This document shows, piece after piece, positions 1 to 64,000 of a stretch of 64,000 nucleotides of DNA (positions within the stretch are counted from its first letter, which is position 1; each line of letters opens with the position of its first letter). The notes below the pieces were generated by a model. The model saw only the letters and a list, made by a program, of their open reading frames with translations. It had not been told where the DNA came from and did no database searches. Made by a program: the position numbers and the translations under genes. The stretch comes from Halothiobacillus sp. (GTDB lineage: Bacteria > Pseudomonadota > Gammaproteobacteria > Halothiobacillales > Halothiobacillaceae), in NCBI GenBank assembly GCA_016278265.1, contig JADQCE010000003.1:124001-188000 (forward strand), in the 5' to 3' direction.

Positions 1-224
1 CCATGGTGATACCCCGAACCCAGCGCGTCGTAGCGAGCGCGCTTCTGGGCGTCGCCGAGCACATCGTAGGCCTCGTTGATTTCCTTGAACTTTTCCTCGG
101 CACCCTCGCCCTTGTTGCGGTCGGGGTGATGCTTCTGTGCCAGCTTGCGGTAGGCGCGCTTGATCTCGTCCTGCGAGGCATTGCGGGCCACGCCCAGGGT
201 TGCGTAGTAGTCGTGATATTTCAC
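1..224 (-). CDS. J-domain co-chaperone (DnaJ/CbpA class), 3' end cut by window edge
   Basis: Read on the minus strand from a GTG start at 224, the visible 74 codons form a complete N-terminal J domain: helix II with KRAYRKLAQ, the HPD tripeptide (HHPDRNKG) that stimulates DnaK ATPase, then helix III with [15 protein letters not shown] good ribosome site (GGAGGAG) lies a few bases upstream. The glycine-rich or C-terminal domains that would separate DnaJ, CbpA and other J proteins lie outside the window. It follows the small heat-shock gene in the same direction, so a role in handing aggregates to DnaK is likely. A hairpin terminator separates the two genes. Confidence 0.85.
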
Positions 225-323
225 GCCTGCACTCCTCCGAGTGATGTGTGTCGTCGGCGTCTCGAAAACCCGCCCATCGGACAGGCTTTCGGCACGCCGG
301 TGAGCCGGGATGGCCCAATGATG

Positions 324-348
324 AAAAGCCCGGGGCCGCCGGGCTTTT
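324..348 (-). terminator. Rho-independent terminator between hsp20 and the J-domain gene
   Basis: A perfect 10-bp stem (AAAAGCCCGG / CCGGGCTTTT) with a 5-base loop follows the stop of the small heat-shock gene. The stem ends in four T on either strand. Confidence 0.75.
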
Positions 349-380
349 CGCGTACCTCCGCGGCCGGCAGCCGGACCGAA

Positions 381-845
381 TCAGCTCACCTCGATGCGCC
401 GCGGCTTGGCGGTTTCCGCCTTGGGGATCGTCACGGTCAGCACACCATGCTCCGAGCTCGCCTTGATGCCATCGGCATCCACCTGCTCCGGCAGGGTGAA
501 ACGGCGATAGAAGCGCCCGTAATGGCGTTCAATTCGCGCATAGCCGTCCTGCGATTTCTTCAACTCCGAGTTGCGCTCGCCCTTGATTTCGAGCACGCCG
601 TTGTCAGCGGTCACCTCGACGCTTTTCGGATCGATGCCCGGCAGGTCGACGTGCAGCTCGTAGGCGCTCTCGTTTTCCTTGATATCCACTGCCGGGGCCC
701 AATCGGCGATCTCCAGCTTGCCTTCCTCTTGCCCCTCGGCGAGGCCCGGGTCAAGCAGCGAGTTCATCTCGCGATAGAGCTGATCGAGCATTCCCCACGG
801 CCGGTTCTGGATCTGTCCTTCGGGCTTGTGACGCACAATAGCCAT
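381..845 (-). CDS. Small heat-shock protein, Hsp20/IbpA family
   Basis: A 154-aa alpha-crystallin-type holdase that binds unfolding proteins in the cytoplasm for later refolding by DnaK/ClpB. The core is visible: the first strands with AYELHVDLPGIDP, then NGVLEIKGER and the closing GVLTVTIPK; the C-terminal tail (ETAKPRRIEVS) includes the family I-x-V-like anchor. Two ATGs are possible. The one at 851 is only one base after AGGAGG, whereas the ATG at 845 has a 7-base spacing, so 845 is preferred. A CTTGAAA box upstream suggests sigma32 control. Confidence 0.9.
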   Translation of the reverse strand: MAIVRHKPEGQIQNRPWGMLDQLYREMNSLLDPGLAEGQEEGKLEIADWAPAVDIKENESAYELHVDLPGIDPKSVEVTADNGVLEIKGERNSELKKSQDGYARIERHYGRFYRRFTLPEQVDADGIKASSEHGVLTVTIPKAETAKPRRIEVS

Positions 846-895
846 AGCCATACCTCCTGTTGATCAACACTCAGGTGCAATTCAACAATAGTCGA

Positions 896-922
896 CGTAT
901 AGCATCTCGCCGGGATTTCAAG
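896..922 (-). promoter_or_regulatory. Candidate heat-shock (sigma32) promoter of hsp20
   Basis: On the minus strand CTTGAAA (922-916) is a perfect match to the RpoH -35 box. TATACG (901-896) follows 14 bases on, a poor match to the sigma32 -10. The product of the gene supports the assignment; the -10 is the weak point. Confidence 0.45.
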
Positions 923-950
923 CCACGCGGTCACGACATCGCCGGAAACA

Positions 951-978
951 ACGAAGCCCCGCGAATGCGGGGCCTCGT
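951..978 (-). terminator. Terminator after rpmJ
   Basis: GCCCCGC-GAAT-GCGGGGC stem-loop (956-973) lies just downstream of the rpmJ stop on the minus strand, followed by a T-rich stretch. Confidence 0.65.
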
Positions 979-1004
979 GTCACGCTTGAATGCCTGCCAG
1001 TACC

Positions 1005-1130
1005 TTAGCGCTGACGGGCCTTGAAACGCGGGTTGGTCTTGTTGATCACGTAAACTTTGCCGCGACGACGAACGACCTGGCAGTCCTTGTGTCGCTTCTT
1101 GGCTGACTTGAGAGAAGACAGAATTTTCAT
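1005..1130 (-). CDS. rpmJ: 50S ribosomal protein L36, zinc-free (YkgO-like) form
   Basis: A 41-aa, very basic protein starting [12 protein letters not shown] and ending NPRFKARQR. It belongs to the L36 family but contains a single cysteine (DCQVV) in place of the four-ligand zinc ribbon of classical L36. That makes it the zinc-independent 'C-minus' paralogue type (YkgO in E. coli). It stands alone under its own promoter instead of in the spc ribosomal operon. In other bacteria such paralogues are Zur-controlled; I see no convincing Zur box here. A longer reading from 1229 is rejected because the promoter lies inside it. Confidence 0.93.
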
Positions 1131-1176
1131 GGACGCCCCTTTTCGATAATCCGCTCGGTTCCACACGAAGCGCGGC

Positions 1177-1205
1177 AATATAGCGGATTCGGAGCGCAAT
1201 GGCAA
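1177..1205 (-). promoter_or_regulatory. sigma70 promoter of rpmJ
   Basis: On the minus strand TTGCCA (1205-1200), 17 bases, TATATT (1182-1177): five of six matches in each box with ideal spacing, about 50 bp upstream of the rpmJ ATG. Confidence 0.65.
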
Positions 1206-1297
1206 ACCCCCGGTCGCCAAGGCTCTCATGACAACCCTGCAGGACCACCTGCTTGCAGGTATCCTCGCAGGCTACGCAACACAACCGGGACGCCTGA

Positions 1298-1930
1298 ATG
1301 ACAGACATCGTGATCGCCACCAACAACGAGGGCAAGATGGCCGAGTTCGAGGAAATGCGCCGGGTCCTGGCGGGCAGCCACCCGACCCTGGATCGACTGC
1401 GCTTCGTCTCGCAACGCTGCTGGGAGGTGTCGTCACCGGTCGAGGACGCCGACAGCTTTTGCGGCAACGCCTTGATCAAGGCACGACACACCGCCGCGCT
1501 CACCGGGCACCCGGCCATCGGTGACGATTCGGGGCTGGTCGTCGACGCCCTCGACGGCCGACCGGGCATCTTCTCCTCGCGCTTTGCCGGCGAGAAGGCG
1601 AGCGATGCCGACAACAACGACAAGCTGGTCGATGAACTGGCCAAGCACCCGGATGCCCCGCGCAGCGCACGCTTTATCTGCGCCCTGGCGTTCGTCCGCC
1701 ATGCCGAGGACGCCAAGCCGATCGTCGTCGAAGGCACTTGGGAAGGAGAGGTGCTCGATACCCCGCGCGGCGAGCGCGGCTTCGGTTACGACCCGCTGTT
1801 CCTTTCGCCGGCACACGGCCTGAGCGTCGGCGAGATGGACCCGGATGAGAAACACCGGGTCAGTCATCGGGCACACGCCTTGAAGCAACTGATCGAGCAG
1901 CTGGCCGCTCTCGACACCAACCCCGCATGA
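1298..1930 (+). CDS. rdgB: Non-canonical purine NTP pyrophosphatase (RdgB/Ham1)
   Basis: A 210-aa house-cleaning enzyme that hydrolyses dITP, ITP and XTP to monophosphates, keeping deaminated purines out of nucleic acids. The N-terminal substrate loop (IVIATNNEGKMAEF, T-x-N-x-x-K), the central DDSGLVVDAL and the late GFGYDPLF and SHRAHAL signatures are all present. Length is slightly above the usual ~197-200 aa because of a short insertion after residue 30. hemW starts 7 bp after the stop, so the two are probably one transcript, as in many gammaproteobacteria. Confidence 0.96.
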   Translation: MTDIVIATNNEGKMAEFEEMRRVLAGSHPTLDRLRFVSQRCWEVSSPVEDADSFCGNALIKARHTAALTGHPAIGDDSGLVVDALDGRPGIFSSRFAGEKASDADNNDKLVDELAKHPDAPRSARFICALAFVRHAEDAKPIVVEGTWEGEVLDTPRGERGFGYDPLFLSPAHGLSVGEMDPDEKHRVSHRAHALKQLIEQLAALDTNPA

Positions 1931-1937
1931 GCCGCTC

Positions 1938-3107
1938 ATGAGTCTGTTGCAGTTCACCGACAACCCGCCGCTCTCACTCTACGTCCACCTGCCGTGGTGC
2001 GTGGAGAAATGCCCCTATTGCGACTTCAACTCGCACGGGCTCAAGGGCCGCGACCTGCCCGAGGACGAATACGTCGACGCGCTGCTGCGCGACCTTGAGC
2101 CCGAGCTGCCGCTGATCTGGGGACGACCGATCGAGACGATCTTCCTTGGCGGCGGCACGCCCAGCCTGTTCTCCCCGGAGGCGCTCGACCGGTTAATGTC
2201 GGGCCTGCGCGCGCTGCTCGACCTGCGCTTTACCCGCGAGGTGACCCTCGAGGTCAACCCGGGTACCGACATGGCCTCTCGACTGGCCGAATATCGTGCC
2301 ATCGGCTTTAACCGGGTCTCGATCGGCGTGCAGAGCTTCAATGACCGCTCGCTGGAACGGCTGGGTCGGATTCACGACCGGCGTGCCGCCTGGCGCACCA
2401 TCGAAGCGGCGCACGATGCGGGGCTGGACAGCTTCAATATCGACCTGATGCACGGCTTGCCCGGGCAAACGGAAGCGGACGGTCTGGCGGATATCGACAC
2501 CGCGATCTCGCTCGAACCGCCGCATCTATCCTGGTACCAGCTGACCATCGAACCCAACACGGCCTTCGCGTTCAGCCCACCGGCGCTGCCACCTGAGGCG
2601 ACCCTCGACCGGATCGGCGAGGCGGGCGCCCAACGCCTGCTCGATGCCGGTTACGGACACTACGAGATCTCCGCCTTCGCCCGCCCGGATCACCACTGCC
2701 AGCACAACCTCAACTACTGGCAATTCGGCGATTACCTCGGCATCGGGGCGGGCGCACACGGCAAACTGACGATCCCGGCGGAAAACCGTATCGAGCGACG
2801 CCTGCGCAGCCCCCACCCCAATCGCTATCTCGAGCTGGCGGGCCAGCCGGCCAATATCGATGCGCACGACATCGGGCGCCAGGAGATCCCGTTCGAGTTC
2901 ATGCTCAATGCCCTGCGACTGACGGAGGGATTCCCGGTGAGCCTGTTCCAGGAACGCACGGGCATGCCCATCGCGGTGGTCTCCAAGACGCTGCGCGGGC
3001 TAGAGGAAGACGGCTTGATCGACTGGGACATCCAGACCATCCGACCGACGGATCTCGGTCTGCGCTTTCTCAACGATGTCCTCGGCCGGTTCCTGCCGGA
3101 CGCCTAA
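1938..3107 (+). CDS. hemW: HemW, radical SAM heme chaperone
   Basis: A 389-aa radical-SAM protein of the HemW family (formerly called oxygen-independent coproporphyrinogen oxidase-like). The cluster motif C-x3-C-x2-C is at C21, C25 and C28 (CVEKCPYC), followed by the FLGGGTPSLF SAM-binding segment. It lacks the N-terminal extension of true HemN, so heme insertion or trafficking is the better call than porphyrin decarboxylation. It is the second gene after rdgB and converges on glmU with only 8 bp between stops. Confidence 0.94.
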   Translation: MSLLQFTDNPPLSLYVHLPWCVEKCPYCDFNSHGLKGRDLPEDEYVDALLRDLEPELPLIWGRPIETIFLGGGTPSLFSPEALDRLMSGLRALLDLRFTREVTLEVNPGTDMASRLAEYRAIGFNRVSIGVQSFNDRSLERLGRIHDRRAAWRTIEAAHDAGLDSFNIDLMHGLPGQTEADGLADIDTAISLEPPHLSWYQLTIEPNTAFAFSPPALPPEATLDRIGEAGAQRLLDAGYGHYEISAFARPDHHCQHNLNYWQFGDYLGIGAGAHGKLTIPAENRIERRLRSPHPNRYLELAGQPANIDAHDIGRQEIPFEFMLNALRLTEGFPVSLFQERTGMPIAVVSKTLRGLEEDGLIDWDIQTIRPTDLGLRFLNDVLGRFLPDA

Positions 3108-3115
3108 CCCACCGA

Positions 3116-4501
3116 TCAATCGCGCTTCTTGCGCGGTCGTCGCCAGCCGTCGATTACCGATTGACGGGCCCTCGCCACGGCCAGCTGCCCTTCACCCACA
3201 TTGCGGGTAATGGTCGAACCGGCGCCGATGGTCGCATCATGGCCCACGCTGACCGGGGCCACCAGTTGCGTCGCCGAACCGACGAACACCCGATCACCGA
3301 TCTCGGTGTGGTGCTTGTTGGCGCCGTCGTAGTTGCAGGTGATGGTCCCGGCACCGAGGTTGCTGTCATCGCCGACCCGGGCATCGCCCACGTACGACAG
3401 GTGGTTGACCTTGGAGCGCTCGCCGATGCGGGCCGCCTTGATCTCGACAAAGTTGCCGATCTTGGCGGCCGAATCGAGCGCCGCGCCGGGACGTAGCCGC
3501 GCATAAGGACCAATCGCATTGTCACCTGCGGTGACCACGCCATCGATATGACTGAAGGCCTCCACCGTCGAGCCGGGGCCGATCTCGCAGTCACGCAGGA
3601 TGCAGTGCGGGCCGATACGGACGTTGTCACCGAGGCGCACGCTGCCCTCGAACACGCACCCCACGTCGATCGAGACATCCTGACCGCAGTCGAGTGAACC
3701 GCGGATGTCGATGCGCGCCGGGTCGGCCAGCGTCGTACCGGCCAGTGCCAGCGCCTCGGCCTGGCGTTGCTGATAGACCCGCTCCAGGCGAGACAGCGCG
3801 AGACGATCGTTGACCCCCGACACCGCCCAGGCATCCTTGGCCACCACCGCCTCGACCGTTTTGTCCTCGGCCGCGGCCATCTCGATGATGTCGGTCAGGT
3901 ACAGCTCGCCCTGGGCATTACCGGATTCCAGTTGGTCGAGCCATGCAACCAGGTCGCCGTAGCGCGCCATCAGAATCCCGGTGTTCACCTCACGGACCTG
4001 CCGCTCCGCCTCGCTGGCATCCTTCTGCTCGACGATACGACGTACTCGCCCGGCGTCATCGCGCAGGATACGGCCATAGCCGGAAGGGTCGTCCATGTGC
4101 ATGGTCAACAGAGAGACGACCGAGTTAGAGCCAACCAGTCGCTTGAGCAGGTCGACGCCCAGCAGCGGCACATCGGCGTAGAGCACCACCACTCGGTCGT
4201 CCGCCTGCGCCTGCAGACCCTCGATCCCGAGCTGAACGGCATGACCGGTGCCGTTCTGTTCGTGTTGCCAGACCCAATCCACGTCTCGGTCGGCTTGCGA
4301 TTCACGTACGGCCTCGCCCTGGTGACCGATCACGACGCGAATCGAGGCCGGGTCGAGTGCCGCGGCGGTGTCCAGGCAATGGGCGAGCATCGAGCGCCCG
4401 GCGATCTCATGCAGCACCTTGGGGCGACTCGAGCGCATGCGCGTCCCCTTTCCGGCGGCGAGCACCACGACGTGGAGCTCGGAACGTGACTGCCTGTTCA
4501 T
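3116..4501 (-). CDS. glmU: Bifunctional GlcNAc-1-P uridyltransferase / GlcN-1-P acetyltransferase
   Basis: A 461-aa enzyme making UDP-GlcNAc for peptidoglycan and lipopolysaccharide. The N-terminal nucleotidyltransferase domain opens with LAAGKGTRMRS and PKVLHEIAG and carries the NGTGHAVQ segment. From about residue 250 a left-handed beta-helix of hexapeptide repeats (IRIGPHCILRD and so on) forms the acetyltransferase domain. The ATG at 4501 is chosen because GAGGA lies 7 bases upstream; an upstream ATG adds 19 unrelated residues. It sits just downstream of the atp operon behind a terminator, a common gammaproteobacterial order. Confidence 0.96.
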   Translation of the reverse strand: MNRQSRSELHVVVLAAGKGTRMRSSRPKVLHEIAGRSMLAHCLDTAAALDPASIRVVIGHQGEAVRESQADRDVDWVWQHEQNGTGHAVQLGIEGLQAQADDRVVVLYADVPLLGVDLLKRLVGSNSVVSLLTMHMDDPSGYGRILRDDAGRVRRIVEQKDASEAERQVREVNTGILMARYGDLVAWLDQLESGNAQGELYLTDIIEMAAAEDKTVEAVVAKDAWAVSGVNDRLALSRLERVYQQRQAEALALAGTTLADPARIDIRGSLDCGQDVSIDVGCVFEGSVRLGDNVRIGPHCILRDCEIGPGSTVEAFSHIDGVVTAGDNAIGPYARLRPGAALDSAAKIGNFVEIKAARIGERSKVNHLSYVGDARVGDDSNLGAGTITCNYDGANKHHTEIGDRVFVGSATQLVAPVSVGHDATIGAGSTITRNVGEGQLAVARARQSVIDGWRRPRKKRD

Positions 4502-4558
4502 TGTCTTATCCTCAACGTCTATCTCCCGGCCAACGCCACCAACGCCGGCCACAAACAA

Positions 4559-4583
4559 GAAAGGAGCCCGAAGGCCCCTTTTC
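4559..4583 (-). terminator. Terminator of the atp operon
   Basis: Between atpC and glmU: stem AAAGG-A-GCC / GGC-C-CCTTT with a CGAA loop and one internal A/C mismatch, followed on the minus strand by a T-rich run. Confidence 0.6.
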
Positions 4584-4606
4584 TATCATCGACTCACGGA
4601 TACCGC

Positions 4607-5050
4607 TCAGTGACGACCCTTCTGGGCGCGCATGGACTTGATCCACTTGAGCCGTTCCTCTGCCTCGACCATGATCATCTCGGCCGAAGTGAAGTCGAGC
4701 TGCCCACGCTGCTCGTATTCGGAAACGTACTCCTCTCGCTCGCCCATGCGGGCCTCGAGTTCGTTCGGATCCAGGTTCTTGGCATCTTCTTCCGTCAGCG
4801 CCCAGTCAGCAATGATGCTGACCACGTGGGGCTGCACTTCGACCACCCCGAAACCGACGAAATAGCGCACCACCGAACCGTCATCCTGGTGCACCCGGAC
4901 TTCGCCCGGGCGTAGCACCGACAACGTCTGCGTATGGCGGGCCGTGATGCCCATTTCGCCGGCTTCGGTCGGGACGGTGACGAACGTCGCCTTCCCGGTG
5001 AAGATCGGCTTTTCCATGCTGACGATGTCGACTCGAGTAGTCATAGCCAT
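4607..5050 (-). CDS. atpC: F1 ATP synthase epsilon subunit
   Basis: A 147-aa central-stalk protein that couples rotation and inhibits ATP hydrolysis. The N-terminal beta-sandwich shows PTEAGEMGITARHTQTLSVLRPGEVRV. The C-terminal helical hairpin includes a NELEARMGEREEY stretch. AGGAGG precedes the ATG. It is the last gene of the atp operon; a terminator follows. Confidence 0.96.
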   Translation of the reverse strand: MAMTTRVDIVSMEKPIFTGKATFVTVPTEAGEMGITARHTQTLSVLRPGEVRVHQDDGSVVRYFVGFGVVEVQPHVVSIIADWALTEEDAKNLDPNELEARMGEREEYVSEYEQRGQLDFTSAEMIMVEAEERLKWIKSMRAQKGRH

Positions 5051-5068
5051 TGTCGACCTCCTCGGTTA

Positions 5069-6499
<1,431 letters not shown>

Positions 6500-7360
6500 T
6501 CACACGGCCGCGGCGCCAGATACGATCTCGGAGATTTCCTGAGTGATCGCTGCCTGCCGCGCCTTGTTGTACTGCCTCTTGAGGTCGGTGATCATGTCAC
6601 CGGCGTTGTCAGAGGCGTTCTTCATCGCGATTCGACGCGCTGCCATCTCGCAGGCCACGTTCTCGACGACGGCCGACACGACCAGTCCAGCGATATAGCG
6701 CTTGAGCACCGCATCCAGGACCGTCTCCGAGTCGGGCTCGTAGAGGTAGTCCCAGTGATGCTTGAGGTTCTCGTCCTCCTGGTACTGCAGCGGTGCGATC
6801 TGTTCGACGGTCGGATTTTGGGTCATCGAGTTGACGAACTCGTTGTGAGCCAACTCGATCCGATCGACGTCGCCCTTTTCGTACGCGGCCAGAGCGGAGT
6901 TGATCGCCGTGCGCATCGTGGAGTAGCCGGGCTTGTCTCCCATACCGGTGACGGAGGTCAGGATGTTGCCCCCGTACCGCTTGAAGAAGGCCCGCCCCTT
7001 GCTACCGATCGGGATGACGTCGACGTCGACACCATTCTTCTCGTATTCACGGATCTTTTCGCCGGTGCGTTTCAGCAGGTTGACGTTCAGCCCGCCGCAC
7101 AGGCCGCGATCCGTTGTCACCACGATCATCAGAACGCGCTTGACCTCGCGCTCGACCATCAGGGGATGGCGGTATTCAGGATGCGCGTTGGTGATGTGCC
7201 CGACTACCTCGAGAAATTTCTCGGCGTAAGGCCGGGTCGCCTCCATCGCTTCCTGGGCGCGCCGCATCTTGGATGCGGCCACCATTTCCATCGCCTTGGT
7301 GATCTTGCGCGTGTTCTGAACGCTCTTGATCTTGGTGCGAATCTCTTTGCCTACGGCCAT
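6500..7360 (-). CDS. atpG: F1 ATP synthase gamma subunit
   Basis: A 286-aa rotor shaft. It begins [28 protein letters not shown], the conserved N-terminal helix (residues 3-30). The central Rossmann-like part has [13 protein letters not shown], and the C-terminal helix ([18 protein letters not shown]-like) closes the coiled coil. It sits between atpA and atpD with short gaps. Confidence 0.97.
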
Positions 7361-7375
7361 GATTTCGCTCCCGGG

Positions 7376-8914
7376 TTAATAGACGCCTTTGGCCTTGAAG
7401 TCCTCGATCACCTTCTTGAGCTCGGCGGCGATCTCGTCGTTGAAGTTGCCTTCGTTACCGATCTTCTTGGCCAATTCCGCCGCGTTGTCCGCTGCGTAGG
7501 CGTGCAGTGCCGCCTCGAAGTCGTTGACCTTTTCCACCGGCACATCGTCGAGGAAACCTTCGTTGGCGGCGGTCAGTGACAGCGCCATCTCGGTGACCGA
7601 GAGCGGCTTGTACTGCGGCTGCTTCATCAGTTCGGTGACACGCTTGCCGCGCTCGAGCTGCTTGCGGGTCGCCTCGTCGAGATCGGAAGCGAACTGCGAG
7701 AATGCCGCCAGCTCACGGTACTGGGCCAGGTCGGTACGGATACCGCCGGCCAGCTTCTTGACCGCCTTGGTCTGCGCCGAACCACCAACACGCGATACCG
7801 AGATACCCGGGTTGATTGCCGGACGGATGCCCGCGTTGAACAGATCGGTCTCGAGGAAGATCTGACCGTCGGTGATCGAGATCACGTTGGTCGGAACGAA
7901 CGCAGAGACGTCGCCGCCCTGGGTCTCGATGATCGGCAGAGCGGTCAGTGAACCGGTCTTGCCCTTCACTTCCCCATTGGTGAACTTCTCGACGTAGTCC
8001 ACGTTCACGCGCGAGGCCCGCTCGAGGAGACGCGAATGCAGGTAGAAGATGTCACCCGGGTAGGCTTCCCGGCCCGGCGGACGACGCAGCAGCAGGGAGA
8101 TCTGACGGTAGGCCCAGGCCTGTTTGGTCAGGTCGTCAAACACGATCAGGGAGTCCATGCCGCGGTCGCGGAAGTACTCACCCATGGTGCAACCGGCGTA
8201 GGCCGCCAGGTACTGCATGGCGGCCGGATCGGCGGCAGTGGCAGATACGATGATGGTGTATTCCATCGCACCGTGCTTCTCCAGCTCACGCACCACGTTG
8301 GACACGGTGGAGGCCTTCTGACCCATCGCGACGTAGACGCAGTAAACGCCCTTGCCCTTCTGGTTGATGATCGTGTCGATCGCCACGGCGGTCTTGCCGG
8401 TCTGGCGGTCGCCGATGATCAGCTCTCGCTGGCCTCGACCGATCGGCACCATCGAATCGATGGCCTTGATCCCGGTGAGGATCGGCTCGTCGACGCTCTG
8501 GCGCTCGATAACGCCCGGGGCGATCTTCTCGATCGGGGCGGTGGACTCGGCGTTGATTTCACCGCGACCGTCGATCGGCTCACCGAGGGTGTTGACGACA
8601 CGACCCAACAGCTCCTTACCGATCGGCACTTCCAGGATGCGCTGGGTGCACTTAACCTGGTCGCCTTCACTCAAGTGCTCGTAGTTACCCAGAACCACGG
8701 CGCCCACCGAATCGCGCTCGAGGTTCATGGCCACACCGAAGGTGCCGCCCGGCAACTCGATCATCTCGCCCAACATGACGTCGTTGAGGCCGTGGATTTT
8801 CAGGATGCCGTCGCCCACCGAGACGATGGTGCCGACGTTTTGCGCTTCCGCGCCGGCATCGAAATTTTCGATGCGCTCTTTAATCAGACTGCTGATTTCA
8901 GACGGGTTGATCAT
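7376..8914 (-). CDS. atpA: F1 ATP synthase alpha subunit
   Basis: A 512-aa non-catalytic nucleotide-binding subunit. The P-loop [13 protein letters not shown] and the [27 protein letters not shown] segment are typical. The N-terminal helix ([14 protein letters not shown]) docks to delta. There is an 11-bp gap to atpH. Confidence 0.98.
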
Positions 8915-8925
8915 GGAAGATCTCC

Positions 8926-9462
8926 TTAGCGACTCATTTGTACGGCAAGATGCTCGAGCTCTCCGCGCATCGATCCGTCGATCAAGAGGTCACCGGCGCG
9001 GATAATCGCGCCACCGATGAGGTCCTCGTCGACGGTTGATTCGAGCTCCACGGTGCGATCGAGTCGCTTGCCGAGCGCTGTTTTGATTTGGTTCGACTGC
9101 TCGTCGGTCAGGGGCTTGGCCGAGACAACGGACGCAACGATCCGACGCTCCGCTTCGGCACGCAGTTTTTCGAACTCCGCGGCAACCTCCGGGAGGATGT
9201 CGAGACGGTCGTTCTCACCGAGCAGGCGCACGAGGTTGAGCGCCTGCTTGTCGACGGCGTCCTCGACCACCTTGACGAACCCGGCGACCCGGGCGTCACG
9301 GCTACGTGCGTCGTCGCCCAAAAACGCGACCATGTCGGGGTTCTGGGCCACGGCGGCCAGTCCGGCAAGGGTCTCGGACCATTGCTTCGCCTGCCCGGCA
9401 TCCGCGGCGAGGTCGCGCACTGCCTTCGCGTACGAGATCGCGACTGTGGTGTTCTCAGACAT
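8926..9462 (-). CDS. atpH: F1 ATP synthase delta subunit
   Basis: A 178-aa peripheral-stalk cap linking F1 to the b dimer. It opens with the [15 protein letters not shown] helix. The C-terminal region has [25 protein letters not shown], the family's most conserved block. It is placed between atpF and atpA. Confidence 0.96.
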
Positions 9463-9478
9463 AGGGCCTCCGCTTACG

Positions 9479-9949
9479 TTAGATCCGAGCGATCAGATCT
9501 GAGATCGCGGATTCGTGGTCCTTGTCCGTCACCTCGCGCTTGAGGATGCGCTCGGCACCCGTGGCAGCCACATCGGCTACCTGGGCGCGAAGCTCTTCCT
9601 TGGCGCGATTGACCTCGCGGTCGATCTCGGCGTTGGCCTGCGCCACGACGCGCTCGGCCTCGGTCTTGGCGTTGTTACGCGCCTCTTCCAGGATCTGGTT
9701 CGAACGAGAATTCGCCTGAGCGATGATGTCGTTCGCCTTGTCCTTGGCCTCACGCAGCAGCTCGGTCGAGCGCTCCTGGGCCAGTTTCAGTTCGTGCTTG
9801 CCGCGCTCGGAAGCGGACAGGCCGTCAGCAATCTTCTTGCGGCGTGCTTCCATCAGGGCTGAAAGCGGCGCCCACAGGTACTTGTTGACCAGCCAGACCA
9901 TCAGCACGAAGGCGATCAGCTGAGCAAGCAGTGTGATCGAAATACTCAC
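9479..9949 (-). CDS. atpF: Fo ATP synthase b subunit
   Basis: A 156-aa stator subunit. One N-terminal membrane helix (about residues 5-25, [15 protein letters not shown]) is followed by a long charged helix rich in alanine, glutamate and arginine that dimerises. This matches the 156-aa E. coli protein in length. Confidence 0.96.
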
Positions 9950-9994
9950 AATATCCCCTCGCGTAAATACGGATTGGGTTTCCGGTCAGCATCA

Positions 9995-10016
9995 CGCGGC
10001 GGAGTGATCCGCCGCG
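9995..10016 (-). repeat. Strong intercistronic hairpin between atpE and atpF
   Basis: A perfect 9-bp GC stem (CGCGGCGGA / TCCGCCGCG) with a GTGA loop sits in the 98-bp atpE-atpF gap. There is no U run, so it is more likely an mRNA 3'-end stabiliser or processing barrier for atpE than a terminator. Confidence 0.7.
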
Positions 10017-10047
10017 CATGCCAAATCGATGTCACGAAGGACGCGAT

Positions 10048-10335
10048 TTAGAGGGCGCCAATCGCTGCGGTCAGGGCGCCGACGAACGGGTTGGCGAACA
10101 GGAACCACATGGCGAACGCGAGGATGATGAACGGGAAGGACTCCATCAGACCGGCGAAGATGAACATGTTGGTCATCAGCTGCGGACGCATTTCCGGCTG
10201 ACGCGCGATGCCCTCGAGGGTCTTGGAACAGATCAGGCCCCAACCGATGGCCGAACCGAGGCCGGCGGCAGCGAGGATCACACCAACGCCAACTGCGGTG
10301 TAGGCATAGATGGTAGCGAGCATATCGGGGGTCAT
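10048..10335 (-). CDS. atpE: Fo ATP synthase c subunit (rotor ring)
   Basis: A 95-aa proteolipid with two membrane helices joined by the polar loop ARQPE. The ion-carrying carboxylate is E65 (GLMESFPF), glutamate in place of the aspartate of E. coli. Ser66 follows, as in some sodium-driven rings, but position 32 is Trp, where sodium-binding rings carry Gln, so proton coupling is more likely. It is flanked by atpB and atpF. Confidence 0.97.
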   Translation of the reverse strand: MTPDMLATIYAYTAVGVGVILAAAGLGSAIGWGLICSKTLEGIARQPEMRPQLMTNMFIFAGLMESFPFIILAFAMWFLFANPFVGALTAAIGAL

Positions 10336-10390
10336 AGCTTCTTCTCCTAATCAAGAAAAACAAAGGGTCAAAGGAAACTCGGGTCGGTGC

Positions 10391-11638
<1,248 letters not shown>

Positions 11639-11642
<4 letters not shown>

Positions 11643-11929
11643 GGGCGCTCCGAATCCTTTTTGTCGGCTTCGTCACGCCCGGTGGCCAGCAATGTCTTCT
11701 TCGCATTGCGCATGCCGGCGATCAAACCGAGGGCCCCGAGGATCAGCATGAAGATCGGCGCCGTCTCCAGCCAGCTGTCCAGCACGAAGCCGAGGAAAAG
11801 CCCGGCGATGATGCTGGAAGCGAACATGTTCCCCGCACCAACCTGGAGCAGGCCTTTGAAGCGCGCACTCCAGTAGCCGCCCTGACCCTTCTGGTCGGTA
11901 TCGGCGGACGTCTTGTCGGGATCGTTCAT
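11639..11929 (-). CDS. AtpZ-type small membrane protein, first gene of the atp operon
   Basis: A 96-aa protein with a polar N terminus, then two membrane helices (GNMFASSIIAGLFLGFVLDSW and PIFMLILGALGLIAGM), matching the AtpZ family found with AtpI in ATP synthase operons. The pair has been linked to divalent cation transport or assembly in other bacteria. The ATG at 11929 is preferred: an in-frame TTG at 11983 would put the -35/-10 promoter inside the coding region. Confidence 0.75.
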
Positions 11930-11954
11930 CTTCGGGACCCAAAAATTGGCGGCC

Positions 11955-11983
11955 AGTGTAGCGATTCGCTTATCGAACGACAA
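11955..11983 (-). promoter_or_regulatory. sigma70 promoter of the atp operon
   Basis: TTGTCG (11983-11978), 17 bases, TACACT (11960-11955) on the minus strand, four of six matches in each box. Predicted transcription starts about 20 bases before the ATG at 11929. Confidence 0.5.
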
Positions 11984-12105
11984 GCAATGATGCCTTGCCA
12001 GGCTAAGCGTCGATCACGGCCGGATGGGGCGTCGGCATTGCGTTCGTCGCACTGGCCGTTTGCATGCCAGCGTGGGCGCTTGAACAAAACCCCAGGTGAG
12101 TCCGG

Positions 12106-12987
12106 TCAATCCACCTCGGGGCGCCCGCCCTCGTCGCGACCAACGAGCCGCTCGATCAGGCCGTCGAGCTGGTCGAGGCTGTCGAACCCCAGGACCACGC
12201 GTCCCTTGCCACGACGATTGGCCTGGATGGTGACGGCGGTGCCAAGCGCCTCGCCCAGACGCCGCTCGAGGGCTCGGGTATCCGGGTCATCGCCACCATC
12301 CGGGGCGGGGTCGGCAGATTTGAGGTAGCGACCCACCATGGACTCGACCTGCCGCACGGTCAGGGTACGGGAGACCACCTTCTCGGCAATGCCGGCCTGT
12401 TCCTTTTTTGGGAGAACAGCCAGGCTACGGGCGTGACCGGCCTCGATCTTGCGCTCACGCAACAACTTCTGCACCGGGGCGGCCAGATCCAGCAGCCGCA
12501 GGGCATTGCTGACCGCCGGGCGCGAGACACCCAGCACGTCGGCGACCTGCTGGTGGGTGAGTTCGAATTCCTTGACCAGCCGCTGCATTGCCTGGGCCTG
12601 CTCGATGGCGTCGAGATCCTCGCGCTGGAGGTTCTCGATTAGCGCCATGGCGGCCGCCTGGTTGTCGTCGATCTCGCGCACCACCGCCGGGATATGATCG
12701 AGACCGGCCTGTTGCGCGGCGCGCCAGCGACGCTCGCCGGCAATCAGCTCGTATTCGCCGGAACGACGGCGCACCACCACCGGCTGGATCACGCCCTGGG
12801 CTCGGATGGAGTCGGCCAGCTCGGTCAGGGCGGCCTCGTCGAAACGGGTGCGCGGCTGGAACGGATTGGGACGGATCAGGTCGACCGCCAGCTCTCGCAG
12901 CTGTGCGCCGGCTTGCTCGGCAGGACGCTCCGCGGTACCTAGCAGGGCATCCAGACCGCGCCCCAATCCCTTGCGTTTCGTGCTCAT
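12106..12987 (-). CDS. parB: Chromosome partition protein ParB
   Basis: A 293-aa CTP-dependent DNA clamp that loads at parS. It opens with KRKGLGRGLDALLG. The CTP-binding region contains NPFQPR and the GERRWRAA box; a helix-turn-helix (THQQVADVLGVSRPAVSNALRLL) and the C-terminal dimerisation domain follow. The ATG at 12987 has an AGAGG site; a longer reading adds 17 residues derived from the upstream hairpin. It is encoded after parA. Matching parS candidates lie at 48.69 and 57.87 kb. Confidence 0.96.
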   Translation of the reverse strand: MSTKRKGLGRGLDALLGTAERPAEQAGAQLRELAVDLIRPNPFQPRTRFDEAALTELADSIRAQGVIQPVVVRRRSGEYELIAGERRWRAAQQAGLDHIPAVVREIDDNQAAAMALIENLQREDLDAIEQAQAMQRLVKEFELTHQQVADVLGVSRPAVSNALRLLDLAAPVQKLLRERKIEAGHARSLAVLPKKEQAGIAEKVVSRTLTVRQVESMVGRYLKSADPAPDGGDDPDTRALERRLGEALGTAVTIQANRRGKGRVVLGFDSLDQLDGLIERLVGRDEGGRPEVD

Positions 12988-13013
12988 GAATAAGCCTCTG
13001 TGTCCCGGTTCGT

Positions 13014-13061
13014 TAGGGAAACTCTGCACGAATGGCATGCCGCTGGTGCAGAGTTTCCTTA
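13014..13061 (-). repeat. Long perfect inverted repeat between parA and parB
   Basis: 13-bp perfect arms (13017-13029 and 13046-13058; GGAAACTCTGCAC / GTGCAGAGTTTCC), extendable to 16 bp with one G-U pair, around a 16-base loop containing GCATGC. It begins at the parA stop codon. There is no U run. The arm sequence is partly repeated at 39820-39848. Confidence 0.85.
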
Positions 13062-13886
13062 GCCACGTCCCCGGCCGGGAGCCCCTTGTCGCAGGGCGGC
13101 CGGCTTGCCCAGCTTGCCGCGCTTGCGAGCCCGCTTGATCAGTTCGCGGGCCACGTCGGCATGCGCCTCGGCACCGCTGGAGCTCTTGTCGTAGAACATC
13201 GCCGGCAGGCCGTGACTGGGCGCCTCGGCCAGGCGCACATTGCGCGGCACGAGCGCGTCGAAAACACGATCACCAAAGTGCTGGCGCAACTGCGCGCTCA
13301 CGTCCTGAGCAAGGCGGTTGCGCGCATCATACAGTGTGCGCAGCACCCCGGCGATGCCGAGATCCGGGTTCAACGCCACCCGCACCTGTTCGATCGTATC
13401 CAGCAGGGCCGAGAGCCCTTCGAGGGCGAAGTATTCACACTGAACCGGGATAAGCACATCGTCGGCCGCGGCCAGGCTGTTGATCGTGAGGGTATTCAGG
13501 GCCGGCGGGCAGTCGATCAGGACGAAGTCGTACTCGCCGACTATCGATGCAAGCGCCTGACGGAGTTTGGTCTCGCGGCCGATGCGCGTGACCAGCTGGA
13601 ATTCGGTGCCGGCCAGATCGATGGTCGCGGGCAGCAGGTCGTAGCCGCCCGGATCGGTGGGCAACAGCGCCTCGGCCACGCCGATTTCCTCGAGCAACAC
13701 CTGACCGACGTGACGCTCGACCGAGTGCTTTTCGAAGCCCGAGCTGACGGTGGCGTTGCCCTGCGGATCCATGTCGACCAGTAGCACGCGACGACCGAAG
13801 GCCTGCAGGGCGGCGGCCAGGTTGACCGCCGTGGTGGTCTTGCCGACGCCGCCCTTCTGGTTGGTGATCGCGAGTACCCAGCTCAT
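13059..13886 (-). CDS. parA: Chromosome partition ATPase ParA (Soj)
   Basis: A 275-aa Walker-type ATPase. It starts MSWVLAITNQKGGVGKTTTAVNL, giving the deviant Walker A motif with the signature lysine (KGGVGKTT). Later come VLLVDMDPQGNAT (A') and YDFVLIDCPPAL (Walker B). The ATG at 13886 overlaps the rsmG stop by 3 bp (ATGA), indicating translational coupling; an upstream reading adds 47 low-complexity residues. Confidence 0.96.
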   Translation of the reverse strand: MSWVLAITNQKGGVGKTTTAVNLAAALQAFGRRVLLVDMDPQGNATVSSGFEKHSVERHVGQVLLEEIGVAEALLPTDPGGYDLLPATIDLAGTEFQLVTRIGRETKLRQALASIVGEYDFVLIDCPPALNTLTINSLAAADDVLIPVQCEYFALEGLSALLDTIEQVRVALNPDLGIAGVLRTLYDARNRLAQDVSAQLRQHFGDRVFDALVPRNVRLAEAPSHGLPAMFYDKSSSGAEAHADVARELIKRARKRGKLGKPAALRQGAPGRGRG

Positions 13887-14548
13887 GCGGCGCCCGCCCG
13901 TTCGACGACCAGCAGATGGCGTTCGGCATCGAGATCGGGGATATCCAGCGCATGCCGGGCGGTGACGGCGAACCCGTCGGGCAGGGCGTCGAGCTCCTGT
14001 GGATCGAGCCGCCCCTTCATGGCACACAGGCGTCCGCCGTCAGCGAGCAGCGGGGCGCCGAGGCGGACGAAATCGGCCAGCGCGGCGAAGGCCCGCGAGA
14101 TCACGCAGTCGAACCGGTCGGCCGGATCGAGCTGCTCGACACGTTCGCGTCGGACGGTGACGTTGCCCACCCCCAGCTCGCGCTGGGCGGCCATGGCAAA
14201 ACGCGTCATCTTGAGATTGGAGTCGACCAAGGTGACCTCACTGTCGGGGCGACAAACCGCCAAGATCATACCCGGTATGCCGGGACCACTGCCAATGTCG
14301 AGCAGACGCGGACAGGTCGGCAGGTGGGGGAGCACCGCCAACGAGTCGAGCAGGTGGCGGGTGACCATTGCTTCCGGCTCACGCACGGCGGTGAGGTTGT
14401 AGGGCCTGTTCCAGCGGGTCAGCAGGGCGAGATAGTCGATCAGCCGGGAGGCGGCTTGCGGATCGAGCGCGAGACCGAGCCGCTCGACGCCGTCGGCCAG
14501 TTGCCGTTCAAGTCGTTGCCGTTGCTCATCGGATAGCGCCACCGACAT
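13883..14548 (-). CDS. rsmG: 16S rRNA (G527-N7)-methyltransferase
   Basis: A 221-aa SAM-dependent enzyme methylating G527 in the 530 loop. The SAM pocket is LLDIGSGPGIPGMILA, preceded by RWNRPYNLTAVREPEAMVTRHLLDSL, typical of RsmG (GidB). The ATG at 14548 starts 4 bp after the mnmG stop; a GTG at 14578 that overlaps mnmG is an alternative. Confidence 0.95.
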   Translation of the reverse strand: MSVALSDEQRQRLERQLADGVERLGLALDPQAASRLIDYLALLTRWNRPYNLTAVREPEAMVTRHLLDSLAVLPHLPTCPRLLDIGSGPGIPGMILAVCRPDSEVTLVDSNLKMTRFAMAAQRELGVGNVTVRRERVEQLDPADRFDCVISRAFAALADFVRLGAPLLADGGRLCAMKGRLDPQELDALPDGFAVTARHALDIPDLDAERHLLVVERAGAA

Positions 14549-14552
14549 GCGA

Positions 14553-16433
14553 TCAGGCCGAGCGGGCCAGCTGGCCACGGCGCTTGAGATGCACCAGCAG
14601 CAGGGACACCGCCGCCGGGGTCACGCCGGGAATGCGCGCGGCCTGGCCAACCGTGGCCGGGCGCTGGGCAGCGAGCTTGTCGCGCACCTCGTTGGACAAT
14701 CCCGGGATCTCGGCGTAGTCGAGCTCGGCGGGAATCGCCTCCTGCTCCTGCTTGACCGAGCGGGCGACCTCGTCGCGTTGCCGGTCGATGTAGCCGGCGT
14801 ATTTGGCCTCGATCTCGAGCTGCTCGATCACCGCCGGGGCGGGCATCGAGGCAGGCGCCAGCTCGTCGACCGCGGCGATGGCAGAGTAATCGAGCTCGGG
14901 GCGACGCAACAGATCAAGCGCGGTGACGTTGCGCGAGATCGACCCCTCGAGCTTGTCCGCGGCCGGGTGCCCCGGGTGGACCCAGATGTCCTTGAGGCGA
15001 CCGCGCTCGGCCTCGATCGCCTCCATCTTCTCGTTGAAGGCCCGCCAGCGACGCTCGTCGACGAGCCCCAGCTCGCGGCCGAGCGCGGTCAGGCGCTGAT
15101 CGGCATTGTCCTCGCGCAGCATCAGGCGGTATTCCGCCCGGCTGGTGAACATGCGGTAGGGCTCGAGCGTGCCCTGCGTGGTGAGATCGTCGACCAGTAC
15201 GCCGAGATACGCCTGATCGCGTCGCAGGGTGAGTGCATCGCGGTCGAGCACGCGCGCGGCGGCATTCGCCCCGGCCATCAGCCCCTGCGCGGCGGCCTCC
15301 TCGTAGCCGGTGGTGCCGTTGATCTGCCCGGCGAAGAACAGGCCGTCGATCGCCCGGGTCTCGAGCGTGGGCTTGAGGCCACGCGGGTCGAAGAAGTCGT
15401 ATTCGATCGCGTAGCCCGGGCGCGTGATGTGGGCGTTCTCGAAGCCACGGATCGAGCGCACCAGCTCGAGCTGCACGTCGAACGGCAGGCTGGTGGAGAT
15501 GCCGTTGGGATAGACCTCGTGGGTATCGAGCCCCTCGGGCTCGACGAAGATCTGGTGCGAATTCTTGTCCGCGAAGCGGTGGATCTTGTCCTCGATCGAC
15601 GGGCAGTAGCGCGGGCCGATGCCCTCGATGTTGCCGGTGAACATCGGCGAGCGATCGAGACCGCCGCGGATGATCTCGTGGGTGCGCTCGTTGGTGTGCG
15701 TGATGAAGCAGTCGACCTGGCGCGGGTGTTCCTCCGGCGAACCCATGAAGGAGAACGCCGGCGTGGGCGTGTCGCCCGGCTGGGCCTGCATCACCGAATA
15801 ATCGAGGCTGCGACCGTCAAGGCGCGGCGGCGTGCCGGTCTTCAGCCGCGCCACGCCCAGGTCGAGCGAGCGCAGGGTGTCGGCCAGCTTTTTCGCCGGC
15901 GGGTCACCGGCCCGGCCGCCCTCGGAGCGCTCCAGCCCGACGTGGATCTGGCCGGCCAAAAAGGTGCCGGCGGTCAGCACCACCGACTCGCCAAAGAACT
16001 CGATGCCGCCGGCGGTACGCACGCCCGTGACGCGATCGCCATCGAGGATCAGGTCGTCGACGGCCTGCTGGAAGATGGTCAGGTGCGGCTGGTTTTCCAG
16101 CATGTGCCGTACGGCGGCCTTGTAGCGCACCCGGTCGGCCTGCGCACGGGTGGCGCGCACGGCCGGGCCCTTGCGGGCGTTGAGGATGCGGAACTGGATG
16201 CCGCCGAGATCGGCGGCGTGCGCCATCGCCCCGCCCAGCGCGTCGATTTCCTTGACCAGGTGGCCCTTGCCGATCCCGCCGATGGCGGGATTGCAGCTCA
16301 TCTGGCCGAGGGTCTCGATGTTGTGGGTGACCAGCAAGGTTTCCACGCCCATGCGCGCGGACGCCAGCGCCGCCTCGGTGCCGGCGTGGCCGCCGCCGAT
16401 GACGATCACGGGGAATCGATCTGGATAACGCAT
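14553..16433 (-). CDS. mnmG: tRNA U34 carboxymethylaminomethyl modification enzyme MnmG
   Basis: A 626-aa FAD protein that with MnmE installs (c)mnm5 on wobble U34. The N-terminal dinucleotide fold [20 protein letters not shown], the [22 protein letters not shown] block and the [17 protein letters not shown] motif are intact. AGGAGG lies 5 bases before the ATG. It heads the mnmG-rsmG-parA-parB run. Its usual neighbour mnmE is about 31 kb away here. Confidence 0.97.
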
Positions 16434-16543
16434 GGGAACCTCCTGCCGCTGCTACGGCTGATCACCCCGGCACGAAATGGGCTCGGCGGGGGCGCGGCAG
16501 TATACCGGAAACCGCTGTCAAATCCAGCAGTTATCGCCCGCCA

Positions 16544-18028
16544 TCACGCCGCGCCGACCACCGCCGGATCTCCTCGTTCGAAGGCCCGACGCAGACGGCT
16601 CACGTCACCACGAAAAGCGCGGGCATCGAAGCCGGCGCGCTGCATCCGCTCGGCCAGCAGAGGCGCGTTCGCCCCGCGCAGGCAGTAGAGCAGGTAGCGG
16701 CGATCCTTCGGCAGCGACTCCAAGCGCCGCGCGAGCTCGTCCGGCGGGTAATTGACCGCGCCGGGAAGATGCCAGTCGCGAAAACGGCGCGGCGGCTGGC
16801 AATCGATGATCTGTGCGTCTGCCGGAATGACATCGGCAAGGACATCGGGCTCAGTGAGCTCCTCCTCCGTCAACGCGGCGAGATCAATCTCGCGTGCCTC
16901 GGCCACCGCCCGCTCGAGCAGCGTCTCGTCGAGCTGCGCCTCCTCGCGTTCCATGCGCCCGCGTCGACTGGACACCAGCGGCTTGCTGTTCGACAGGGCG
17001 CAGAACTCGGGCACGCCCTCGGAGAGCTGATAGGTGCCGATCCGGCGGGCGAGCGTCATGATCTCGCTCTTGTCGAAGCCAATCAGCGGGCGCAGCACGA
17101 GCAATTCACTGGCCGTATCGATGCTGTTGAGGTTCGACAGCGTCTGCGAGGAGACCTGCGAGAGCGCCTCGCCGGTGACCAGCGCCTGGGCGCCGGTACG
17201 ACGGGCAATCGCTTCGCCGGCTCGATACATCAACCGCTTGAGCACCACTTGCCAAACCTCGCCCGGAAGCCGCTCGCGCATGTCGGCAACCACCGGCAGG
17301 AAATCGACCACGAACAGCCGCGGGCGATCGCCGATGGCCCAGTCGCCCGCCAGCCGGTGGGCAAGGCGCGTCACCATATTCTCGTGGGTCGCCCCGCCGA
17401 GGTTGCAGAAGACGTAGTCGTTACCCACCCCGCGGCGCATCGTGTACCAGGCGGCCACCGCCGAGTCGAAACCGCCGGACATCAGGGTCACCGCGCGATC
17501 CTGCACGCCCAGCGGCACCCCGCCCGGCCCTGGTTGGCGCCGGGTGAAGACCCAGGCGCCCGCCTCGACCAGATCGATCTCGACCCGCACGTCGGGCCGA
17601 TCGAGATTGACCGTGCCGAAGGGGTTGAGCGCCGCGCCCACCTGCCGTTCGACCTCGCGGGTCGAAAGCTGGGCGCCGCCGTGGCGCTTGCAGCGCACCG
17701 CGTAGGTTCGGCCACGGACGGTCTCGGCGAAGCCTGTCCGCGCGGCCTCGACCAGCGCCGCCACGGTCGGTTCGACCACCGCCTCCACCGGTGAGTAGGA
17801 GGCCACGCCGAAGACGCGTTCCAACCGCTCGGCGGCGGCCTCGGGCTCCCGGGTGAATAACAGCAGTCGCCCCTGGTCGACGCGCAGCTCGTGCGCCACC
17901 CCATCGAGGGCCACGCGCAGGTTGCCCATCAGGATGTTGCGAAAACGGCGCCGAGTCCTCGACGACTTCAACTGCATTTCGGGGGCAGGCCGGACGATGA
18001 TCAGCTCGGGCCAGTCGGATTTGGTCAT
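16544..18028 (-). CDS. thiI: tRNA 4-thiouridine synthase ThiI with C-terminal rhodanese
   Basis: A 494-aa sulfurtransferase making s4U8 in tRNA and supplying sulfur for thiazole. It has an N-terminal ferredoxin-like/THUMP part, a PP-loop (LMSGGFDSAVAAW), a conserved catalytic cysteine in EFCALSNSKP, and a C-terminal rhodanese domain with the persulfide cysteine in LLYCLRGANAP. The rhodanese makes it the gammaproteobacterial long form. The ATG at 18028 aligns with the family start (ELIIVRPAPEMQLKS); the 106 residues upstream look non-coding. It stands 115 bp downstream of speE, same strand. Confidence 0.95.
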   Translation of the reverse strand: MTKSDWPELIIVRPAPEMQLKSSRTRRRFRNILMGNLRVALDGVAHELRVDQGRLLLFTREPEAAAERLERVFGVASYSPVEAVVEPTVAALVEAARTGFAETVRGRTYAVRCKRHGGAQLSTREVERQVGAALNPFGTVNLDRPDVRVEIDLVEAGAWVFTRRQPGPGGVPLGVQDRAVTLMSGGFDSAVAAWYTMRRGVGNDYVFCNLGGATHENMVTRLAHRLAGDWAIGDRPRLFVVDFLPVVADMRERLPGEVWQVVLKRLMYRAGEAIARRTGAQALVTGEALSQVSSQTLSNLNSIDTASELLVLRPLIGFDKSEIMTLARRIGTYQLSEGVPEFCALSNSKPLVSSRRGRMEREEAQLDETLLERAVAEAREIDLAALTEEELTEPDVLADVIPADAQIIDCQPPRRFRDWHLPGAVNYPPDELARRLESLPKDRRYLLYCLRGANAPLLAERMQRAGFDARAFRGDVSRLRRAFERGDPAVVGAA

Positions 18029-18143
18029 AGCGGGCAATGAAATCGGAACGAATGAAACCCATGGCCACCTCCGCATTGGGTGCGGGTGCAGCCTGTGGAC
18101 AGGATCAAGGAAAGCGGATGGCCCGGGGCAGTCAGACGGGCGA

Positions 18144-18995
18144 TCAGACGTCGCCGAGCGCCTCCTGCATGAACGGCGGAATGGCCAGCAATCCGCGGTG
18201 CAACTCGGTGCGGTAAAAACGGGTGGCGACATCGTCGCCCAGCGGGCGAATCTCGTCGAGCGAGCCGGTCTTGCGCGCCAGGGTGCCGGTAATCGAGCCA
18301 CCCGGATAGACCGGCTGCGGGAACAGTAGCGAGCGACGCTCGGCAAAGCCGGCTGCCTTCATCGCGCGGTGGTAATCGATCATCAGCGGCATGTGATAGA
18401 ACGGCGATTCGCTCTGCCCGACCATGATGCCGTCCTCGTGCAGCACGCGGTGGCAGTCGGCGAGGAAGTCGGGACCGAACAAACCGGTGCCGGGGCCGAT
18501 CGGGTCGGTGGAATCGACGATGATCACGTCGACGCTCGCCGCCGGCGCGTTGCGCATCCAGGCCACGCCATCCTCGAAGCGCAGATCCACGCGCGGGTCG
18601 TCATTGTGGGCGGTCAGTTCCGGAAAGAAACGCTCGGCGGCCCGGGTGACCGCCTCGTCGATGTCGATCTGCACCACCGACTCGACCTCCGCGTGCTTGA
18701 GCACCTCGGTCAGCGTGCCGCAGTCGCCACCACCGATGATCACCACGTTGCGCGGATTGGCGTGGGCCTGCAGGGCTGGGTGCGACATCATCTCGTGGTA
18801 GACGAAATTCTCGAGCGACGAGAGCATCATGACCCCGTCGAGCAGCATCAGATTGCCCCAGCGCTCGGTGCGCCAGACCTCGAGGTGCTGGTAGGGCGTC
18901 TGCTCGTCGAGCAGCTTTTCGGTCGCGCGGATACCGAAGCGCGCCCCCATCTCCTCGACCGTCTCGTAGACCCACTCGTCGTGCTTGCCGGACAT
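18144..18995 (-). CDS. speE: Spermidine synthase
   Basis: A 283-aa aminopropyltransferase making spermidine from putrescine and decarboxylated SAM. The N-terminal beta-sheet (YQHLEVWRTERWGNLMLLDGVMMLS) and the GGGDCGTLTEVLKH cofactor loop are present. The catalytic VDSTDPIGPGTGLF and the late QPVYPGGS motif complete the fold. No speD is nearby in the window. Confidence 0.96.
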   Translation of the reverse strand: MSGKHDEWVYETVEEMGARFGIRATEKLLDEQTPYQHLEVWRTERWGNLMLLDGVMMLSSLENFVYHEMMSHPALQAHANPRNVVIIGGGDCGTLTEVLKHAEVESVVQIDIDEAVTRAAERFFPELTAHNDDPRVDLRFEDGVAWMRNAPAASVDVIIVDSTDPIGPGTGLFGPDFLADCHRVLHEDGIMVGQSESPFYHMPLMIDYHRAMKAAGFAERRSLLFPQPVYPGGSITGTLARKTGSLDEIRPLGDDVATRFYRTELHRGLLAIPPFMQEALGDV

Positions 18996-19185
18996 GACCT
19001 CCCTCCCGTGATTCGCTTTGCCCCGACCCGATTCGGGGCCTCAGGCATGAGGCAAATGTGACAGAATACCAGCCGCGAGCCCCCGCGTGACGGATGATAC
19101 CCGGCCTATATCCCGCCGGAACGGTTTCACGCCGGGCCGCCATCTCGCATAACGACACACAACCAACACGGAACTTATCCCACCC

Positions 19186-19623
19186 ATGAAAACCTGGCAG
19201 GACTCTCGACTTACCGCCTTTATCGTCACCCTCGGACTCGCCGTCATCGGCGCGTTGGCCATCGGCCAGATCTACGACTACCTCGACCAGCGGCTACTGC
19301 AGTTCCTCGCCTCGGCGGCCGTCATCCTGATCATCTCCCTCCTGACCGGCTGGCTCGCCCCCCGCCCGGCCAAGCCCGCCCTGCGCCCCAAGGAAGTGGC
19401 GGTTGAACACGAACCGGTGCGCGAGACCGGCAAGGTCAAGTGGTTCAACGTCGACAAGGGGTTCGGCTTCATCATCCGCGACAACGGCGAAGACCTGTTC
19501 GTCCATTTCCGCGCCATCAGCGACGGCGGCGCCTCGCGCCTCAACGAAGGCCAGCAGGTGGAATACCAGATCGGTCAGGGTCGCAAGGGCCCGCAGGCCG
19601 AAGAGGTCGTCATTCTCGACTGA
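19186..19623 (+). CDS. Membrane-anchored cold-shock domain protein
   Basis: A 145-aa protein with two hydrophobic helices (about 9-29 and 39-59), a proline-rich linker, then a complete cold-shock domain (81-145). The RNA-binding motifs KGFGFI (RNP1) and LFVHF (RNP2) and the leading GKVKWFN are intact. This predicts a nucleic-acid-binding OB fold tethered to the cytoplasmic face of the inner membrane. Classical Csp proteins are soluble and about 70 aa. The order here (membrane part first) is the reverse of Csp-DUF1294 fusions. Its 3' end overlaps that of oxyR by 14 bp on opposite strands. Confidence 0.85.
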
Positions 19624-20575
19624 CGGCATCGCCCTCGGCCGGGCCGTCCAGCGGCGCGCAACAGGCCGGCAGGGTCTCCCGAATCGACTGCGCCAGCACC
19701 TCCACTGCCTGCGGCCGCGAAAAGCGCCGGCGGCTGGCCAGCGCGATGTCGCGGGTGGGCGTATCGCTGGCAAACGGCAGGTAACGCACCAGGGCCTGCG
19801 TGCCCTCGTCCTGCGCCCAGGTCGAGGCGCAGGGCAGCACGGTGATCCCCGCGCCGCTGGCGACCATCATGCGCATGGTTTCCAGCGAGCCGCCCTCCAG
19901 CGTGCGCTGCAGGCGTCCGAACGCCCGGCCATCGTTGCAGCGCGGACAGACGCCCAGCACCTGGTCCCGGAAGCAGTGCCCCTGGCCGAGCAGCAGTAAA
20001 TCGTGCTCGGCCAGCTGGTCGGGTTCGATTGCCTCCTGGTCGGCCAGGGGGTGGCCGATCGGCACCGCCACGGTGAACGGCTCTCGGTAGACCGGCTCGA
20101 CCACCACGCCCGGCACCTCGAACGGCAGGGACAGCACCACCACATCCACTTCGCCGCGCTCGAGCTGTTCGGCCAGATCGGCGGTCAGCCCTTCGGTGAT
20201 CTCGATTGGCATCCGGGGGGCCAGCTGATGCAGCCGACCGATCAGACGGGGCAGGAGATAGGGGCCGACCGTGTGGATCAACCCCACGCGCAAGGGGGCG
20301 GCCAGGGGATCACGGCGAGTGTGGGCCAGTTCCTCGAGGCGCTCCATCTCGGCGAGCACCCGCTCGGCCTGGTCGATGATCGCGCGACCCTCGGGGGTGA
20401 GCTGCACCTCGGAGCGACTGGCACGTTCGAAGATCCGCACCCCGAGCGAGGATTCCAGCCGCTTGACCCCGACGCTCAGGGTGGGCTGGCTGACGAAGCA
20501 GCGCGAGGCCGCGCGGCCGAAATGCCGCTCGCGGGCAACGGCGACCACGTAACGGAGCTCGGTCAAAGAAGCCAT
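19610..20575 (-). CDS. oxyR: Hydrogen peroxide-sensing LysR regulator OxyR
   Basis: A 321-aa LysR-type activator. The N-terminal winged helix-turn-helix includes [24 protein letters not shown]. The redox pair is C201 and C210 ([12 protein letters not shown]), spaced as C199/C208 in E. coli OxyR, so peroxide-driven disulfide switching is expected. It is divergent from trxA (183 bp between starts), a plausible target. Start is the ATG at 20575. Confidence 0.93.
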
Positions 20576-20758
20576 GAAAGGCAGGTTCCTTTTGCGTGAT
20601 CGATTAGGCCGGGCCATACTCCGGGGTGTTCGGCACGCCCGACCGGGCTGTCGGGCAGCAGAATAGCACCACGAGGTGCGGTCGCTTGAAAAGCGGCGTC
20701 AAGGGATGAACAATTGCCCGACAGGCATTAACAGTCACTGATATTTAGGAGTCATGCC

Positions 20759-21085
20759 GTGAGCGACAACATCGTCTACGTATCCGATGCGGATTTCGAA
20801 GCCCAGGTCATCAACAGCGACACGCCCGTACTCGTCGACTTCTGGGCCGAATGGTGCGGCCCTTGCAAGATGATCGCGCCGATTCTCGACGAGGTGGCCG
20901 ACGACTACGCCGGCAAGCTCAAGATCGCCAAGGTCAACATCGACGAGAACCCGGAAACCCCGCGCCAGAACGGCATCCGCGGCATTCCGACCCTGATGCT
21001 CTTCAAGGGCGGCAAGGTCGAAGGCACCAAGGTGGGCGCGGTCTCCAAGTCGCAGCTGACCGACTTCATCGACTCGGCCCTGTAA
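20759..21085 (+). CDS. trxA: Thioredoxin 1
   Basis: A 108-aa cytoplasmic disulfide reductase with [11 protein letters not shown] (C33, C36), the cis-proline loop GIPTLMLF and near-exact E. coli length. Start is GTG at 20759 with AGGAG 7 bases upstream. A three-codon reading frame, ATG-CCG-TGA (20754-20762), lies between the ribosome site and the start and overlaps it. rho follows 322 bp downstream, the same trxA-rho order as E. coli. Confidence 0.97.
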
Positions 21086-21407
21086 GCACCGAGGACACCG
21101 AATCCGACCCTTTCTCCGCCGACCGGGCCCAGCCTGTTTGGCAAGTGGTCGGTTCTGTGCCAGAATTCCTGCCAATCAAGGGACTGCTGAACGCCATTCG
21201 TCCCGCTCCGCCCGCCTCCAGGCCTTACTAGGCCCATCGGCTGCAAGCCGCGCGGATGCGTTCAGCGGCTCTCTGAGACGACACACCCCTTCTGTCGTCC
21301 GGCCACACCTCGGTGGCCCATCGATCTCAGCATTTGATTTCTCCTTTCGACATCCCGTTGATTTTCCATCTGTGGCCCGCCGCGGTCCCCACGACGAATC
21401 CTTCCGA
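21086..21407 (+). promoter_or_regulatory. Long structured leader of rho
   Basis: 322 bp without a gene. It holds a row of short hairpins: GGCC-6-GGCC (21221-21234), CGGCT-3-AGCCG (21238-21250), GACGAC-11-GTCGTC (21277-21299) and GGCCAC-6-GTGGCC (21301-21318). A C/T-rich, G-poor stretch (about 21319-21370) follows. rho is autogenously controlled by Rho-dependent attenuation in E. coli; a similar leader here is inference. Confidence 0.5.
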
Positions 21408-22667
<1,260 letters not shown>

Positions 22668-22691
22668 CACAGATCAGCCCGCTGAAACGAG

Positions 22692-22718
22692 AAAACCCCG
22701 GCAGATGCCGGGGTTTTT
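22692..22718 (+). terminator. Terminator of rho
   Basis: AAACCCCGGCA / TGCCGGGGTTT stem with a short loop and a run of five T, 25 bp after the rho stop. It can also serve the convergent peroxiredoxin gene. Confidence 0.85.
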
Positions 22719-22732
22719 CGTTGCGCGGCCAC

Positions 22733-23272
<540 letters not shown>

Positions 23273-23438
23273 GGAGGGCGATCTCCTGTTGGCATCGCAG
23301 GTGCGGGCGGACCCCCCAGTTAAGCAGGTTTCATCGCCGTTCGCGCTCCATTTATTCGATACCCGCACATCATTCAGGGTCATTTCAGGAAGGACGCGCA
23401 TCCTGTCGGTCACTCACGCGACCAAGAGGGCCCTCGAA

Positions 23439-24035
23439 ATGAAAACCGGCCACGAAATCACCGTCTGGGACCGCTTCGTGCGGCTGTTTCACTGGCTGCT
23501 GGCAGCGGCCTTTCTCACCGCCTACCTGGTGGAAGACGACTGGCTCGGCGTGCACGTCTGGGCGGGGTATCTCGTCTTCAGCCTGGTGGTGCTGCGCATC
23601 GCCTGGGGACTCGTCGGCAGCGAGCACGCCCGCTTCGCCGATTTCGTCCGCCGCCCCCGCGAGGTGTTCGCCTACCTGAAGTCGACCCTCGCCGGACGCG
23701 CACGCCGCTATCTGGGCCACAACCCGGCCGGCGGAGTGATGGTGATCGCCCTGATGGGCTCACTGCTGACCACCACCGTGCTCGGCATGTTGCTGCTCGG
23801 CTCAGAGCCGGGCAATGCCCTCTACGGCGTGGTGAGCCAGCTCGGCCTAGCCGGGGAAGCGGGCGAAGAGGCGCTGGAGGAAACCCACGAATTCTTCGCC
23901 AACGTCACACTCGCCCTGATCGGCCTGCATGTGTTGGGCGTGCTGCTCAGCAGCCTGGCGCATCGCGAGAACCTCGTTCGCGCCATGATCACCGGCCGCA
24001 AACGCCTCAACCACCCCGAGGAGGACCAGGCATGA
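23439..24035 (+). CDS. Cytochrome b561-family membrane protein
   Basis: A 198-aa di-heme cytochrome b of the bacterial b561/Ni-hydrogenase b-subunit type. Four membrane helices are visible. Histidines in RLFHWLL, GVHVWAGY, EETHEFF and IGLHVLGV are placed for two hemes. Such proteins shuttle electrons between quinol and a periplasmic partner, often a small cytochrome c. Start ATG at 23439; the 56 residues upstream in frame lack coding character. It is translationally coupled to a 43-aa membrane peptide (ATGA overlap). Confidence 0.85.
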   Translation: MKTGHEITVWDRFVRLFHWLLAAAFLTAYLVEDDWLGVHVWAGYLVFSLVVLRIAWGLVGSEHARFADFVRRPREVFAYLKSTLAGRARRYLGHNPAGGVMVIALMGSLLTTTVLGMLLLGSEPGNALYGVVSQLGLAGEAGEEALEETHEFFANVTLALIGLHVLGVLLSSLAHRENLVRAMITGRKRLNHPEEDQA

Positions 24036-24163
24036 AAACCCGGATTCCCGCCTTCACCCTCATGGTGCTGCTGGCACTGGGACTGGCCGCCTTCGGTTGG
24101 TGGCAACTAGGCGACGTGCCCCTGGTAGAGAGCGAGGAGCACGAGCACGCCGAGGACGACTAG
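24032..24163 (+). CDS. 43-aa membrane peptide with acidic/His tail, coupled to cytochrome b561
   Basis: Not previously listed as an open frame because of its size. The ATG overlaps the TGA of the cytochrome gene (ATGA). The product has a basic start (MKTR), one membrane helix (about residues 6-25, ending FGWWQL) and a short outward tail with the charged stretch ESEEHEHAEDD. Codon use matches the neighbours. The position suggests a small accessory subunit of the cytochrome; the acidic His tail could bind a metal or dock a cytochrome c. Function unknown. Confidence 0.7.
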   Translation: MKTRIPAFTLMVLLALGLAAFGWWQLGDVPLVESEEHEHAEDD

Positions 24164-24213
24164 CGCCTCGCTCGTGGGGACCGGCTGACCAGTCAGGCCT
24201 TCGCTTGCGCTCG

Positions 24214-25485
24214 TCAGCGGCTGATCGCCCGCCAACCGATATCACGACGGCAGAAGCCACCCTCGAATTGCACCTTATCGACCCCGGCGTAGGCGGCCTG
24301 CTGTGCGGCCTCGACGGTCTCGCCCAGCGCGGTGATGCAGAGTACGCGCCCGCCGTTAGTGACGACCTGGCCATCCTTCTCGGCCGTGCCGGCGTGGAAG
24401 GCCTTCACGCCCGCGGGCAGCGCGTCGAGACCGCTTATCACGTCACCCTTCGACGAGCTCTCCGGGTAGCCTGCCGAGGCAAGCACCACGCCCACGGCCG
24501 CCTTCGGGGTCCAGTCCGCGGTCACCGTGTCGAGGGTGCCGTTAATGCCGGCCTCGAGCAGGTCGACGAGATCGCTGTCCAGGCGCATTAGAACTGGCTG
24601 GGTCTCCGGGTCACCGAAGCGGCAGTTGAACTCGAGCACCTGCGGCTCGCCATCCGCCCCGATCATCAAGCCGGCATAGAGAAAGCCGCTGTACGGCAGA
24701 CCATCGAGGGCCATGCCCTTCACGGTCGGCTCGATCACCCGCTCCATGACCTTGGCGATCATGGCGTCGTCGAGTACCGGGGCGGGCGAGTAGGCGCCCA
24801 TGCCGCCCGTGTTGGGGCCTTTGTCGCCCGCGTCGCGGGCCTTGTGGTCCTGGCTGGAGGCCATCGGCAGGATGTGCTCGCCGTCGACCATGACGATGAA
24901 GCTCGCCTCCTCGCCCTCGAGGAATGACTCGACCACCACGCGCGCGCCGGCGGCACCGAACTGGCCCGCGAAGATATCGCGGATCGCCGCCTCGGCTTCC
25001 TCGATGCTCTGCGCGACGATCACACCCTTGCCAGCGGCCAGCCCATCGGCCTTCACCACCACCGGGGCGCCGTGCTCATGGACGAAATCGATCGCCGGGG
25101 CCGCGGTGTCAAACACCCGGTAGGTCGCGGTCGGGATGCCGTGGCGCTCCATGAAGTCCTTGGCGAAGGCCTTGGAGCCCTCCAATTGGGCCGCCTGGCG
25201 TGTGGGGCCGAAGATTGGCAGCTTGGCGTCGCGAAAGGTATCGACCACACCCTCGACCAAGGGAGCCTCAGGGCCGACCACGGTCAGATCAATGGCGTTG
25301 TCGGCGGCGAAGGCGACCAGTTCAGCGACGTTGGTTGCTGAAATCGGCACGTTGCGGCATTTGGCCTCGGTGGCCGTGCCGGGGTTGCCCGGGGCAACAA
25401 AGACCGTTTCCACCCGCGGCGACTGGGCGATCTTCCACGCCAGGGCGTGCTCGCGGCCGCCTCCACCGATTACCAGTACCTTCAT
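24214..25485 (-). CDS. purD: Phosphoribosylamine-glycine ligase
   Basis: A 423-aa ATP-grasp enzyme, second step of purine synthesis. The N-terminal MKVLVIGGGGREHALAWK, the GPEAPLVEGVVD segment and the ATP-grasp loop VVKADGLAAGKGVIVA are intact, as is FNCRFGDPETQ. It stands without other pur genes in the window. Confidence 0.97.
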   Translation of the reverse strand: MKVLVIGGGGREHALAWKIAQSPRVETVFVAPGNPGTATEAKCRNVPISATNVAELVAFAADNAIDLTVVGPEAPLVEGVVDTFRDAKLPIFGPTRQAAQLEGSKAFAKDFMERHGIPTATYRVFDTAAPAIDFVHEHGAPVVVKADGLAAGKGVIVAQSIEEAEAAIRDIFAGQFGAAGARVVVESFLEGEEASFIVMVDGEHILPMASSQDHKARDAGDKGPNTGGMGAYSPAPVLDDAMIAKVMERVIEPTVKGMALDGLPYSGFLYAGLMIGADGEPQVLEFNCRFGDPETQPVLMRLDSDLVDLLEAGINGTLDTVTADWTPKAAVGVVLASAGYPESSSKGDVISGLDALPAGVKAFHAGTAEKDGQVVTNGGRVLCITALGETVEAAQQAAYAGVDKVQFEGGFCRRDIGWRAISR

Positions 25486-25649
25486 GCCTTTACCTCCAAG
25501 CCTTCACCAGGCTACGCATCTGCTCGATTCGTCCGCCACCTAGTCACACTGGCCGGCGAACAGGATTGGACCGCATTCTACATCAGCCCGCGATACCAAC
25601 TGGCCAAGTCCACGGCCGCTGCATCGGCCGGCTGGCCTACAATGCCGGG

Positions 25650-26111
25650 ATGCCTTCCATCATGCTGTTCGAACCCGAGATCCCGCCCAATACCGGCAAC
25701 CTGATCCGGCTGTGCGCCAATACCGGCTCTCAGCTGCATCTGGTCGAGCCGCTGGGTTTTTCGTTGTCCGACAAGGCAGTACGCCGGGCGGGCCTCGACT
25801 ACCACGAATTGACCCACGTCCACCGGCACGCCGATCTCGAACAGGCCCGTGCGGCCGTGCCGGGCCGGCTGCTGGCCTTCTCTACGCGCGGCACGACGCG
25901 TTACGACCGGGTCGACTACCGAGCCGACGACGTGCTGCTGTTCGGCCCCGAGACCCGCGGTCTACCCGACGACGTACTCGAGACACTGCCCGCATCACAA
26001 CGACTCTACCTACCGATGGTGCCGGGATCGCGCAGCCTAAACCTGGCCAATGCCGCCGCGGTGGCCTTCTTCGAGGCCTGGCGGCAACTGAACTTCACGG
26101 GGGCGAAATGA
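25650..26111 (+). CDS. trmL: tRNA (cytidine/uridine-34-2'-O)-methyltransferase
   Basis: A 153-aa SPOUT-fold dimeric methyltransferase acting on the wobble ribose of tRNA-Leu. The knot motifs are present: PPNTGNLIRLCANTG near the N terminus, LLFGPETRGLP in the middle, and YLPMVPGSRSLNLANAAAV at the end. The ATG at 25650 gives the normal size; the longer upstream reading is rejected. The stop overlaps the trmO start (ATGA). Confidence 0.95.
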   Translation: MPSIMLFEPEIPPNTGNLIRLCANTGSQLHLVEPLGFSLSDKAVRRAGLDYHELTHVHRHADLEQARAAVPGRLLAFSTRGTTRYDRVDYRADDVLLFGPETRGLPDDVLETLPASQRLYLPMVPGSRSLNLANAAAVAFFEAWRQLNFTGAK

Positions 26112-26809
26112 CGGACGACTGGCGCATGGAACCCATCGGGCACATTGAAAGCCCGTACCGGGAGGGGTTCGGCATCCCGCGTCAGTCGGGCATCGTGCCG
26201 GCAGCAACCGGCATCCTGGTACCCACGGCCGAGTGGCGGGATCCCACCGCGTGGCAGGGCATCGAAGCGTTTTCCCACCTGTGGCTGGTGTGGGTATTCC
26301 ATGCCAAGCGGCGCATGCAGACCGGTGACCGCAAGGCGGTGCGGCCACCGCGACTGGGGGGCAACGAACGGGTAGGTGTGTTCGCCAGCCGCGCCCCGAT
26401 AAGGCCCAACCCGATCGGGCTGTCGGTGGTGCGATTGATTGACGTGCAGCAGGTCGATGGCGGGGTGCGGCTGCACTTGGGCGGGCTGGATCTGCTCGAC
26501 GGTACGCCGATCCTCGACGTCAAGCCGCACGTGCCCTACGCCGACTGCCCGGCCGACAGCCGCGGCGGCTGGGCCAGCGCCCCGCCGGAGAGGCTGGCCG
26601 TGGTCTGGGGCGCGGCCGAGCCGTGGCTGGAACGGCTGTCACCCGAACGGATCGCGCTAATCGAGCAGACGCTCGCCCAGGACCCGCGCCCGGCATTCCA
26701 CGACGACGCCGACCGGGTCTACGGCATGCGCATTGAGGAGATCGACGTGCGCTTTGTGGTGCGCGAGCATCGCGCGGAGATCCGCGAGATCGTGCCGGCG
26801 ACGGACTGA
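26108..26809 (+). CDS. trmO: tRNA m6t6A37 methyltransferase TrmO (TsaA/YaeB)
   Basis: A 233-aa enzyme adding the N6 methyl group to t6A37. The family's IGHIESPYREGFGIPRQ opening, the ASRAPIRPNPIGLSVV block and the LDGTPILDVKPHVPYAD segment are all recognisable. Translationally coupled to trmL, which also modifies the anticodon loop. Confidence 0.93.
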   Translation: MTDDWRMEPIGHIESPYREGFGIPRQSGIVPAATGILVPTAEWRDPTAWQGIEAFSHLWLVWVFHAKRRMQTGDRKAVRPPRLGGNERVGVFASRAPIRPNPIGLSVVRLIDVQQVDGGVRLHLGGLDLLDGTPILDVKPHVPYADCPADSRGGWASAPPERLAVVWGAAEPWLERLSPERIALIEQTLAQDPRPAFHDDADRVYGMRIEEIDVRFVVREHRAEIREIVPATD

Positions 26810-26845
26810 CGATCTCGGTCGGGGGATCAGCAGCCCCGTACGGAC

Positions 26846-27853
26846 TCAGTCCTCGGGACGCGGGTCGCGGGCGAGCAACTCGGCCACGGCTTGCCGGGCG
26901 GGCAGCCCATCGTAGAGCACGCGATAGACGCCCTCAGTGATCGGCATGTCCTGGCCGTGATCCTGGGCCAGTCGATGCCCCTCGCGGGCGGCACTGATGC
27001 CCTCGACCGCCTGGCCGATCCCGGCGACCGCGGCCTCCACCGACTCACCCTTTGCCAGCCGAAGACCGAACTGCCGGTTGCGCGAATGATCGTCGGTGCA
27101 GGTCAGCACCAAGTCACCCAAGCCAGCCAGGCCGGTGAAGGTCTCCACCCGTGCACCCATCGCCTCGCCGAGGCGCATGATCTCGGCCAGGCCACGCGTG
27201 ATCAGCGCGGCGCGGGTATTGGCCCCGAAGCCAAAGCCATCGGACACGCCGGCAGCGATCGCCAGCACGTTCTTCAGCCCGCCGGCCAGCTCGATCCCCA
27301 CCACGTCGCTGCTGGGGTAGCAGCGGATATGGTCGTTGCGCAGGGCATCGGCGACCTGTTCGGCGACCGCCCGATCCTGACTGCCGACGGCCAGCGCCGC
27401 CGGCCGGCCATGCGCCACCTCGATGGCGAAGGTCGGCCCCGAGACCACCGCGAAGGGCACATCGCCCAGCGCGCCGGCCACCAGTTCGTCGATACGCCGC
27501 CCCGTACCAGGCTCAAACCCCTTGGAGGCGGTGACGTAAATCGCCGAACGGGGCAGCGCCGCGGCGTGCTCCGCGAGGAACTCGCCCAGGATCTTGGTTG
27601 GCAGCACCAGCCACACCTGGTCGGCATCCTCGACGGCCCAAGACAGGTCGGAACCGGCACGCAGCGTCTCCGGCAGGTCGATCCCCGGCAGGTAACGCGC
27701 GTTCTGGTGATCGCGGTCGATGGCAGACGCCTGCTCGGCATCACGCGCCCAGAGGCGCACCCGGGCACCGTTCGCCGCCAGCAGGGCTGCCAGCGCGGTA
27801 CCCCAGGAGCCGGCGCCGAGCACCGCGATCCGTGTGTGTTCCGGCCCACTCAT
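26846..27853 (-). CDS. gpsA: NAD(P)-dependent glycerol-3-phosphate dehydrogenase
   Basis: A 335-aa cytosolic enzyme reducing dihydroxyacetone phosphate for phospholipid synthesis. The N-terminal Rossmann loop VLGAGSWGTALAALLA, VVSGPTFAIEV and the catalytic-lysine region GGLKNVLAIAAGVSDGFGFG are intact. It begins 9 bp after secB, the order found in E. coli. Confidence 0.97.
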   Translation of the reverse strand: MSGPEHTRIAVLGAGSWGTALAALLAANGARVRLWARDAEQASAIDRDHQNARYLPGIDLPETLRAGSDLSWAVEDADQVWLVLPTKILGEFLAEHAAALPRSAIYVTASKGFEPGTGRRIDELVAGALGDVPFAVVSGPTFAIEVAHGRPAALAVGSQDRAVAEQVADALRNDHIRCYPSSDVVGIELAGGLKNVLAIAAGVSDGFGFGANTRAALITRGLAEIMRLGEAMGARVETFTGLAGLGDLVLTCTDDHSRNRQFGLRLAKGESVEAAVAGIGQAVEGISAAREGHRLAQDHGQDMPITEGVYRVLYDGLPARQAVAELLARDPRPED

Positions 27854-27862
27854 CGCGATGGA

Positions 27863-28372
27863 TCAGTTCGGCCGGGCATCCGGCGCTTCGTCCGCCTGAG
27901 CCGCCCGTTGCTGCTCGTGCTGAATGTACAGGGCCTCGAAGTTGATCGGCTGGAGAACCATCTGCGGGAAGCCGCCCTTCATCACCAGGTCACCGACCGT
28001 CTCGCGGATGTAGGGAAAGATCTGCGTCGGGCAGTAGGCACCCAACAGCTGACGTCGTGTGGCGTCGTCGAACCCCTTGATCGTGAACACACCGCCGTAC
28101 TGCACCTCGGCGAGATAGATGGTCTTCTCAGCGTGCGTCGCGGTAACGGTGATCGTCAGCTCGGTCTCGAAGGCCGTGTCACTCAGGCGCGTGGCATTGT
28201 TGCCCACCTGGACGCTGACCTCGGGTTTCCAGTCGTCATGCGTGAAGATGTCCGGCGCCTGCGGCGACTCGAAAGACAGGTCCTTGAGGTAGATCTTCTG
28301 CACGAAGAACTGCTGTTCGTTGCCTTCCGTTGCCTGGCCATTGCCGGCGGCGGTGTTTTCGCCCTCTGCCAT
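27863..28372 (-). CDS. secB: Export chaperone SecB
   Basis: A 169-aa tetrameric chaperone that keeps preproteins unfolded and passes them to SecA. FFVQKIYLKDLSFESPQAP, AYCPTQIFPYIRETV and GGFPQMVLQPINFEALY are diagnostic. The acidic N terminus and Ala-rich tail are disordered extensions. Cotranscribed with gpsA and probably trxC. Confidence 0.97.
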   Translation of the reverse strand: MAEGENTAAGNGQATEGNEQQFFVQKIYLKDLSFESPQAPDIFTHDDWKPEVSVQVGNNATRLSDTAFETELTITVTATHAEKTIYLAEVQYGGVFTIKGFDDATRRQLLGAYCPTQIFPYIRETVGDLVMKGGFPQMVLQPINFEALYIQHEQQRAAQADEAPDARPN

Positions 28373-28408
28373 GTCGGTATTTCCTGGTCGTGGTTTGTTC
28401 GTTTGGAT

Positions 28409-28846
28409 TCAGCGGATGCCGTGCCCCGCCAGCCACTGCGTCAATTGCGCGGCCGGCAGGGCACCGGAGAGGCGGTCGATCTCGCGACCGCCGGAGAAAA
28501 GGATCATCGTCGGTATGCTACGAATAGCAAAGCGTGCCGAGACGGCAGGCGCCCGCTCGGTCTCGAGCTTGGCGACCACCAGCCGGCCCCGGAAATCGCG
28601 CGCCAGTTGATCGAAGGTGGGGGCCATCATCTTGCAGGGTCCGCACCATTCGGCCCAGAAATCGACCAGCACCGGCAGGTCGTTGCGGCCGATGTGCCGA
28701 TCGAATCCGGCCTCGTCCAACGTGATCGGCTGGCCGGGGAACAGCGGCTGGCTGCAACGGCCGCACTTGCCGCCACCGAGGCGGTCGGCGGGTAGGCGAT
28801 TGACCGCCCCACAGCCGGGACAAACCACGTGTCTGGATTCACTCAT
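28409..28846 (-). CDS. trxC: Thioredoxin 2 with N-terminal zinc ribbon
   Basis: A 145-aa protein. Two CxxC pairs (C9/C12 and C28/C31) form the zinc finger that defines TrxC; the thioredoxin fold has WCGPCK at C68/C71 and SIPTMILF. In E. coli trxC is a separate OxyR target. Here it lies inside the rhodanese-grxC-secB-gpsA run, between grxC and secB. Confidence 0.93.
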   Translation of the reverse strand: MSESRHVVCPGCGAVNRLPADRLGGGKCGRCSQPLFPGQPITLDEAGFDRHIGRNDLPVLVDFWAEWCGPCKMMAPTFDQLARDFRGRLVVAKLETERAPAVSARFAIRSIPTMILFSGGREIDRLSGALPAAQLTQWLAGHGIR

Positions 28847-28920
28847 TGCGGCGCATCCTCTCGCTCCATGCCAGCCTCAATGATAGCGCGAAGAGACATT
28901 ACCGGCGCCAACGTCGCGCG

Positions 28921-29247
28921 TCAGGCACCCGCGACCGGCGGATCACCGGCGGCACGACGTGCCTCGGCCTCCACCAGCGACATCAATCGATCGTCACGAT
29001 CCAAGGCCGCCAGTTCATCATAGCCACCCACGTGCGTCTCGCCGACGAAAATCTGCGGCACCGTCAGCCGCTTGGCCCGCTGAATCATCTCGTCCTTTTT
29101 CGCCGACGAGAGCTGGACGTTGATCGACTCGAACGCCAGCCCTCGCTTTTTCAGCAGACGCTTGGCGAAATGACAGAAGGGACAGAGCGGGCTCTGGTAG
29201 ACAACGATGGCCGGCTGGTCGTTCGCTGGAGTCGATTCGGCGGTCAT
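28921..29247 (-). CDS. grxC: Glutaredoxin 3
   Basis: A 108-aa glutathione-dependent disulfide reductase with the active site CPFC (C22, C25), the VPQIFVG cis-proline loop and the GGYDELAALD glutathione-binding segment. The ATG at 29247 starts 7 bp after the rhodanese stop. Same order as E. coli yibN-grxC-secB-gpsA apart from trxC. Confidence 0.93.
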   Translation of the reverse strand: MTAESTPANDQPAIVVYQSPLCPFCHFAKRLLKKRGLAFESINVQLSSAKKDEMIQRAKRLTVPQIFVGETHVGGYDELAALDRDDRLMSLVEAEARRAAGDPPVAGA

Positions 29248-29254
29248 GCCCGAC

Positions 29255-29683
29255 TCACTTGCCCTTGCTGACGGGGTAATTCTGGCCTTCCCAGGCAAGA
29301 ATGCCCCCGCCAAGATGGCTGACGTTCTCGAAACCACCCTTGACCAGGATGTTCGCCGCCGTGGCCGACCGGTTGCCCGACCGGCAGTACAGCACCACCT
29401 CGTTGGGACTCTCGCCACGGATATCGCCAAGCTTCTTTTCCAGCTTGCCCAGCGGGATGTGGCGCGCGCCCTTGATATGTCCGGTCTTCCACTCGTTGTC
29501 TTCGCGAACATCAATCAAGGTCACGCCGTCACGACCGGCCTTGCGGGCGACCTCGGCCGGGTCGAGTGTCTTGAATTTCTGCAGGCGGCGAGAGAGTTCA
29601 TTGCTGACGAGCAGCACGATCAGGACGGCAGCCACGGTGGATAACACCCAGTGGCGAGCGAGGAAATCGATATAGGATTCCAT
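29255..29683 (-). CDS. Membrane-anchored rhodanese (YibN-like)
   Basis: A 142-aa protein with one N-terminal membrane helix (about 10-28) and a single rhodanese domain on the cytoplasmic side. The domain shows LIDVREDNEW and the active-site loop YCRSGNRS with catalytic C100. It would carry sulfane sulfur as a persulfide or protect against it. Operon head of grxC-trxC-secB-gpsA; resembles E. coli YibN in layout and neighbours. Confidence 0.9.
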   Translation of the reverse strand: MESYIDFLARHWVLSTVAAVLIVLLVSNELSRRLQKFKTLDPAEVARKAGRDGVTLIDVREDNEWKTGHIKGARHIPLGKLEKKLGDIRGESPNEVVLYCRSGNRSATAANILVKGGFENVSHLGGGILAWEGQNYPVSKGK

Positions 29684-29867
29684 GAGTGGTTCTCGAGGTT
29701 CGTGAGGGGCGTTTACGTTTAGGGAATCACTGCGCGACGCGACGCACCATGGCGGGGCTCGGGCCCGCGGGGAGGCAGCCACACCGAGGGCGAGCTGCCG
29801 ACAGACCAAAGGCCGCGTCGATTCGCGCAGCCGTTCCCGGCTGACTGCGCCATACAATGGCGGGAGC

Positions 29868-29916
29868 CCGCAAAAAATTCAAGGCACCGGCGGCCTGATG
29901 CCGATCCGGTGCCTTG
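29868..29916 (-). terminator. Terminator of the persulfide-sensor/DUF2892 operon
   Basis: An 11-bp perfect stem (CAAGGCACCGG at 29880-29890 with CCGGTGCCTTG at 29906-29916), loop of 15, followed on the minus strand by AATTTTTTGC. Confidence 0.85.
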
Positions 29917-29956
29917 CGATTGATCAACGGCGCGGCGATTGCCGCGGTCACCAGCC

Positions 29957-30169
29957 TCAGGAGGCCCGGCGAACGCCCATCTTGGCCAGAATCGCATCCA
30001 GCGGGCACAAGCAGGTGATGCCGCTCTGGAAAAGGTTAAGACCAATGAACGCCGTCAACCACAGCCAGGAGAGCTGGCCGAGATCTGCCTGGCCCGTGAC
30101 GTGCGCCAGGGCCAGGGTAGCCAGGATCATCAATCCGGCGATGATGCGAACGTAGCGATCGGTAGTCAT
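29957..30169 (-). CDS. DUF2892 (YgaP-transmembrane-type) inner membrane protein
   Basis: A 70-aa protein with two hydrophobic helices and the family signature near the end: FQSGITCLCPLDAILAKMG. In E. coli this unit is fused to a rhodanese as YgaP and sits behind the regulator YgaV; here it is separate, with a rhodanese as the next operon downstream. The cysteine pair TCLC is conserved in the family. Likely role in sulfane-sulfur or sulfide handling; the exact function is unknown. Confidence 0.82.
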   Translation of the reverse strand: MTTDRYVRIIAGLMILATLALAHVTGQADLGQLSWLWLTAFIGLNLFQSGITCLCPLDAILAKMGVRRAS

Positions 30170-30227
30170 TTCAGTGCCTCCGCAAAATCCCATGGGACGG
30201 CGCGCCCACAAGTTTGAGCGCACCTGA

Positions 30228-30264
30228 ATAGAATTATTTTATTCTATCCTAATTAAGCGGGCAA
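30228..30264 (-). promoter_or_regulatory. Promoter of DUF2892 with a palindromic operator over the -10
   Basis: On the minus strand TTGCCC (30264-30259), 17 bases, TAAAAT (30241-30236). A perfect inverted repeat ATAGAAT-6-ATTCTAT (30228-30247) covers the -10. It is the obvious candidate operator for the ArsR-family regulator encoded immediately upstream. Confidence 0.6.
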
Positions 30265-30578
30265 AAAACTTCCTGCATCATGCCGATCAGACGTAACGTC
30301 CGCGCATCGGAGACCCTGTAGAACACCCGGTTGGCATCCTTGCGCGAGGCAAGAATGCCCTTGTCGCGCAGGATGGCCAGGTGCTGGGAGATGTTGCTCT
30401 GGGTCGTGCCGACGGCCTCGACGATCTGCTGCACGCTGAGCTCGTTGTCGCCGAGCACACACAGAATCTTTAGCCGGAGCGGGTGTGACATCGCCTTGAG
30501 TGATCGTGAAGCACGCTCGATATCATCGGAGCGGCCCATCAGCCGGGTGGCGGGATATTCCTCGGTTTCCAAATTCAT
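30249..30578 (-). CDS. ArsR-family regulator of the BigR/SqrR/YgaV persulfide-sensing type
   Basis: A 109-aa winged-helix repressor. The recognition helix is VGTTQSNISQHLAILRDKGI, then the wing SRKDANRVFYRV. The two cysteines C40 (LKILCVLG) and C106 (EVFCPLN) are 66 residues apart, the same spacing as the dithiol pair of SqrR/BigR that forms a tetrasulfide with reactive sulfur species. Metal-binding motifs of ArsR/SmtB are absent. Its gene precedes a DUF2892 membrane gene, matching ygaV-ygaP. Start ATG at 30578; a 4-residue longer form exists. Confidence 0.85.
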   Translation of the reverse strand: MNLETEEYPATRLMGRSDDIERASRSLKAMSHPLRLKILCVLGDNELSVQQIVEAVGTTQSNISQHLAILRDKGILASRKDANRVFYRVSDARTLRLIGMMQEVFCPLN

Positions 30579-30905
30579 GGTTCGACCCAAGTGCTGGTTG
30601 CGGGTGACGGAAGTCGCCGCGTTCCCGCGGGAACCGGGTCAATCGCCCGGGCGCCGGCCTGCGCCGTTCGCCTCGGGCCGCCCGTGCGGCGAAATCCCTC
30701 GTGGGAAGCTCTGCTCGCCCCGTCGAGGCATTGGCAATTCGTGCATAGATTCCCCAGCTCCGTATACTACCGCTTTTGCGCCGAATTGTTGCAGTGGCCA
30801 CGCGCCCTAGACAGATACGACAACGTTCGCTCGGCGGCGCCACACCCTCTCGTTTCTCCACGATCAGGGGCAGCCTTGCCACAGTCACCGCCAATCCATC
30901 ACGCC
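30579..30905. other. Divergent intergenic region, persulfide sensor / envC
   Basis: 327 bp without a convincing gene. A GC-rich left half with several short inverted repeats gives way to an AT-richer segment around 30740-30785 that contains TATACT (30766-30771), a possible -10 for envC, with no clear -35. No tRNA or small ORF with good coding features was found. Confidence 0.4.
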
Positions 30906-32141
30906 ATGAACCCGCCGCCCGCCGGTACGTTCGGGCGAGCAATCCGGCTCGCAATACTGGCCGCGCTGACCACGTTCGCCCCGCCAGTCCTCGCCGAGGA
31001 GCCGATCCAGGAGCGCATCGAGGCCCAGCGCGGGGTAATCGAGTCCACCGAGAAGCAACGGATTGCCGCGCGCGAGTCGCTGGCCGCGTTGCAAAAGCGC
31101 ATGGCCTTTCTGGAAGAAAAGACGCGCGAACTGGACGCGGAGCGCAAGGATCTCGAATCCCGTCAGCAGACACTCGATCAACGCGAGGCCGAACTGCGAG
31201 AGGGGCTTGCCCAACGCCGCGCCGAACTCGAGCACCGTCTGCAGGCAGCCTATCCGCTGACACGTGGCAGCGTCCTGCAGGCTCTACTGGGCGACGGCGA
31301 TGCGCTGCAAACCGACCGCGACCTGCACTATCTGCGTGCGCTGATCCGCCCCGTCGAACAGGCCCTGCAAGCACTCGAAGCACAGCGGGCCCAACTAGCC
31401 GAGAACCGCCAGGCGATTGCCAAAACCGATCGTGAACTGGGCGAGGCCGGCAAACGCCTCGACCGGCACTATCAGGACGTCGGCTCGAACCTCACCGAGC
31501 AGCAGCGATTGCTTGCCTCGTTGGGCGAGACGCTTGATGAGCAACAGCAGACCTTGAAGAACTTGCTGGATCGCAAACGGCGGCTTGACCGTGAAGTGGC
31601 TGCGGCACAGAAAGCCGCCGAGGCCGAGGCCGAGGCGGAACGCCGTCGAGCCGAACGCGAACAGGCAAAAAAACAGGCCAAGCAGGACCGAAGTCCGCCG
31701 CCCAAAGAAAGTCCGCCGCCCAAGGCAGCCCCCTCAGCCCAGGTCAGGGACGATGGCAGCATCCCGATCGCCGGACGCATCGAACGCCGTTTCGGCGAGA
31801 CCCTGCCTCAGGGGCGCCTGCGCAACGAGGGCATCATCTTCCATGTCGCCCGCGCCAGCGCGGTTCGGGCAGTCGATGCCGGCCATGTGGCATTCGCCGG
31901 TAGGCTCAAGGGCTGGGGGCAACTGGTGATGTTGCGACACGACGGCGACTTCCTTTCACTCTACGCCCACTGCCGCTCGCTGGATGTCGCCAAGGGCGAT
32001 CGCGTGGCACGCGGCGATCGCCTCTGCACGTCGGGGATCATCGACGCCGACCAGGAAGGGTTGTACGTCGAGGTGCGCCGGGGCAACCGCCCCATCGATC
32101 CGGACCGTTGGCCGGCTTGGCGCAAGGTGGTCGGCGGCTGA
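30906..32141 (+). CDS. envC: Murein hydrolase activator EnvC
   Basis: A 411-aa periplasmic division protein that activates amidases at the septum under FtsEX control. The signal peptide spans about residues 1-30 (ending PPVLAEE); long coiled coils cover about 35-255; a linker rich in K and P leads to a LytM domain (about 290-405). The LytM zinc ligands are degenerate (NEGIIFHVA, YAHCRS, LYVEVR), so it is an activator, not a peptidase. ctpA follows, as in many proteobacteria. Confidence 0.9.
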   Translation: MNPPPAGTFGRAIRLAILAALTTFAPPVLAEEPIQERIEAQRGVIESTEKQRIAARESLAALQKRMAFLEEKTRELDAERKDLESRQQTLDQREAELREGLAQRRAELEHRLQAAYPLTRGSVLQALLGDGDALQTDRDLHYLRALIRPVEQALQALEAQRAQLAENRQAIAKTDRELGEAGKRLDRHYQDVGSNLTEQQRLLASLGETLDEQQQTLKNLLDRKRRLDREVAAAQKAAEAEAEAERRRAEREQAKKQAKQDRSPPPKESPPPKAAPSAQVRDDGSIPIAGRIERRFGETLPQGRLRNEGIIFHVARASAVRAVDAGHVAFAGRLKGWGQLVMLRHDGDFLSLYAHCRSLDVAKGDRVARGDRLCTSGIIDADQEGLYVEVRRGNRPIDPDRWPAWRKVVGG

Positions 32142-32464
32142 CCCGCCAACGGTGGCGGCGGCTCCCGGCGTGTACTACAAGGGTGATCCCAGTTCACTAA
32201 TTAGGGCTCGCGGCCGGGGGCTCGCCCATGGCATAGTTGACGGCAATCGTGTCGGGCAGGACTGACTCCGCCCAGGCAGCGCGACGGGGCCAAACCAACC
32301 GCCCAAGTGAACGATCACGCCGCCACCGCGCGCCTTGATTGCCGGGCCGTCGCCCCCACCATCACAGGAATAGCACGATACGCTCACCCGGGGCACCCCG
32401 CGTGGCGACCGCACAACCGGCCCAATTGGGCCCGATACCGCTGATTGAGACTAGAGAGAACACC
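32142..32464 (+). other. envC-ctpA intergenic region
   Basis: 323 bp with no supported gene. It contains a 14-bp palindrome GGCCCAATTGGGCC (32419-32432) about 33 bp before the ctpA start, and a GAGAGAAC ribosome-site-like stretch just before it. A ctpA promoter probably lies here, but no clear -35/-10 pair is visible. Confidence 0.4.
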
Positions 32465-33796
32465 ATGACCACTTGGATCCGCAAGGCCTCGAACCTGGGC
32501 ATCGCCGCCTTTTTCGGCTTTGCCATTGCCATTGCCATCAACGCGATGGCCGAACGACCGGCCGAGACCAGCAGCGACATCCCGCTGGAGCAGTTGCGGA
32601 CCTATTCGGACGTGCTCGACCGCGTGCGCTCGGATTACGTCGATGACATCAGCGAGGGCGAGCTGATCGAGAATTCCATCCGCGGGATGATCTCGGAGCT
32701 CGACCCCCACTCGGGCTACCTCGACGACGAGGAATTCAAGAGCCTGCGCGAATCCACCTCTGGCGAATTTGGCGGCCTGGGCATCCAGGTGGGGATGAAG
32801 GATGGCGTGCTGACGGTCATCGCCCCGATTGATGACACCCCGGCGAAGCGCGCCGGGCTTGAGGCAGGCGACAAGATCATTCGCATCGACGGCGAACTGA
32901 CCCAGGACATGGACCTCGAGGAGGCCGTCAAGGTGATGCGGGGCAAGCCGGGGACGGATATCGACCTGACGATCGCCCGCGAAGGCGAGAAAAAGCCGCT
33001 CGAGTTCACCATCACCCGCGCCATCATCAAGACCGAATCCGTCAGGCATGAAATGCTGGAGCCAGGTCTGGGCTACATCCGCGTGTCTCAGTTCCAGTCA
33101 CGCACCGTCGAGCAGATGCACGACGCCCTGGACGAGCTAATCGAGAAGAACGACGGCAAGCCACTCAAGGGGTTGGTCCTCGATCTGCGCAACAACCCCG
33201 GCGGCGTCCTCGACGGCTCGGTCGAGATGGTCGACGCCTTCCTCGAGGCAGGTCAGATCGTCTACACCAAGGGTCGCGTCGCGGATGCCAAGATGAGCTT
33301 CGAGGCGAGCAATGGCGACCGCCTCGACGGGGCGCCGATGGTCGTGCTGGTAAACGGCGGGTCGGCATCGGCCTCCGAGATCGTCGCCGGCGCGCTGCAG
33401 GACAGCGGCCGGGCGCTGGTCATCGGCGAGCAAACCTTCGGCAAGGGCTCGGTCCAGTCGATCATGCCGTTGTCCAATGGTGGTGCCCTGCGTCTGACGA
33501 CCGCGCGCTACTACACCCCGAGCGGCCGCTCCATCCAGGCCGAGGGCATCAAGCCGGACGTCACCGTTCATCAGCTCAAGGTCAGCGATATCGAGGAGGT
33601 GTTCTCCATCTCCGAAGCCAGCCTTGCCGGCCATCTGACTAACGGTGATTCGGACATGACGGACACCGCCGAGTCGGCGGAAAATAGTGAGGACGGCGAA
33701 GATCGCGAACCGCTGGTCATCCGCGACTACCAGCTCTACGAAGCGCTGAACATGCTCAAGGGCATGGTGATCGTCAGCAAGAACACCCACCGCTGA
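32465..33796 (+). CDS. ctpA: C-terminal processing protease (S41, CtpA)
   Basis: A 443-aa periplasmic serine protease. An N-terminal membrane anchor (about 10-28) is followed by a PDZ domain (about 85-165; GLGIQVGMKDG...IRIDGE). The catalytic Ser/Lys dyad lies in NGGSASASEIVAG and QTFGKGSVQSI. A Ser/Asp/Glu-rich segment (about 395-420) precedes the C terminus. The order envC-ctpA links it to peptidoglycan remodelling enzymes. Confidence 0.94.
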   Translation: MTTWIRKASNLGIAAFFGFAIAIAINAMAERPAETSSDIPLEQLRTYSDVLDRVRSDYVDDISEGELIENSIRGMISELDPHSGYLDDEEFKSLRESTSGEFGGLGIQVGMKDGVLTVIAPIDDTPAKRAGLEAGDKIIRIDGELTQDMDLEEAVKVMRGKPGTDIDLTIAREGEKKPLEFTITRAIIKTESVRHEMLEPGLGYIRVSQFQSRTVEQMHDALDELIEKNDGKPLKGLVLDLRNNPGGVLDGSVEMVDAFLEAGQIVYTKGRVADAKMSFEASNGDRLDGAPMVVLVNGGSASASEIVAGALQDSGRALVIGEQTFGKGSVQSIMPLSNGGALRLTTARYYTPSGRSIQAEGIKPDVTVHQLKVSDIEEVFSISEASLAGHLTNGDSDMTDTAESAENSEDGEDREPLVIRDYQLYEALNMLKGMVIVSKNTHR

Positions 33797-33825
33797 TCGC
33801 ACGGCACACGAGGAGGAAGCGCGAC

Positions 33826-34380
33826 ATGGCAAGCAAGGCTCTGGTCCTTCTGGCACCCGGGTTCGAGGACCTGGAGGCCATCACCACCATCGACATCCTG
33901 CGTCGTGGCGGTATCCAGGTGGAGGTCGCCGCGCTGCACGAAGACGAAGTGACCGGTTCGCGCGGCACCACGGTGGTTGCCGACACCAACCTCACCCTGC
34001 TCGACGAGAGCCGGGTCTTCGATGCCATTGTCCTGCCCGGCGGCCAGCCCGGAGCGAACAACCTCGCCGCCGACAAGCGGGTGCTCAAGCGCCTGCAGGA
34101 CCAGTCGGTTGCCGGGCGCTGGATCGGCGCCATCTGTGCCGCGCCGAAGGTGCTGGCCGCTGCCAACCTGCTCAAAGGTCGTCGCATCACGCATTTCCCC
34201 GGCGCCCTCGATGCCAACGAGGCGCAGGGTGCCGAGGTGACCGACGAGGCCGTGGTGGTCGACGGCAACCTGGTCACCGGGCGCGGCCCGGGTGTGGCGA
34301 TGGACTTTGCCCTCGCTCTGGTCGAACAACTGGCCGGGCGCGAGACCCGCGACGCGGTGGAATCAAAGCTCGCCCGTTGA
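33826..34380 (+). CDS. DJ-1/PfpI family protein (YajL-like)
   Basis: A 184-aa cytoplasmic protein of the DJ-1/YajL branch. The conserved Glu (GFEDLEAI, E14) and nucleophile C104 (GAICAAPKVL) are present, along with VLPGGQPGANNL. Proposed functions of the branch are protection from oxidative and carbonyl stress; the deglycase activity is disputed. AGGAGG precedes the ATG. Confidence 0.9.
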   Translation: MASKALVLLAPGFEDLEAITTIDILRRGGIQVEVAALHEDEVTGSRGTTVVADTNLTLLDESRVFDAIVLPGGQPGANNLAADKRVLKRLQDQSVAGRWIGAICAAPKVLAAANLLKGRRITHFPGALDANEAQGAEVTDEAVVVDGNLVTGRGPGVAMDFALALVEQLAGRETRDAVESKLAR

Positions 34381-34415
34381 GTCAACTGATCGACAAGCGC
34401 CCCCATCACGTCCCA

Positions 34416-34442
34416 CGCCTGCCCATGCGGCAGGCGTTTTCC
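34416..34442 (+). terminator. Terminator after the DJ-1 gene
   Basis: CGCCTGCC / GGCAGGCG 8-bp stem, CATGC loop, followed by TTTT. The next gene starts 14 bp downstream, so it may be read through or act as an attenuator. Confidence 0.7.
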
Positions 34443-34453
34443 GTTGTTACCTC

Positions 34454-35083
34454 ATGAGCCAGGCCACCTCGTCAACCGGCTATGTCACCCCGGCCGCGAC
34501 GATCGAGCGCGAGCTGGAGGTCAAGAAAAGCCGCTTCATCGCTCGCGCCGGACAGGTCGCGGACCGCCGGGCGGCACTGGCCTTCGTCGAGGCGGCGAAG
34601 GCCGACTACCCGGACGCCCGCCATCACTGCTGGGCCTACCTGGTCGGCAACCCAGAAACCGCCGCCAGCGCGGCGATGAGCGATGACGGCGAACCAAGTG
34701 GCACGGCCGGCAAGCCAATTCTCAATGTCATCCAGCACAAGGGCATCGGTGACGTGATCGTGGTGGTATCGCGCTACTTCGGCGGGGTGAAGCTGGGCGC
34801 CGGTGGCCTGGTGCGCGCCTATGCCGGGTCGACACAGCAGGTGCTCGCCGAACTCCCCCTGGACGAACATCGCCCGCAGCGGGCCTTCACCCTGGCGTTC
34901 GACTTCGCCGACGAGCAGCCGTTGCGCCACTGGTCAAACCTGCACGGGGCGCAACTGCAGTCGATCGACTACGGCAACCGCGTTACGGCGCGACTGGACG
35001 TGCCCGTCGAACAGGTCGAGGCCTTCAAGGCTTTCCTAGGCGCCCAGGGCATCGAACGGCTCAAACCACCCAACGACGACTGA
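34454..35083 (+). CDS. YigZ/IMPACT family protein
   Basis: A 209-aa protein of the UPF0029 family. The N-terminal part has KKSRFIARAGQV and HHCWAYLVG; the middle signature DGEPSGTAGKPILNVI and VVSRYFGGVKLGAGGLVRAY is diagnostic. A C-terminal DUF1949-like ferredoxin fold follows. Bacterial members are of uncertain function; the eukaryotic IMPACT protein affects translation control. Confidence 0.88.
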   Translation: MSQATSSTGYVTPAATIERELEVKKSRFIARAGQVADRRAALAFVEAAKADYPDARHHCWAYLVGNPETAASAAMSDDGEPSGTAGKPILNVIQHKGIGDVIVVVSRYFGGVKLGAGGLVRAYAGSTQQVLAELPLDEHRPQRAFTLAFDFADEQPLRHWSNLHGAQLQSIDYGNRVTARLDVPVEQVEAFKAFLGAQGIERLKPPNDD

Positions 35084-35113
35084 GCGCGACCGACGACGCG
35101 CGCCGATAGACGC

Positions 35114-35148
35114 AAAAAGGCCCGGGCAGTTGCCCGGGCCTCGCTTTT
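35114..35148. terminator. Bidirectional terminator, yigZ-type gene / amtB
   Basis: An 11-bp stem AGGCCCGGGCA / TGCCCGGGCCT (35118-35141) with A run on the left and T run on the right serves both converging genes. Confidence 0.85.
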
Positions 35149-35188
35149 GCTGACACGTCCCTGTGTCGTCGACTGAGTCGATGCGTCC

Positions 35189-36433
<1,245 letters not shown>

Positions 36434-36448
36434 GGTGTAATCCTCCGC

Positions 36449-36841
<393 letters not shown>

Positions 36842-36851
36842 TCAGGCGGGA

Positions 36852-37571
36852 TCAGAACGACTTCGACCAGCTGATCCAGAGCTTCAGATCGTCTGAATTC
36901 GAATCGGCCCATGCGTGGTCTCCTGAGATATCGGCCATCTCCAAGTTGAAGCCCACCGAACCAAAATCGCCGACGTCCTTCGACAATCCTGCGCTCCAGT
37001 GACCGTAGTCGAGTTCGTTGGTCGAGCTGTCGGCGTCAAAGCTGTAGTAGCCGTAATACAGGCTGCCGCTGTAACCGGAATCGCCAAACGGCACGTCGAC
37101 ACCGGCGTAGTAGTACAGGTCGCCGGTATCGAAGGCCGCCGTATCACCAGTCGCTTGCGAGTTAACCGTGTACGCCAGGCCCGCGGTGAGGTAGCTGTAG
37201 GTCAACGAGCCGTAGATCTCGCCGAAGTCGAGATCGTCGCCGTCCGGGTAGGCGTAGTAGATGTAGCCGACGTCGTAACCGAGATCGCCGATGCTGCCGC
37301 CATAGCCGGCATAGAGGTCGAGCTCGTAGCTGGTGCCGTCACCGAAGTCGACCGTGGACGCCCAGGTGCCGGCGTAGAAACCGGAGTCGTGACCGTAGTC
37401 GAGACCACCTTGAACGGCCGCGCCATCGTCGGTCTGGGTGACGCCGCGGAAGAAGTAGTTGGAAACCACGCCGACATTCGCGGAAACCTCGGCCGCTGCC
37501 ACGGAAGGCAGGGTAAGGGCCGACAGGCTGACGGCGGAGGCGATGCTGGTGGCGATGAGTGTCTTTTTCAT
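36852..37571 (-). CDS. TorF-family putative outer-membrane porin
   Basis: A 239-aa beta-barrel protein with a signal peptide (about 1-27, ending VAAAE) and alternating aromatic strands rich in Tyr, Gly and Asp; it ends WISWSKSF with the C-terminal Phe needed for barrel insertion. The N-terminal NVGVVSNYFFRGVTQT is the family signature. Placement before glnK-amtB and under a sigma54 promoter suggests uptake of a nitrogen compound. Confidence 0.88.
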   Translation of the reverse strand: MKKTLIATSIASAVSLSALTLPSVAAAEVSANVGVVSNYFFRGVTQTDDGAAVQGGLDYGHDSGFYAGTWASTVDFGDGTSYELDLYAGYGGSIGDLGYDVGYIYYAYPDGDDLDFGEIYGSLTYSYLTAGLAYTVNSQATGDTAAFDTGDLYYYAGVDVPFGDSGYSGSLYYGYYSFDADSSTNELDYGHWSAGLSKDVGDFGSVGFNLEMADISGDHAWADSNSDDLKLWISWSKSF

Positions 37572-37614
37572 GTCTGTGCTCCATCAGGTGAACGTTCGGG
37601 TTCGCCCAGGACAT

Positions 37615-37631
37615 TGCACCGCCCGTGCCAG
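37615..37631 (-). promoter_or_regulatory. sigma54 promoter of torF-glnK-amtB
   Basis: On the minus strand CTGGCACGGGCGGTGCA: GG and GC elements are 12 bp apart, as required for -24/-12. Fits the YTGGCACG-N4-TTGCW consensus with one mismatch (GTGCA). It lies about 44 bp before the torF ATG. Confidence 0.8.
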
Positions 37632-37704
37632 TTCTTCTTATCGTTTGTTTACAACGGCTTATGTCACGCCCGCTCGCTTACATGCCCCGGGCCGCATTGT
37701 GGCC

Positions 37705-37719
37705 TCACCAATTTGGTGA
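37705..37719 (-). promoter_or_regulatory. NtrC-binding site, proximal
   Basis: TCACCA-ATT-TGGTGA, a perfect dyad matching the CACCA-N3-TGGTG core of NtrC enhancers. Its centre is 108 bp upstream of the predicted transcription start. Confidence 0.7.
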
Positions 37720-37736
37720 TCGGCTTTTTTGCCGAT
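37719..37736. repeat. Inverted repeat between the two NtrC sites
   Basis: ATCGGC-TTTTTT-GCCGAT, a perfect 6-bp dyad exactly filling the space between the NtrC-like sites. Purpose unknown; it could be a bend or a short terminator. Confidence 0.5.
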
Positions 37737-37751
37737 GCTCCAATATGGTGC
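37736..37751 (-). promoter_or_regulatory. NtrC-binding site, distal
   Basis: TGCTCCA-ATA-TGGTGC, one mismatch from the NtrC core. Centre is about 140 bp upstream of the predicted start and 32 bp from the proximal site. Confidence 0.6.
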
Positions 37752-37863
37752 GATCGTCGCCGTTCGAATCGTTGCCGCTCGGGGCCGCGGCATCTTGCAT
37801 CTGCCCGGGGTATCCCCAACAATCGTGAGGTCGTCGTCGACGAACCACATCGAGGTATCGAGC

Positions 37864-38145
37864 ATGTCCATCACCCACACGATCGAAGAGATCTCCCAGC
37901 GCATCGAGCAGGCCATGCCCGAGAGCCTGCGCGAGGGCAAGCAGGAATTCGACAAGGCCGTTCGCCAGGCCGTCAGCAACGGCTTTTCCCGCATGGATCT
38001 GGTCACGCGCGAGGAATTCGACGTGCAGACCCAGGTGCTCGCCCGCACCCGCGCCAAGCTCGAGGCACTGGAGCAGCGCGTCGCCGAGATGGAAAAGCAC
38101 CATGGCAGCCATCCGGACCATGAAGAAGGCGACATGGCCAGCTAA
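37864..38145 (+). CDS. ubiK: Ubiquinone biosynthesis accessory factor UbiK (BMFP family)
   Basis: A 93-aa protein: amphipathic N-terminal half and a C-terminal coiled coil (about 55-80; RTRAKLEALEQRVAEMEK), ending in an acidic His-containing tail. This is the YqiC/BMFP layout. UbiK supports aerobic ubiquinone synthesis in a complex with UbiJ. Next to comM, as in several gammaproteobacteria, and downstream of the divergent nitrogen genes. Confidence 0.85.
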   Translation: MSITHTIEEISQRIEQAMPESLREGKQEFDKAVRQAVSNGFSRMDLVTREEFDVQTQVLARTRAKLEALEQRVAEMEKHHGSHPDHEEGDMAS

Positions 38146-38191
38146 ACCCTGACCCGGCGACCCAACTCCCTCGCCGGATCGCTCAACTGGT

Positions 38192-38225
38192 CCTTGGCGC
38201 CGGGCATGGAGGCTCGGCGCCAAGG
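38192..38225. repeat. Perfect 11-bp hairpin between ubiK and comM
   Basis: CCTTGGCGCCG / CGGCGCCAAGG with a 12-base loop. It has no T run on either side, so it could end the ubiK transcript only in a Rho- or RNase-related way. Confidence 0.65.
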
Positions 38226-38306
38226 TCCTCAGGCCAAAAATCCCCGCCGGCGCTGTTTTCAGCAAGGCGCGCCGGCCGAGCTCGCCACGACACGAGGCAT
38301 ACGGAC

Positions 38307-39812
38307 ATGCCCATCGCCAAGATCCACAGCCGGGCCCTGCTCGGCATTCACGCCCCCGCGGTCACCGTCGAGGCCCATGTCGCCCCGGGCCTGCCGGCCT
38401 TCACCCTGGTCGGCCTACCCGAGACCGCGGTGCGCGAATCCCGGGACCGGGTGCGCGCGGCGATCCTCTCCTCGGGCTTCGAGTTCCCGCCGCGTCGGCT
38501 GACCGTCAACCTCGCCCCGGCCGACCTGCCCAAGGAAAGCGCGCGCTTCGATCTCGCCATCGCCCTGGCCATCCTCGCCGCCACTGGCCAACTGCCGGCC
38601 GTGGCCCGCGAACGATTGGCGCATATCGAATGCCTGGGTGAGCTTTCCCTGGACGGCGGCCTGCGCACGGTCCGCGGCAATCTTTCCGCTGCGCGGGCTG
38701 CCCGTGATGCGGGACGGGAGCTCCTCCTGCCCATCGAGGGCCGAGCCGAGGCGGAATTGATCCCGGGGATTGCCGGCCGAGGGCTGCATCATCTGCGTGA
38801 TCTGGTGGCCTACCTGGCGGGCGAGGCCGATCCCGTAAAGCTTGAGCACCGCCCACCCCCATCGGTCGACCCGGCCATCAACGGCGATCTTGCCGACGTC
38901 CGCGGCCAGCCCCGGGCCAAGCGCGCGCTGGCAATTGCTGCGGCGGGCAAACACAACCTATTGCTGATCGGGCCGCCCGGCGCCGGCAAGAGCATGCTGG
39001 CCCAACGGCTCGCCGGCATCCTGCCGCCGATGACCGAGGAAGAGGCCCTGGCCGCCGCCGAGGTGGCCACCGTTACGCCGGGTGGCTTCGACCCGGCTCG
39101 TTTCGCTGAGCGCCCGTTTCGCGCACCGCATCATTCCGCCTCGGCGGTCGCGCTGATCGGCGGTGGGTCGCACCCCGCACCCGGCGAGATATCCCTTGCC
39201 CACCACGGCACGCTGTTTCTCGATGAGTTGCCCGAATTCGATCGGCGCGTGCTCGAGGCCCTGCGTGAGCCTCTTGAGGCCGGCTCGGTGATGATCTCGC
39301 GGGCCGCGCGCCACGCCCGTTTTCCGGCCGACTTTCAGCTGGTCGCCGCGATGAACCCCTCACCCCAAGGCAGCGAGATCCACTCGCGCGCCGCGCAGCG
39401 CTACCGCGCCAAGGTGTCCGGCCCCTTGCTCGATCGGATCGACATCCACCTGGAAGTCCCGCGTGTGCCGGCCACCGATCTCGACCAGGCACAGCCGGAC
39501 GGCGAGGACAGTCGGACCGTACGCGAGCGGGTGATCGCGGCACGCCAGCGCATGCGGGCACGACAGGGAGTGGTCAACGCGCGGCTGGACGCCGCCGGGG
39601 TGGCCGAACACATCGTGCTGGCTCGGGCCGAGCGCGACATGCTCAACCGGGCGATCGAGCAGCTGAATCTCTCGGGGCGGGCGCGCGAGCGGATTCTAAA
39701 GCTCGCCCGCAGCATCGCCGACTACGAGGATCACGACGCGATCGATGCGACCGCACTAGCCGAGGCAATCGGCTACCGCAACCTCGATCGGCTGTTCAGC
39801 GGAGGAGTGTAA
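38307..39812 (+). CDS. comM: Competence-related AAA+ helicase ComM (YifB, Mg-chelatase-like)
   Basis: A 501-aa protein. The N-terminal Lon-protease-like domain starts IHSRALLGIHAPAVTVEAHV. The Walker A is GPPGAGKSMLAQRL; Walker B is LFLDELPEF, followed by PCPCG-type region replaced by AMNPSPQGS. The C-terminal Mg-chelatase-like helical domain ends GYRNLDRL. ComM drives branch migration during natural transformation. The missing cysteines of the usual CPCG motif are a small oddity. Confidence 0.94.
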   Translation: MPIAKIHSRALLGIHAPAVTVEAHVAPGLPAFTLVGLPETAVRESRDRVRAAILSSGFEFPPRRLTVNLAPADLPKESARFDLAIALAILAATGQLPAVARERLAHIECLGELSLDGGLRTVRGNLSAARAARDAGRELLLPIEGRAEAELIPGIAGRGLHHLRDLVAYLAGEADPVKLEHRPPPSVDPAINGDLADVRGQPRAKRALAIAAAGKHNLLLIGPPGAGKSMLAQRLAGILPPMTEEEALAAAEVATVTPGGFDPARFAERPFRAPHHSASAVALIGGGSHPAPGEISLAHHGTLFLDELPEFDRRVLEALREPLEAGSVMISRAARHARFPADFQLVAAMNPSPQGSEIHSRAAQRYRAKVSGPLLDRIDIHLEVPRVPATDLDQAQPDGEDSRTVRERVIAARQRMRARQGVVNARLDAAGVAEHIVLARAERDMLNRAIEQLNLSGRARERILKLARSIADYEDHDAIDATALAEAIGYRNLDRLFSGGV

Positions 39813-39819
39813 GAAGAAC

Positions 39820-39848
39820 GCTAGGGAAGCGTGCAGACCTTCCCTAGC
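39820..39848. repeat. Hairpin at the comM/cmoB junction resembling the parA-parB repeat
   Basis: Arms GCTAGGGAAG / CTTCCCTAGC with a 9-base loop lie between the converging genes and include the cmoB stop. Read on the minus strand it starts GGCTAGGGAAGGTCTGCAC, closely resembling the start of the parA-parB hairpin (GGCTAAGGAAACTCTGCAC). Confidence 0.7.
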
Positions 39849-40842
39849 CGGGACAGCGGGCCGTAATGATCGCACGCCGGGGCGCGGGCAGGCCTTCGCG
39901 GGTCCGGGAGGGGTCGCCGGGGCCGAGGAAGTCGACCAGCGATTGTCGGTCACCGAACCAGTCGGTGCGGTGCTGCTCTTCCTCGGTGGTCACCGTCACG
40001 TCGACCAGTTCGGGATCGACGAAGCCCATGCGCTTGAGCCAGCCGATGACGGCGGCGGGACTGGGCAGAAACCAGACATTGCGCATGCCGGCGTAGCGAT
40101 CCGCCGGCGTGAGGATGGTGGTGGCATCGCCCTCGACCACCAGGGTCTCGAGCACCAGCTCGCCGCCGGGCCGCAGGCAGGCCTTGAGCTCGCCCAGATG
40201 CGTGAACGGATCGCGGCGGTGGTAGAGCACGCCCATCGAGAAGACGGTGTCGAAGCGCGGCCGCTGCGGAAAGCCTTCCAGTGTGGTGGGCACGATGCCT
40301 GCGCGCGTCTCGCCCAGCAGGTGGGCGACGGCATGAAACTGGGCCACGAACACCCAGGTCGGGTCGACGCCGAGGGCAAAGTCCGCCCCCGCCCCCAGCA
40401 TGCGCCAGAGGTGATAACCGTTGCCACTGCCGATATCGAGCACGCGCCGACCGGCGAGTGGCTGGATCCGATCGACCAAACGATCCCATTTAAGATCCGA
40501 GCGCCACTCGGTGTCGATCGACACGCCGAACAGGTCGAAGGGCCCCTTGCGCCAGGGGATCAGGTCGCGAAGGACATCCTCCAGCCCGGGCACGGCCTCA
40601 TCGGCGCGCGCGGTGATGGCCGGTCGGTCGAGATGATTGATCGCCCCAGCAGGGCGCTCGGGGAGATCGCCGACGGCGGCCAGCCATCGTGGCCAGTCAC
40701 CGTGATTGACCGCGGCCCAGTCGAACGTGCGCCACCCCTCCATCGGCATGCGCCTGGGGAGGTGACCGAGCGCGGCACGGGTCTGGCGGGCGATGCGCTC
40801 GATGCCGAGCGCGACCGACCGCTCCTTTTCGGCATCCCTCAT
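39844..40842 (-). CDS. cmoB: tRNA U34 carboxymethyltransferase CmoB
   Basis: A 332-aa enzyme transferring carboxymethyl from carboxy-SAM to ho5U34. Typical segments are PWRKGPFDLFGVSIDTEWRSD, VLDIGSGNGYHLWRMLGAGA, the VDPTWVF cofactor segment and FSMGVLYHRRDP. It starts 7 bp after the DUF2860 gene and is separated by that gene from cmoA, which makes its cofactor. Confidence 0.95.
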   Translation of the reverse strand: MRDAEKERSVALGIERIARQTRAALGHLPRRMPMEGWRTFDWAAVNHGDWPRWLAAVGDLPERPAGAINHLDRPAITARADEAVPGLEDVLRDLIPWRKGPFDLFGVSIDTEWRSDLKWDRLVDRIQPLAGRRVLDIGSGNGYHLWRMLGAGADFALGVDPTWVFVAQFHAVAHLLGETRAGIVPTTLEGFPQRPRFDTVFSMGVLYHRRDPFTHLGELKACLRPGGELVLETLVVEGDATTILTPADRYAGMRNVWFLPSPAAVIGWLKRMGFVDPELVDVTVTTEEEQHRTDWFGDRQSLVDFLGPGDPSRTREGLPAPRRAIITARCPG

Positions 40843-40849
40843 CGACTGA

Positions 40850-41893
40850 TCAGAACCGGTAGCCCAGGCCGACGGCGAACAGGCCGGTTTCCTGATCGTA
40901 GAATCGGATGTCGGCATCGCGTTCGGACCAGACGCCGTAGGCGTCGACCGACCAGTTCGACCAACCGAAGGGCTCGGCATAGCGCACGCCGGCCACCAGG
41001 CCCATTTCCTTGCCATCGCGGTACTCGTCATAGATCGGCTGACGGGCGTCATAACGATCCATGCCGTAGTAACCGGTCATCGAAAGCGACCAGCGATCGA
41101 TGTTGTAGCGGGCAGTCAGCTGCGGGCGCAGCAGCCAACCACGGTTCGCCGCGCCATCGGCATCCAGGCGGCGGTATTGCACCCCCGGTGTCAGGCTAAA
41201 GCTATCGGTCAGGGCGACCCGGTAATTGAGATCGAAACGATGCTCCGTGCCTTCCCGCTCCAGCAATCGACGCTCGGCGGGCGAGAGTCCCAGCGCCTGG
41301 CCGGAGCGTTCATCGTCGATCTCGCGACGATACAGACGGTAGTCCACCGACAACCCCGTGCCGGCGATGCCCGCCAGTCCCAGGTGCAGGCCGCGCCGAT
41401 CGACATCGGTGGCATCCCGGCGCGTACCGACGACGAACGGGTCCGACCAGACCTCGCTGTCATTGACGGTGACCGGGATCACCCCGGCTGTCAGCAGCCC
41501 GACACCACCCACCCGGTAACGCACACCAAGTTCGACGCCAATTTCCCCGTCGGCCAGGGCGGACCGAGGCGTGCCGGCATAGAGCGACAGCTCGCGCGGC
41601 ACGATGGTGTAGTCGATCTGCCCCAACACCCCCCCAATGGGACGCGTCTCGCGCGATGAAAGGCTGTAAAGGGAATCAATCCGCTTCTGGTCACTGGACA
41701 CGGCCAGATTGGACCGACTCGACATGACACCGATCAGCGGCTGAATCTCGCCCGAGAAACCGGTCTCGCCGGCTATCGGCGAGGCCTGCGTCCCCGTTGC
41801 GAGGAGCAGGCCCAGCGGGGCGATAACCCGAGTAATCCCTCGAATCATGGTGGGTGCAGCGGCGGCGGCAAGGCGTTGTCTAAGGGATGTCAT
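40850..41893 (-). CDS. DUF2860-type outer-membrane beta-barrel protein
   Basis: A 347-aa protein with a signal peptide (about 1-38, ending GTQAS) followed by alternating amphipathic strands and a C-terminal GLFAVGLGYRF with terminal Phe, the OMP assembly signal. Family DUF2860 members occur mainly in marine gammaproteobacteria; function unknown. It is inserted between cmoA and cmoB in the same direction, with a six-copy 7-bp repeat 48 bp before its ATG. The family assignment is from memory of motif layout. Confidence 0.75.
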   Translation of the reverse strand: MTSLRQRLAAAAAPTMIRGITRVIAPLGLLLATGTQASPIAGETGFSGEIQPLIGVMSSRSNLAVSSDQKRIDSLYSLSSRETRPIGGVLGQIDYTIVPRELSLYAGTPRSALADGEIGVELGVRYRVGGVGLLTAGVIPVTVNDSEVWSDPFVVGTRRDATDVDRRGLHLGLAGIAGTGLSVDYRLYRREIDDERSGQALGLSPAERRLLEREGTEHRFDLNYRVALTDSFSLTPGVQYRRLDADGAANRGWLLRPQLTARYNIDRWSLSMTGYYGMDRYDARQPIYDEYRDGKEMGLVAGVRYAEPFGWSNWSVDAYGVWSERDADIRFYDQETGLFAVGLGYRF

Positions 41894-41940
41894 CGGTTCC
41901 GTTCCTGTTGTTCACATGCCACGAAATCGCGATCGTCCGG

Positions 41941-41982
41941 CGTAGGGCGTAGGGCGTAGGGCGTAGGGCGTAGGGCGTAGGG
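41941..41982. repeat. Heptanucleotide tandem repeat, six copies
   Basis: Six perfect copies of CGTAGGG (CCCTACG on the gene strand) 48-89 bp upstream of the outer-membrane protein ATG, within its leader or promoter. Seven is not a multiple of three, but the tract is outside the coding region, so any effect would be on promoter spacing or the untranslated leader. Confidence 0.95.
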
Positions 41983-42039
41983 CGCACAGCATAAGAGTTA
42001 TGGTTCTTTGCGCCATGAGCCGTTCCCCGAACGGGGAAG

Positions 42040-42834
42040 TCAGCCGGTCTTGTCCGTTGTTTTTTTGCATCGTCGCGCCAGCCAGAGGCAGAACCCGTAA
42101 TGGCGCGAGAGCATCACCACCTCGTCGAAGCCGGCTTGCCGCAGGCGGTCCTCGTGGTTGGTGGCCGTCTCGGTGAGCAGCACGTTTTCCAATGCCTGGC
42201 GCTTGCCGGCAATCTCCAGCTCGGAATAACCATTGGCGCGCTTGAAGTCATGGTGAAGCTCGGTCATCAGCGACTCAGCGCCGGGATCGGGCTCGTGGAC
42301 CTTTTCCGCCAGCACCAGCACGCCACCCGGCAACAAGCCATCGTGGAGGCGGGCAATCACGGCATCGCGCCGCGCCGGCTCGACGAACTGCAGCGTGTAG
42401 CCAAGCACCACCATCGAGGCGCGTTCGGGCCTCACCTCGGCGAGATCGGCGCAGACCAGATCGGTGCGGTAGGGCGAGTGGAACGCTGCCAACTGGGCGC
42501 GGGCACGCTCGAGCATGGCTGGCGAGTTGTCCACGCCGATGAGATCGACCCCCGCCGGCGGCGCGTCCATTCCGGCCAGTGCCGAGCGGATCGAGAGCGT
42601 CATCGCTCCCAGCGAACAGCCGAGATCATAGACCCGCGAGTTTGATTGGACGTGCCGGCGGGCGATGGCCGCCACCAGCTCGAGATTGAAGCGATAACCC
42701 GGCACGGAGCGCGAGATCATGTCTGGAAACACCGCTGCCACTGCAGCGTCGAAACGGAACGCGGCCGGTGGCTGCGGGTCGCAGAAGAGATCGTCGCGCC
42801 CGTTTGAGACGGGTTGTTGAGGTGATTCCGGCAT
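42040..42834 (-). CDS. cmoA: Carboxy-SAM synthase CmoA
   Basis: A 264-aa enzyme converting SAM and prephenate to carboxy-SAM for CmoB. The SAM fold is VYDLGCSLGAMTLSIR and IGVDNSPAMLERA; the family YTLQFVEPARRDAVI and DDLFCDP openings are present. The ATG at 42834 is chosen; the in-frame extension (over 300 residues antisense to mnmH) is not real. Confidence 0.95.
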   Translation of the reverse strand: MPESPQQPVSNGRDDLFCDPQPPAAFRFDAAVAAVFPDMISRSVPGYRFNLELVAAIARRHVQSNSRVYDLGCSLGAMTLSIRSALAGMDAPPAGVDLIGVDNSPAMLERARAQLAAFHSPYRTDLVCADLAEVRPERASMVVLGYTLQFVEPARRDAVIARLHDGLLPGGVLVLAEKVHEPDPGAESLMTELHHDFKRANGYSELEIAGKRQALENVLLTETATNHEDRLRQAGFDEVVMLSRHYGFCLWLARRCKKTTDKTG

Positions 42835-42914
42835 GACGGGCTCGAGCGTCCGAGGGACGGAAAGTCTACCGCGGCGAGATGACGACGAACAGGCCCGCCA
42901 AGGCCCACAGGAAA

Positions 42915-44054
42915 TCAGATCGGCGCTTGCGGCCGCAGCCCCCGCGAGGCCAGCTCCTCGGCCACCGCCTCGGGTGGGCCGCTGAAGACGATCCGGTCTT
43001 GCTTGCTGGCCAGCTGGTAGTCGTACATGGGATCGTAGTACTCGACCAGCATCACCCGTATCAGGTCGCGCAGGCCCTGAACATCGTCCTGCCCGTACCA
43101 GGCATCGAGCGCCTCCTCGGCCATGCCGCGCACCTTGGCGTGACGCACGCCGCCGAGGCGCTTGGCCACCCGGTCGATCGCCCCCAGGATGTGCTCGCGC
43201 ACCCGCGCGCTGGCGCCGGCCGCGTCGGTGGCCAGCACGCGTCGGTAACCGGCCTCCAGATCGATGATGTAGTCCTTGAGGCTCTGCTCGACCCGCTCGT
43301 CCAGGGGGCGCTCGATCACCACCAGCGGCGAGAGGCGCATGCGCTCGAACAGGGTCGGCGGCACCAGTCGCGAACCGACCATCTTGCCCTCGTCCTCCAC
43401 CAGGATCGGCTCGTCCGGGGCAGGATGCCGCAGGCGCAGCAAGTCGATCGTGACCTGGTTCTCGAAGTCGATCGGCATGGGCTGCGGTTCCGGCTCGCGA
43501 CCGAAGGCCGAGCCCTTGTGGCGCGCACGCCCCTCGAGGTCGAGATGCCGTTCGAAGCGGAACAGGAACGGCGTCTTGCCCACGCCGGTGCGCCCACCCA
43601 GCATGATCAGCGGCGCGTCGGCCGCCTGGGTTTCCAGTGCGTCGAGCAGAAACCGACGCATGGCCTTGTAGCCCCCGGCGACACGCGGATAGGTGATCCC
43701 CGCCTCCTCGAACAGCATCTGCTGTGTCAGTCGCGAGCGCAGCCCACCACGGAAACAGTAGAGCAGGCCCTCGGGATGGGCCTCGGCGAACGCCTGCCAT
43801 TGCGCCACCCGGCGGGCCTTTTCCTGCGCATCAACCAGCTGGTATCCCAGCGCGATCGCGGCATCCTGGCCGGCCTCCTTGTAACGGATACCGACACGAT
43901 GGCGCTCCTCGTCGGTGAGCAGCGGCCAATTCTCTGCCCCGGGAAACGCGCCCTGTTCGAATTCCACCGGCGCACGCACATCCAGCAGGGGTCGATCCTC
44001 GAGAAAGACCGAGGCAATATCGGTCACGATCGGCAGATCGGCACGCCCGCTCAC
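42915..44054 (-). CDS. mnmH: tRNA 2-selenouridine synthase (SelU/MnmH)
   Basis: A 379-aa two-domain enzyme: an N-terminal rhodanese with [18 protein letters not shown] and the catalytic C100 in [10 protein letters not shown], then a P-loop domain with GGRTGVGKT (153-161). It replaces the sulfur of s2U34 with selenium via a geranylated intermediate. The start overlaps the selD stop (ATGA), so selenophosphate supply and use are coupled. Confidence 0.95.
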
Positions 44055-45118
44055 GCCAAGCCACCCTCGTGGAAGACCACGCGCGGGCCCTCGTTCTCCT
44101 CGAGCAGGCGTCCGATGGAAGCGGCATGCAACCCGGCGTCGGCCAGGAGCGAGGCAACCGCCTCGGCCGCCTCGGGACGGACCGACACCAGCAGCCCACC
44201 AGAGGTCTGCGGATCACAGACGATCGCCCGGGCGAATGCGCTCATCTCGCCGAGATCGCGTCCGTAGCTGGCGAAATTCCGTCCCGTGCCACCCGGCATC
44301 TGGCCGGCGGCGATGTAGTCGGCGACCGCCTCGATCAGCGGCAGGCTCGCCACGTCGATCTCGGCGCGCAGACGGCTGCCGCGCACCAGCTCGAGCAAAT
44401 GCCCGGCCAGACCGAAGCCGGTGACATCGGTCATCGCAGTGACCGCCTCGATCGTCGCCAGCTCCCGACCAATCCGATTCAGGCGCGTCATGCTCTGCGG
44501 GGCGAGATCGGCGTGGGCGGCGTCAAGCACGCCGTTTTTCTGAGCCGTGGTCAGCACGCCGACCCCGAGCGGCTTGGTCAGGAAGAGATGATCACCGGCG
44601 CGCGCGGTGTCGTTGCGTTTGAGCCGGTCGAGCTCGACGCGACCGGTCACGGCCAGGCCGAAGATGGGTTCGGGCGCGTCGATCGAGTGCCCGCCGGCCA
44701 GCGTGATGCCGGCATCAAAGCAGGCACTGCGTCCGCCGTCGATCACCGCGGCGGCGACCTCCGGACCCAGTTTGTCGATTGGCCAGCCGAGGATGGCGAT
44801 GGCGAGCAACGGTTGCCCGCCCATGGCATAGACGTCACTGATGGCGTTGGTCGCCGCGATGCGGCCGAAGGTGAACGGGTCGTCCACGATCGGCATGAAG
44901 AAGTCGGTGGTCGAGATCACCGCGCTGCCGTCGCCGAGATCGAAGACAGCGGCATCGTCGCGCGAGTCATTACCCACCAGCAGGCGAGGATCGGGCTGGA
45001 TCGGGGCCAGGCTCGAGGCGAGCATGTCGTCGAGCAGGGCCGGGGCGATCTTGCAGCCGCAACCCGCGCCGTGACTGTATTGGGTCAGTCGGATATCAGT
45101 TGCTTTGGCTTGAGGCAT
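44051..45118 (-). CDS. selD: Selenophosphate synthetase
   Basis: A 355-aa ATP-dependent enzyme making selenophosphate from selenide. The active-site region is [12 protein letters not shown] with cysteine (C20) in the position that is selenocysteine in some species, followed by the [11 protein letters not shown] and STTDFF ATP-binding motifs. Because mnmH follows directly, the certain use here is selenouridine in tRNA; no selA/selB is in the window. Confidence 0.95.
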
Positions 45119-45214
45119 GGAATCATCGATGAAGTGTGTTCAGGTACTGGCGAGACCACCTGGAACGCCGATCCCGTCCGATCGGCATCCGGAGCGGCCA
45201 TGTGCGGGGCGGAA

Positions 45215-46009
45215 TCAGGGCATCTCGGCGGTGGGGAGTGTCTCGAAACCGGGGCGGGCGAACCAGTATCCCTGGAAGCGGTTGAGCCCCATCGCGCGCA
45301 ACGCCTCGTATTCCTCGCGCGTCTCGACCCCCTCGGCAATCAGTTCGATGCCCATCTCCTCGCACATCATCGCGGTCGACCGGATCACCGCCTGCTTGCT
45401 GCGGTGCTGATCGACACCGCGCACCAGATTGAGGTCGATCTTGACCAGGTCGGGCTCGAGTTCGATCAGGTGGTTCAATCCCGCGAACCCCTCACCGTAG
45501 TCATCGATCGCCCGCATCAGCCCGCGCTCGCGATACTCGTCGAAGATCGCCCGCAGGTGGCTGCGATCGGTGATGCGCTCGGCCTCGGTGACCTCGAAGA
45601 TCAGGCGCTTGGGGTCAAAGCCGTAGATGGCGGCCGCCTCCATCGTCGCTCGAATGCACGCCGCCGGCTTGTAGACGGCGTTGGGCATGAAGTTGATGCT
45701 CAGATGCGCCTCGATCCCCAACTCGGTTGCCAGGCGAATCGCGGTCACGCGCGCGGCCTGATCGAAGTAATAGCAATTCTGGTCGTTGACCTGCGCAAGC
45801 ACGCTGCCCGCCGACTCCCCGTTCGGCCCGCGGACCAACGCCTCGTAAGCATAGATCTCGTTACGATCGATATCGACGATCGGCTGAAACGCCATGGAAA
45901 ACGAGAAACCCAGTTTCTTGGAGGCCTCGGCCAGGCAATCGCGACAAGTCACCTGCCGCACCCCATCGGGGAACACCTGCAAATCGTTGAGTTCGGTCTC
46001 TTGCGGCAT
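45215..46009 (-). CDS. Stand-alone EAL-domain c-di-GMP phosphodiesterase
   Basis: A 264-aa cytoplasmic protein: a short CRDC cysteine motif (about 24-27), then one EAL domain. The catalytic set looks complete: YEALVRG, SINFMPN, FEVTEAE, AIDDYGEG, LVKID, AEGVET and QGYWFARP. There is no GGDEF, membrane or sensor domain. The ATG at 46009 has GGAGG 6 bases upstream; a TTG at 46015 is less likely. It lies downstream of a PAS gene and a GNAT gene, same strand. Confidence 0.9.
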   Translation of the reverse strand: MPQETELNDLQVFPDGVRQVTCRDCLAEASKKLGFSFSMAFQPIVDIDRNEIYAYEALVRGPNGESAGSVLAQVNDQNCYYFDQAARVTAIRLATELGIEAHLSINFMPNAVYKPAACIRATMEAAAIYGFDPKRLIFEVTEAERITDRSHLRAIFDEYRERGLMRAIDDYGEGFAGLNHLIELEPDLVKIDLNLVRGVDQHRSKQAVIRSTAMMCEEMGIELIAEGVETREEYEALRAMGLNRFQGYWFARPGFETLPTAEMP

Positions 46010-46066
46010 CGACAACCTCCCGGGGCACTCGCAAAGCGTGCCCCACCAAAGCGCGGGGCCGATTGG

Positions 46067-46612
46067 TCAGTCTAACAAAAGCCCGAGAAGGCCCGTGCGA
46101 TTCATGAGGTAATCGTCCATGACGAAACCACCACCGATCGGCTGGCAATCCTTGCCCGAGACGCGAAAACCGGCACGTTCGTAAGCGCGTATGGCCGGGT
46201 GATTGTATCGATTAACCCGCAATCGAACTCGGTCGACGCCCTCATTGGCCATCTGCCGACAACTGGCCTCGATCAGCCACCGGCCCAATCCTTTGCCGTG
46301 GAAGCCCGGGTGCAGATAGAGCTTGTCGAGAAATGCCGTATCCGGTTCGTGCCGCCAAGCGGAAAACCCGATCGACCTCCCGGCAACCCGCAGCAACGAA
46401 AAGCGCGTGCCGTTCTGCTGCGCCTCTCGCAGCGCGGGCAAGGCGTAACCGCGCCCGAGCATGTAATGGACCTGCGCGCTGCCAATGATGGGCGGATAGC
46501 AGCGCCACCAGATGAAGTCGGCCAGTGCGGCGATACGAGGCAGGTCGTCCGGCCGTGCCGGATCAAGCGAAAGCCAATGGCGCTCAGCGGGTTGGCGCGC
46601 GAGCAACGACAT
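46067..46612 (-). CDS. GNAT-family N-acetyltransferase
   Basis: A 181-aa acetyltransferase. The acetyl-CoA loop is LYLHPGFHGKGLGRWLIEA, with the later NRYNHPAIRAYERAGF typical of GNAT motif B. Substrate not predictable. 17 bp after the PAS gene, so probably one transcript. Confidence 0.85.
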   Translation of the reverse strand: MSLLARQPAERHWLSLDPARPDDLPRIAALADFIWWRCYPPIIGSAQVHYMLGRGYALPALREAQQNGTRFSLLRVAGRSIGFSAWRHEPDTAFLDKLYLHPGFHGKGLGRWLIEASCRQMANEGVDRVRLRVNRYNHPAIRAYERAGFRVSGKDCQPIGGGFVMDDYLMNRTGLLGLLLD

Positions 46613-46629
46613 GATGTTTCCGGTGGCCC

Positions 46630-47184
46630 TCAGGCCCGGGACGACAACACCATTTGCGGCAGGCTGGCGTAGCCGTGGCGACGAACGAACCGGTTCATCA
46701 CCTCGATCGCGGGTGCAAAACGTCGCTCGTCGGCGTGTCCGCTGCGCTGCTCCGCGGCGCGCATGTCGGCAAACAGTTTCTCCCACTCCGGAACGACCTC
46801 CGCGCGCGGCAGGAAGCGGGCCGAGGTATAGCCCTGAGTCTGGCCGGCGCGCACGACCGGCGCGACGCGGGTGAGCACCCAATAATGATCGCCGTTCTTG
46901 CAGCGATTCTTGACGATGCCGAAGAACTCATCGCCCGCCTGGATCGTCTGCCACATCAGGTAATAGACGGTATCGGGCATGTCCGGATGACGCAGGATGT
47001 TGTGCGGCTGATCGATCAGCTCGTCGACCGCGAATCCGGAAATCTCGGCAAGCGATCGACTCGCCTGGGTGATGATGCCCTTGCAATCGGTCTTTGACTG
47101 CAAGGCCCGGTGGGTCCCCAACCCGACCACTCGGCCGGTGACCTGTCGAATGTCGATCGGTGGCTGGTACTCCATCGACAGCAT
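46630..47184 (-). CDS. Aer-like PAS-domain protein
   Basis: A 184-aa soluble protein with one PAS domain (about 20-125). ISGFAVDELIDQPHNILRHPDMP and GIVKNRCKNGDHYWV closely resemble the FAD-binding PAS of the aerotaxis receptor Aer. No HAMP, membrane or methyl-accepting domain follows; only a ~55-aa helical tail remains. It is therefore a free-standing redox or oxygen sensor, perhaps acting on the EAL protein two genes on. Confidence 0.85.
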   Translation of the reverse strand: MLSMEYQPPIDIRQVTGRVVGLGTHRALQSKTDCKGIITQASRSLAEISGFAVDELIDQPHNILRHPDMPDTVYYLMWQTIQAGDEFFGIVKNRCKNGDHYWVLTRVAPVVRAGQTQGYTSARFLPRAEVVPEWEKLFADMRAAEQRSGHADERRFAPAIEVMNRFVRRHGYASLPQMVLSSRA

Positions 47185-47309
47185 AGCGGCGCTCCTCTAC
47201 CCGAAGGGAACACCGGACGGAGTCCGACGATCCCAAGAAAAATCGATCGGGTATTAAAGCGCGGGGAATTGAGCCCTTCAACCAAGCATGGCGCTTGGAA
47301 TAACATCGC
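47185..47309 (-). other. mnmE-PAS intergenic region
   Basis: 125 bp between the mnmE stop and the PAS gene start. A short hairpin CCAAGC-5-GCTTGG (47282-47298) may end the mnmE transcript, but it lacks a T run. Otherwise nothing recognised. Confidence 0.35.
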
Positions 47310-48644
47310 TCACTTGCCGATACAAAAGCTGCCGAAAATCTCGCCCAGCAGGTCGTCGGCCGTGTAGCGCCCCGTGATCGCCTCCATCGCCGCCTGAGCA
47401 CGGCGCAATGACTCGGCAGCCAGTTCGCCGGCACCCAGCGCCAGCGAATCCGACGCCTCCGTCAGGCTTTCCCGCGCACGTTCGAGGGCCTCAAGATGCC
47501 GACGACGTGCAATGAAGGGATCCTCGGTCCGATCGGAGACCCCGGCCAACTGCCGCAGCTCGCGACGCAACGCGTCCATACCCGCCCCGGTTCGGGCGCT
47601 CAATCGCAGCGTGCCATTGTCAACGGCATCGGAGGGGGGCTGGTCGGTCAGGTCGACCTTGTTGATCACGGTCAGCAGCGGCTTGTCGGGCAGGCGCGCC
47701 AGCGTGGCCTCATCCTCGGCCGATCGACCGCACGCGCCGTCGATCAGGTGCAGGATCAGATCGGCGCGCTCGATCTCCTCCCAGGCCCGGCGAATGCCTT
47801 CCTGCTCGATTGGGTCATGGCTCTCGCGCAGGCCGGCGGTATCGATCACGTGCAGCGGCAGGCCGTCGAGCATGATCTCGGCCCGCAGGACGTCGCGGGT
47901 GGTGCCGGCAATCTCGGTGACGATCGCACGCGACTCGCCGGCCAGTTGGTTGAGCAGACTCGACTTGCCGGCATTGGGCTGCCCGACGATCACGAGCTGC
48001 AGCCCTTCGCGCAGGCGCACGCCCTCGCCGGTGCGACCCAGCAGGTCGACCAGCTCCCCGCGCAGGTCGGCCAACTGGTCACGCAGGCGCGTGTCGGAGA
48101 GGAAATCGATCTCCTCTTCGGGGAAATCGAGGGCCGCCTCGATGTACATCCGCAGGTGGATCAGGTGCTCGACGAAGGCATCCACGCGTCGTGAGAATGC
48201 CCCGGTCAGCGACCGGCGCGCGGCGGTGGCGGCCTGTGTGGAACCGGCCTCGATCAGGTCGGCAACGGCCTCGGCCTGCGCCAGATCCATGCGGCCATTG
48301 AGGAAGGCCCGCTCGGTGAACTCACCGGGACGGGCCATGCGCGCACCGCAGGCGATCATCGCCGCGACGGCGGCATCCAACAGCACCGGGTTGCCGTGCC
48401 CCTGCCACTCGACCACGTCCTCGCCGGTGTAGGAATGCGGCCCCGGGAAATACAGCAGGATGCCGTCGTCCAGCACCTCGTCGTTTTCCGGTCGGCTCAG
48501 CGTGACGTAGTGGGCATGGCGCGGACGGGGCTCGATACCGCTCAGGCGCTGGACGATAGCGAGCGCCTCCGGCCCGGACAGCCGGACGACGCCGACACCG
48601 GCCCGCCCGGCGGCGGTCGCCACCGCGCAGATCGTGTCAATCAT
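47310..48644 (-). CDS. mnmE: tRNA modification GTPase MnmE
   Basis: A 444-aa GTPase partner of MnmG. The tetrahydrofolate-binding N domain opens with IDTICAVATAAGRAGVGVVRLSG; the G domain carries GQPNAGKSSLLN, DTAGLRE and NKVD; the C terminus ends FCIGK with the conserved catalytic cysteine. Start taken as ATG 48644; a GTG at 48656 gives four more residues. mnmG is not adjacent but about 31 kb away. Confidence 0.96.
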   Translation of the reverse strand: MIDTICAVATAAGRAGVGVVRLSGPEALAIVQRLSGIEPRPRHAHYVTLSRPENDEVLDDGILLYFPGPHSYTGEDVVEWQGHGNPVLLDAAVAAMIACGARMARPGEFTERAFLNGRMDLAQAEAVADLIEAGSTQAATAARRSLTGAFSRRVDAFVEHLIHLRMYIEAALDFPEEEIDFLSDTRLRDQLADLRGELVDLLGRTGEGVRLREGLQLVIVGQPNAGKSSLLNQLAGESRAIVTEIAGTTRDVLRAEIMLDGLPLHVIDTAGLRESHDPIEQEGIRRAWEEIERADLILHLIDGACGRSAEDEATLARLPDKPLLTVINKVDLTDQPPSDAVDNGTLRLSARTGAGMDALRRELRQLAGVSDRTEDPFIARRRHLEALERARESLTEASDSLALGAGELAAESLRRAQAAMEAITGRYTADDLLGEIFGSFCIGK

Positions 48645-48688
48645 AATCGCGCTCACGCGAACGCCCGATTATGATCGCAAGGGAGCGA

Positions 48689-48704
48689 TGTTTCACGGGA
48701 AACA
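48689..48704. promoter_or_regulatory. parS: parS centromere-like site, yidC-mnmE gap
   Basis: TGTTTCACGGGAAACA differs from the 16-bp parS consensus TGTTTCACGTGAAACA at one position. It lies in the short gap between mnmE and yidC, on the left of the origin. Confidence 0.85.
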
Positions 48705-48714
48705 TCGCGGCCGA

Positions 48715-50421
48715 TCAGCTCGATCCCTTCTGGGCCGCCATCTGCTTTTCCACCCGGCGGGTGATGATCGCCTGCTGGGCGATCGAAAGCAGGTTGTTGA
48801 CGAACCAGTAGAGCACCAGACCCGCCGGGAAGAAGGCGAAGAAGACCGTGAATACCACCGGCAGCCACTGGAATATCTTCTTCTGCATCGGATCGACCGG
48901 TGCCGGGTTGAGCTTCTGCTGTAGGAACATCGAGGCACCCATCAGCAACGGCAGGATGAAGTACGGGTCCTTCTGGGTCAGGTCGTTGATCCACAGGATC
49001 CACGGCGCCTGGCGCAGTTCCACGGACTCGACCAGCACCCAGTACAGCGCGATAAATACCGGGATCTGGATCAGGATCGGCAGGCAGCCGCCCAGCGGAT
49101 TGATCTTCTCCTTCTGGTAGAGCTTCATCATCTCCTGGGAGAGACGCTGCTTGTCGTCGCCGAACCGCTCCTTCAAGGCCTGCATCTTGGGCGTGACCGC
49201 GCGCATGCGGGCCATCGAACGGTAGCTGATCGCCGACGGCCACAGGAACAGCAGCTTGATCACCAGGGTGACCAGCACGATCGCCCAGCCCCAGTTGCCG
49301 ACCCACTTGTGGAAGAACTGCAGCAGGTGGAAGATCGGCTCGGAGATCACGGTCAGAAAGCCGAAGTCGACCGTCAGCTCCAGGCCCTGCGCCAGCGGGG
49401 CGAGATTGGACTGGACCTTCGGACCGACGTAGAGGATCGACTCGAGCGTCTGGCTCGACTGCGGCGCCACCGCGGTCACCGGCGAGATCAGGCCGAGGCT
49501 GTAGACGCTAAAGCCGTCGTTCTGGCTCTTGAGGGTGTAGTACTGGTTCACCTGTTCGGGATTCGACGGCACCCAGGCGCTGAGGAAGTAGTGCTGGATG
49601 ATGGCCGCCCAGCCGTTCTGCAGGTCCTTCTGCAGCTTGAGCTTGCCCATCTCGTCGAAGTCGATCTTCTCGTAGTTGAGTCGATCGCCGCCGCCGGGAG
49701 GCGTGCCTGCGTAGACGCCGCCGGTGTAGGTATGCATCAGCTGCATGCCGGGGGTGGAACCCGAGCGGGTCAGCTGACGATATTGCTGGCCACGCCATTC
49801 GGCGTCGGTGGTGTTCTCCACCGTGTAGCGCAGATCGATCGCATACGAGCCGCGCTTGAACAGGTAGGTCTTGGTCACCCGAATGCCGTCCTTTTCCCAG
49901 GTCATCGGCACCTCGAGCACGGACTCGCCGTCGGCGAGCCGGTACTCGGGTTCCTCCACCTGGAAGGTGGCATGGTGATCCGGGGCCGGGGCATTCTTCG
50001 CGCCGATCAGGCCGGACTGGGCAATGTAGGTAAAGCCGCTGCCGTCTTGAAGCAGACGCACCGGCTCATCCGGTTGGTCAAGTTCGACCGGATATTCCAG
50101 CAGGTCGGCCTGACGAATCACACCGCCATTCGGATCGATCTCAATCGAAAGCACGTCGGTTTCGACACGTACCCGATTTGCCGCTGAACTCGAACCGACG
50201 CCAGCCTCGTCACCAGCTGAGGAAGGCACGTCACCCCCGGTGGACGGCCCGCCGGAGGTGGGCAGGTCGTCCGCAGGACGGTCGTTTCCGGCCGCCTGTT
50301 CGGTCGTCTGGGTGACGTTGCTGCGCTCGGCCGGGGACTGGTTCTCTCCCAGCCAGGCCTGCCACAGCAGGATCAGGACGAAGCCCAGGGCGATGATCAA
50401 GATCAGGCGGCGTTGTTCCAT
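48715..50421 (-). CDS. yidC: Membrane protein insertase YidC
   Basis: A 568-aa inner-membrane insertase: N-terminal helix, a large periplasmic domain, and the conserved hydrophobic core with LVTLVIKLLFLWPSAISYRSMARM and INPLGGCLPILIQIPVFIALYWVL. Low-complexity S/G/A linker at about 30-80. Same strand as rpmH-rnpA-yidD. The intergenic gap holds a parS site. Confidence 0.96.
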   Translation of the reverse strand: MEQRRLILIIALGFVLILLWQAWLGENQSPAERSNVTQTTEQAAGNDRPADDLPTSGGPSTGGDVPSSAGDEAGVGSSSAANRVRVETDVLSIEIDPNGGVIRQADLLEYPVELDQPDEPVRLLQDGSGFTYIAQSGLIGAKNAPAPDHHATFQVEEPEYRLADGESVLEVPMTWEKDGIRVTKTYLFKRGSYAIDLRYTVENTTDAEWRGQQYRQLTRSGSTPGMQLMHTYTGGVYAGTPPGGGDRLNYEKIDFDEMGKLKLQKDLQNGWAAIIQHYFLSAWVPSNPEQVNQYYTLKSQNDGFSVYSLGLISPVTAVAPQSSQTLESILYVGPKVQSNLAPLAQGLELTVDFGFLTVISEPIFHLLQFFHKWVGNWGWAIVLVTLVIKLLFLWPSAISYRSMARMRAVTPKMQALKERFGDDKQRLSQEMMKLYQKEKINPLGGCLPILIQIPVFIALYWVLVESVELRQAPWILWINDLTQKDPYFILPLLMGASMFLQQKLNPAPVDPMQKKIFQWLPVVFTVFFAFFPAGLVLYWFVNNLLSIAQQAIITRRVEKQMAAQKGSS

Positions 50422-50430
50422 GGGAATCTT

Positions 50431-50739
50431 TCAGTCTCGCGATTGAACGGCATGGGGCCCGTGATGGGCATCGGCTCGGGAAGCGTCGGATTCGGCGTTG
50501 CAGCGGGTGCAGCTGGACTCCGACCCGGTGCCGGGCACCGGATCGACGCCACCGGCGCAAAAGGGATGGCAGCGTCCCAGTCGACGCAGGGTCAGCCAGC
50601 CACCCTTGAGTGCACCGTGTTGTGACAGGGCCTCAACCGCGTACTCGGAACAGGTCGGATAGAAACGACAGGACGGCGGCAGCATGGGGCTGATCAGCAG
50701 GCGATAGCCCTTGACCAGACCGATCAGGACGCGCCGCAT
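50431..50739 (-). CDS. yidD: Membrane insertion efficiency factor YidD
   Basis: A 102-aa protein with the family block [27 protein letters not shown] and GVDPVP. The C-terminal ~30 residues are a charged extension. It overlaps rnpA by 16 bp and precedes yidC, the standard arrangement. Confidence 0.93.
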
Positions 50740-51143
50740 TTCCGACTCGCCTTGTTCAGTGCCTGGCGCATCTGGCGGTGCAGATCGGGCATGGACAGCT
50801 TGTCCACCCCCGACTTGGCCAGCACGACCACGTCCATGCCGGGCAGCTCGGCGCGGCTCAGACGAAAGTGTTCACGGGCGACGCGCTTGACCCGGTTGCG
50901 CTCATGCGCAAGTCGCACCCGCTTGCGGCTCACGGCCAATCCCAGGCGCGGCTCGCCCTCCGGATTGGCGCGCAAGGCCAACATCAGGTTGGCGGTGTGC
51001 ACCCGACCACCGTCACGCATCACGCGCTGGTAGTCCCGTCCGGAAAGCAGACGTGCCGAACGCGGAAACCGGCCGCCACGAATGACGGCCGGTTCCGTGC
51101 TGTCGGCCCCGGAGCCCAGGACCTCGGGCAGCGCAGGAGTCAT
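50724..51143 (-). CDS. rnpA: Ribonuclease P protein component
   Basis: A 139-aa basic protein. The RNR motif region is [29 protein letters not shown]; the N-terminal ~25 residues are an extra tail. It starts 5 bp after rpmH. Confidence 0.95.
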
Positions 51144-51148
51144 CCGCC

Positions 51149-51283
51149 TCAGGCAGACAGACGCTTGCGGCCCTTGGCGCGACGGGCGTTGATGATGGCG
51201 CGGCCACCACGGGTCTTCATGCGGGCACGAAAGCCGTGGGTCCGCTTGCGGCGCAGGTTGCTCGGCTGAAAGGTTCTTTTCAT
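51149..51283 (-). CDS. rpmH: 50S ribosomal protein L34
   Basis: A 44-aa highly basic protein: [19 protein letters not shown] ... GRKRLSA, a full match to the family. Too short for a 60-aa cut-off. Together with rnpA, yidD and yidC it forms the leftward origin-proximal operon. A TTGACA box (51420-51415) lies about 135 bp upstream on the minus strand. Confidence 0.97.
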
Positions 51284-51798
51284 GACGACGTCTCAGTATT
51301 GATCAGGTCAGTGATGTGGTCGGAAGGACCGGGATTGCCGGTTCGTTCCGGTCGAATCGATCGACCGTATCCGCTTGAAAAAGGGGCCGAATACTCTGAC
51401 AGACCGGGGGCTGCTGTCAAGAGCAGCGTATCGCAAGCCCAGAAACTCGGGCGTCGGCGCCGCGAAACACGGGGCAGGTCATGCCCACCGGTAGCCGACA
51501 TTTCCACTGGTTGGCGGCCGTCTGGCATCTTGTGGATAAGATGTCGATCGATCGTGGGTGGATGTTATCATCCGCCCCTTGTCCGAGGCATCGGTACACG
51601 AATCATCCAGATCCTTCGCTTGCCGGCTTTTTGGCCATGATGGCAACGATTCGAAGGCGGATCGCTCGCCCATCGAAAAGCGGAAAGAGCAACGGCAGGC
51701 AAGCCGGAAAGCCCTTCCAGCCCGATTTCTGCGGCGGTCATGATTCTGGAGAAAGATGCCTTAGCCGACCCCCGAACCGGTGGAGAACGATCGTCGTC
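51284..51798. other. rpmH-dnaA intergenic region with DnaA box and rpmH promoter
   Basis: 515 bp with no gene. It holds a perfect -35 TTGACA (51420-51415, minus strand) with a weaker -10 (GAGTAT, 18 bp on) for rpmH. A consensus DnaA box TGTGGATAA is at 51531-51539. A 9-bp hairpin (GGGTGGATG / CATCCGCCC, 51556-51577) lies just before dnaA. This is one of the two gaps that can hold oriC or the autoregulated dnaA promoter. Confidence 0.6.
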
Positions 51799-53208
51799 AT
51801 GCAGGATTTCCCGATGTGGCAACAATGCATCGATCGTCTGGCCCAAGAGTTGCCGAACGATCAGCTGACCATGTGGATATTTCCGTTACAGGCCGAACAG
51901 GCCAGTGACGAGCAATGGCTGCTGTGGGCGCCCAACCGCTTTGCCTTCGACTGGGTCAATCAGAAGTTGCTCGAGCGCATTCGTGTGCACGCCCGCGAGA
52001 TCTCCGGTCAGCCCGAGCTCGATGTCTCGTTGCGTATCGGCGAGGCAGGGCGTAGCCATCCCAAACCATCAACGGCACCAAGCACCCCTGCGACCAGTCG
52101 CCCGGCGCCTACGCCCTCTCAACCTCCCAGGCCAAGTCCGATCGAACGCGAGCCCGTCGAGCCGGGAGACAACGACGGCGGCGGCTTCTCGCACAATCTT
52201 AATCGCGGCTTTACGTTCGAAACCTTCGTCCAGGGCAAATCCAACCAACTCGCCTGCGCGGCGTCACAGCAGGTCGCTGCCAATGCCGGGGCCAGCTACA
52301 ACCCGTTGTTGATCTACGGTGGGGTGGGCCTGGGCAAGACCCACCTGATGCACGCGGTGGGCAACCAGATCATCGAACAGCAAGGCGACCGCCGTGTGAT
52401 CTACCTGCACAGCGAACGCTACGTACAGGAAATGATCACCGCGATCCGCAACAACAACACCGAACAGTTCAAGAACTTCTACCGCGGCATCGACGCCCTG
52501 CTGATCGACGATATCCAGTTCTTCGCTACAAAACCGCGCAGCCAGGAGGAGTTCTTCCACACCTTCAATGCGCTGATCGAACAGGGCAAGCAGATCGTGA
52601 TGACCTGCGATCGCTATCCCAAGGAGATCGAGGGGCTCGAGGAACGACTCAAGTCACGCTTCGGCTGGGGACTGACGGTCGCGGTCGAGCCGCCGGACAT
52701 GGAGACCCGAGTCGCCATCCTGCACAGCAAGGCCGAGCAGTCAGGCATCGATCTCGATTCGGATGTCGCCTTCTTCATCGCCCGGCGCATCCAGGCGAAT
52801 ATTCGTGAGCTCGAGGGCGCGCTGCGACGCGTGATCGTAACCACGCAGTTTTCCAAGCGGCCGATCACCATCGAGTCGACCAAGGACGCGCTCAAGGACA
52901 TGATTTCGGCGCATGCCAAGATGATCACGCTGGACAACATTCAGCGCACGGTGGCCAAGTACTACAACATCAAGATCCAGGAACTCACCGGCGCCCGCCG
53001 GACGCGATCGATCGCACGACCACGCCAACTTGCAATGGCGTTGGCCAAGGAGCTGACCAATCACTCGCTGCCAGAGATCGGCGAATCATTCGGCGGCCGC
53101 GATCACACCACCGTGCTGCACGCGGTGCGCAAGATCGAGGAGCTTCGCGAAATCGACAGCAAGATCAATGACGACTACAACCTGCTGCGACACACGCTGA
53201 ATGTGTGA
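51799..53208 (+). CDS. dnaA: Chromosomal replication initiator DnaA
   Basis: A 469-aa initiator. Domain I (1-85) binds helicase partners; a long Pro/Ser/Thr linker (about 88-125) is domain II; the AAA+ domain has GGVGLGKTHLMHAVGN and LLIDDIQFF; the DNA-binding domain IV ends with the GGRDHTTVLHAVRKIEEL signature for DnaA boxes. The ATG at 51799 is the family start. Followed by dnaN in the same direction. Confidence 0.97.
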   Translation: MQDFPMWQQCIDRLAQELPNDQLTMWIFPLQAEQASDEQWLLWAPNRFAFDWVNQKLLERIRVHAREISGQPELDVSLRIGEAGRSHPKPSTAPSTPATSRPAPTPSQPPRPSPIEREPVEPGDNDGGGFSHNLNRGFTFETFVQGKSNQLACAASQQVAANAGASYNPLLIYGGVGLGKTHLMHAVGNQIIEQQGDRRVIYLHSERYVQEMITAIRNNNTEQFKNFYRGIDALLIDDIQFFATKPRSQEEFFHTFNALIEQGKQIVMTCDRYPKEIEGLEERLKSRFGWGLTVAVEPPDMETRVAILHSKAEQSGIDLDSDVAFFIARRIQANIRELEGALRRVIVTTQFSKRPITIESTKDALKDMISAHAKMITLDNIQRTVAKYYNIKIQELTGARRTRSIARPRQLAMALAKELTNHSLPEIGESFGGRDHTTVLHAVRKIEELREIDSKINDDYNLLRHTLNV

Positions 53209-53474
53209 TCGCCGCCGCTCCTGGGGACAAGCTACGCACATCACGGGGACAGGCACTGGGGAACGTGTGGATGAATCGGCGAAAATGGACTTGTCCACAA
53301 ACCGTCCCAATTCATACACAGGCCGTCCCACGGCATTGAGCCAACCTGTTAAGTACGAGAACCTACTGATAAAAAGCAGCTTTTAGGACTTATCCCAAGG
53401 AAAGCGGCTACATCACATTCATCATCATCAACAGAATAAAAACATCTGTTATTGATTCAGAGGAACCGCCAACC
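53209..53474. other. oriC: Probable oriC in the dnaA-dnaN gap
   Basis: 266 bp with a group of DnaA-box-like 9-mers: TGGGGACAA (53222-53230), TGTGGATGA (53266-53274), TTGTCCACA (53291-53299), TCATACACA (53312-53320) and TTATCCCAA (53390-53398), each with one or two mismatches. An AT-richer segment with A and T runs (about 53340-53460) follows and could be the unwinding element. Confidence 0.6.
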
Positions 53475-54584
53475 ATGCAATTGACCGTCAGTCGACCGGA
53501 CCTGCTCGATGCCATCAACCGAGTAATCGGGGGTGTTGAAAAGCGCCAAACAATGCCTATCCTGGGCAACCTGTTGCTCGAGGCCGATGACCATCGGCTC
53601 CAGCTCACCGGCACCGATCTCGAGATCCAACTGGAAAGCGAGTGTCCCGCAGACACCACGCAGCCGGGTCGGACCACGGTCAATGCACGCAAGCTCCACG
53701 ACATCATTCGAGCCATCCCGGCCGAATCACAGATCGTCCTTCGCCAGGAAGAAGGCTTTGTCATCGTTCAAGCCGGCCACAGCGTGTTTCGACTCGCCTG
53801 TTTGCCCGCCGATGAATACCCGCGCATGGAGGCGACCACCGAGGAGCATCGCCTGGTCCTGGGACAAAATCGGCTTCGCGCCATGCTCGACAAGACCCAG
53901 TTCTCGATGGCCCAGCAGGATGTCCGTTACTTCCTCAACGGGCTGCTGTTCGAAGTCAGTCCGGAGCGCATTCGTTGCGTAGCTACCGACGGACACCGCC
54001 TGGCACTTGCCGAAACCGACAGCCAACAATCAATCCAGGACACCCTGCGCATCATCGTGCCGCGCAAGATGGTGATGGAACTGATGCGAGCGCTGGACCG
54101 CGATGACGATTCCCCGGTCGAGTTGTTGGTCAGCACCCAGCAGATCGAGCTCAAGCTCGCCCACCAACGCATGGTCAGCAAGTTGATCGACGGCCGGTTC
54201 CCGGACTACGAGCGGGTCATCCCGAAGAACAACAGCAAGCAGGTTCATGTCGATCGCGAGACGCTCAAGCAGGTGCTGCAACGCGCTTCGGTACTCAACA
54301 CCGATCGATTTGCCGGCGCGCATTACCACCTGCAATCCGATCGGCTGGCGATCGAGGCGATCAACAGCGACCAGGAATCCTCTCGTGAGGAAATCCCGGT
54401 GCATTACCAGGGCGATGATCTAAAAATCGCCTTCAATATCAGTTATATGCTGGCCATTCTCTCGCATGTGGACGACATGCAGGTGCGCATGGATTTCGAG
54501 ACACCTGAATCCAGTGCCTTGATTCTGCCGACCGACGAAGACGCCATTCGGACCCGCTACGTCCTGATGCCGATGAAGATCTAA
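53475..54584 (+). CDS. dnaN: DNA polymerase III beta sliding clamp
   Basis: A 369-aa clamp, three repeated domains. Opens MQLTVSRPDLLDAINRVIGGVEKRQTMPILGNLLLEA; the C-terminal YVLMPMKI is the family end. AGAGGAACC lies just before the start. Between dnaA and recF in the standard order. Confidence 0.97.
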   Translation: MQLTVSRPDLLDAINRVIGGVEKRQTMPILGNLLLEADDHRLQLTGTDLEIQLESECPADTTQPGRTTVNARKLHDIIRAIPAESQIVLRQEEGFVIVQAGHSVFRLACLPADEYPRMEATTEEHRLVLGQNRLRAMLDKTQFSMAQQDVRYFLNGLLFEVSPERIRCVATDGHRLALAETDSQQSIQDTLRIIVPRKMVMELMRALDRDDDSPVELLVSTQQIELKLAHQRMVSKLIDGRFPDYERVIPKNNSKQVHVDRETLKQVLQRASVLNTDRFAGAHYHLQSDRLAIEAINSDQESSREEIPVHYQGDDLKIAFNISYMLAILSHVDDMQVRMDFETPESSALILPTDEDAIRTRYVLMPMKI

Positions 54585-54594
54585 GCGGCTTGAC

Positions 54595-55665
54595 GTGACC
54601 CGACTGGCGACACTGCATGTCGAGCGGTTCCGCAACCTCGAACCGCTCGATCTCGAGCCGGCGGCCGGCATCAACCTGATCAGCGGGGCCAACGGGGCCG
54701 GCAAGACCAGCCTGCTTGAGGCGATTCACACCTTGAGCCTCGGTCGTTCCTTTCGCGGCAACAACGCCAGCGAGCTGATCCGACACGGTGCCGACGACCT
54801 GTTGCTGCGTGCCGAGGTGAAAACCCAGGCCCGGCACACCACGCATCGGCTTGCGTTGCAGCGCGACCGGCGCAGCATGACCCTGCGGGTCGACCAGGAA
54901 AACGTCTCCCGGCTGAGCGAACTGGCGCGGCTGTTACCGGTGCTCGCCCTCCACCCGCAATCCGACGACCTGATCCTCGGCTCGCCGGATTACCGGCGTC
55001 GCTTTATCGACCGTGTCGGCTTCTATGCCCGGCCCGACTTCCACGGCATCCACCGCGATTTCCAGCGCGCGCTCAAGCAACGGAATGCCCTGCTGCGCCG
55101 GGGTCAACGCGAGCCGGCCTGGAATCAGCTCTACCTCGAGACCGCTCGCCGACTCGAGACGGCACGACGAGACGTGCTAGCAGAACTCAACCAACGGATC
55201 ACCGGACTCCTGGAGCGGATGCTCCCAGGCAGTGCGTTGGCGTTGCGCTACCTGCCCGGTTACCGCCAGGATATGGATCTCGAGGAAGCCCTTCGCCAGG
55301 GTGCCGACCGCGAACGCGACCAGCAGTCGAGCCTGTTCGGTCCCCATCGGGCGGATCTGAAGATCGCACTTGACGATCACGAAGCCCGGCAGGTCGCCTC
55401 CCGCGGACAGATCAAGATGCTGGTGGTGCTCCTGCATCTGGCGGTGCTCGATCTCTGGGCCGAGGTGCGGGGTGAACCCGCGGTGGTCCTGTTCGACGAT
55501 TTGGCATCGGAACTCGATGCCGACAATCGCCGCCGTGTGCTGGATTACCTAGGCGCGAGTGGCCACCAGGCGTTCGTCAGCGTAATCGCCGCCGATGCCA
55601 TCGACGGGGAAGGCGATATCGAGGCGCGCTTTGCCGTTTCGGCGGGCCAGGTCACCCCGATGTGA
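54595..55665 (+). CDS. recF: DNA repair and replication protein RecF
   Basis: A 356-aa ABC-type ATPase. The P-loop is SGANGAGKTSLLEAI, the signature region is ASRGQIKMLVVLL and the Walker B is VVLFDDLASELD. GTG start at 54595, 10 bp after dnaN. Loads RecA at gaps. Confidence 0.94.
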   Translation: MTRLATLHVERFRNLEPLDLEPAAGINLISGANGAGKTSLLEAIHTLSLGRSFRGNNASELIRHGADDLLLRAEVKTQARHTTHRLALQRDRRSMTLRVDQENVSRLSELARLLPVLALHPQSDDLILGSPDYRRRFIDRVGFYARPDFHGIHRDFQRALKQRNALLRRGQREPAWNQLYLETARRLETARRDVLAELNQRITGLLERMLPGSALALRYLPGYRQDMDLEEALRQGADRERDQQSSLFGPHRADLKIALDDHEARQVASRGQIKMLVVLLHLAVLDLWAEVRGEPAVVLFDDLASELDADNRRRVLDYLGASGHQAFVSVIAADAIDGEGDIEARFAVSAGQVTPM

Positions 55666-55726
55666 GTGATGCCAGCCTCGGATAGGCAGGTTGATGACCA
55701 GGCCGGTCCGAGGTTGGGCGGGAAAA

Positions 55727-58275
<2,549 letters not shown>

Positions 58276-58337
58276 CTCGCCGTTATCGAAGCAACTGAAC
58301 CCCGTCACCGCGGGGTAGCCACGGAGGCGACCAAACC

Positions 58338-58910
58338 ATGGGCATCGCACTGTCGATTATCGTTTTCCTGCTGGTGCTGGTCCTTATCTGGGGGATCATC
58401 ATCTTCAACGGCCTGGTGCGGCTGAAGCACAACGTCTCGCAGTCCTGGTCGAACATCGACGTGCTGCTTCGGCAGCGTCACGACGAGTTGCCCAAGCTCG
58501 TGGAGACCGCCCGCCAGTACATGCACTACGAGCGCGACACGCTCGAACGGGTCATGGAAGCGCGCGCGGCGGTCAATGACGCCCAGCAGCGCGGCGACGT
58601 CGCCGCGCTGGGCGGTGCCGAGCAGGGCTTGCGCCTTGGTCTGGGCAACCTGTTCGCGGTGGCCGAGGCCTACCCCGAGCTCAAGGCCAACGAGACCTTC
58701 CGGCACCTGCAGCAGCGCATCACCGGATTGGAGAACGAGATTGCCGACCGGCGCGAGTTCTACAATGCCGCGGTGAACACGAACAATATCCGCATCGAAC
58801 AGTTCCCGGATGTCGTGATTGCGCAGCTGTTCCGATTCCGGGCCTTCCGGCTGCTGGAATTCGACCGCAAGACGACCGAAGACGTCGATGTGAAGGCCCT
58901 GTTCAGCTGA
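58338..58910 (+). CDS. lemA: LemA-family membrane protein
   Basis: A 190-aa protein: one N-terminal membrane helix (about 3-25) and a cytoplasmic or periplasmic helical bundle with NGLVRLKHNVSQSWSNIDVLLRQRHDELPKLVETARQYM and ETFRHLQQRITGLENEIADRREFYN, the family signatures. Function of LemA is unsettled; in several bacteria it accompanies a GIDE-type protein, as here (34 bp downstream). Confidence 0.93.
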   Translation: MGIALSIIVFLLVLVLIWGIIIFNGLVRLKHNVSQSWSNIDVLLRQRHDELPKLVETARQYMHYERDTLERVMEARAAVNDAQQRGDVAALGGAEQGLRLGLGNLFAVAEAYPELKANETFRHLQQRITGLENEIADRREFYNAAVNTNNIRIEQFPDVVIAQLFRFRAFRLLEFDRKTTEDVDVKALFS

Positions 58911-58944
58911 CCCTGGCTGTCTCGCGCCGTCTGGTTGCCGCTCG

Positions 58945-59892
58945 ATGCAGGATGCAATAGCCGATTGGTTGACCGGGCTAGACCCGGGGTTCTACCTCGT
59001 GCTCTGGCTCGGGTTGCTGATCCTGCTGTTGATTAGCCTATTCGTCGGTTTTCGCACCCTCGCCCGTGCGCGGATCATCGCGCACACCCCCACCGCCAAA
59101 CTTCGCTCGGCCGCCCAGGGATTCAACGAGATCGAGGGAACCGGACGGGTAATCGATGAGCAACCCCTCTACTCGCCGCTGACCTTTACCCGGTGTCTGT
59201 GGTTCGAAATGAAGATCGAACGGCTCGAGTCCAGCGGCAAGAACCGCAACTGGGTGACCGTTCAGCGGCGGACGAGCGATTCCTTGTTGCGGGTCGATGA
59301 CGGGACCGGCGAGGCGTTTGTCGACCCGGATCACGCCCGGGTAATCCCTCATTCCAGTCGACGCTGGCGCGAGCGCTCCCCGGGCTCCGACTGGTCATCG
59401 ACTTCCTCGCTCGGTTTCGGCGGCAAACCGTATAGGTATACCGAACGGTTGTTACTGCCCGAACAGCCTATTTACGTACTCGGCTGGCTTGAAACCCGCG
59501 GGCATCGGAACGGCGGCGTCACCGAACGCGAAACGATTGATCAGCGCCGCCGCGAACTGTTGCAGGAATGGAAACACGACGAGGCCGCTCGCAATCGTTT
59601 CGATCTGGATGGCGATGGAGAGATCTCGCCGCGTGAATGGAATTGGGCGATGCGCCTGGCCCAGGCGCAGGCACGCAAGGAATTCAGCGAGGCCGATCAA
59701 CCCCGATTGAGCGCCAGTAACACCGTGCATCTTCTACACCGGCCACCCGGTGGCGAGCCGTTCATCATTTCCGGGTTGCCGCAGGAAACACTGATACGCC
59801 GAAAGACCCACAAGGCTGGCGCGTTCATCGTCGCTTCGCTGGTTTTGTTCGTGATCTGGCTGATCGCTCAGGGGGTTCGTACGCCGTTTTGA
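58945..59892 (+). CDS. GIDE-domain membrane protein with an EF-hand
   Basis: A 315-aa protein with an N-terminal membrane helix (about 17-37), a GIDE-type domain (about 60-180; GTGRVIDEQPLYSPLTFTRCLWFEMKIER and LLRVDDGTGEAFVDP), and a C-terminal membrane helix (about 290-310). Between them a canonical EF-hand loop lies at residues 220-231: D220, D222, D224, E226, S228 and E231 as calcium ligands. It is probably translated with lemA. GIDE is named from the mitochondrial E3 ligase MUL1, but no RING finger is present here. Confidence 0.82.
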   Translation: MQDAIADWLTGLDPGFYLVLWLGLLILLLISLFVGFRTLARARIIAHTPTAKLRSAAQGFNEIEGTGRVIDEQPLYSPLTFTRCLWFEMKIERLESSGKNRNWVTVQRRTSDSLLRVDDGTGEAFVDPDHARVIPHSSRRWRERSPGSDWSSTSSLGFGGKPYRYTERLLLPEQPIYVLGWLETRGHRNGGVTERETIDQRRRELLQEWKHDEAARNRFDLDGDGEISPREWNWAMRLAQAQARKEFSEADQPRLSASNTVHLLHRPPGGEPFIISGLPQETLIRRKTHKAGAFIVASLVLFVIWLIAQGVRTPF

Positions 59893-59966
59893 CGAGCCGC
59901 AGATCGCCCGGTTTCTGCGAGAATGGCCTTAGAATTTCGATCAAGGATTCCCCGAGGCAGACGTGC

Positions 59967-60758
59967 ATGAACATCGCCAGTTGGAACGTCAATTCCCTGA
60001 AGGTTCGCCAGCCGCAGGTACTGGACTGGTTGGCCGACCAGCCCGCCACCCTGCTCGGCTTGCAGGAGCTAAAGCAACTTGACGAGGCCATCGATCGCGA
60101 GGCGATCGAGGCGGGCGGCTACCGTGTGATTGCCAACGGTCAGAAGACCTACAACGGGGTGGCCTGGGTGTATCCATCCCACTGGCCGGAACCGACCGAT
60201 GTCGTCACCGATATTCCCGGCTTCGAAGACCCCCAACGGCGGGTGATTGCCGCGACATTTGGTGACCTGCGGGTAATCAACCTCTACGTGGTCAATGGCG
60301 AGGCGGTCGGTTCGGAGAAATACGCCTACAAGCTGTCCTGGTTGGAGGCCCTGACTCGGTGGCTGGCCGAGGAGGCCGGCCGTTACGCCAAACGCGTGGT
60401 GGTGGGGGATTTCAACATCGCCCCCACGGACGCCGACGTCCACGACCCCGAAGCCTGGCGGGACCGTATCCTCTGCAGCACCCCCGAGCGCGAAGCGCTC
60501 GACCGCATTCTCGAGACCGGATTGATCGACGCCTTCCGCCTGTTCGATCAGCCGAAGGAAGCGTTCTCATGGTGGGATTATCGGCAGGCCAATTTCCGTC
60601 GGAATCGCGGCTTGCGGATCGATCTGATCCTCATCAGTGATGCCCTGCGCGATCAGGCCCGGGCCTGCCGGATCGACGTGGATCCCCGTCGCTGGGAGCG
60701 CCCGTCAGACCATGCGCCGGTGGTACTGGAACTCGACCACGGCGCGCCCGGAAGCTGA
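59967..60758 (+). CDS. xthA: Exodeoxyribonuclease III
   Basis: A 263-aa AP endonuclease. Motifs: MNIASWNVNSLKVRQPQVL, LGLQELKQ, VVVGDFNIAPTDADVHD and the terminal PSDHAPVVLEL with catalytic Asp/His. The ATG at 59967 is the family start; the in-frame upstream codons are not coding. Convergent with glnE, 15 bp apart. Confidence 0.96.
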   Translation: MNIASWNVNSLKVRQPQVLDWLADQPATLLGLQELKQLDEAIDREAIEAGGYRVIANGQKTYNGVAWVYPSHWPEPTDVVTDIPGFEDPQRRVIAATFGDLRVINLYVVNGEAVGSEKYAYKLSWLEALTRWLAEEAGRYAKRVVVGDFNIAPTDADVHDPEAWRDRILCSTPEREALDRILETGLIDAFRLFDQPKEAFSWWDYRQANFRRNRGLRIDLILISDALRDQARACRIDVDPRRWERPSDHAPVVLELDHGAPGS

Positions 60759-60773
60759 CTTTTCCCGGCCCGC

Positions 60774-63647
60774 CTAGTTCGGGCTATCACCGTCGGCACC
60801 TGGTGGCAGGCAGCCGATCAAGGTTTGCCACTGATCGATCACGATCTGTCGTTCGGTTTCGTAGGCCTGTGCCTCGACCACGGATCGACTGCCCATCAGT
60901 GCCTGATGGTGGCCGGCGTCCCGCAGTGTCCGGTAGGCCTGGATCAGGGCCTCACTGGCCTCGGCGTCGATCAACCCAGCATCCCTGAGCGAGCCCAGCT
61001 GACGGATGTTGTCCGTGAACTCGAGTATCTCCGGATGGTCGGCAGCATGGCGCAGCAACAGGTACTGCACCATAAATTCGATGTCGGTGATGCCACCGAC
61101 ATCTTGCTTGAGGTGAAACAACCCGGCCGGCGTCTCGGTCTGGTTCGAGCGCATCTTGCGGCGCATGCCCACCACGGCCTCGCGTAGCTCAACCGGATCA
61201 CGTTTTTGCGTGAGTGTCTGACGCCGAATCTCGGCAAAGGTATCGCCGACCGTGTCGGTGCCGGCCACGAAACGGGCCCGACACATCGCCTGCACCTCCC
61301 AGACCCAGGCGTGTTCTGCCTGGTACTGCGCGAAGGCGTTCACCGACGAGACCAGCAGGCCACCGACCCCGTCCGGGCGCAGGCGGGTGTCGACCTCGTA
61401 GAGCACACCGGCGGGCGTGCGGATACTCAGGGTGTGGATGATCTTCTGTGCCAGCCGAGCGAAGTAGAGGCTGTTGTCGATGGATCGATCCCCGTCGGTG
61501 ACCGCCTCACGATCGGTGGAGTCGTGCAGAAAGACCACGTCGAGGTCAGAGCCATATCCAAGCTCTATCCCGCCGAGCTTGCCGTAACCGATGATCGCCA
61601 GCCCCGGCGTGAATTCATCACCAGACTCGTTGATTGCGCGCGGCTTGCCGTGTCGCGCCTCGATCTGCTTGCGGGCGCGCTGATGAACCGCCTCGAGGAT
61701 CACCTCGGCGATCCAGGTGAGCTGATCGGACACCCGCATCACCGGCAGCGCGCCCACCACGTCGGCGGCGGCCACGCGTAGCGTCGCCAATTGCTTGAAA
61801 CGGCGGAGCTCATCGAGGCTGCGCTCCTCGTCGTGCGGACACTTGCCCAGCAACTCGCCCAGTTCCTGCGCCAGTTCGGTCTTGTTGGGTGGGGCATACA
61901 GGGTTTCTGGATCGATCAGCTCGTCGAGCAGAATCGGGTGCTGCGTCAGCAGTGAGGCAATCCACGGGCTGCCGTGCACCAGTCGGACCAGTTGGCGACG
62001 GGCCTGGGGCTGTTCGATCAACAGCGCCACGTAGACCGAACGGCGCAGGATGGCCGTCAGCAGGTCAAGCATGCGATCGAGGATCGCGACCTGGCCCTGG
62101 TAGGCACTGATGTCACGCAGCAGATCGGGCATCAGTTCGTCGAGTCGCTGCGCCACGGTGCCGCTGATTGCCGGTCCCTGGGTATCGCGCCACGACGATA
62201 GATGTTTCTCCAGTACGGATGCCTGCTCGAAGCCGTGACGTTCGAGGATGGCGACGCGGTCGGCGACATTACCGAGTCCGTTCCAGACCTGTTCCAGCGG
62301 CTCCTCGCTCTCGTCGCCGTCGCTGGGCAGACGCAGGACCTCGGAGAAATGCCCGTGGACGCGGTCGCGGTGCTGGTCGAGGGCATACAGGAACGAACCC
62401 CAGTCCTCGAATCCCATCGCAATCGCCAGGCGCAGTTGATCGAACTTGTTGTCCGGCAGCGTCTGCGTCTGGTGGTCGTAGAGCATCTGCAGGCGGTTCT
62501 CGGACCGGCGCAGGAAATCGTAGCCGGCGGTGAGATCGGCGACGGTGTGTTCGTCCAGCTCGCCCATTTCCTCGAGGATGGCAAGCACCGGGATCAGGCG
62601 TCGTGCCTGCAGGGCCGGCTCGCGTCCGCCGCGCAGTAGCTGGAACAACTGGCCGATGAATTCGATCTCGCGGATGCCGCCGGGGCCGAGCTTGATATTG
62701 TTGTGCATGGCGGCATCGGTCATCTCGCGTTCGATCATGCGCTTCATTTCGCGCAACTGGCTGAACGCGCCGAAGTCGAGATAACGACGAAAGACGAACG
62801 GTCGCAGCATGGTCATCAATTCGCGCCCAGCCTCCTGGTCGCCGGCAATCACGCGCGCCTTGATCCAGGCATAGCGCTCCCATTCCCGCCCGCGCGTGGC
62901 GTAGTAGAGCTCGAGTCCGTCAAAGCTCATTGCCAGCGGGCCCTCGTCGCCATTGGGCCGCAGGCGCATGTCGACCCGGAAGACGAAACCGTGGCCGGTT
63001 TTCTCGTCGAGCGAGCGGATCAGCCGCTGGCCGAGTCGGATGAAGTACTCCGCGTTGCTGATCGTCTTGGCCCCGTCGGTCTCTCCTTCCTCGGCATAGG
63101 CGAAGATCAGGTCGATGTCCGATGAATAATTGAGCTCGTCGCCACCGAGCTTGCCCATGCCGATCACGACCAGGCCGATTGGTTCGCCGTTCGGCCCGCG
63201 CGGCTGACCAAAGCGCGACTGCAGGTGATGCTCGTGGTAGGCGAGCGCCTCGGCGACGCAGAAGTCGGCCAGTTTCGACAGCGCGCGCAGGGTGGCGTCG
63301 GTGTCATCGATGCCGTTGAGGTCGCGCCAGGCGATCAGGATCATCTCGCGCCGACGCAGGCGTCGCAGCTCGCGACCGAAGGCCGCGGTTTCCAGCGCCT
63401 GGCGCTCGTCGAGCGAGCCGCTGAGCCGTTCGAAACGGGCCTCGACTCCGTCGCCCAGGAAGTCGTCGGTGCATCCCTCGAGCACGTAAGCGAGGATGCC
63501 GGGTTCGGCGGCTAGGCTTTGCTGGATGAACGGGCTGCAGCGCAGCACATGGTTGAGTTGGGCGCGTTGCGAGGGGGTCGGTGAGGCGGCCTGGTCCAGT
63601 TGATCAAGCAGCGTCTGTTCGGGGGTGATTTCGTCGAGGTCGGACAC
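60774..63647 (-). CDS. glnE: Bifunctional glutamine synthetase adenylyltransferase/deadenylase
   Basis: A 957-aa regulator that turns glutamine synthetase off and on in response to PII. Two nucleotidyltransferase domains are visible: LNYSSDIDLIFAYAEEGET in the N-terminal deadenylase half and LGYGSDLDVVFLHDSTD in the C-terminal adenylylase half, with a helical PII-linked region between. The start is GTG at 63647 (weak ribosome site). Together with glnK it shows a complete nitrogen signalling set in this window. Confidence 0.95.
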   Translation of the reverse strand: MSDLDEITPEQTLLDQLDQAASPTPSQRAQLNHVLRCSPFIQQSLAAEPGILAYVLEGCTDDFLGDGVEARFERLSGSLDERQALETAAFGRELRRLRRREMILIAWRDLNGIDDTDATLRALSKLADFCVAEALAYHEHHLQSRFGQPRGPNGEPIGLVVIGMGKLGGDELNYSSDIDLIFAYAEEGETDGAKTISNAEYFIRLGQRLIRSLDEKTGHGFVFRVDMRLRPNGDEGPLAMSFDGLELYYATRGREWERYAWIKARVIAGDQEAGRELMTMLRPFVFRRYLDFGAFSQLREMKRMIEREMTDAAMHNNIKLGPGGIREIEFIGQLFQLLRGGREPALQARRLIPVLAILEEMGELDEHTVADLTAGYDFLRRSENRLQMLYDHQTQTLPDNKFDQLRLAIAMGFEDWGSFLYALDQHRDRVHGHFSEVLRLPSDGDESEEPLEQVWNGLGNVADRVAILERHGFEQASVLEKHLSSWRDTQGPAISGTVAQRLDELMPDLLRDISAYQGQVAILDRMLDLLTAILRRSVYVALLIEQPQARRQLVRLVHGSPWIASLLTQHPILLDELIDPETLYAPPNKTELAQELGELLGKCPHDEERSLDELRRFKQLATLRVAAADVVGALPVMRVSDQLTWIAEVILEAVHQRARKQIEARHGKPRAINESGDEFTPGLAIIGYGKLGGIELGYGSDLDVVFLHDSTDREAVTDGDRSIDNSLYFARLAQKIIHTLSIRTPAGVLYEVDTRLRPDGVGGLLVSSVNAFAQYQAEHAWVWEVQAMCRARFVAGTDTVGDTFAEIRRQTLTQKRDPVELREAVVGMRRKMRSNQTETPAGLFHLKQDVGGITDIEFMVQYLLLRHAADHPEILEFTDNIRQLGSLRDAGLIDAEASEALIQAYRTLRDAGHHQALMGSRSVVEAQAYETERQIVIDQWQTLIGCLPPGADGDSPN

Positions 63648-63752
63648 GGGGATCGGCCTGTCGGTTGATGAGGGATGCCTCGATCATACGCCTTGCCGTT
63701 GGGTCGGTGCAGGCTTGCGGTGCCATGGCTGGGGCCATGTGCGAGCGGGCAC

Positions 63753-63786
63753 AAAAAAGCCCCGGCCCTCGAAAGGGTACCGGGGC
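63753..63786 (-). terminator. Terminator of the DsrE-type gene
   Basis: GCCCCGG / CCGGGGC stem with an inner CCCT-CGAA-AGGG hairpin, followed on the minus strand by TTTTTTGT. Confidence 0.8.
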
Positions 63787-63809
63787 GACTTGCGCGCGGG
63801 GGTCCTGCC

Positions 63810-64000
63810 TTACGGACGAACCAGCACGTAACCGGCGTCGACCAGATCGAGGATGCGGGCAATGCCGGCTTCGACCGGCACGGCGGCCGTGTTCATCTCC
63901 GGCTCCTTGCCCAGCTTGCGCGTCGCGCCGGCAATCGAGTTCTTGCAGGCGGAAAAGCGCACGCCTTGATCGGCGAGTGACTGGATGCGCTCGGCGTGAT
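63810..64000 (-). CDS. DsrE-family protein, 5' end cut by window edge
   Basis: Read on the minus strand the last 63 codons give HAERIQSLADQGVRFSACKNS followed by a helix and ending ILDLVDAGYVLVRP. The CKNS cysteine and the VEAGIARILDL end match the DsrE/DsrF-like (YchN-type) family, small oligomeric sulfur-handling proteins. The start lies outside the window. Family call from the partial sequence only. Confidence 0.7.
   Translation of the reverse strand, partial: HAERIQSLADQGVRFSACKNSIAGATRKLGKEPEMNTAAVPVEAGIARILDLVDAGYVLVRP

Follow-up and report, generated by a model that had tools for sequence, protein, structure and literature searches.

A perfect array of the heptamer CGTAGGG precedes a gene for an outer-membrane beta-barrel protein of the DUF2860 family, which itself lies between cmoA and cmoB in a genome of the genus Guyparkeria. 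We read the array as a young leader repeat, private to its species, whose most likely effect, if it has any, would be a graded down-tuning of the barrel gene and cmoB, a reading that we hold tentatively. The window, that is, the whole 64 kb stretch of DNA that was analysed, comes from a genome of 2.73 Mb in 23 contigs, which protein matches and named loci (L015-L017) place in Guyparkeria, halophilic sulfur-oxidising Gammaproteobacteria. The features on which the argument turns are as follows, in window coordinates.

39844-40842, minus strand: cmoB, 7 bp past the barrel gene (TIGR00452 above cut-off, E 1.6e-116)
40850-41893, minus strand: DUF2860 family outer-membrane beta-barrel protein gene, 347 aa (PF11059, E 1.7e-70)
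41902-41906, minus strand: putative ribosome-binding site AGGAA, within the conserved ACAACAGGAA block (leader alignment)
41912-41914, minus strand: in-frame TGA stop between the array and the barrel ATG (read from the sequence)
41939-41984, no strand assigned: perfect heptamer array, (CGTAGGG)6.57 on the plus strand and (CCCTACG)n on the coding strand of the downstream genes
41988-41993, minus strand: weak putative -10, TATGCT (conserved AT-rich block in the alignment)
42014-42028, minus strand: conserved non-coding block GGGGAAC-GGCT-CATG, upstream of the putative -10 (leader alignment)
42040-42834, minus strand: cmoA (TIGR00740 above cut-off, E 5e-72)

The heptamer array and its origin

The six copies of CGTAGGG that the initial annotation placed at 41941-41982 are exact and belong to a perfect array of 46 bp (6.57 copies, 41939-41984) that scores highest among the 33 tandem-repeat entries for the window; 47 bases lie between the six-copy block (41941) and the ATG of the DUF2860 gene (41893). 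The array sits about 166 kb into a contig of 479 kb, far from the contig ends, is covered by no listed open reading frame of at least 80 codons, and was found at a single site by an exact two-unit search of the whole genome. Exact arrays of at least 21 nt were absent from 50 first-order Markov copies of the window, and the array counts as a tandem repeat above chance, placed in a leader by way of its putative promoter. A sample of the same genome (20 stretches, 400 kb in total) held nine exact arrays that reached 21 nt, two of them heptamers (3.0 and 3.14 copies), and every one of the nine falls within an open frame of 100 codons or longer; across sample and window, the array described here is the only one outside long open frames. 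The longest exact short repeat of the sample, CCGAGA in 9.17 copies (L052, 1731-1785), lies inside an open frame of 1942 codons, which its 6-bp unit keeps in frame. A flank 17-mer scan of viral_contigs returned three stretches, none with cmoA, the barrel gene or cmoB, and these are taken as chance matches.

Along the coding strand, a GGGAAC-CATG block is followed by an AT-rich block ending in TATGCT, the array, the ACAACAGGAA ribosome site and the ATG. When the leaders of eight species (that of the window and seven others) were aligned, the GGnAC and CATGG columns were invariant in all eight, and the counterpart of TATGCT was TAAGCT in G004, G005 and G010; the AT-rich block falls in the lowest 1.6% of 26-bp GC windows. 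Because a sigma-70 consensus scan from cmoA to the barrel gene found no promoter, the promoter here is one that we infer; if it is correctly placed, the first repeat unit would contain the transcription start, at about position 41980. Most likely, the array lies at the start of the leader, between the weak putative -10 and the ribosome site, which bears out the initial annotation in so far as that saw a slippage-type repeat ahead of an outer-membrane protein gene. The on/off switch also proposed there is excluded in its frame-type form, since translation of the array into the barrel protein is barred by the in-frame TGA at 41912-41914. A switch in RNA structure at the ribosome site was rejected as well: folding of the predicted leader with 0-15 units gave an openness of 0.43-0.46 at the ribosome site and of 0.37-0.53 at the start codon, with no dependence on copy number. 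Copy number does alter the length of the leader and the count of GGG tracts on the template strand.

The closest relatives record the state before expansion. In G001, G009 and G002, TGTGCG is followed by one unit-like remnant of 8 bases (ACCCATAA, ACCCACGT and GCCCGTGC) and then by the common leader, and the window leader is 35 columns longer at this point, 35 bp being five units; two units occur in none of the seven other aligned species. The surplus of exactly five units, together with the single remnant in relatives, shows that a single unit expanded on the spot in this lineage, presumably by slippage, the route to which the initial annotation pointed. Judged by the alignment, the repeat is private to the species of the window. 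The barrel gene of G009 (L008) carries, in its signal-peptide region, a 12-bp in-frame tandem repeat of about three copies, CAGGTTATGGCC, encoding MAQV repeats; the 5' end of the gene therefore grows repeats in a second species.

Heptamer arrays also occur elsewhere in the genus. At least one site of the form GGGN4 x4 was found in 7 of 11 Guyparkeria genomes. A separate sample of stretches from G009 is biased, one of them having been deliberately put over a known array. Several of these sites are heptamer arrays with different units at unrelated genes (for example L022, L023, L024 and L033). GGGGTCA arrays are found in G009, upstream of what we take to be a pstS-like gene, and in G010, at the end of a presumed ligA-like gene; at L033 (1497-1561), 9.29 copies of GGGGTCA run over the stop codon of a ligA-like gene with the G-rich strand antisense. 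GGGTGAC arrays stand beside presumed rfb genes in G004 and G005. Those of L023 and L024 (about 1496-1531, 5.14 copies in both) are flanked by what appears to be an rfbD-like gene on one side and, on the other, by a small gene whose product resembles a four-helix bundle; that of L024 overlaps the start of this small open reading frame. In G010, 8.14 copies of GGGCAGA occupy the start of contig C198 (L121, 1-57) and degenerate GGGCAGA units the end of contig C225 (L122, about 2501-2570); these repeats may break the assembly. In the genome of the window, GGGN4 x4 occurs as one array only, and with this single site a dispersed repeat family is ruled out.

A barrel gene between cmoA and cmoB

Membership of the barrel protein in DUF2860 is clear (PF11059, 237.9 bits against a Pfam cut-off of 22.9), and PF11059 is matched by all four aligned orthologues. 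A search for solved structures related to it by sequence returned none, and an AlphaFold model built from four sequences reached a mean pLDDT of 27.8 and was set aside.

cmoB matches were obtained in 23 of 27 genomes, and the counts below are based on the 19 strong loci alone (those with an E of 3.2e-68 or lower); the weak matches of G006, G007, G031 and G033 were taken as other methyltransferases and left out, and G003, G030, G032 and G034 gave no match. At 10 of the 11 strong loci outside Guyparkeria, cmoA adjoins cmoB and the barrel gene is absent, which upholds the initial statement that the two genes are normally neighbours. The remaining outside locus, in a sister genus (G011), has a barrel-cmoB pair, with cmoA on a different contig and the stop of the barrel gene overlapping a GTG that is a possible cmoB start. 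Conversely, the order cmoA-barrel-cmoB was found in all eight Guyparkeria genomes with a strong cmoB match, seven of them having a barrel-cmoB gap of 7 bp and one a gap of 10 bp; from three partial genomes of the genus (64-87% complete), neither the barrel gene nor cmoA nor a strong cmoB match was obtained. The available flanks of four more distant strong DUF2860 loci (L101, L105, L106 and L107) contain neither cmoA nor cmoB.

The tight placement of cmoB behind the barrel gene thus stands as first described, and so does the separation of cmoA from cmoB in the window; the separation is, however, a trait of the whole genus and unlinked to the repeat, which is not genus-wide and is ruled out as its cause. 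The barrel-cmoB pairing appears, from these gene orders, to predate the genus, and it did not come about through the repeat. Upstream, 44051-45118 and 42915-44054 are presumably selD-like and selU/mnmH-like genes, so that 39844-45118 would form a run of wobble-U34 modification genes (selD-selU-cmoA-barrel-cmoB) broken by a gene for an outer-membrane protein. The same five-gene order is found in L015, L016 and L017. Among the papers searched, none treats cmoA and cmoB jointly with an outer membrane and an operon. Quite apart from the repeat, the DUF2860 gene that separates cmoA from cmoB across the genus is a pairing that calls for an explanation and can be tested.

Possible effects of the array

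Under the graded down-tuning that we tentatively favour, and that the analysis makes plausible for the barrel gene and cmoB, the heptamer would have multiplied by slippage, beginning as a single unit in the DUF2860-cmoB leader. The array would open the predicted transcript, immediately past the putative -10, with six GGG tracts on the template, where it may lengthen the untranslated leader and hinder early elongation; more copies would then give less barrel RNA and, by co-transcription, less cmoB RNA, with the reading frame unswitched and access to the ribosome site predicted to be unchanged. This proposal draws on the 35 bp gained at a single place in a leader that can be aligned elsewhere, on the placing of the array, flanked by an AT-rich block and a ribosome site that are both conserved, and on the tight barrel-cmoB spacing in two genera. 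It also draws on base composition: GGGCGTA x6, the G-rich strand, serves as template for the downstream genes and satisfies the G3N1-7 x4 quadruplex rule with six GGG tracts where four are needed, so that a G-quadruplex might form at the array. Two experimental precedents point the same way, namely the dose effect of repeats at hmw1A (PMC8262952; described below) and, in the part of a second paper available to us, the lowering of T7 output by G-rich template-strand motifs downstream of the start (PMC7341879). Against down-tuning stand the lack of a consensus promoter between cmoA and the barrel gene, a modest G4Hunter score (1.29), the frequency of quadruplex motifs in this GC-rich DNA (5 in the window and 15 in the 400 kb sample), the flat response of the folded ribosome site to copy number, six copies against the 11-24 or so of hmw, and a null result for similar heptamers (PMC4692102; see below). 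An extension in which the array acts as a repeat-length rheostat at the head of the barrel-cmoB transcript, co-varying outer-membrane composition and cmo5U34 modification and hence codon reading, is in our judgement very improbable.

Alternatively, the array could be a recent expansion by neutral slippage, tolerated in an untranslated leader and leaving expression unaffected. We regard this as a serious contender, although it too is held only tentatively. Its restriction to one species, the insensitivity of RNA folding to copy number and the other Guyparkeria arrays, with other units at unrelated genes, all fit such an origin; recurrent birth of heptamers in the genus suggests a general slippage bias and keeps neutrality a strong rival. 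It accounts less well for an array that is the sole exact one of at least 21 nt outside long open frames in the sample and window, and that falls exactly between promoter-like and ribosome-site blocks that are both conserved, although position alone is no proof of function.

It is unlikely, in our view, that selD-selU-cmoA-barrel-cmoB forms one transcript, with the array as a spacer inside the operon that hardly affects initiation. Neither a terminator nor a consensus promoter was found between cmoA and the barrel gene, and the five-gene order is kept in the three loci named above; with no terminator, cmoB could be supplied by read-through regardless of the repeat. The conserved non-coding blocks and the AT-rich dip upstream of the array speak against such a spacer, as does the pair in G011, which exists without cmoA and indicates that barrel-cmoB can be driven alone.

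Somewhat less likely still is a contingency locus, at which frequent changes in copy number would make barrel expression differ among sibling cells. The perfection of the 46 bp array, its outer-membrane target, the difference of one to six units between species and a precedent in Haemophilus influenzae (PMC2651432; see below) would suit it, but six copies are few beside hmw arrays and the genome has a single such site. Moreover, according to the accessible sections of the report on (G3T)8 in E. coli, that repeat is 354 times less mutable with the G-rich strand as template (PMC7023247), the orientation found here, and transcription-linked quadruplex instability was rejected on the same measurement.

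What the array means depends on whether it varies. If it does, a free-living sulfur oxidiser, and not a host-adapted bacterium, would harbour an hmw-like leader repeat, which would also be a candidate link between a slippage repeat and tRNA wobble modification; if it does not, the array would be a clear case of neutral repeat birth. The clean contrast of one versus six units among sister species eases reporter work on copy number.

Comparison with known heptamer repeats

One near parallel is the class of GGG heptamers of Xanthomonas and Nostoc, which, as the available text of Rehm et al. describes (PMC4692102), favour positions within 50 bp upstream of an open reading frame, on the antisense strand. 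As there, the present unit is GGG plus four nucleotides, repeated at least four times between co-directional genes; (GGGCGTA)6 has at least four intact G tracts and a quadruplex motif and lies antisense, about 45-47 bp from the ATG. It departs from that class in its unit, GGGCGTA rather than GGGNATC or GGGGA(C/T)T, and in its number, one site against 89-186 per genome with one consensus. For those heptamers, the same portion of that paper gives no regulatory role as found and judges phase variation unlikely.

A second likeness is to the (AACAACC)1-7 repeat of H. influenzae, which stands 13 bp ahead of a TonB-receptor gene and for which the excerpt available gives the unit counts of four strains as 1, 1, 7 and 6 (PMC2651432). 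Both are heptamers a few bases upstream of an outer-membrane gene, in one versus six or seven units; there the variation is among strains of one species, whereas here it is known between species only.

Another near parallel is hmw1A/hmw2A (ATCTTTC) of nontypeable H. influenzae. In the passages accessible to us, these arrays run to about 11-24 copies, and both their variation in length and their effect of dose have been proven; the hmw1A heptamers immediately follow the P2 -10 within the 5' UTR, and RNA and protein fall as copies are added (PMC8262952). The array described here differs in its six copies and in its G-rich unit, that of hmw not being G-rich. It shares with hmw a 7-bp unit upstream of a surface protein gene and outside the coding frame, and a position in the 5' leader directly after the -10, which in Guyparkeria is a putative one.

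Follow-up and report, generated by a model that had tools for sequence, protein, structure and literature searches.

The lemA and GIDE-EF genes of the window

The DNA analyzed here (the window) is a stretch of 64,000 nucleotides from a Halothiobacillus sp. genome of 2.73 Mb. On its plus strand, recF, gyrB, lemA, a gene for a membrane protein with a GIDE domain and an EF-hand (GIDE-EF), and an exonuclease III-type gene follow one another, after which glnE lies on the minus strand; the neighbours other than lemA and the GIDE gene were named from reading their translations. The features are listed in Table 1, and the spacing between lemA and the GIDE-EF gene is 34 bases. LemA scored 150 bits against PF04011 (cut-off 26.2) and has an N-terminal membrane helix, as expected of the LemA family, and it matched PDB 2ETD at 2.2e-24. 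The GIDE-EF protein matched Pfam GIDE (PF12483) at 4.2e-12, with 46.3 bits against a curated cut-off of 23.6. With this domain predicted to lie between two membrane helices, it can be assigned to the GIDE/BAM family, and its closest named relatives were found on Guyparkeria contigs. Scans of positions 55600-60200 detected no promoter-like site and terminator-like sites at chance numbers only, and PADLOC matched the GIDE-EF protein to no defence system. The positions given in the preliminary description of this DNA for both genes and for the loop (residues 220-231, 59602-59637) were exact and were recovered here. The two membrane helices, GIDE domain and EF-hand that it listed were also found, and the arrangement was refined by placing the EF-hand in the segment that links the GIDE beta domain to membrane helix 2.

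Table 1. Features of lemA and the GIDE-EF gene (A2, alignment of 87 sequences; model, AlphaFold2).
Feature	Position	Strand	Extent and evidence
lemA ribosome-binding site GGAGG	58323-58327		
lemA	58338..58910	+	190 aa; Pfam LemA PF04011 5.7e-44
LemA N-terminal membrane helix			~residues 5-23; hydropathy
LemA four-helix-bundle domain			residues 36-186
GIDE-EF membrane protein gene	58945..59892	+	315 aa; matches in 97/369 sampled class genomes
Long helix with membrane helix 1	58984..59085	+	residues 14-47; AlphaFold2 model, hydropathy, positive-inside count
GIDE/BAM beta domain	59119..59502	+	residues 59-186; PF12483, strands in model
Helices entering EF-hand	59524..59601	+	residues 194-211 and 213-219; model, alignment A2
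Canonical 12-residue EF-hand loop DLDGDGEISPRE	59602..59637	+	residues 220-231; ligands kept in 108-109/111 homologues
Long helix leaving EF-hand	59629..59712	+	residues 229-256; model
Last strands of soluble part	59722..59772	+	residues 260-276; model
C-terminal helix with membrane helix 2	59782..59880	+	residues 280-312; model, positive-inside count

The fold of the GIDE-EF protein was predicted by AlphaFold2 with a 19-sequence alignment (pLDDT 81) and with an 87-sequence alignment (pLDDT 92.5, pTM 0.78). The model places a helix at residues 213-219, the loop, and a helix at residues 229-256, with a pLDDT of 96-97 over this block, so that the helix-loop-helix expected around residues 220-231 is borne out at the level of the prediction. 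Searches of the PDB with both models returned nothing under an E-value of 0.001, and the BAM beta domain is thus left with no detected solved relative. Neither a RING finger nor a protease domain was matched by Pfam in the LemA/GIDE-EF pair. Since just three residues follow membrane helix 2, there is no space for a RING, and the initial statement that the GIDE protein has none therefore holds. The C-terminal RING that marks E3 ligases of the MAPL/MUL1 type is absent from the GIDE-EF protein. The prokaryotic BAM/GIDE proteins (PF12483; relatives of MAPL/MUL1) likewise carry the beta domain between two membrane helices, and all members examined are without a RING (PMC4457424), as is the case here.

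Conservation of the EF-hand loop

A six-frame scan of the window (127,996 residues) gave the strict EF pattern once, at residues 220-231, and the pattern arose in 23 of 300,000 shuffled versions of the GIDE-EF protein. A chance match could be argued from the Pfam EF-hand score of the single protein, since the window protein matched EF-hand_5 at 4.7e-4, which is under the curated cut-off for a single hand. The rarity of the pattern speaks against this explanation, and its conservation, with the loop kept in 109 of 111 homologues, refutes it, so that we regard it as extremely improbable. In alignment A2, which consists of the window protein and representatives less than 62% identical to one another, 74 of the 87 members matched EF-hand_5 and 85 matched GIDE at E<=0.01. 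The profile of A2 also matched troponin C and calmodulin at ~1e-6, with the similarity confined to the EF segment, and W209 and K210, ahead of the loop, were near-invariant.

Loop conservation was counted in 111 aligned homologues with a median identity of 31% to the window protein, a set that includes some close relatives and tandem copies. Asp1, D/N/S5, Gly6 and Glu12 were each kept in 109 homologues, N/D3 in 108 and I/L/V8 in 110, while W or F directly followed Glu12 in 109; this is the pattern of a canonical EF-hand loop. The ten best-conserved positions of the GIDE-EF protein include D220, G225 and E231. The EF loop is, as judged from this alignment, under strong constraint. The preliminary description had made its reading depend on retention of the Asp/Glu ligands in the orthologues, and each ligand was kept in 108-109 of the 111.

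The motif occurs once per chain, and the second EF-hand that usually partners a canonical hand was absent. Known EF-hand sensors usually pair two hands, a rule that is usual and not universal, and a lone hand is often a weak binder unless the protein dimerises. Losses of the loop were rare: it is missing at L108, and at L113 together with its segment, and both loci retain lemA. The L108 gene (L108:2863-3807) is a lemA-adjacent GIDE gene of genome G172, which carries a second GIDE gene elsewhere (L037) with the EF loop kept and no adjacent lemA. A split of roles between the two is possible.

Association of the GIDE-EF protein with LemA

Genomes sampled across the Gammaproteobacteria were searched with a profile built from 19 members of the family (A1), and 97 of 369 were matched, a few of these matches being partial, weak or without the EF segment. 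Roughly one in four of the gammaproteobacterial genomes sampled has the order lemA then GIDE-EF gene. A phylum sample of 398 genomes gave 13 hits, all in Gammaproteobacteria, and the protein is likely restricted to this class as far as that sample goes, its share of genomes from other classes not being stated. The plasmids searched contained no relative.

In 98 of 110 loci, lemA lay directly upstream on the same strand, and one further locus (L044) has it within a long frame that overlaps; several of the loci without this order are tandem copies or lie at contig ends. LemA was found in 95 of the 97 genomes with a match, compared with 153 of the 272 without one (Fisher p = 2.4e-17). The two genomes lacking it, G147 and G308, gave weak matches only, and the locus from one of them (L121) has no EF loop. 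In a tree of 132 LemAs, those adjacent to GIDE-EF genes grouped into a single clade (99/82) that 98% of bootstrap trees contain, and the LemAs beside M48/HtpX, TPM or DUF2207 proteins fell outside it; the partner types in this tree were assigned from translations, its bootstrap is not fully settled and two of its branches are very long. These genomic comparisons show the pairing of LemA with the GIDE-EF protein to be genuine and conserved, with co-inheritance of the two genes, and the neighbourhood of LemA and GIDE-type proteins noted at the outset was confirmed by adjacency, co-occurrence and the LemA clade alike. A third constant neighbour was sought in 60 loci and none was found, the gene downstream being oligopeptidase A in 17 and gyrB being present in 8. 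In one locus of G206 (L075:1636-4845), three GIDE-EF genes stand in tandem behind lemA, and each of them keeps the EF loop. A single 759-aa frame in G098 (L120:2212-4488) has the order GIDE-GIDE-LemA, with LemA at the C-terminus and no EF-hand. This fusion is a natural link between the GIDE and LemA families, occurring in one genome, which is the sole member of its family in the set.

The LemAs of the class sample that fall outside the GIDE-EF clade (L140-L159) precede genes for M48, TPM or DUF2207 membrane proteins. This suggests that LemA is a general partner whose lineages largely track the partner type. The genome of the window itself has a second lemA, with an M48 protease gene of the HtpX type immediately behind it (L136:4503-6116), and two adjacent, mutually similar glycine-rich proteins are encoded beside this pair (L136:1808-4414). 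In the LemA-HtpX (M48), LemA-TPM and LemA-DUF2207 pairs, LemA is directly upstream of its membrane partner, as here, whereas GIDE-EF is a fourth kind of partner, set apart by a LemA clade of its own and a putative metal-binding motif. These neighbours, together with the oligopeptidase A gene downstream of some loci, are consistent with an adaptor of membrane-protein quality control like LemA-HtpX, in which the loop would contact a protein client and calcium would not be sensed. However, every metal ligand is kept, and not surface residues alone, and the pair has no protease domain, so we consider such an adaptor highly unlikely.

Membrane topology and a possible calcium switch

The charges flanking the membrane helices were counted in the homologues. 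For helix 1 of the GIDE-EF protein there were 0.7 K/R per 12 residues before the helix and 2.69 after it, and for helix 2 the values were 3.33 before and 0.71 after. The positive-inside bias was seen after helix 1 in 97 of 108 homologues and before helix 2 in 105 of 108. For LemA, the K/R count was 0.18 ahead of the helix against 2.2 over the 15 residues that follow, and the bias was present after the helix in 129 of 135 LemA frames, some of whose loci overlap. The bias on both proteins predicts that the EF-hand and the soluble domain of LemA are cytoplasmic, and a cytoplasmic EF-hand makes a low-calcium switch likelier than a structural periplasmic site. In the reversed topology, the GIDE domain and the EF-hand would be periplasmic and would read or use the millimolar Ca2+ outside. 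This orientation agrees with the BAM domain of human MAPL, which faces the intermembrane space (PMC4457424), and with a prediction that places the soluble domain of LemA outside the cytoplasm (PMC3905215), which contradicts our charge count. Across about 100 homologues the counts for each of the two helices point inward, as do those for LemA, and we therefore hold the reversed topology to be quite unlikely.

We tentatively favour, at somewhat less than even confidence, a reading in which the GIDE-EF protein and LemA form a cytoplasm-facing switch for a divalent cation, probably Ca2+, that controls a LemA scaffold. LemA and GIDE-EF would constitute a two-protein inner-membrane module with both soluble parts in the cytoplasm. 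A rise in cytoplasmic Ca2+ would load the single EF-hand with a divalent cation, Ca2+ being the likeliest, and binding would reorient the helical hairpin of residues 194-256. The reoriented hairpin may then alter the hold of the GIDE domain on LemA or on a client organised by LemA, which would make the pair a calcium-gated membrane scaffold. That the cation is Ca2+ rather than another metal, that LemA and GIDE-EF are in direct contact, and the regulatory step itself are points that we infer. The calcium-responsive module put forward in the preliminary description, with Ca2+ binding altering the contact between the GIDE protein and LemA, is therefore supported in part, through the pairing, the conserved ligands and the predicted helix-loop-helix. 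The window genome encodes two Na/Ca-exchanger family proteins, which make calcium export plausible. Homologues at L108 and L113 without the loop, and the loop-less L120 fusion, indicate that the module is able to work without it. The leading guess for the client process is membrane-protein quality control, by analogy with LemA-HtpX.

The main rival to the switch is a static structural metal site, in which Ca2+ or Mg2+ would be permanently bound and hold the hairpin to the GIDE domain within a constitutive scaffold. The hand is single, its ligands are conserved as strictly as structural residues elsewhere in the protein, and in the model long rigid helices flank the loop on both sides, all of which fit such a site. 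On the other hand, free Ca2+ in the cytoplasm would be too scarce for a static site that binds weakly, the conserved Glu12, a residue that biases known EF-hands towards Ca2+ and away from Mg2+, speaks against a preference for Mg2+, and two homologues without the loop exist. Taken with these points, a structural site appears somewhat unlikely. The broader form of the switch reading, that GIDE-EF gates LemA in a dedicated cytoplasmic calcium-sensing module widespread in Gammaproteobacteria and thus in an undescribed Ca2+ signalling system, is put forward more tentatively than the switch itself.

The window protein departs from the prokaryotic BAM/GIDE proteins in the conserved EF-hand that follows its beta domain and in its co-inheritance with a dedicated LemA clade, and the account of that family mentions neither an EF-hand nor LemA (PMC4457424). 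MamQ, a LemA-family protein of magnetosome formation proposed to be a hub that organises membrane proteins, shares the family of the window LemA, but no GIDE or EF partner is described for it (PMC4902198), and the window LemA reached 71 bits against the NCBIfam MamQ model (cut-off 250). EfhP of Pseudomonas aeruginosa, a bacterial Ca2+-binding protein tied to Ca2+ regulation, resembles the GIDE-EF protein in its EF-hand; it has two hands rather than one, and its abstract mentions no GIDE domain or LemA partner (PMC9132961). A literature search, whose scope left aside preprints and most subscription papers, returned no paper combining LemA with an EF-hand. The parts are each known, and none of the papers searched describes a dedicated LemA clade whose GIDE partner bears an EF-hand.

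To our knowledge, bacterial cytoplasmic calcium signalling has no broadly conserved, clearly built sensor, and we know of no settled function for either LemA or the bacterial GIDE domain. D220 and E231, on the co-inherited partner of LemA, offer one mutable set of residues that bears on calcium sensing, LemA and GIDE together. The GIDE-EF protein and LemA look like an undescribed bacterial calcium-sensing pair that is directly testable.
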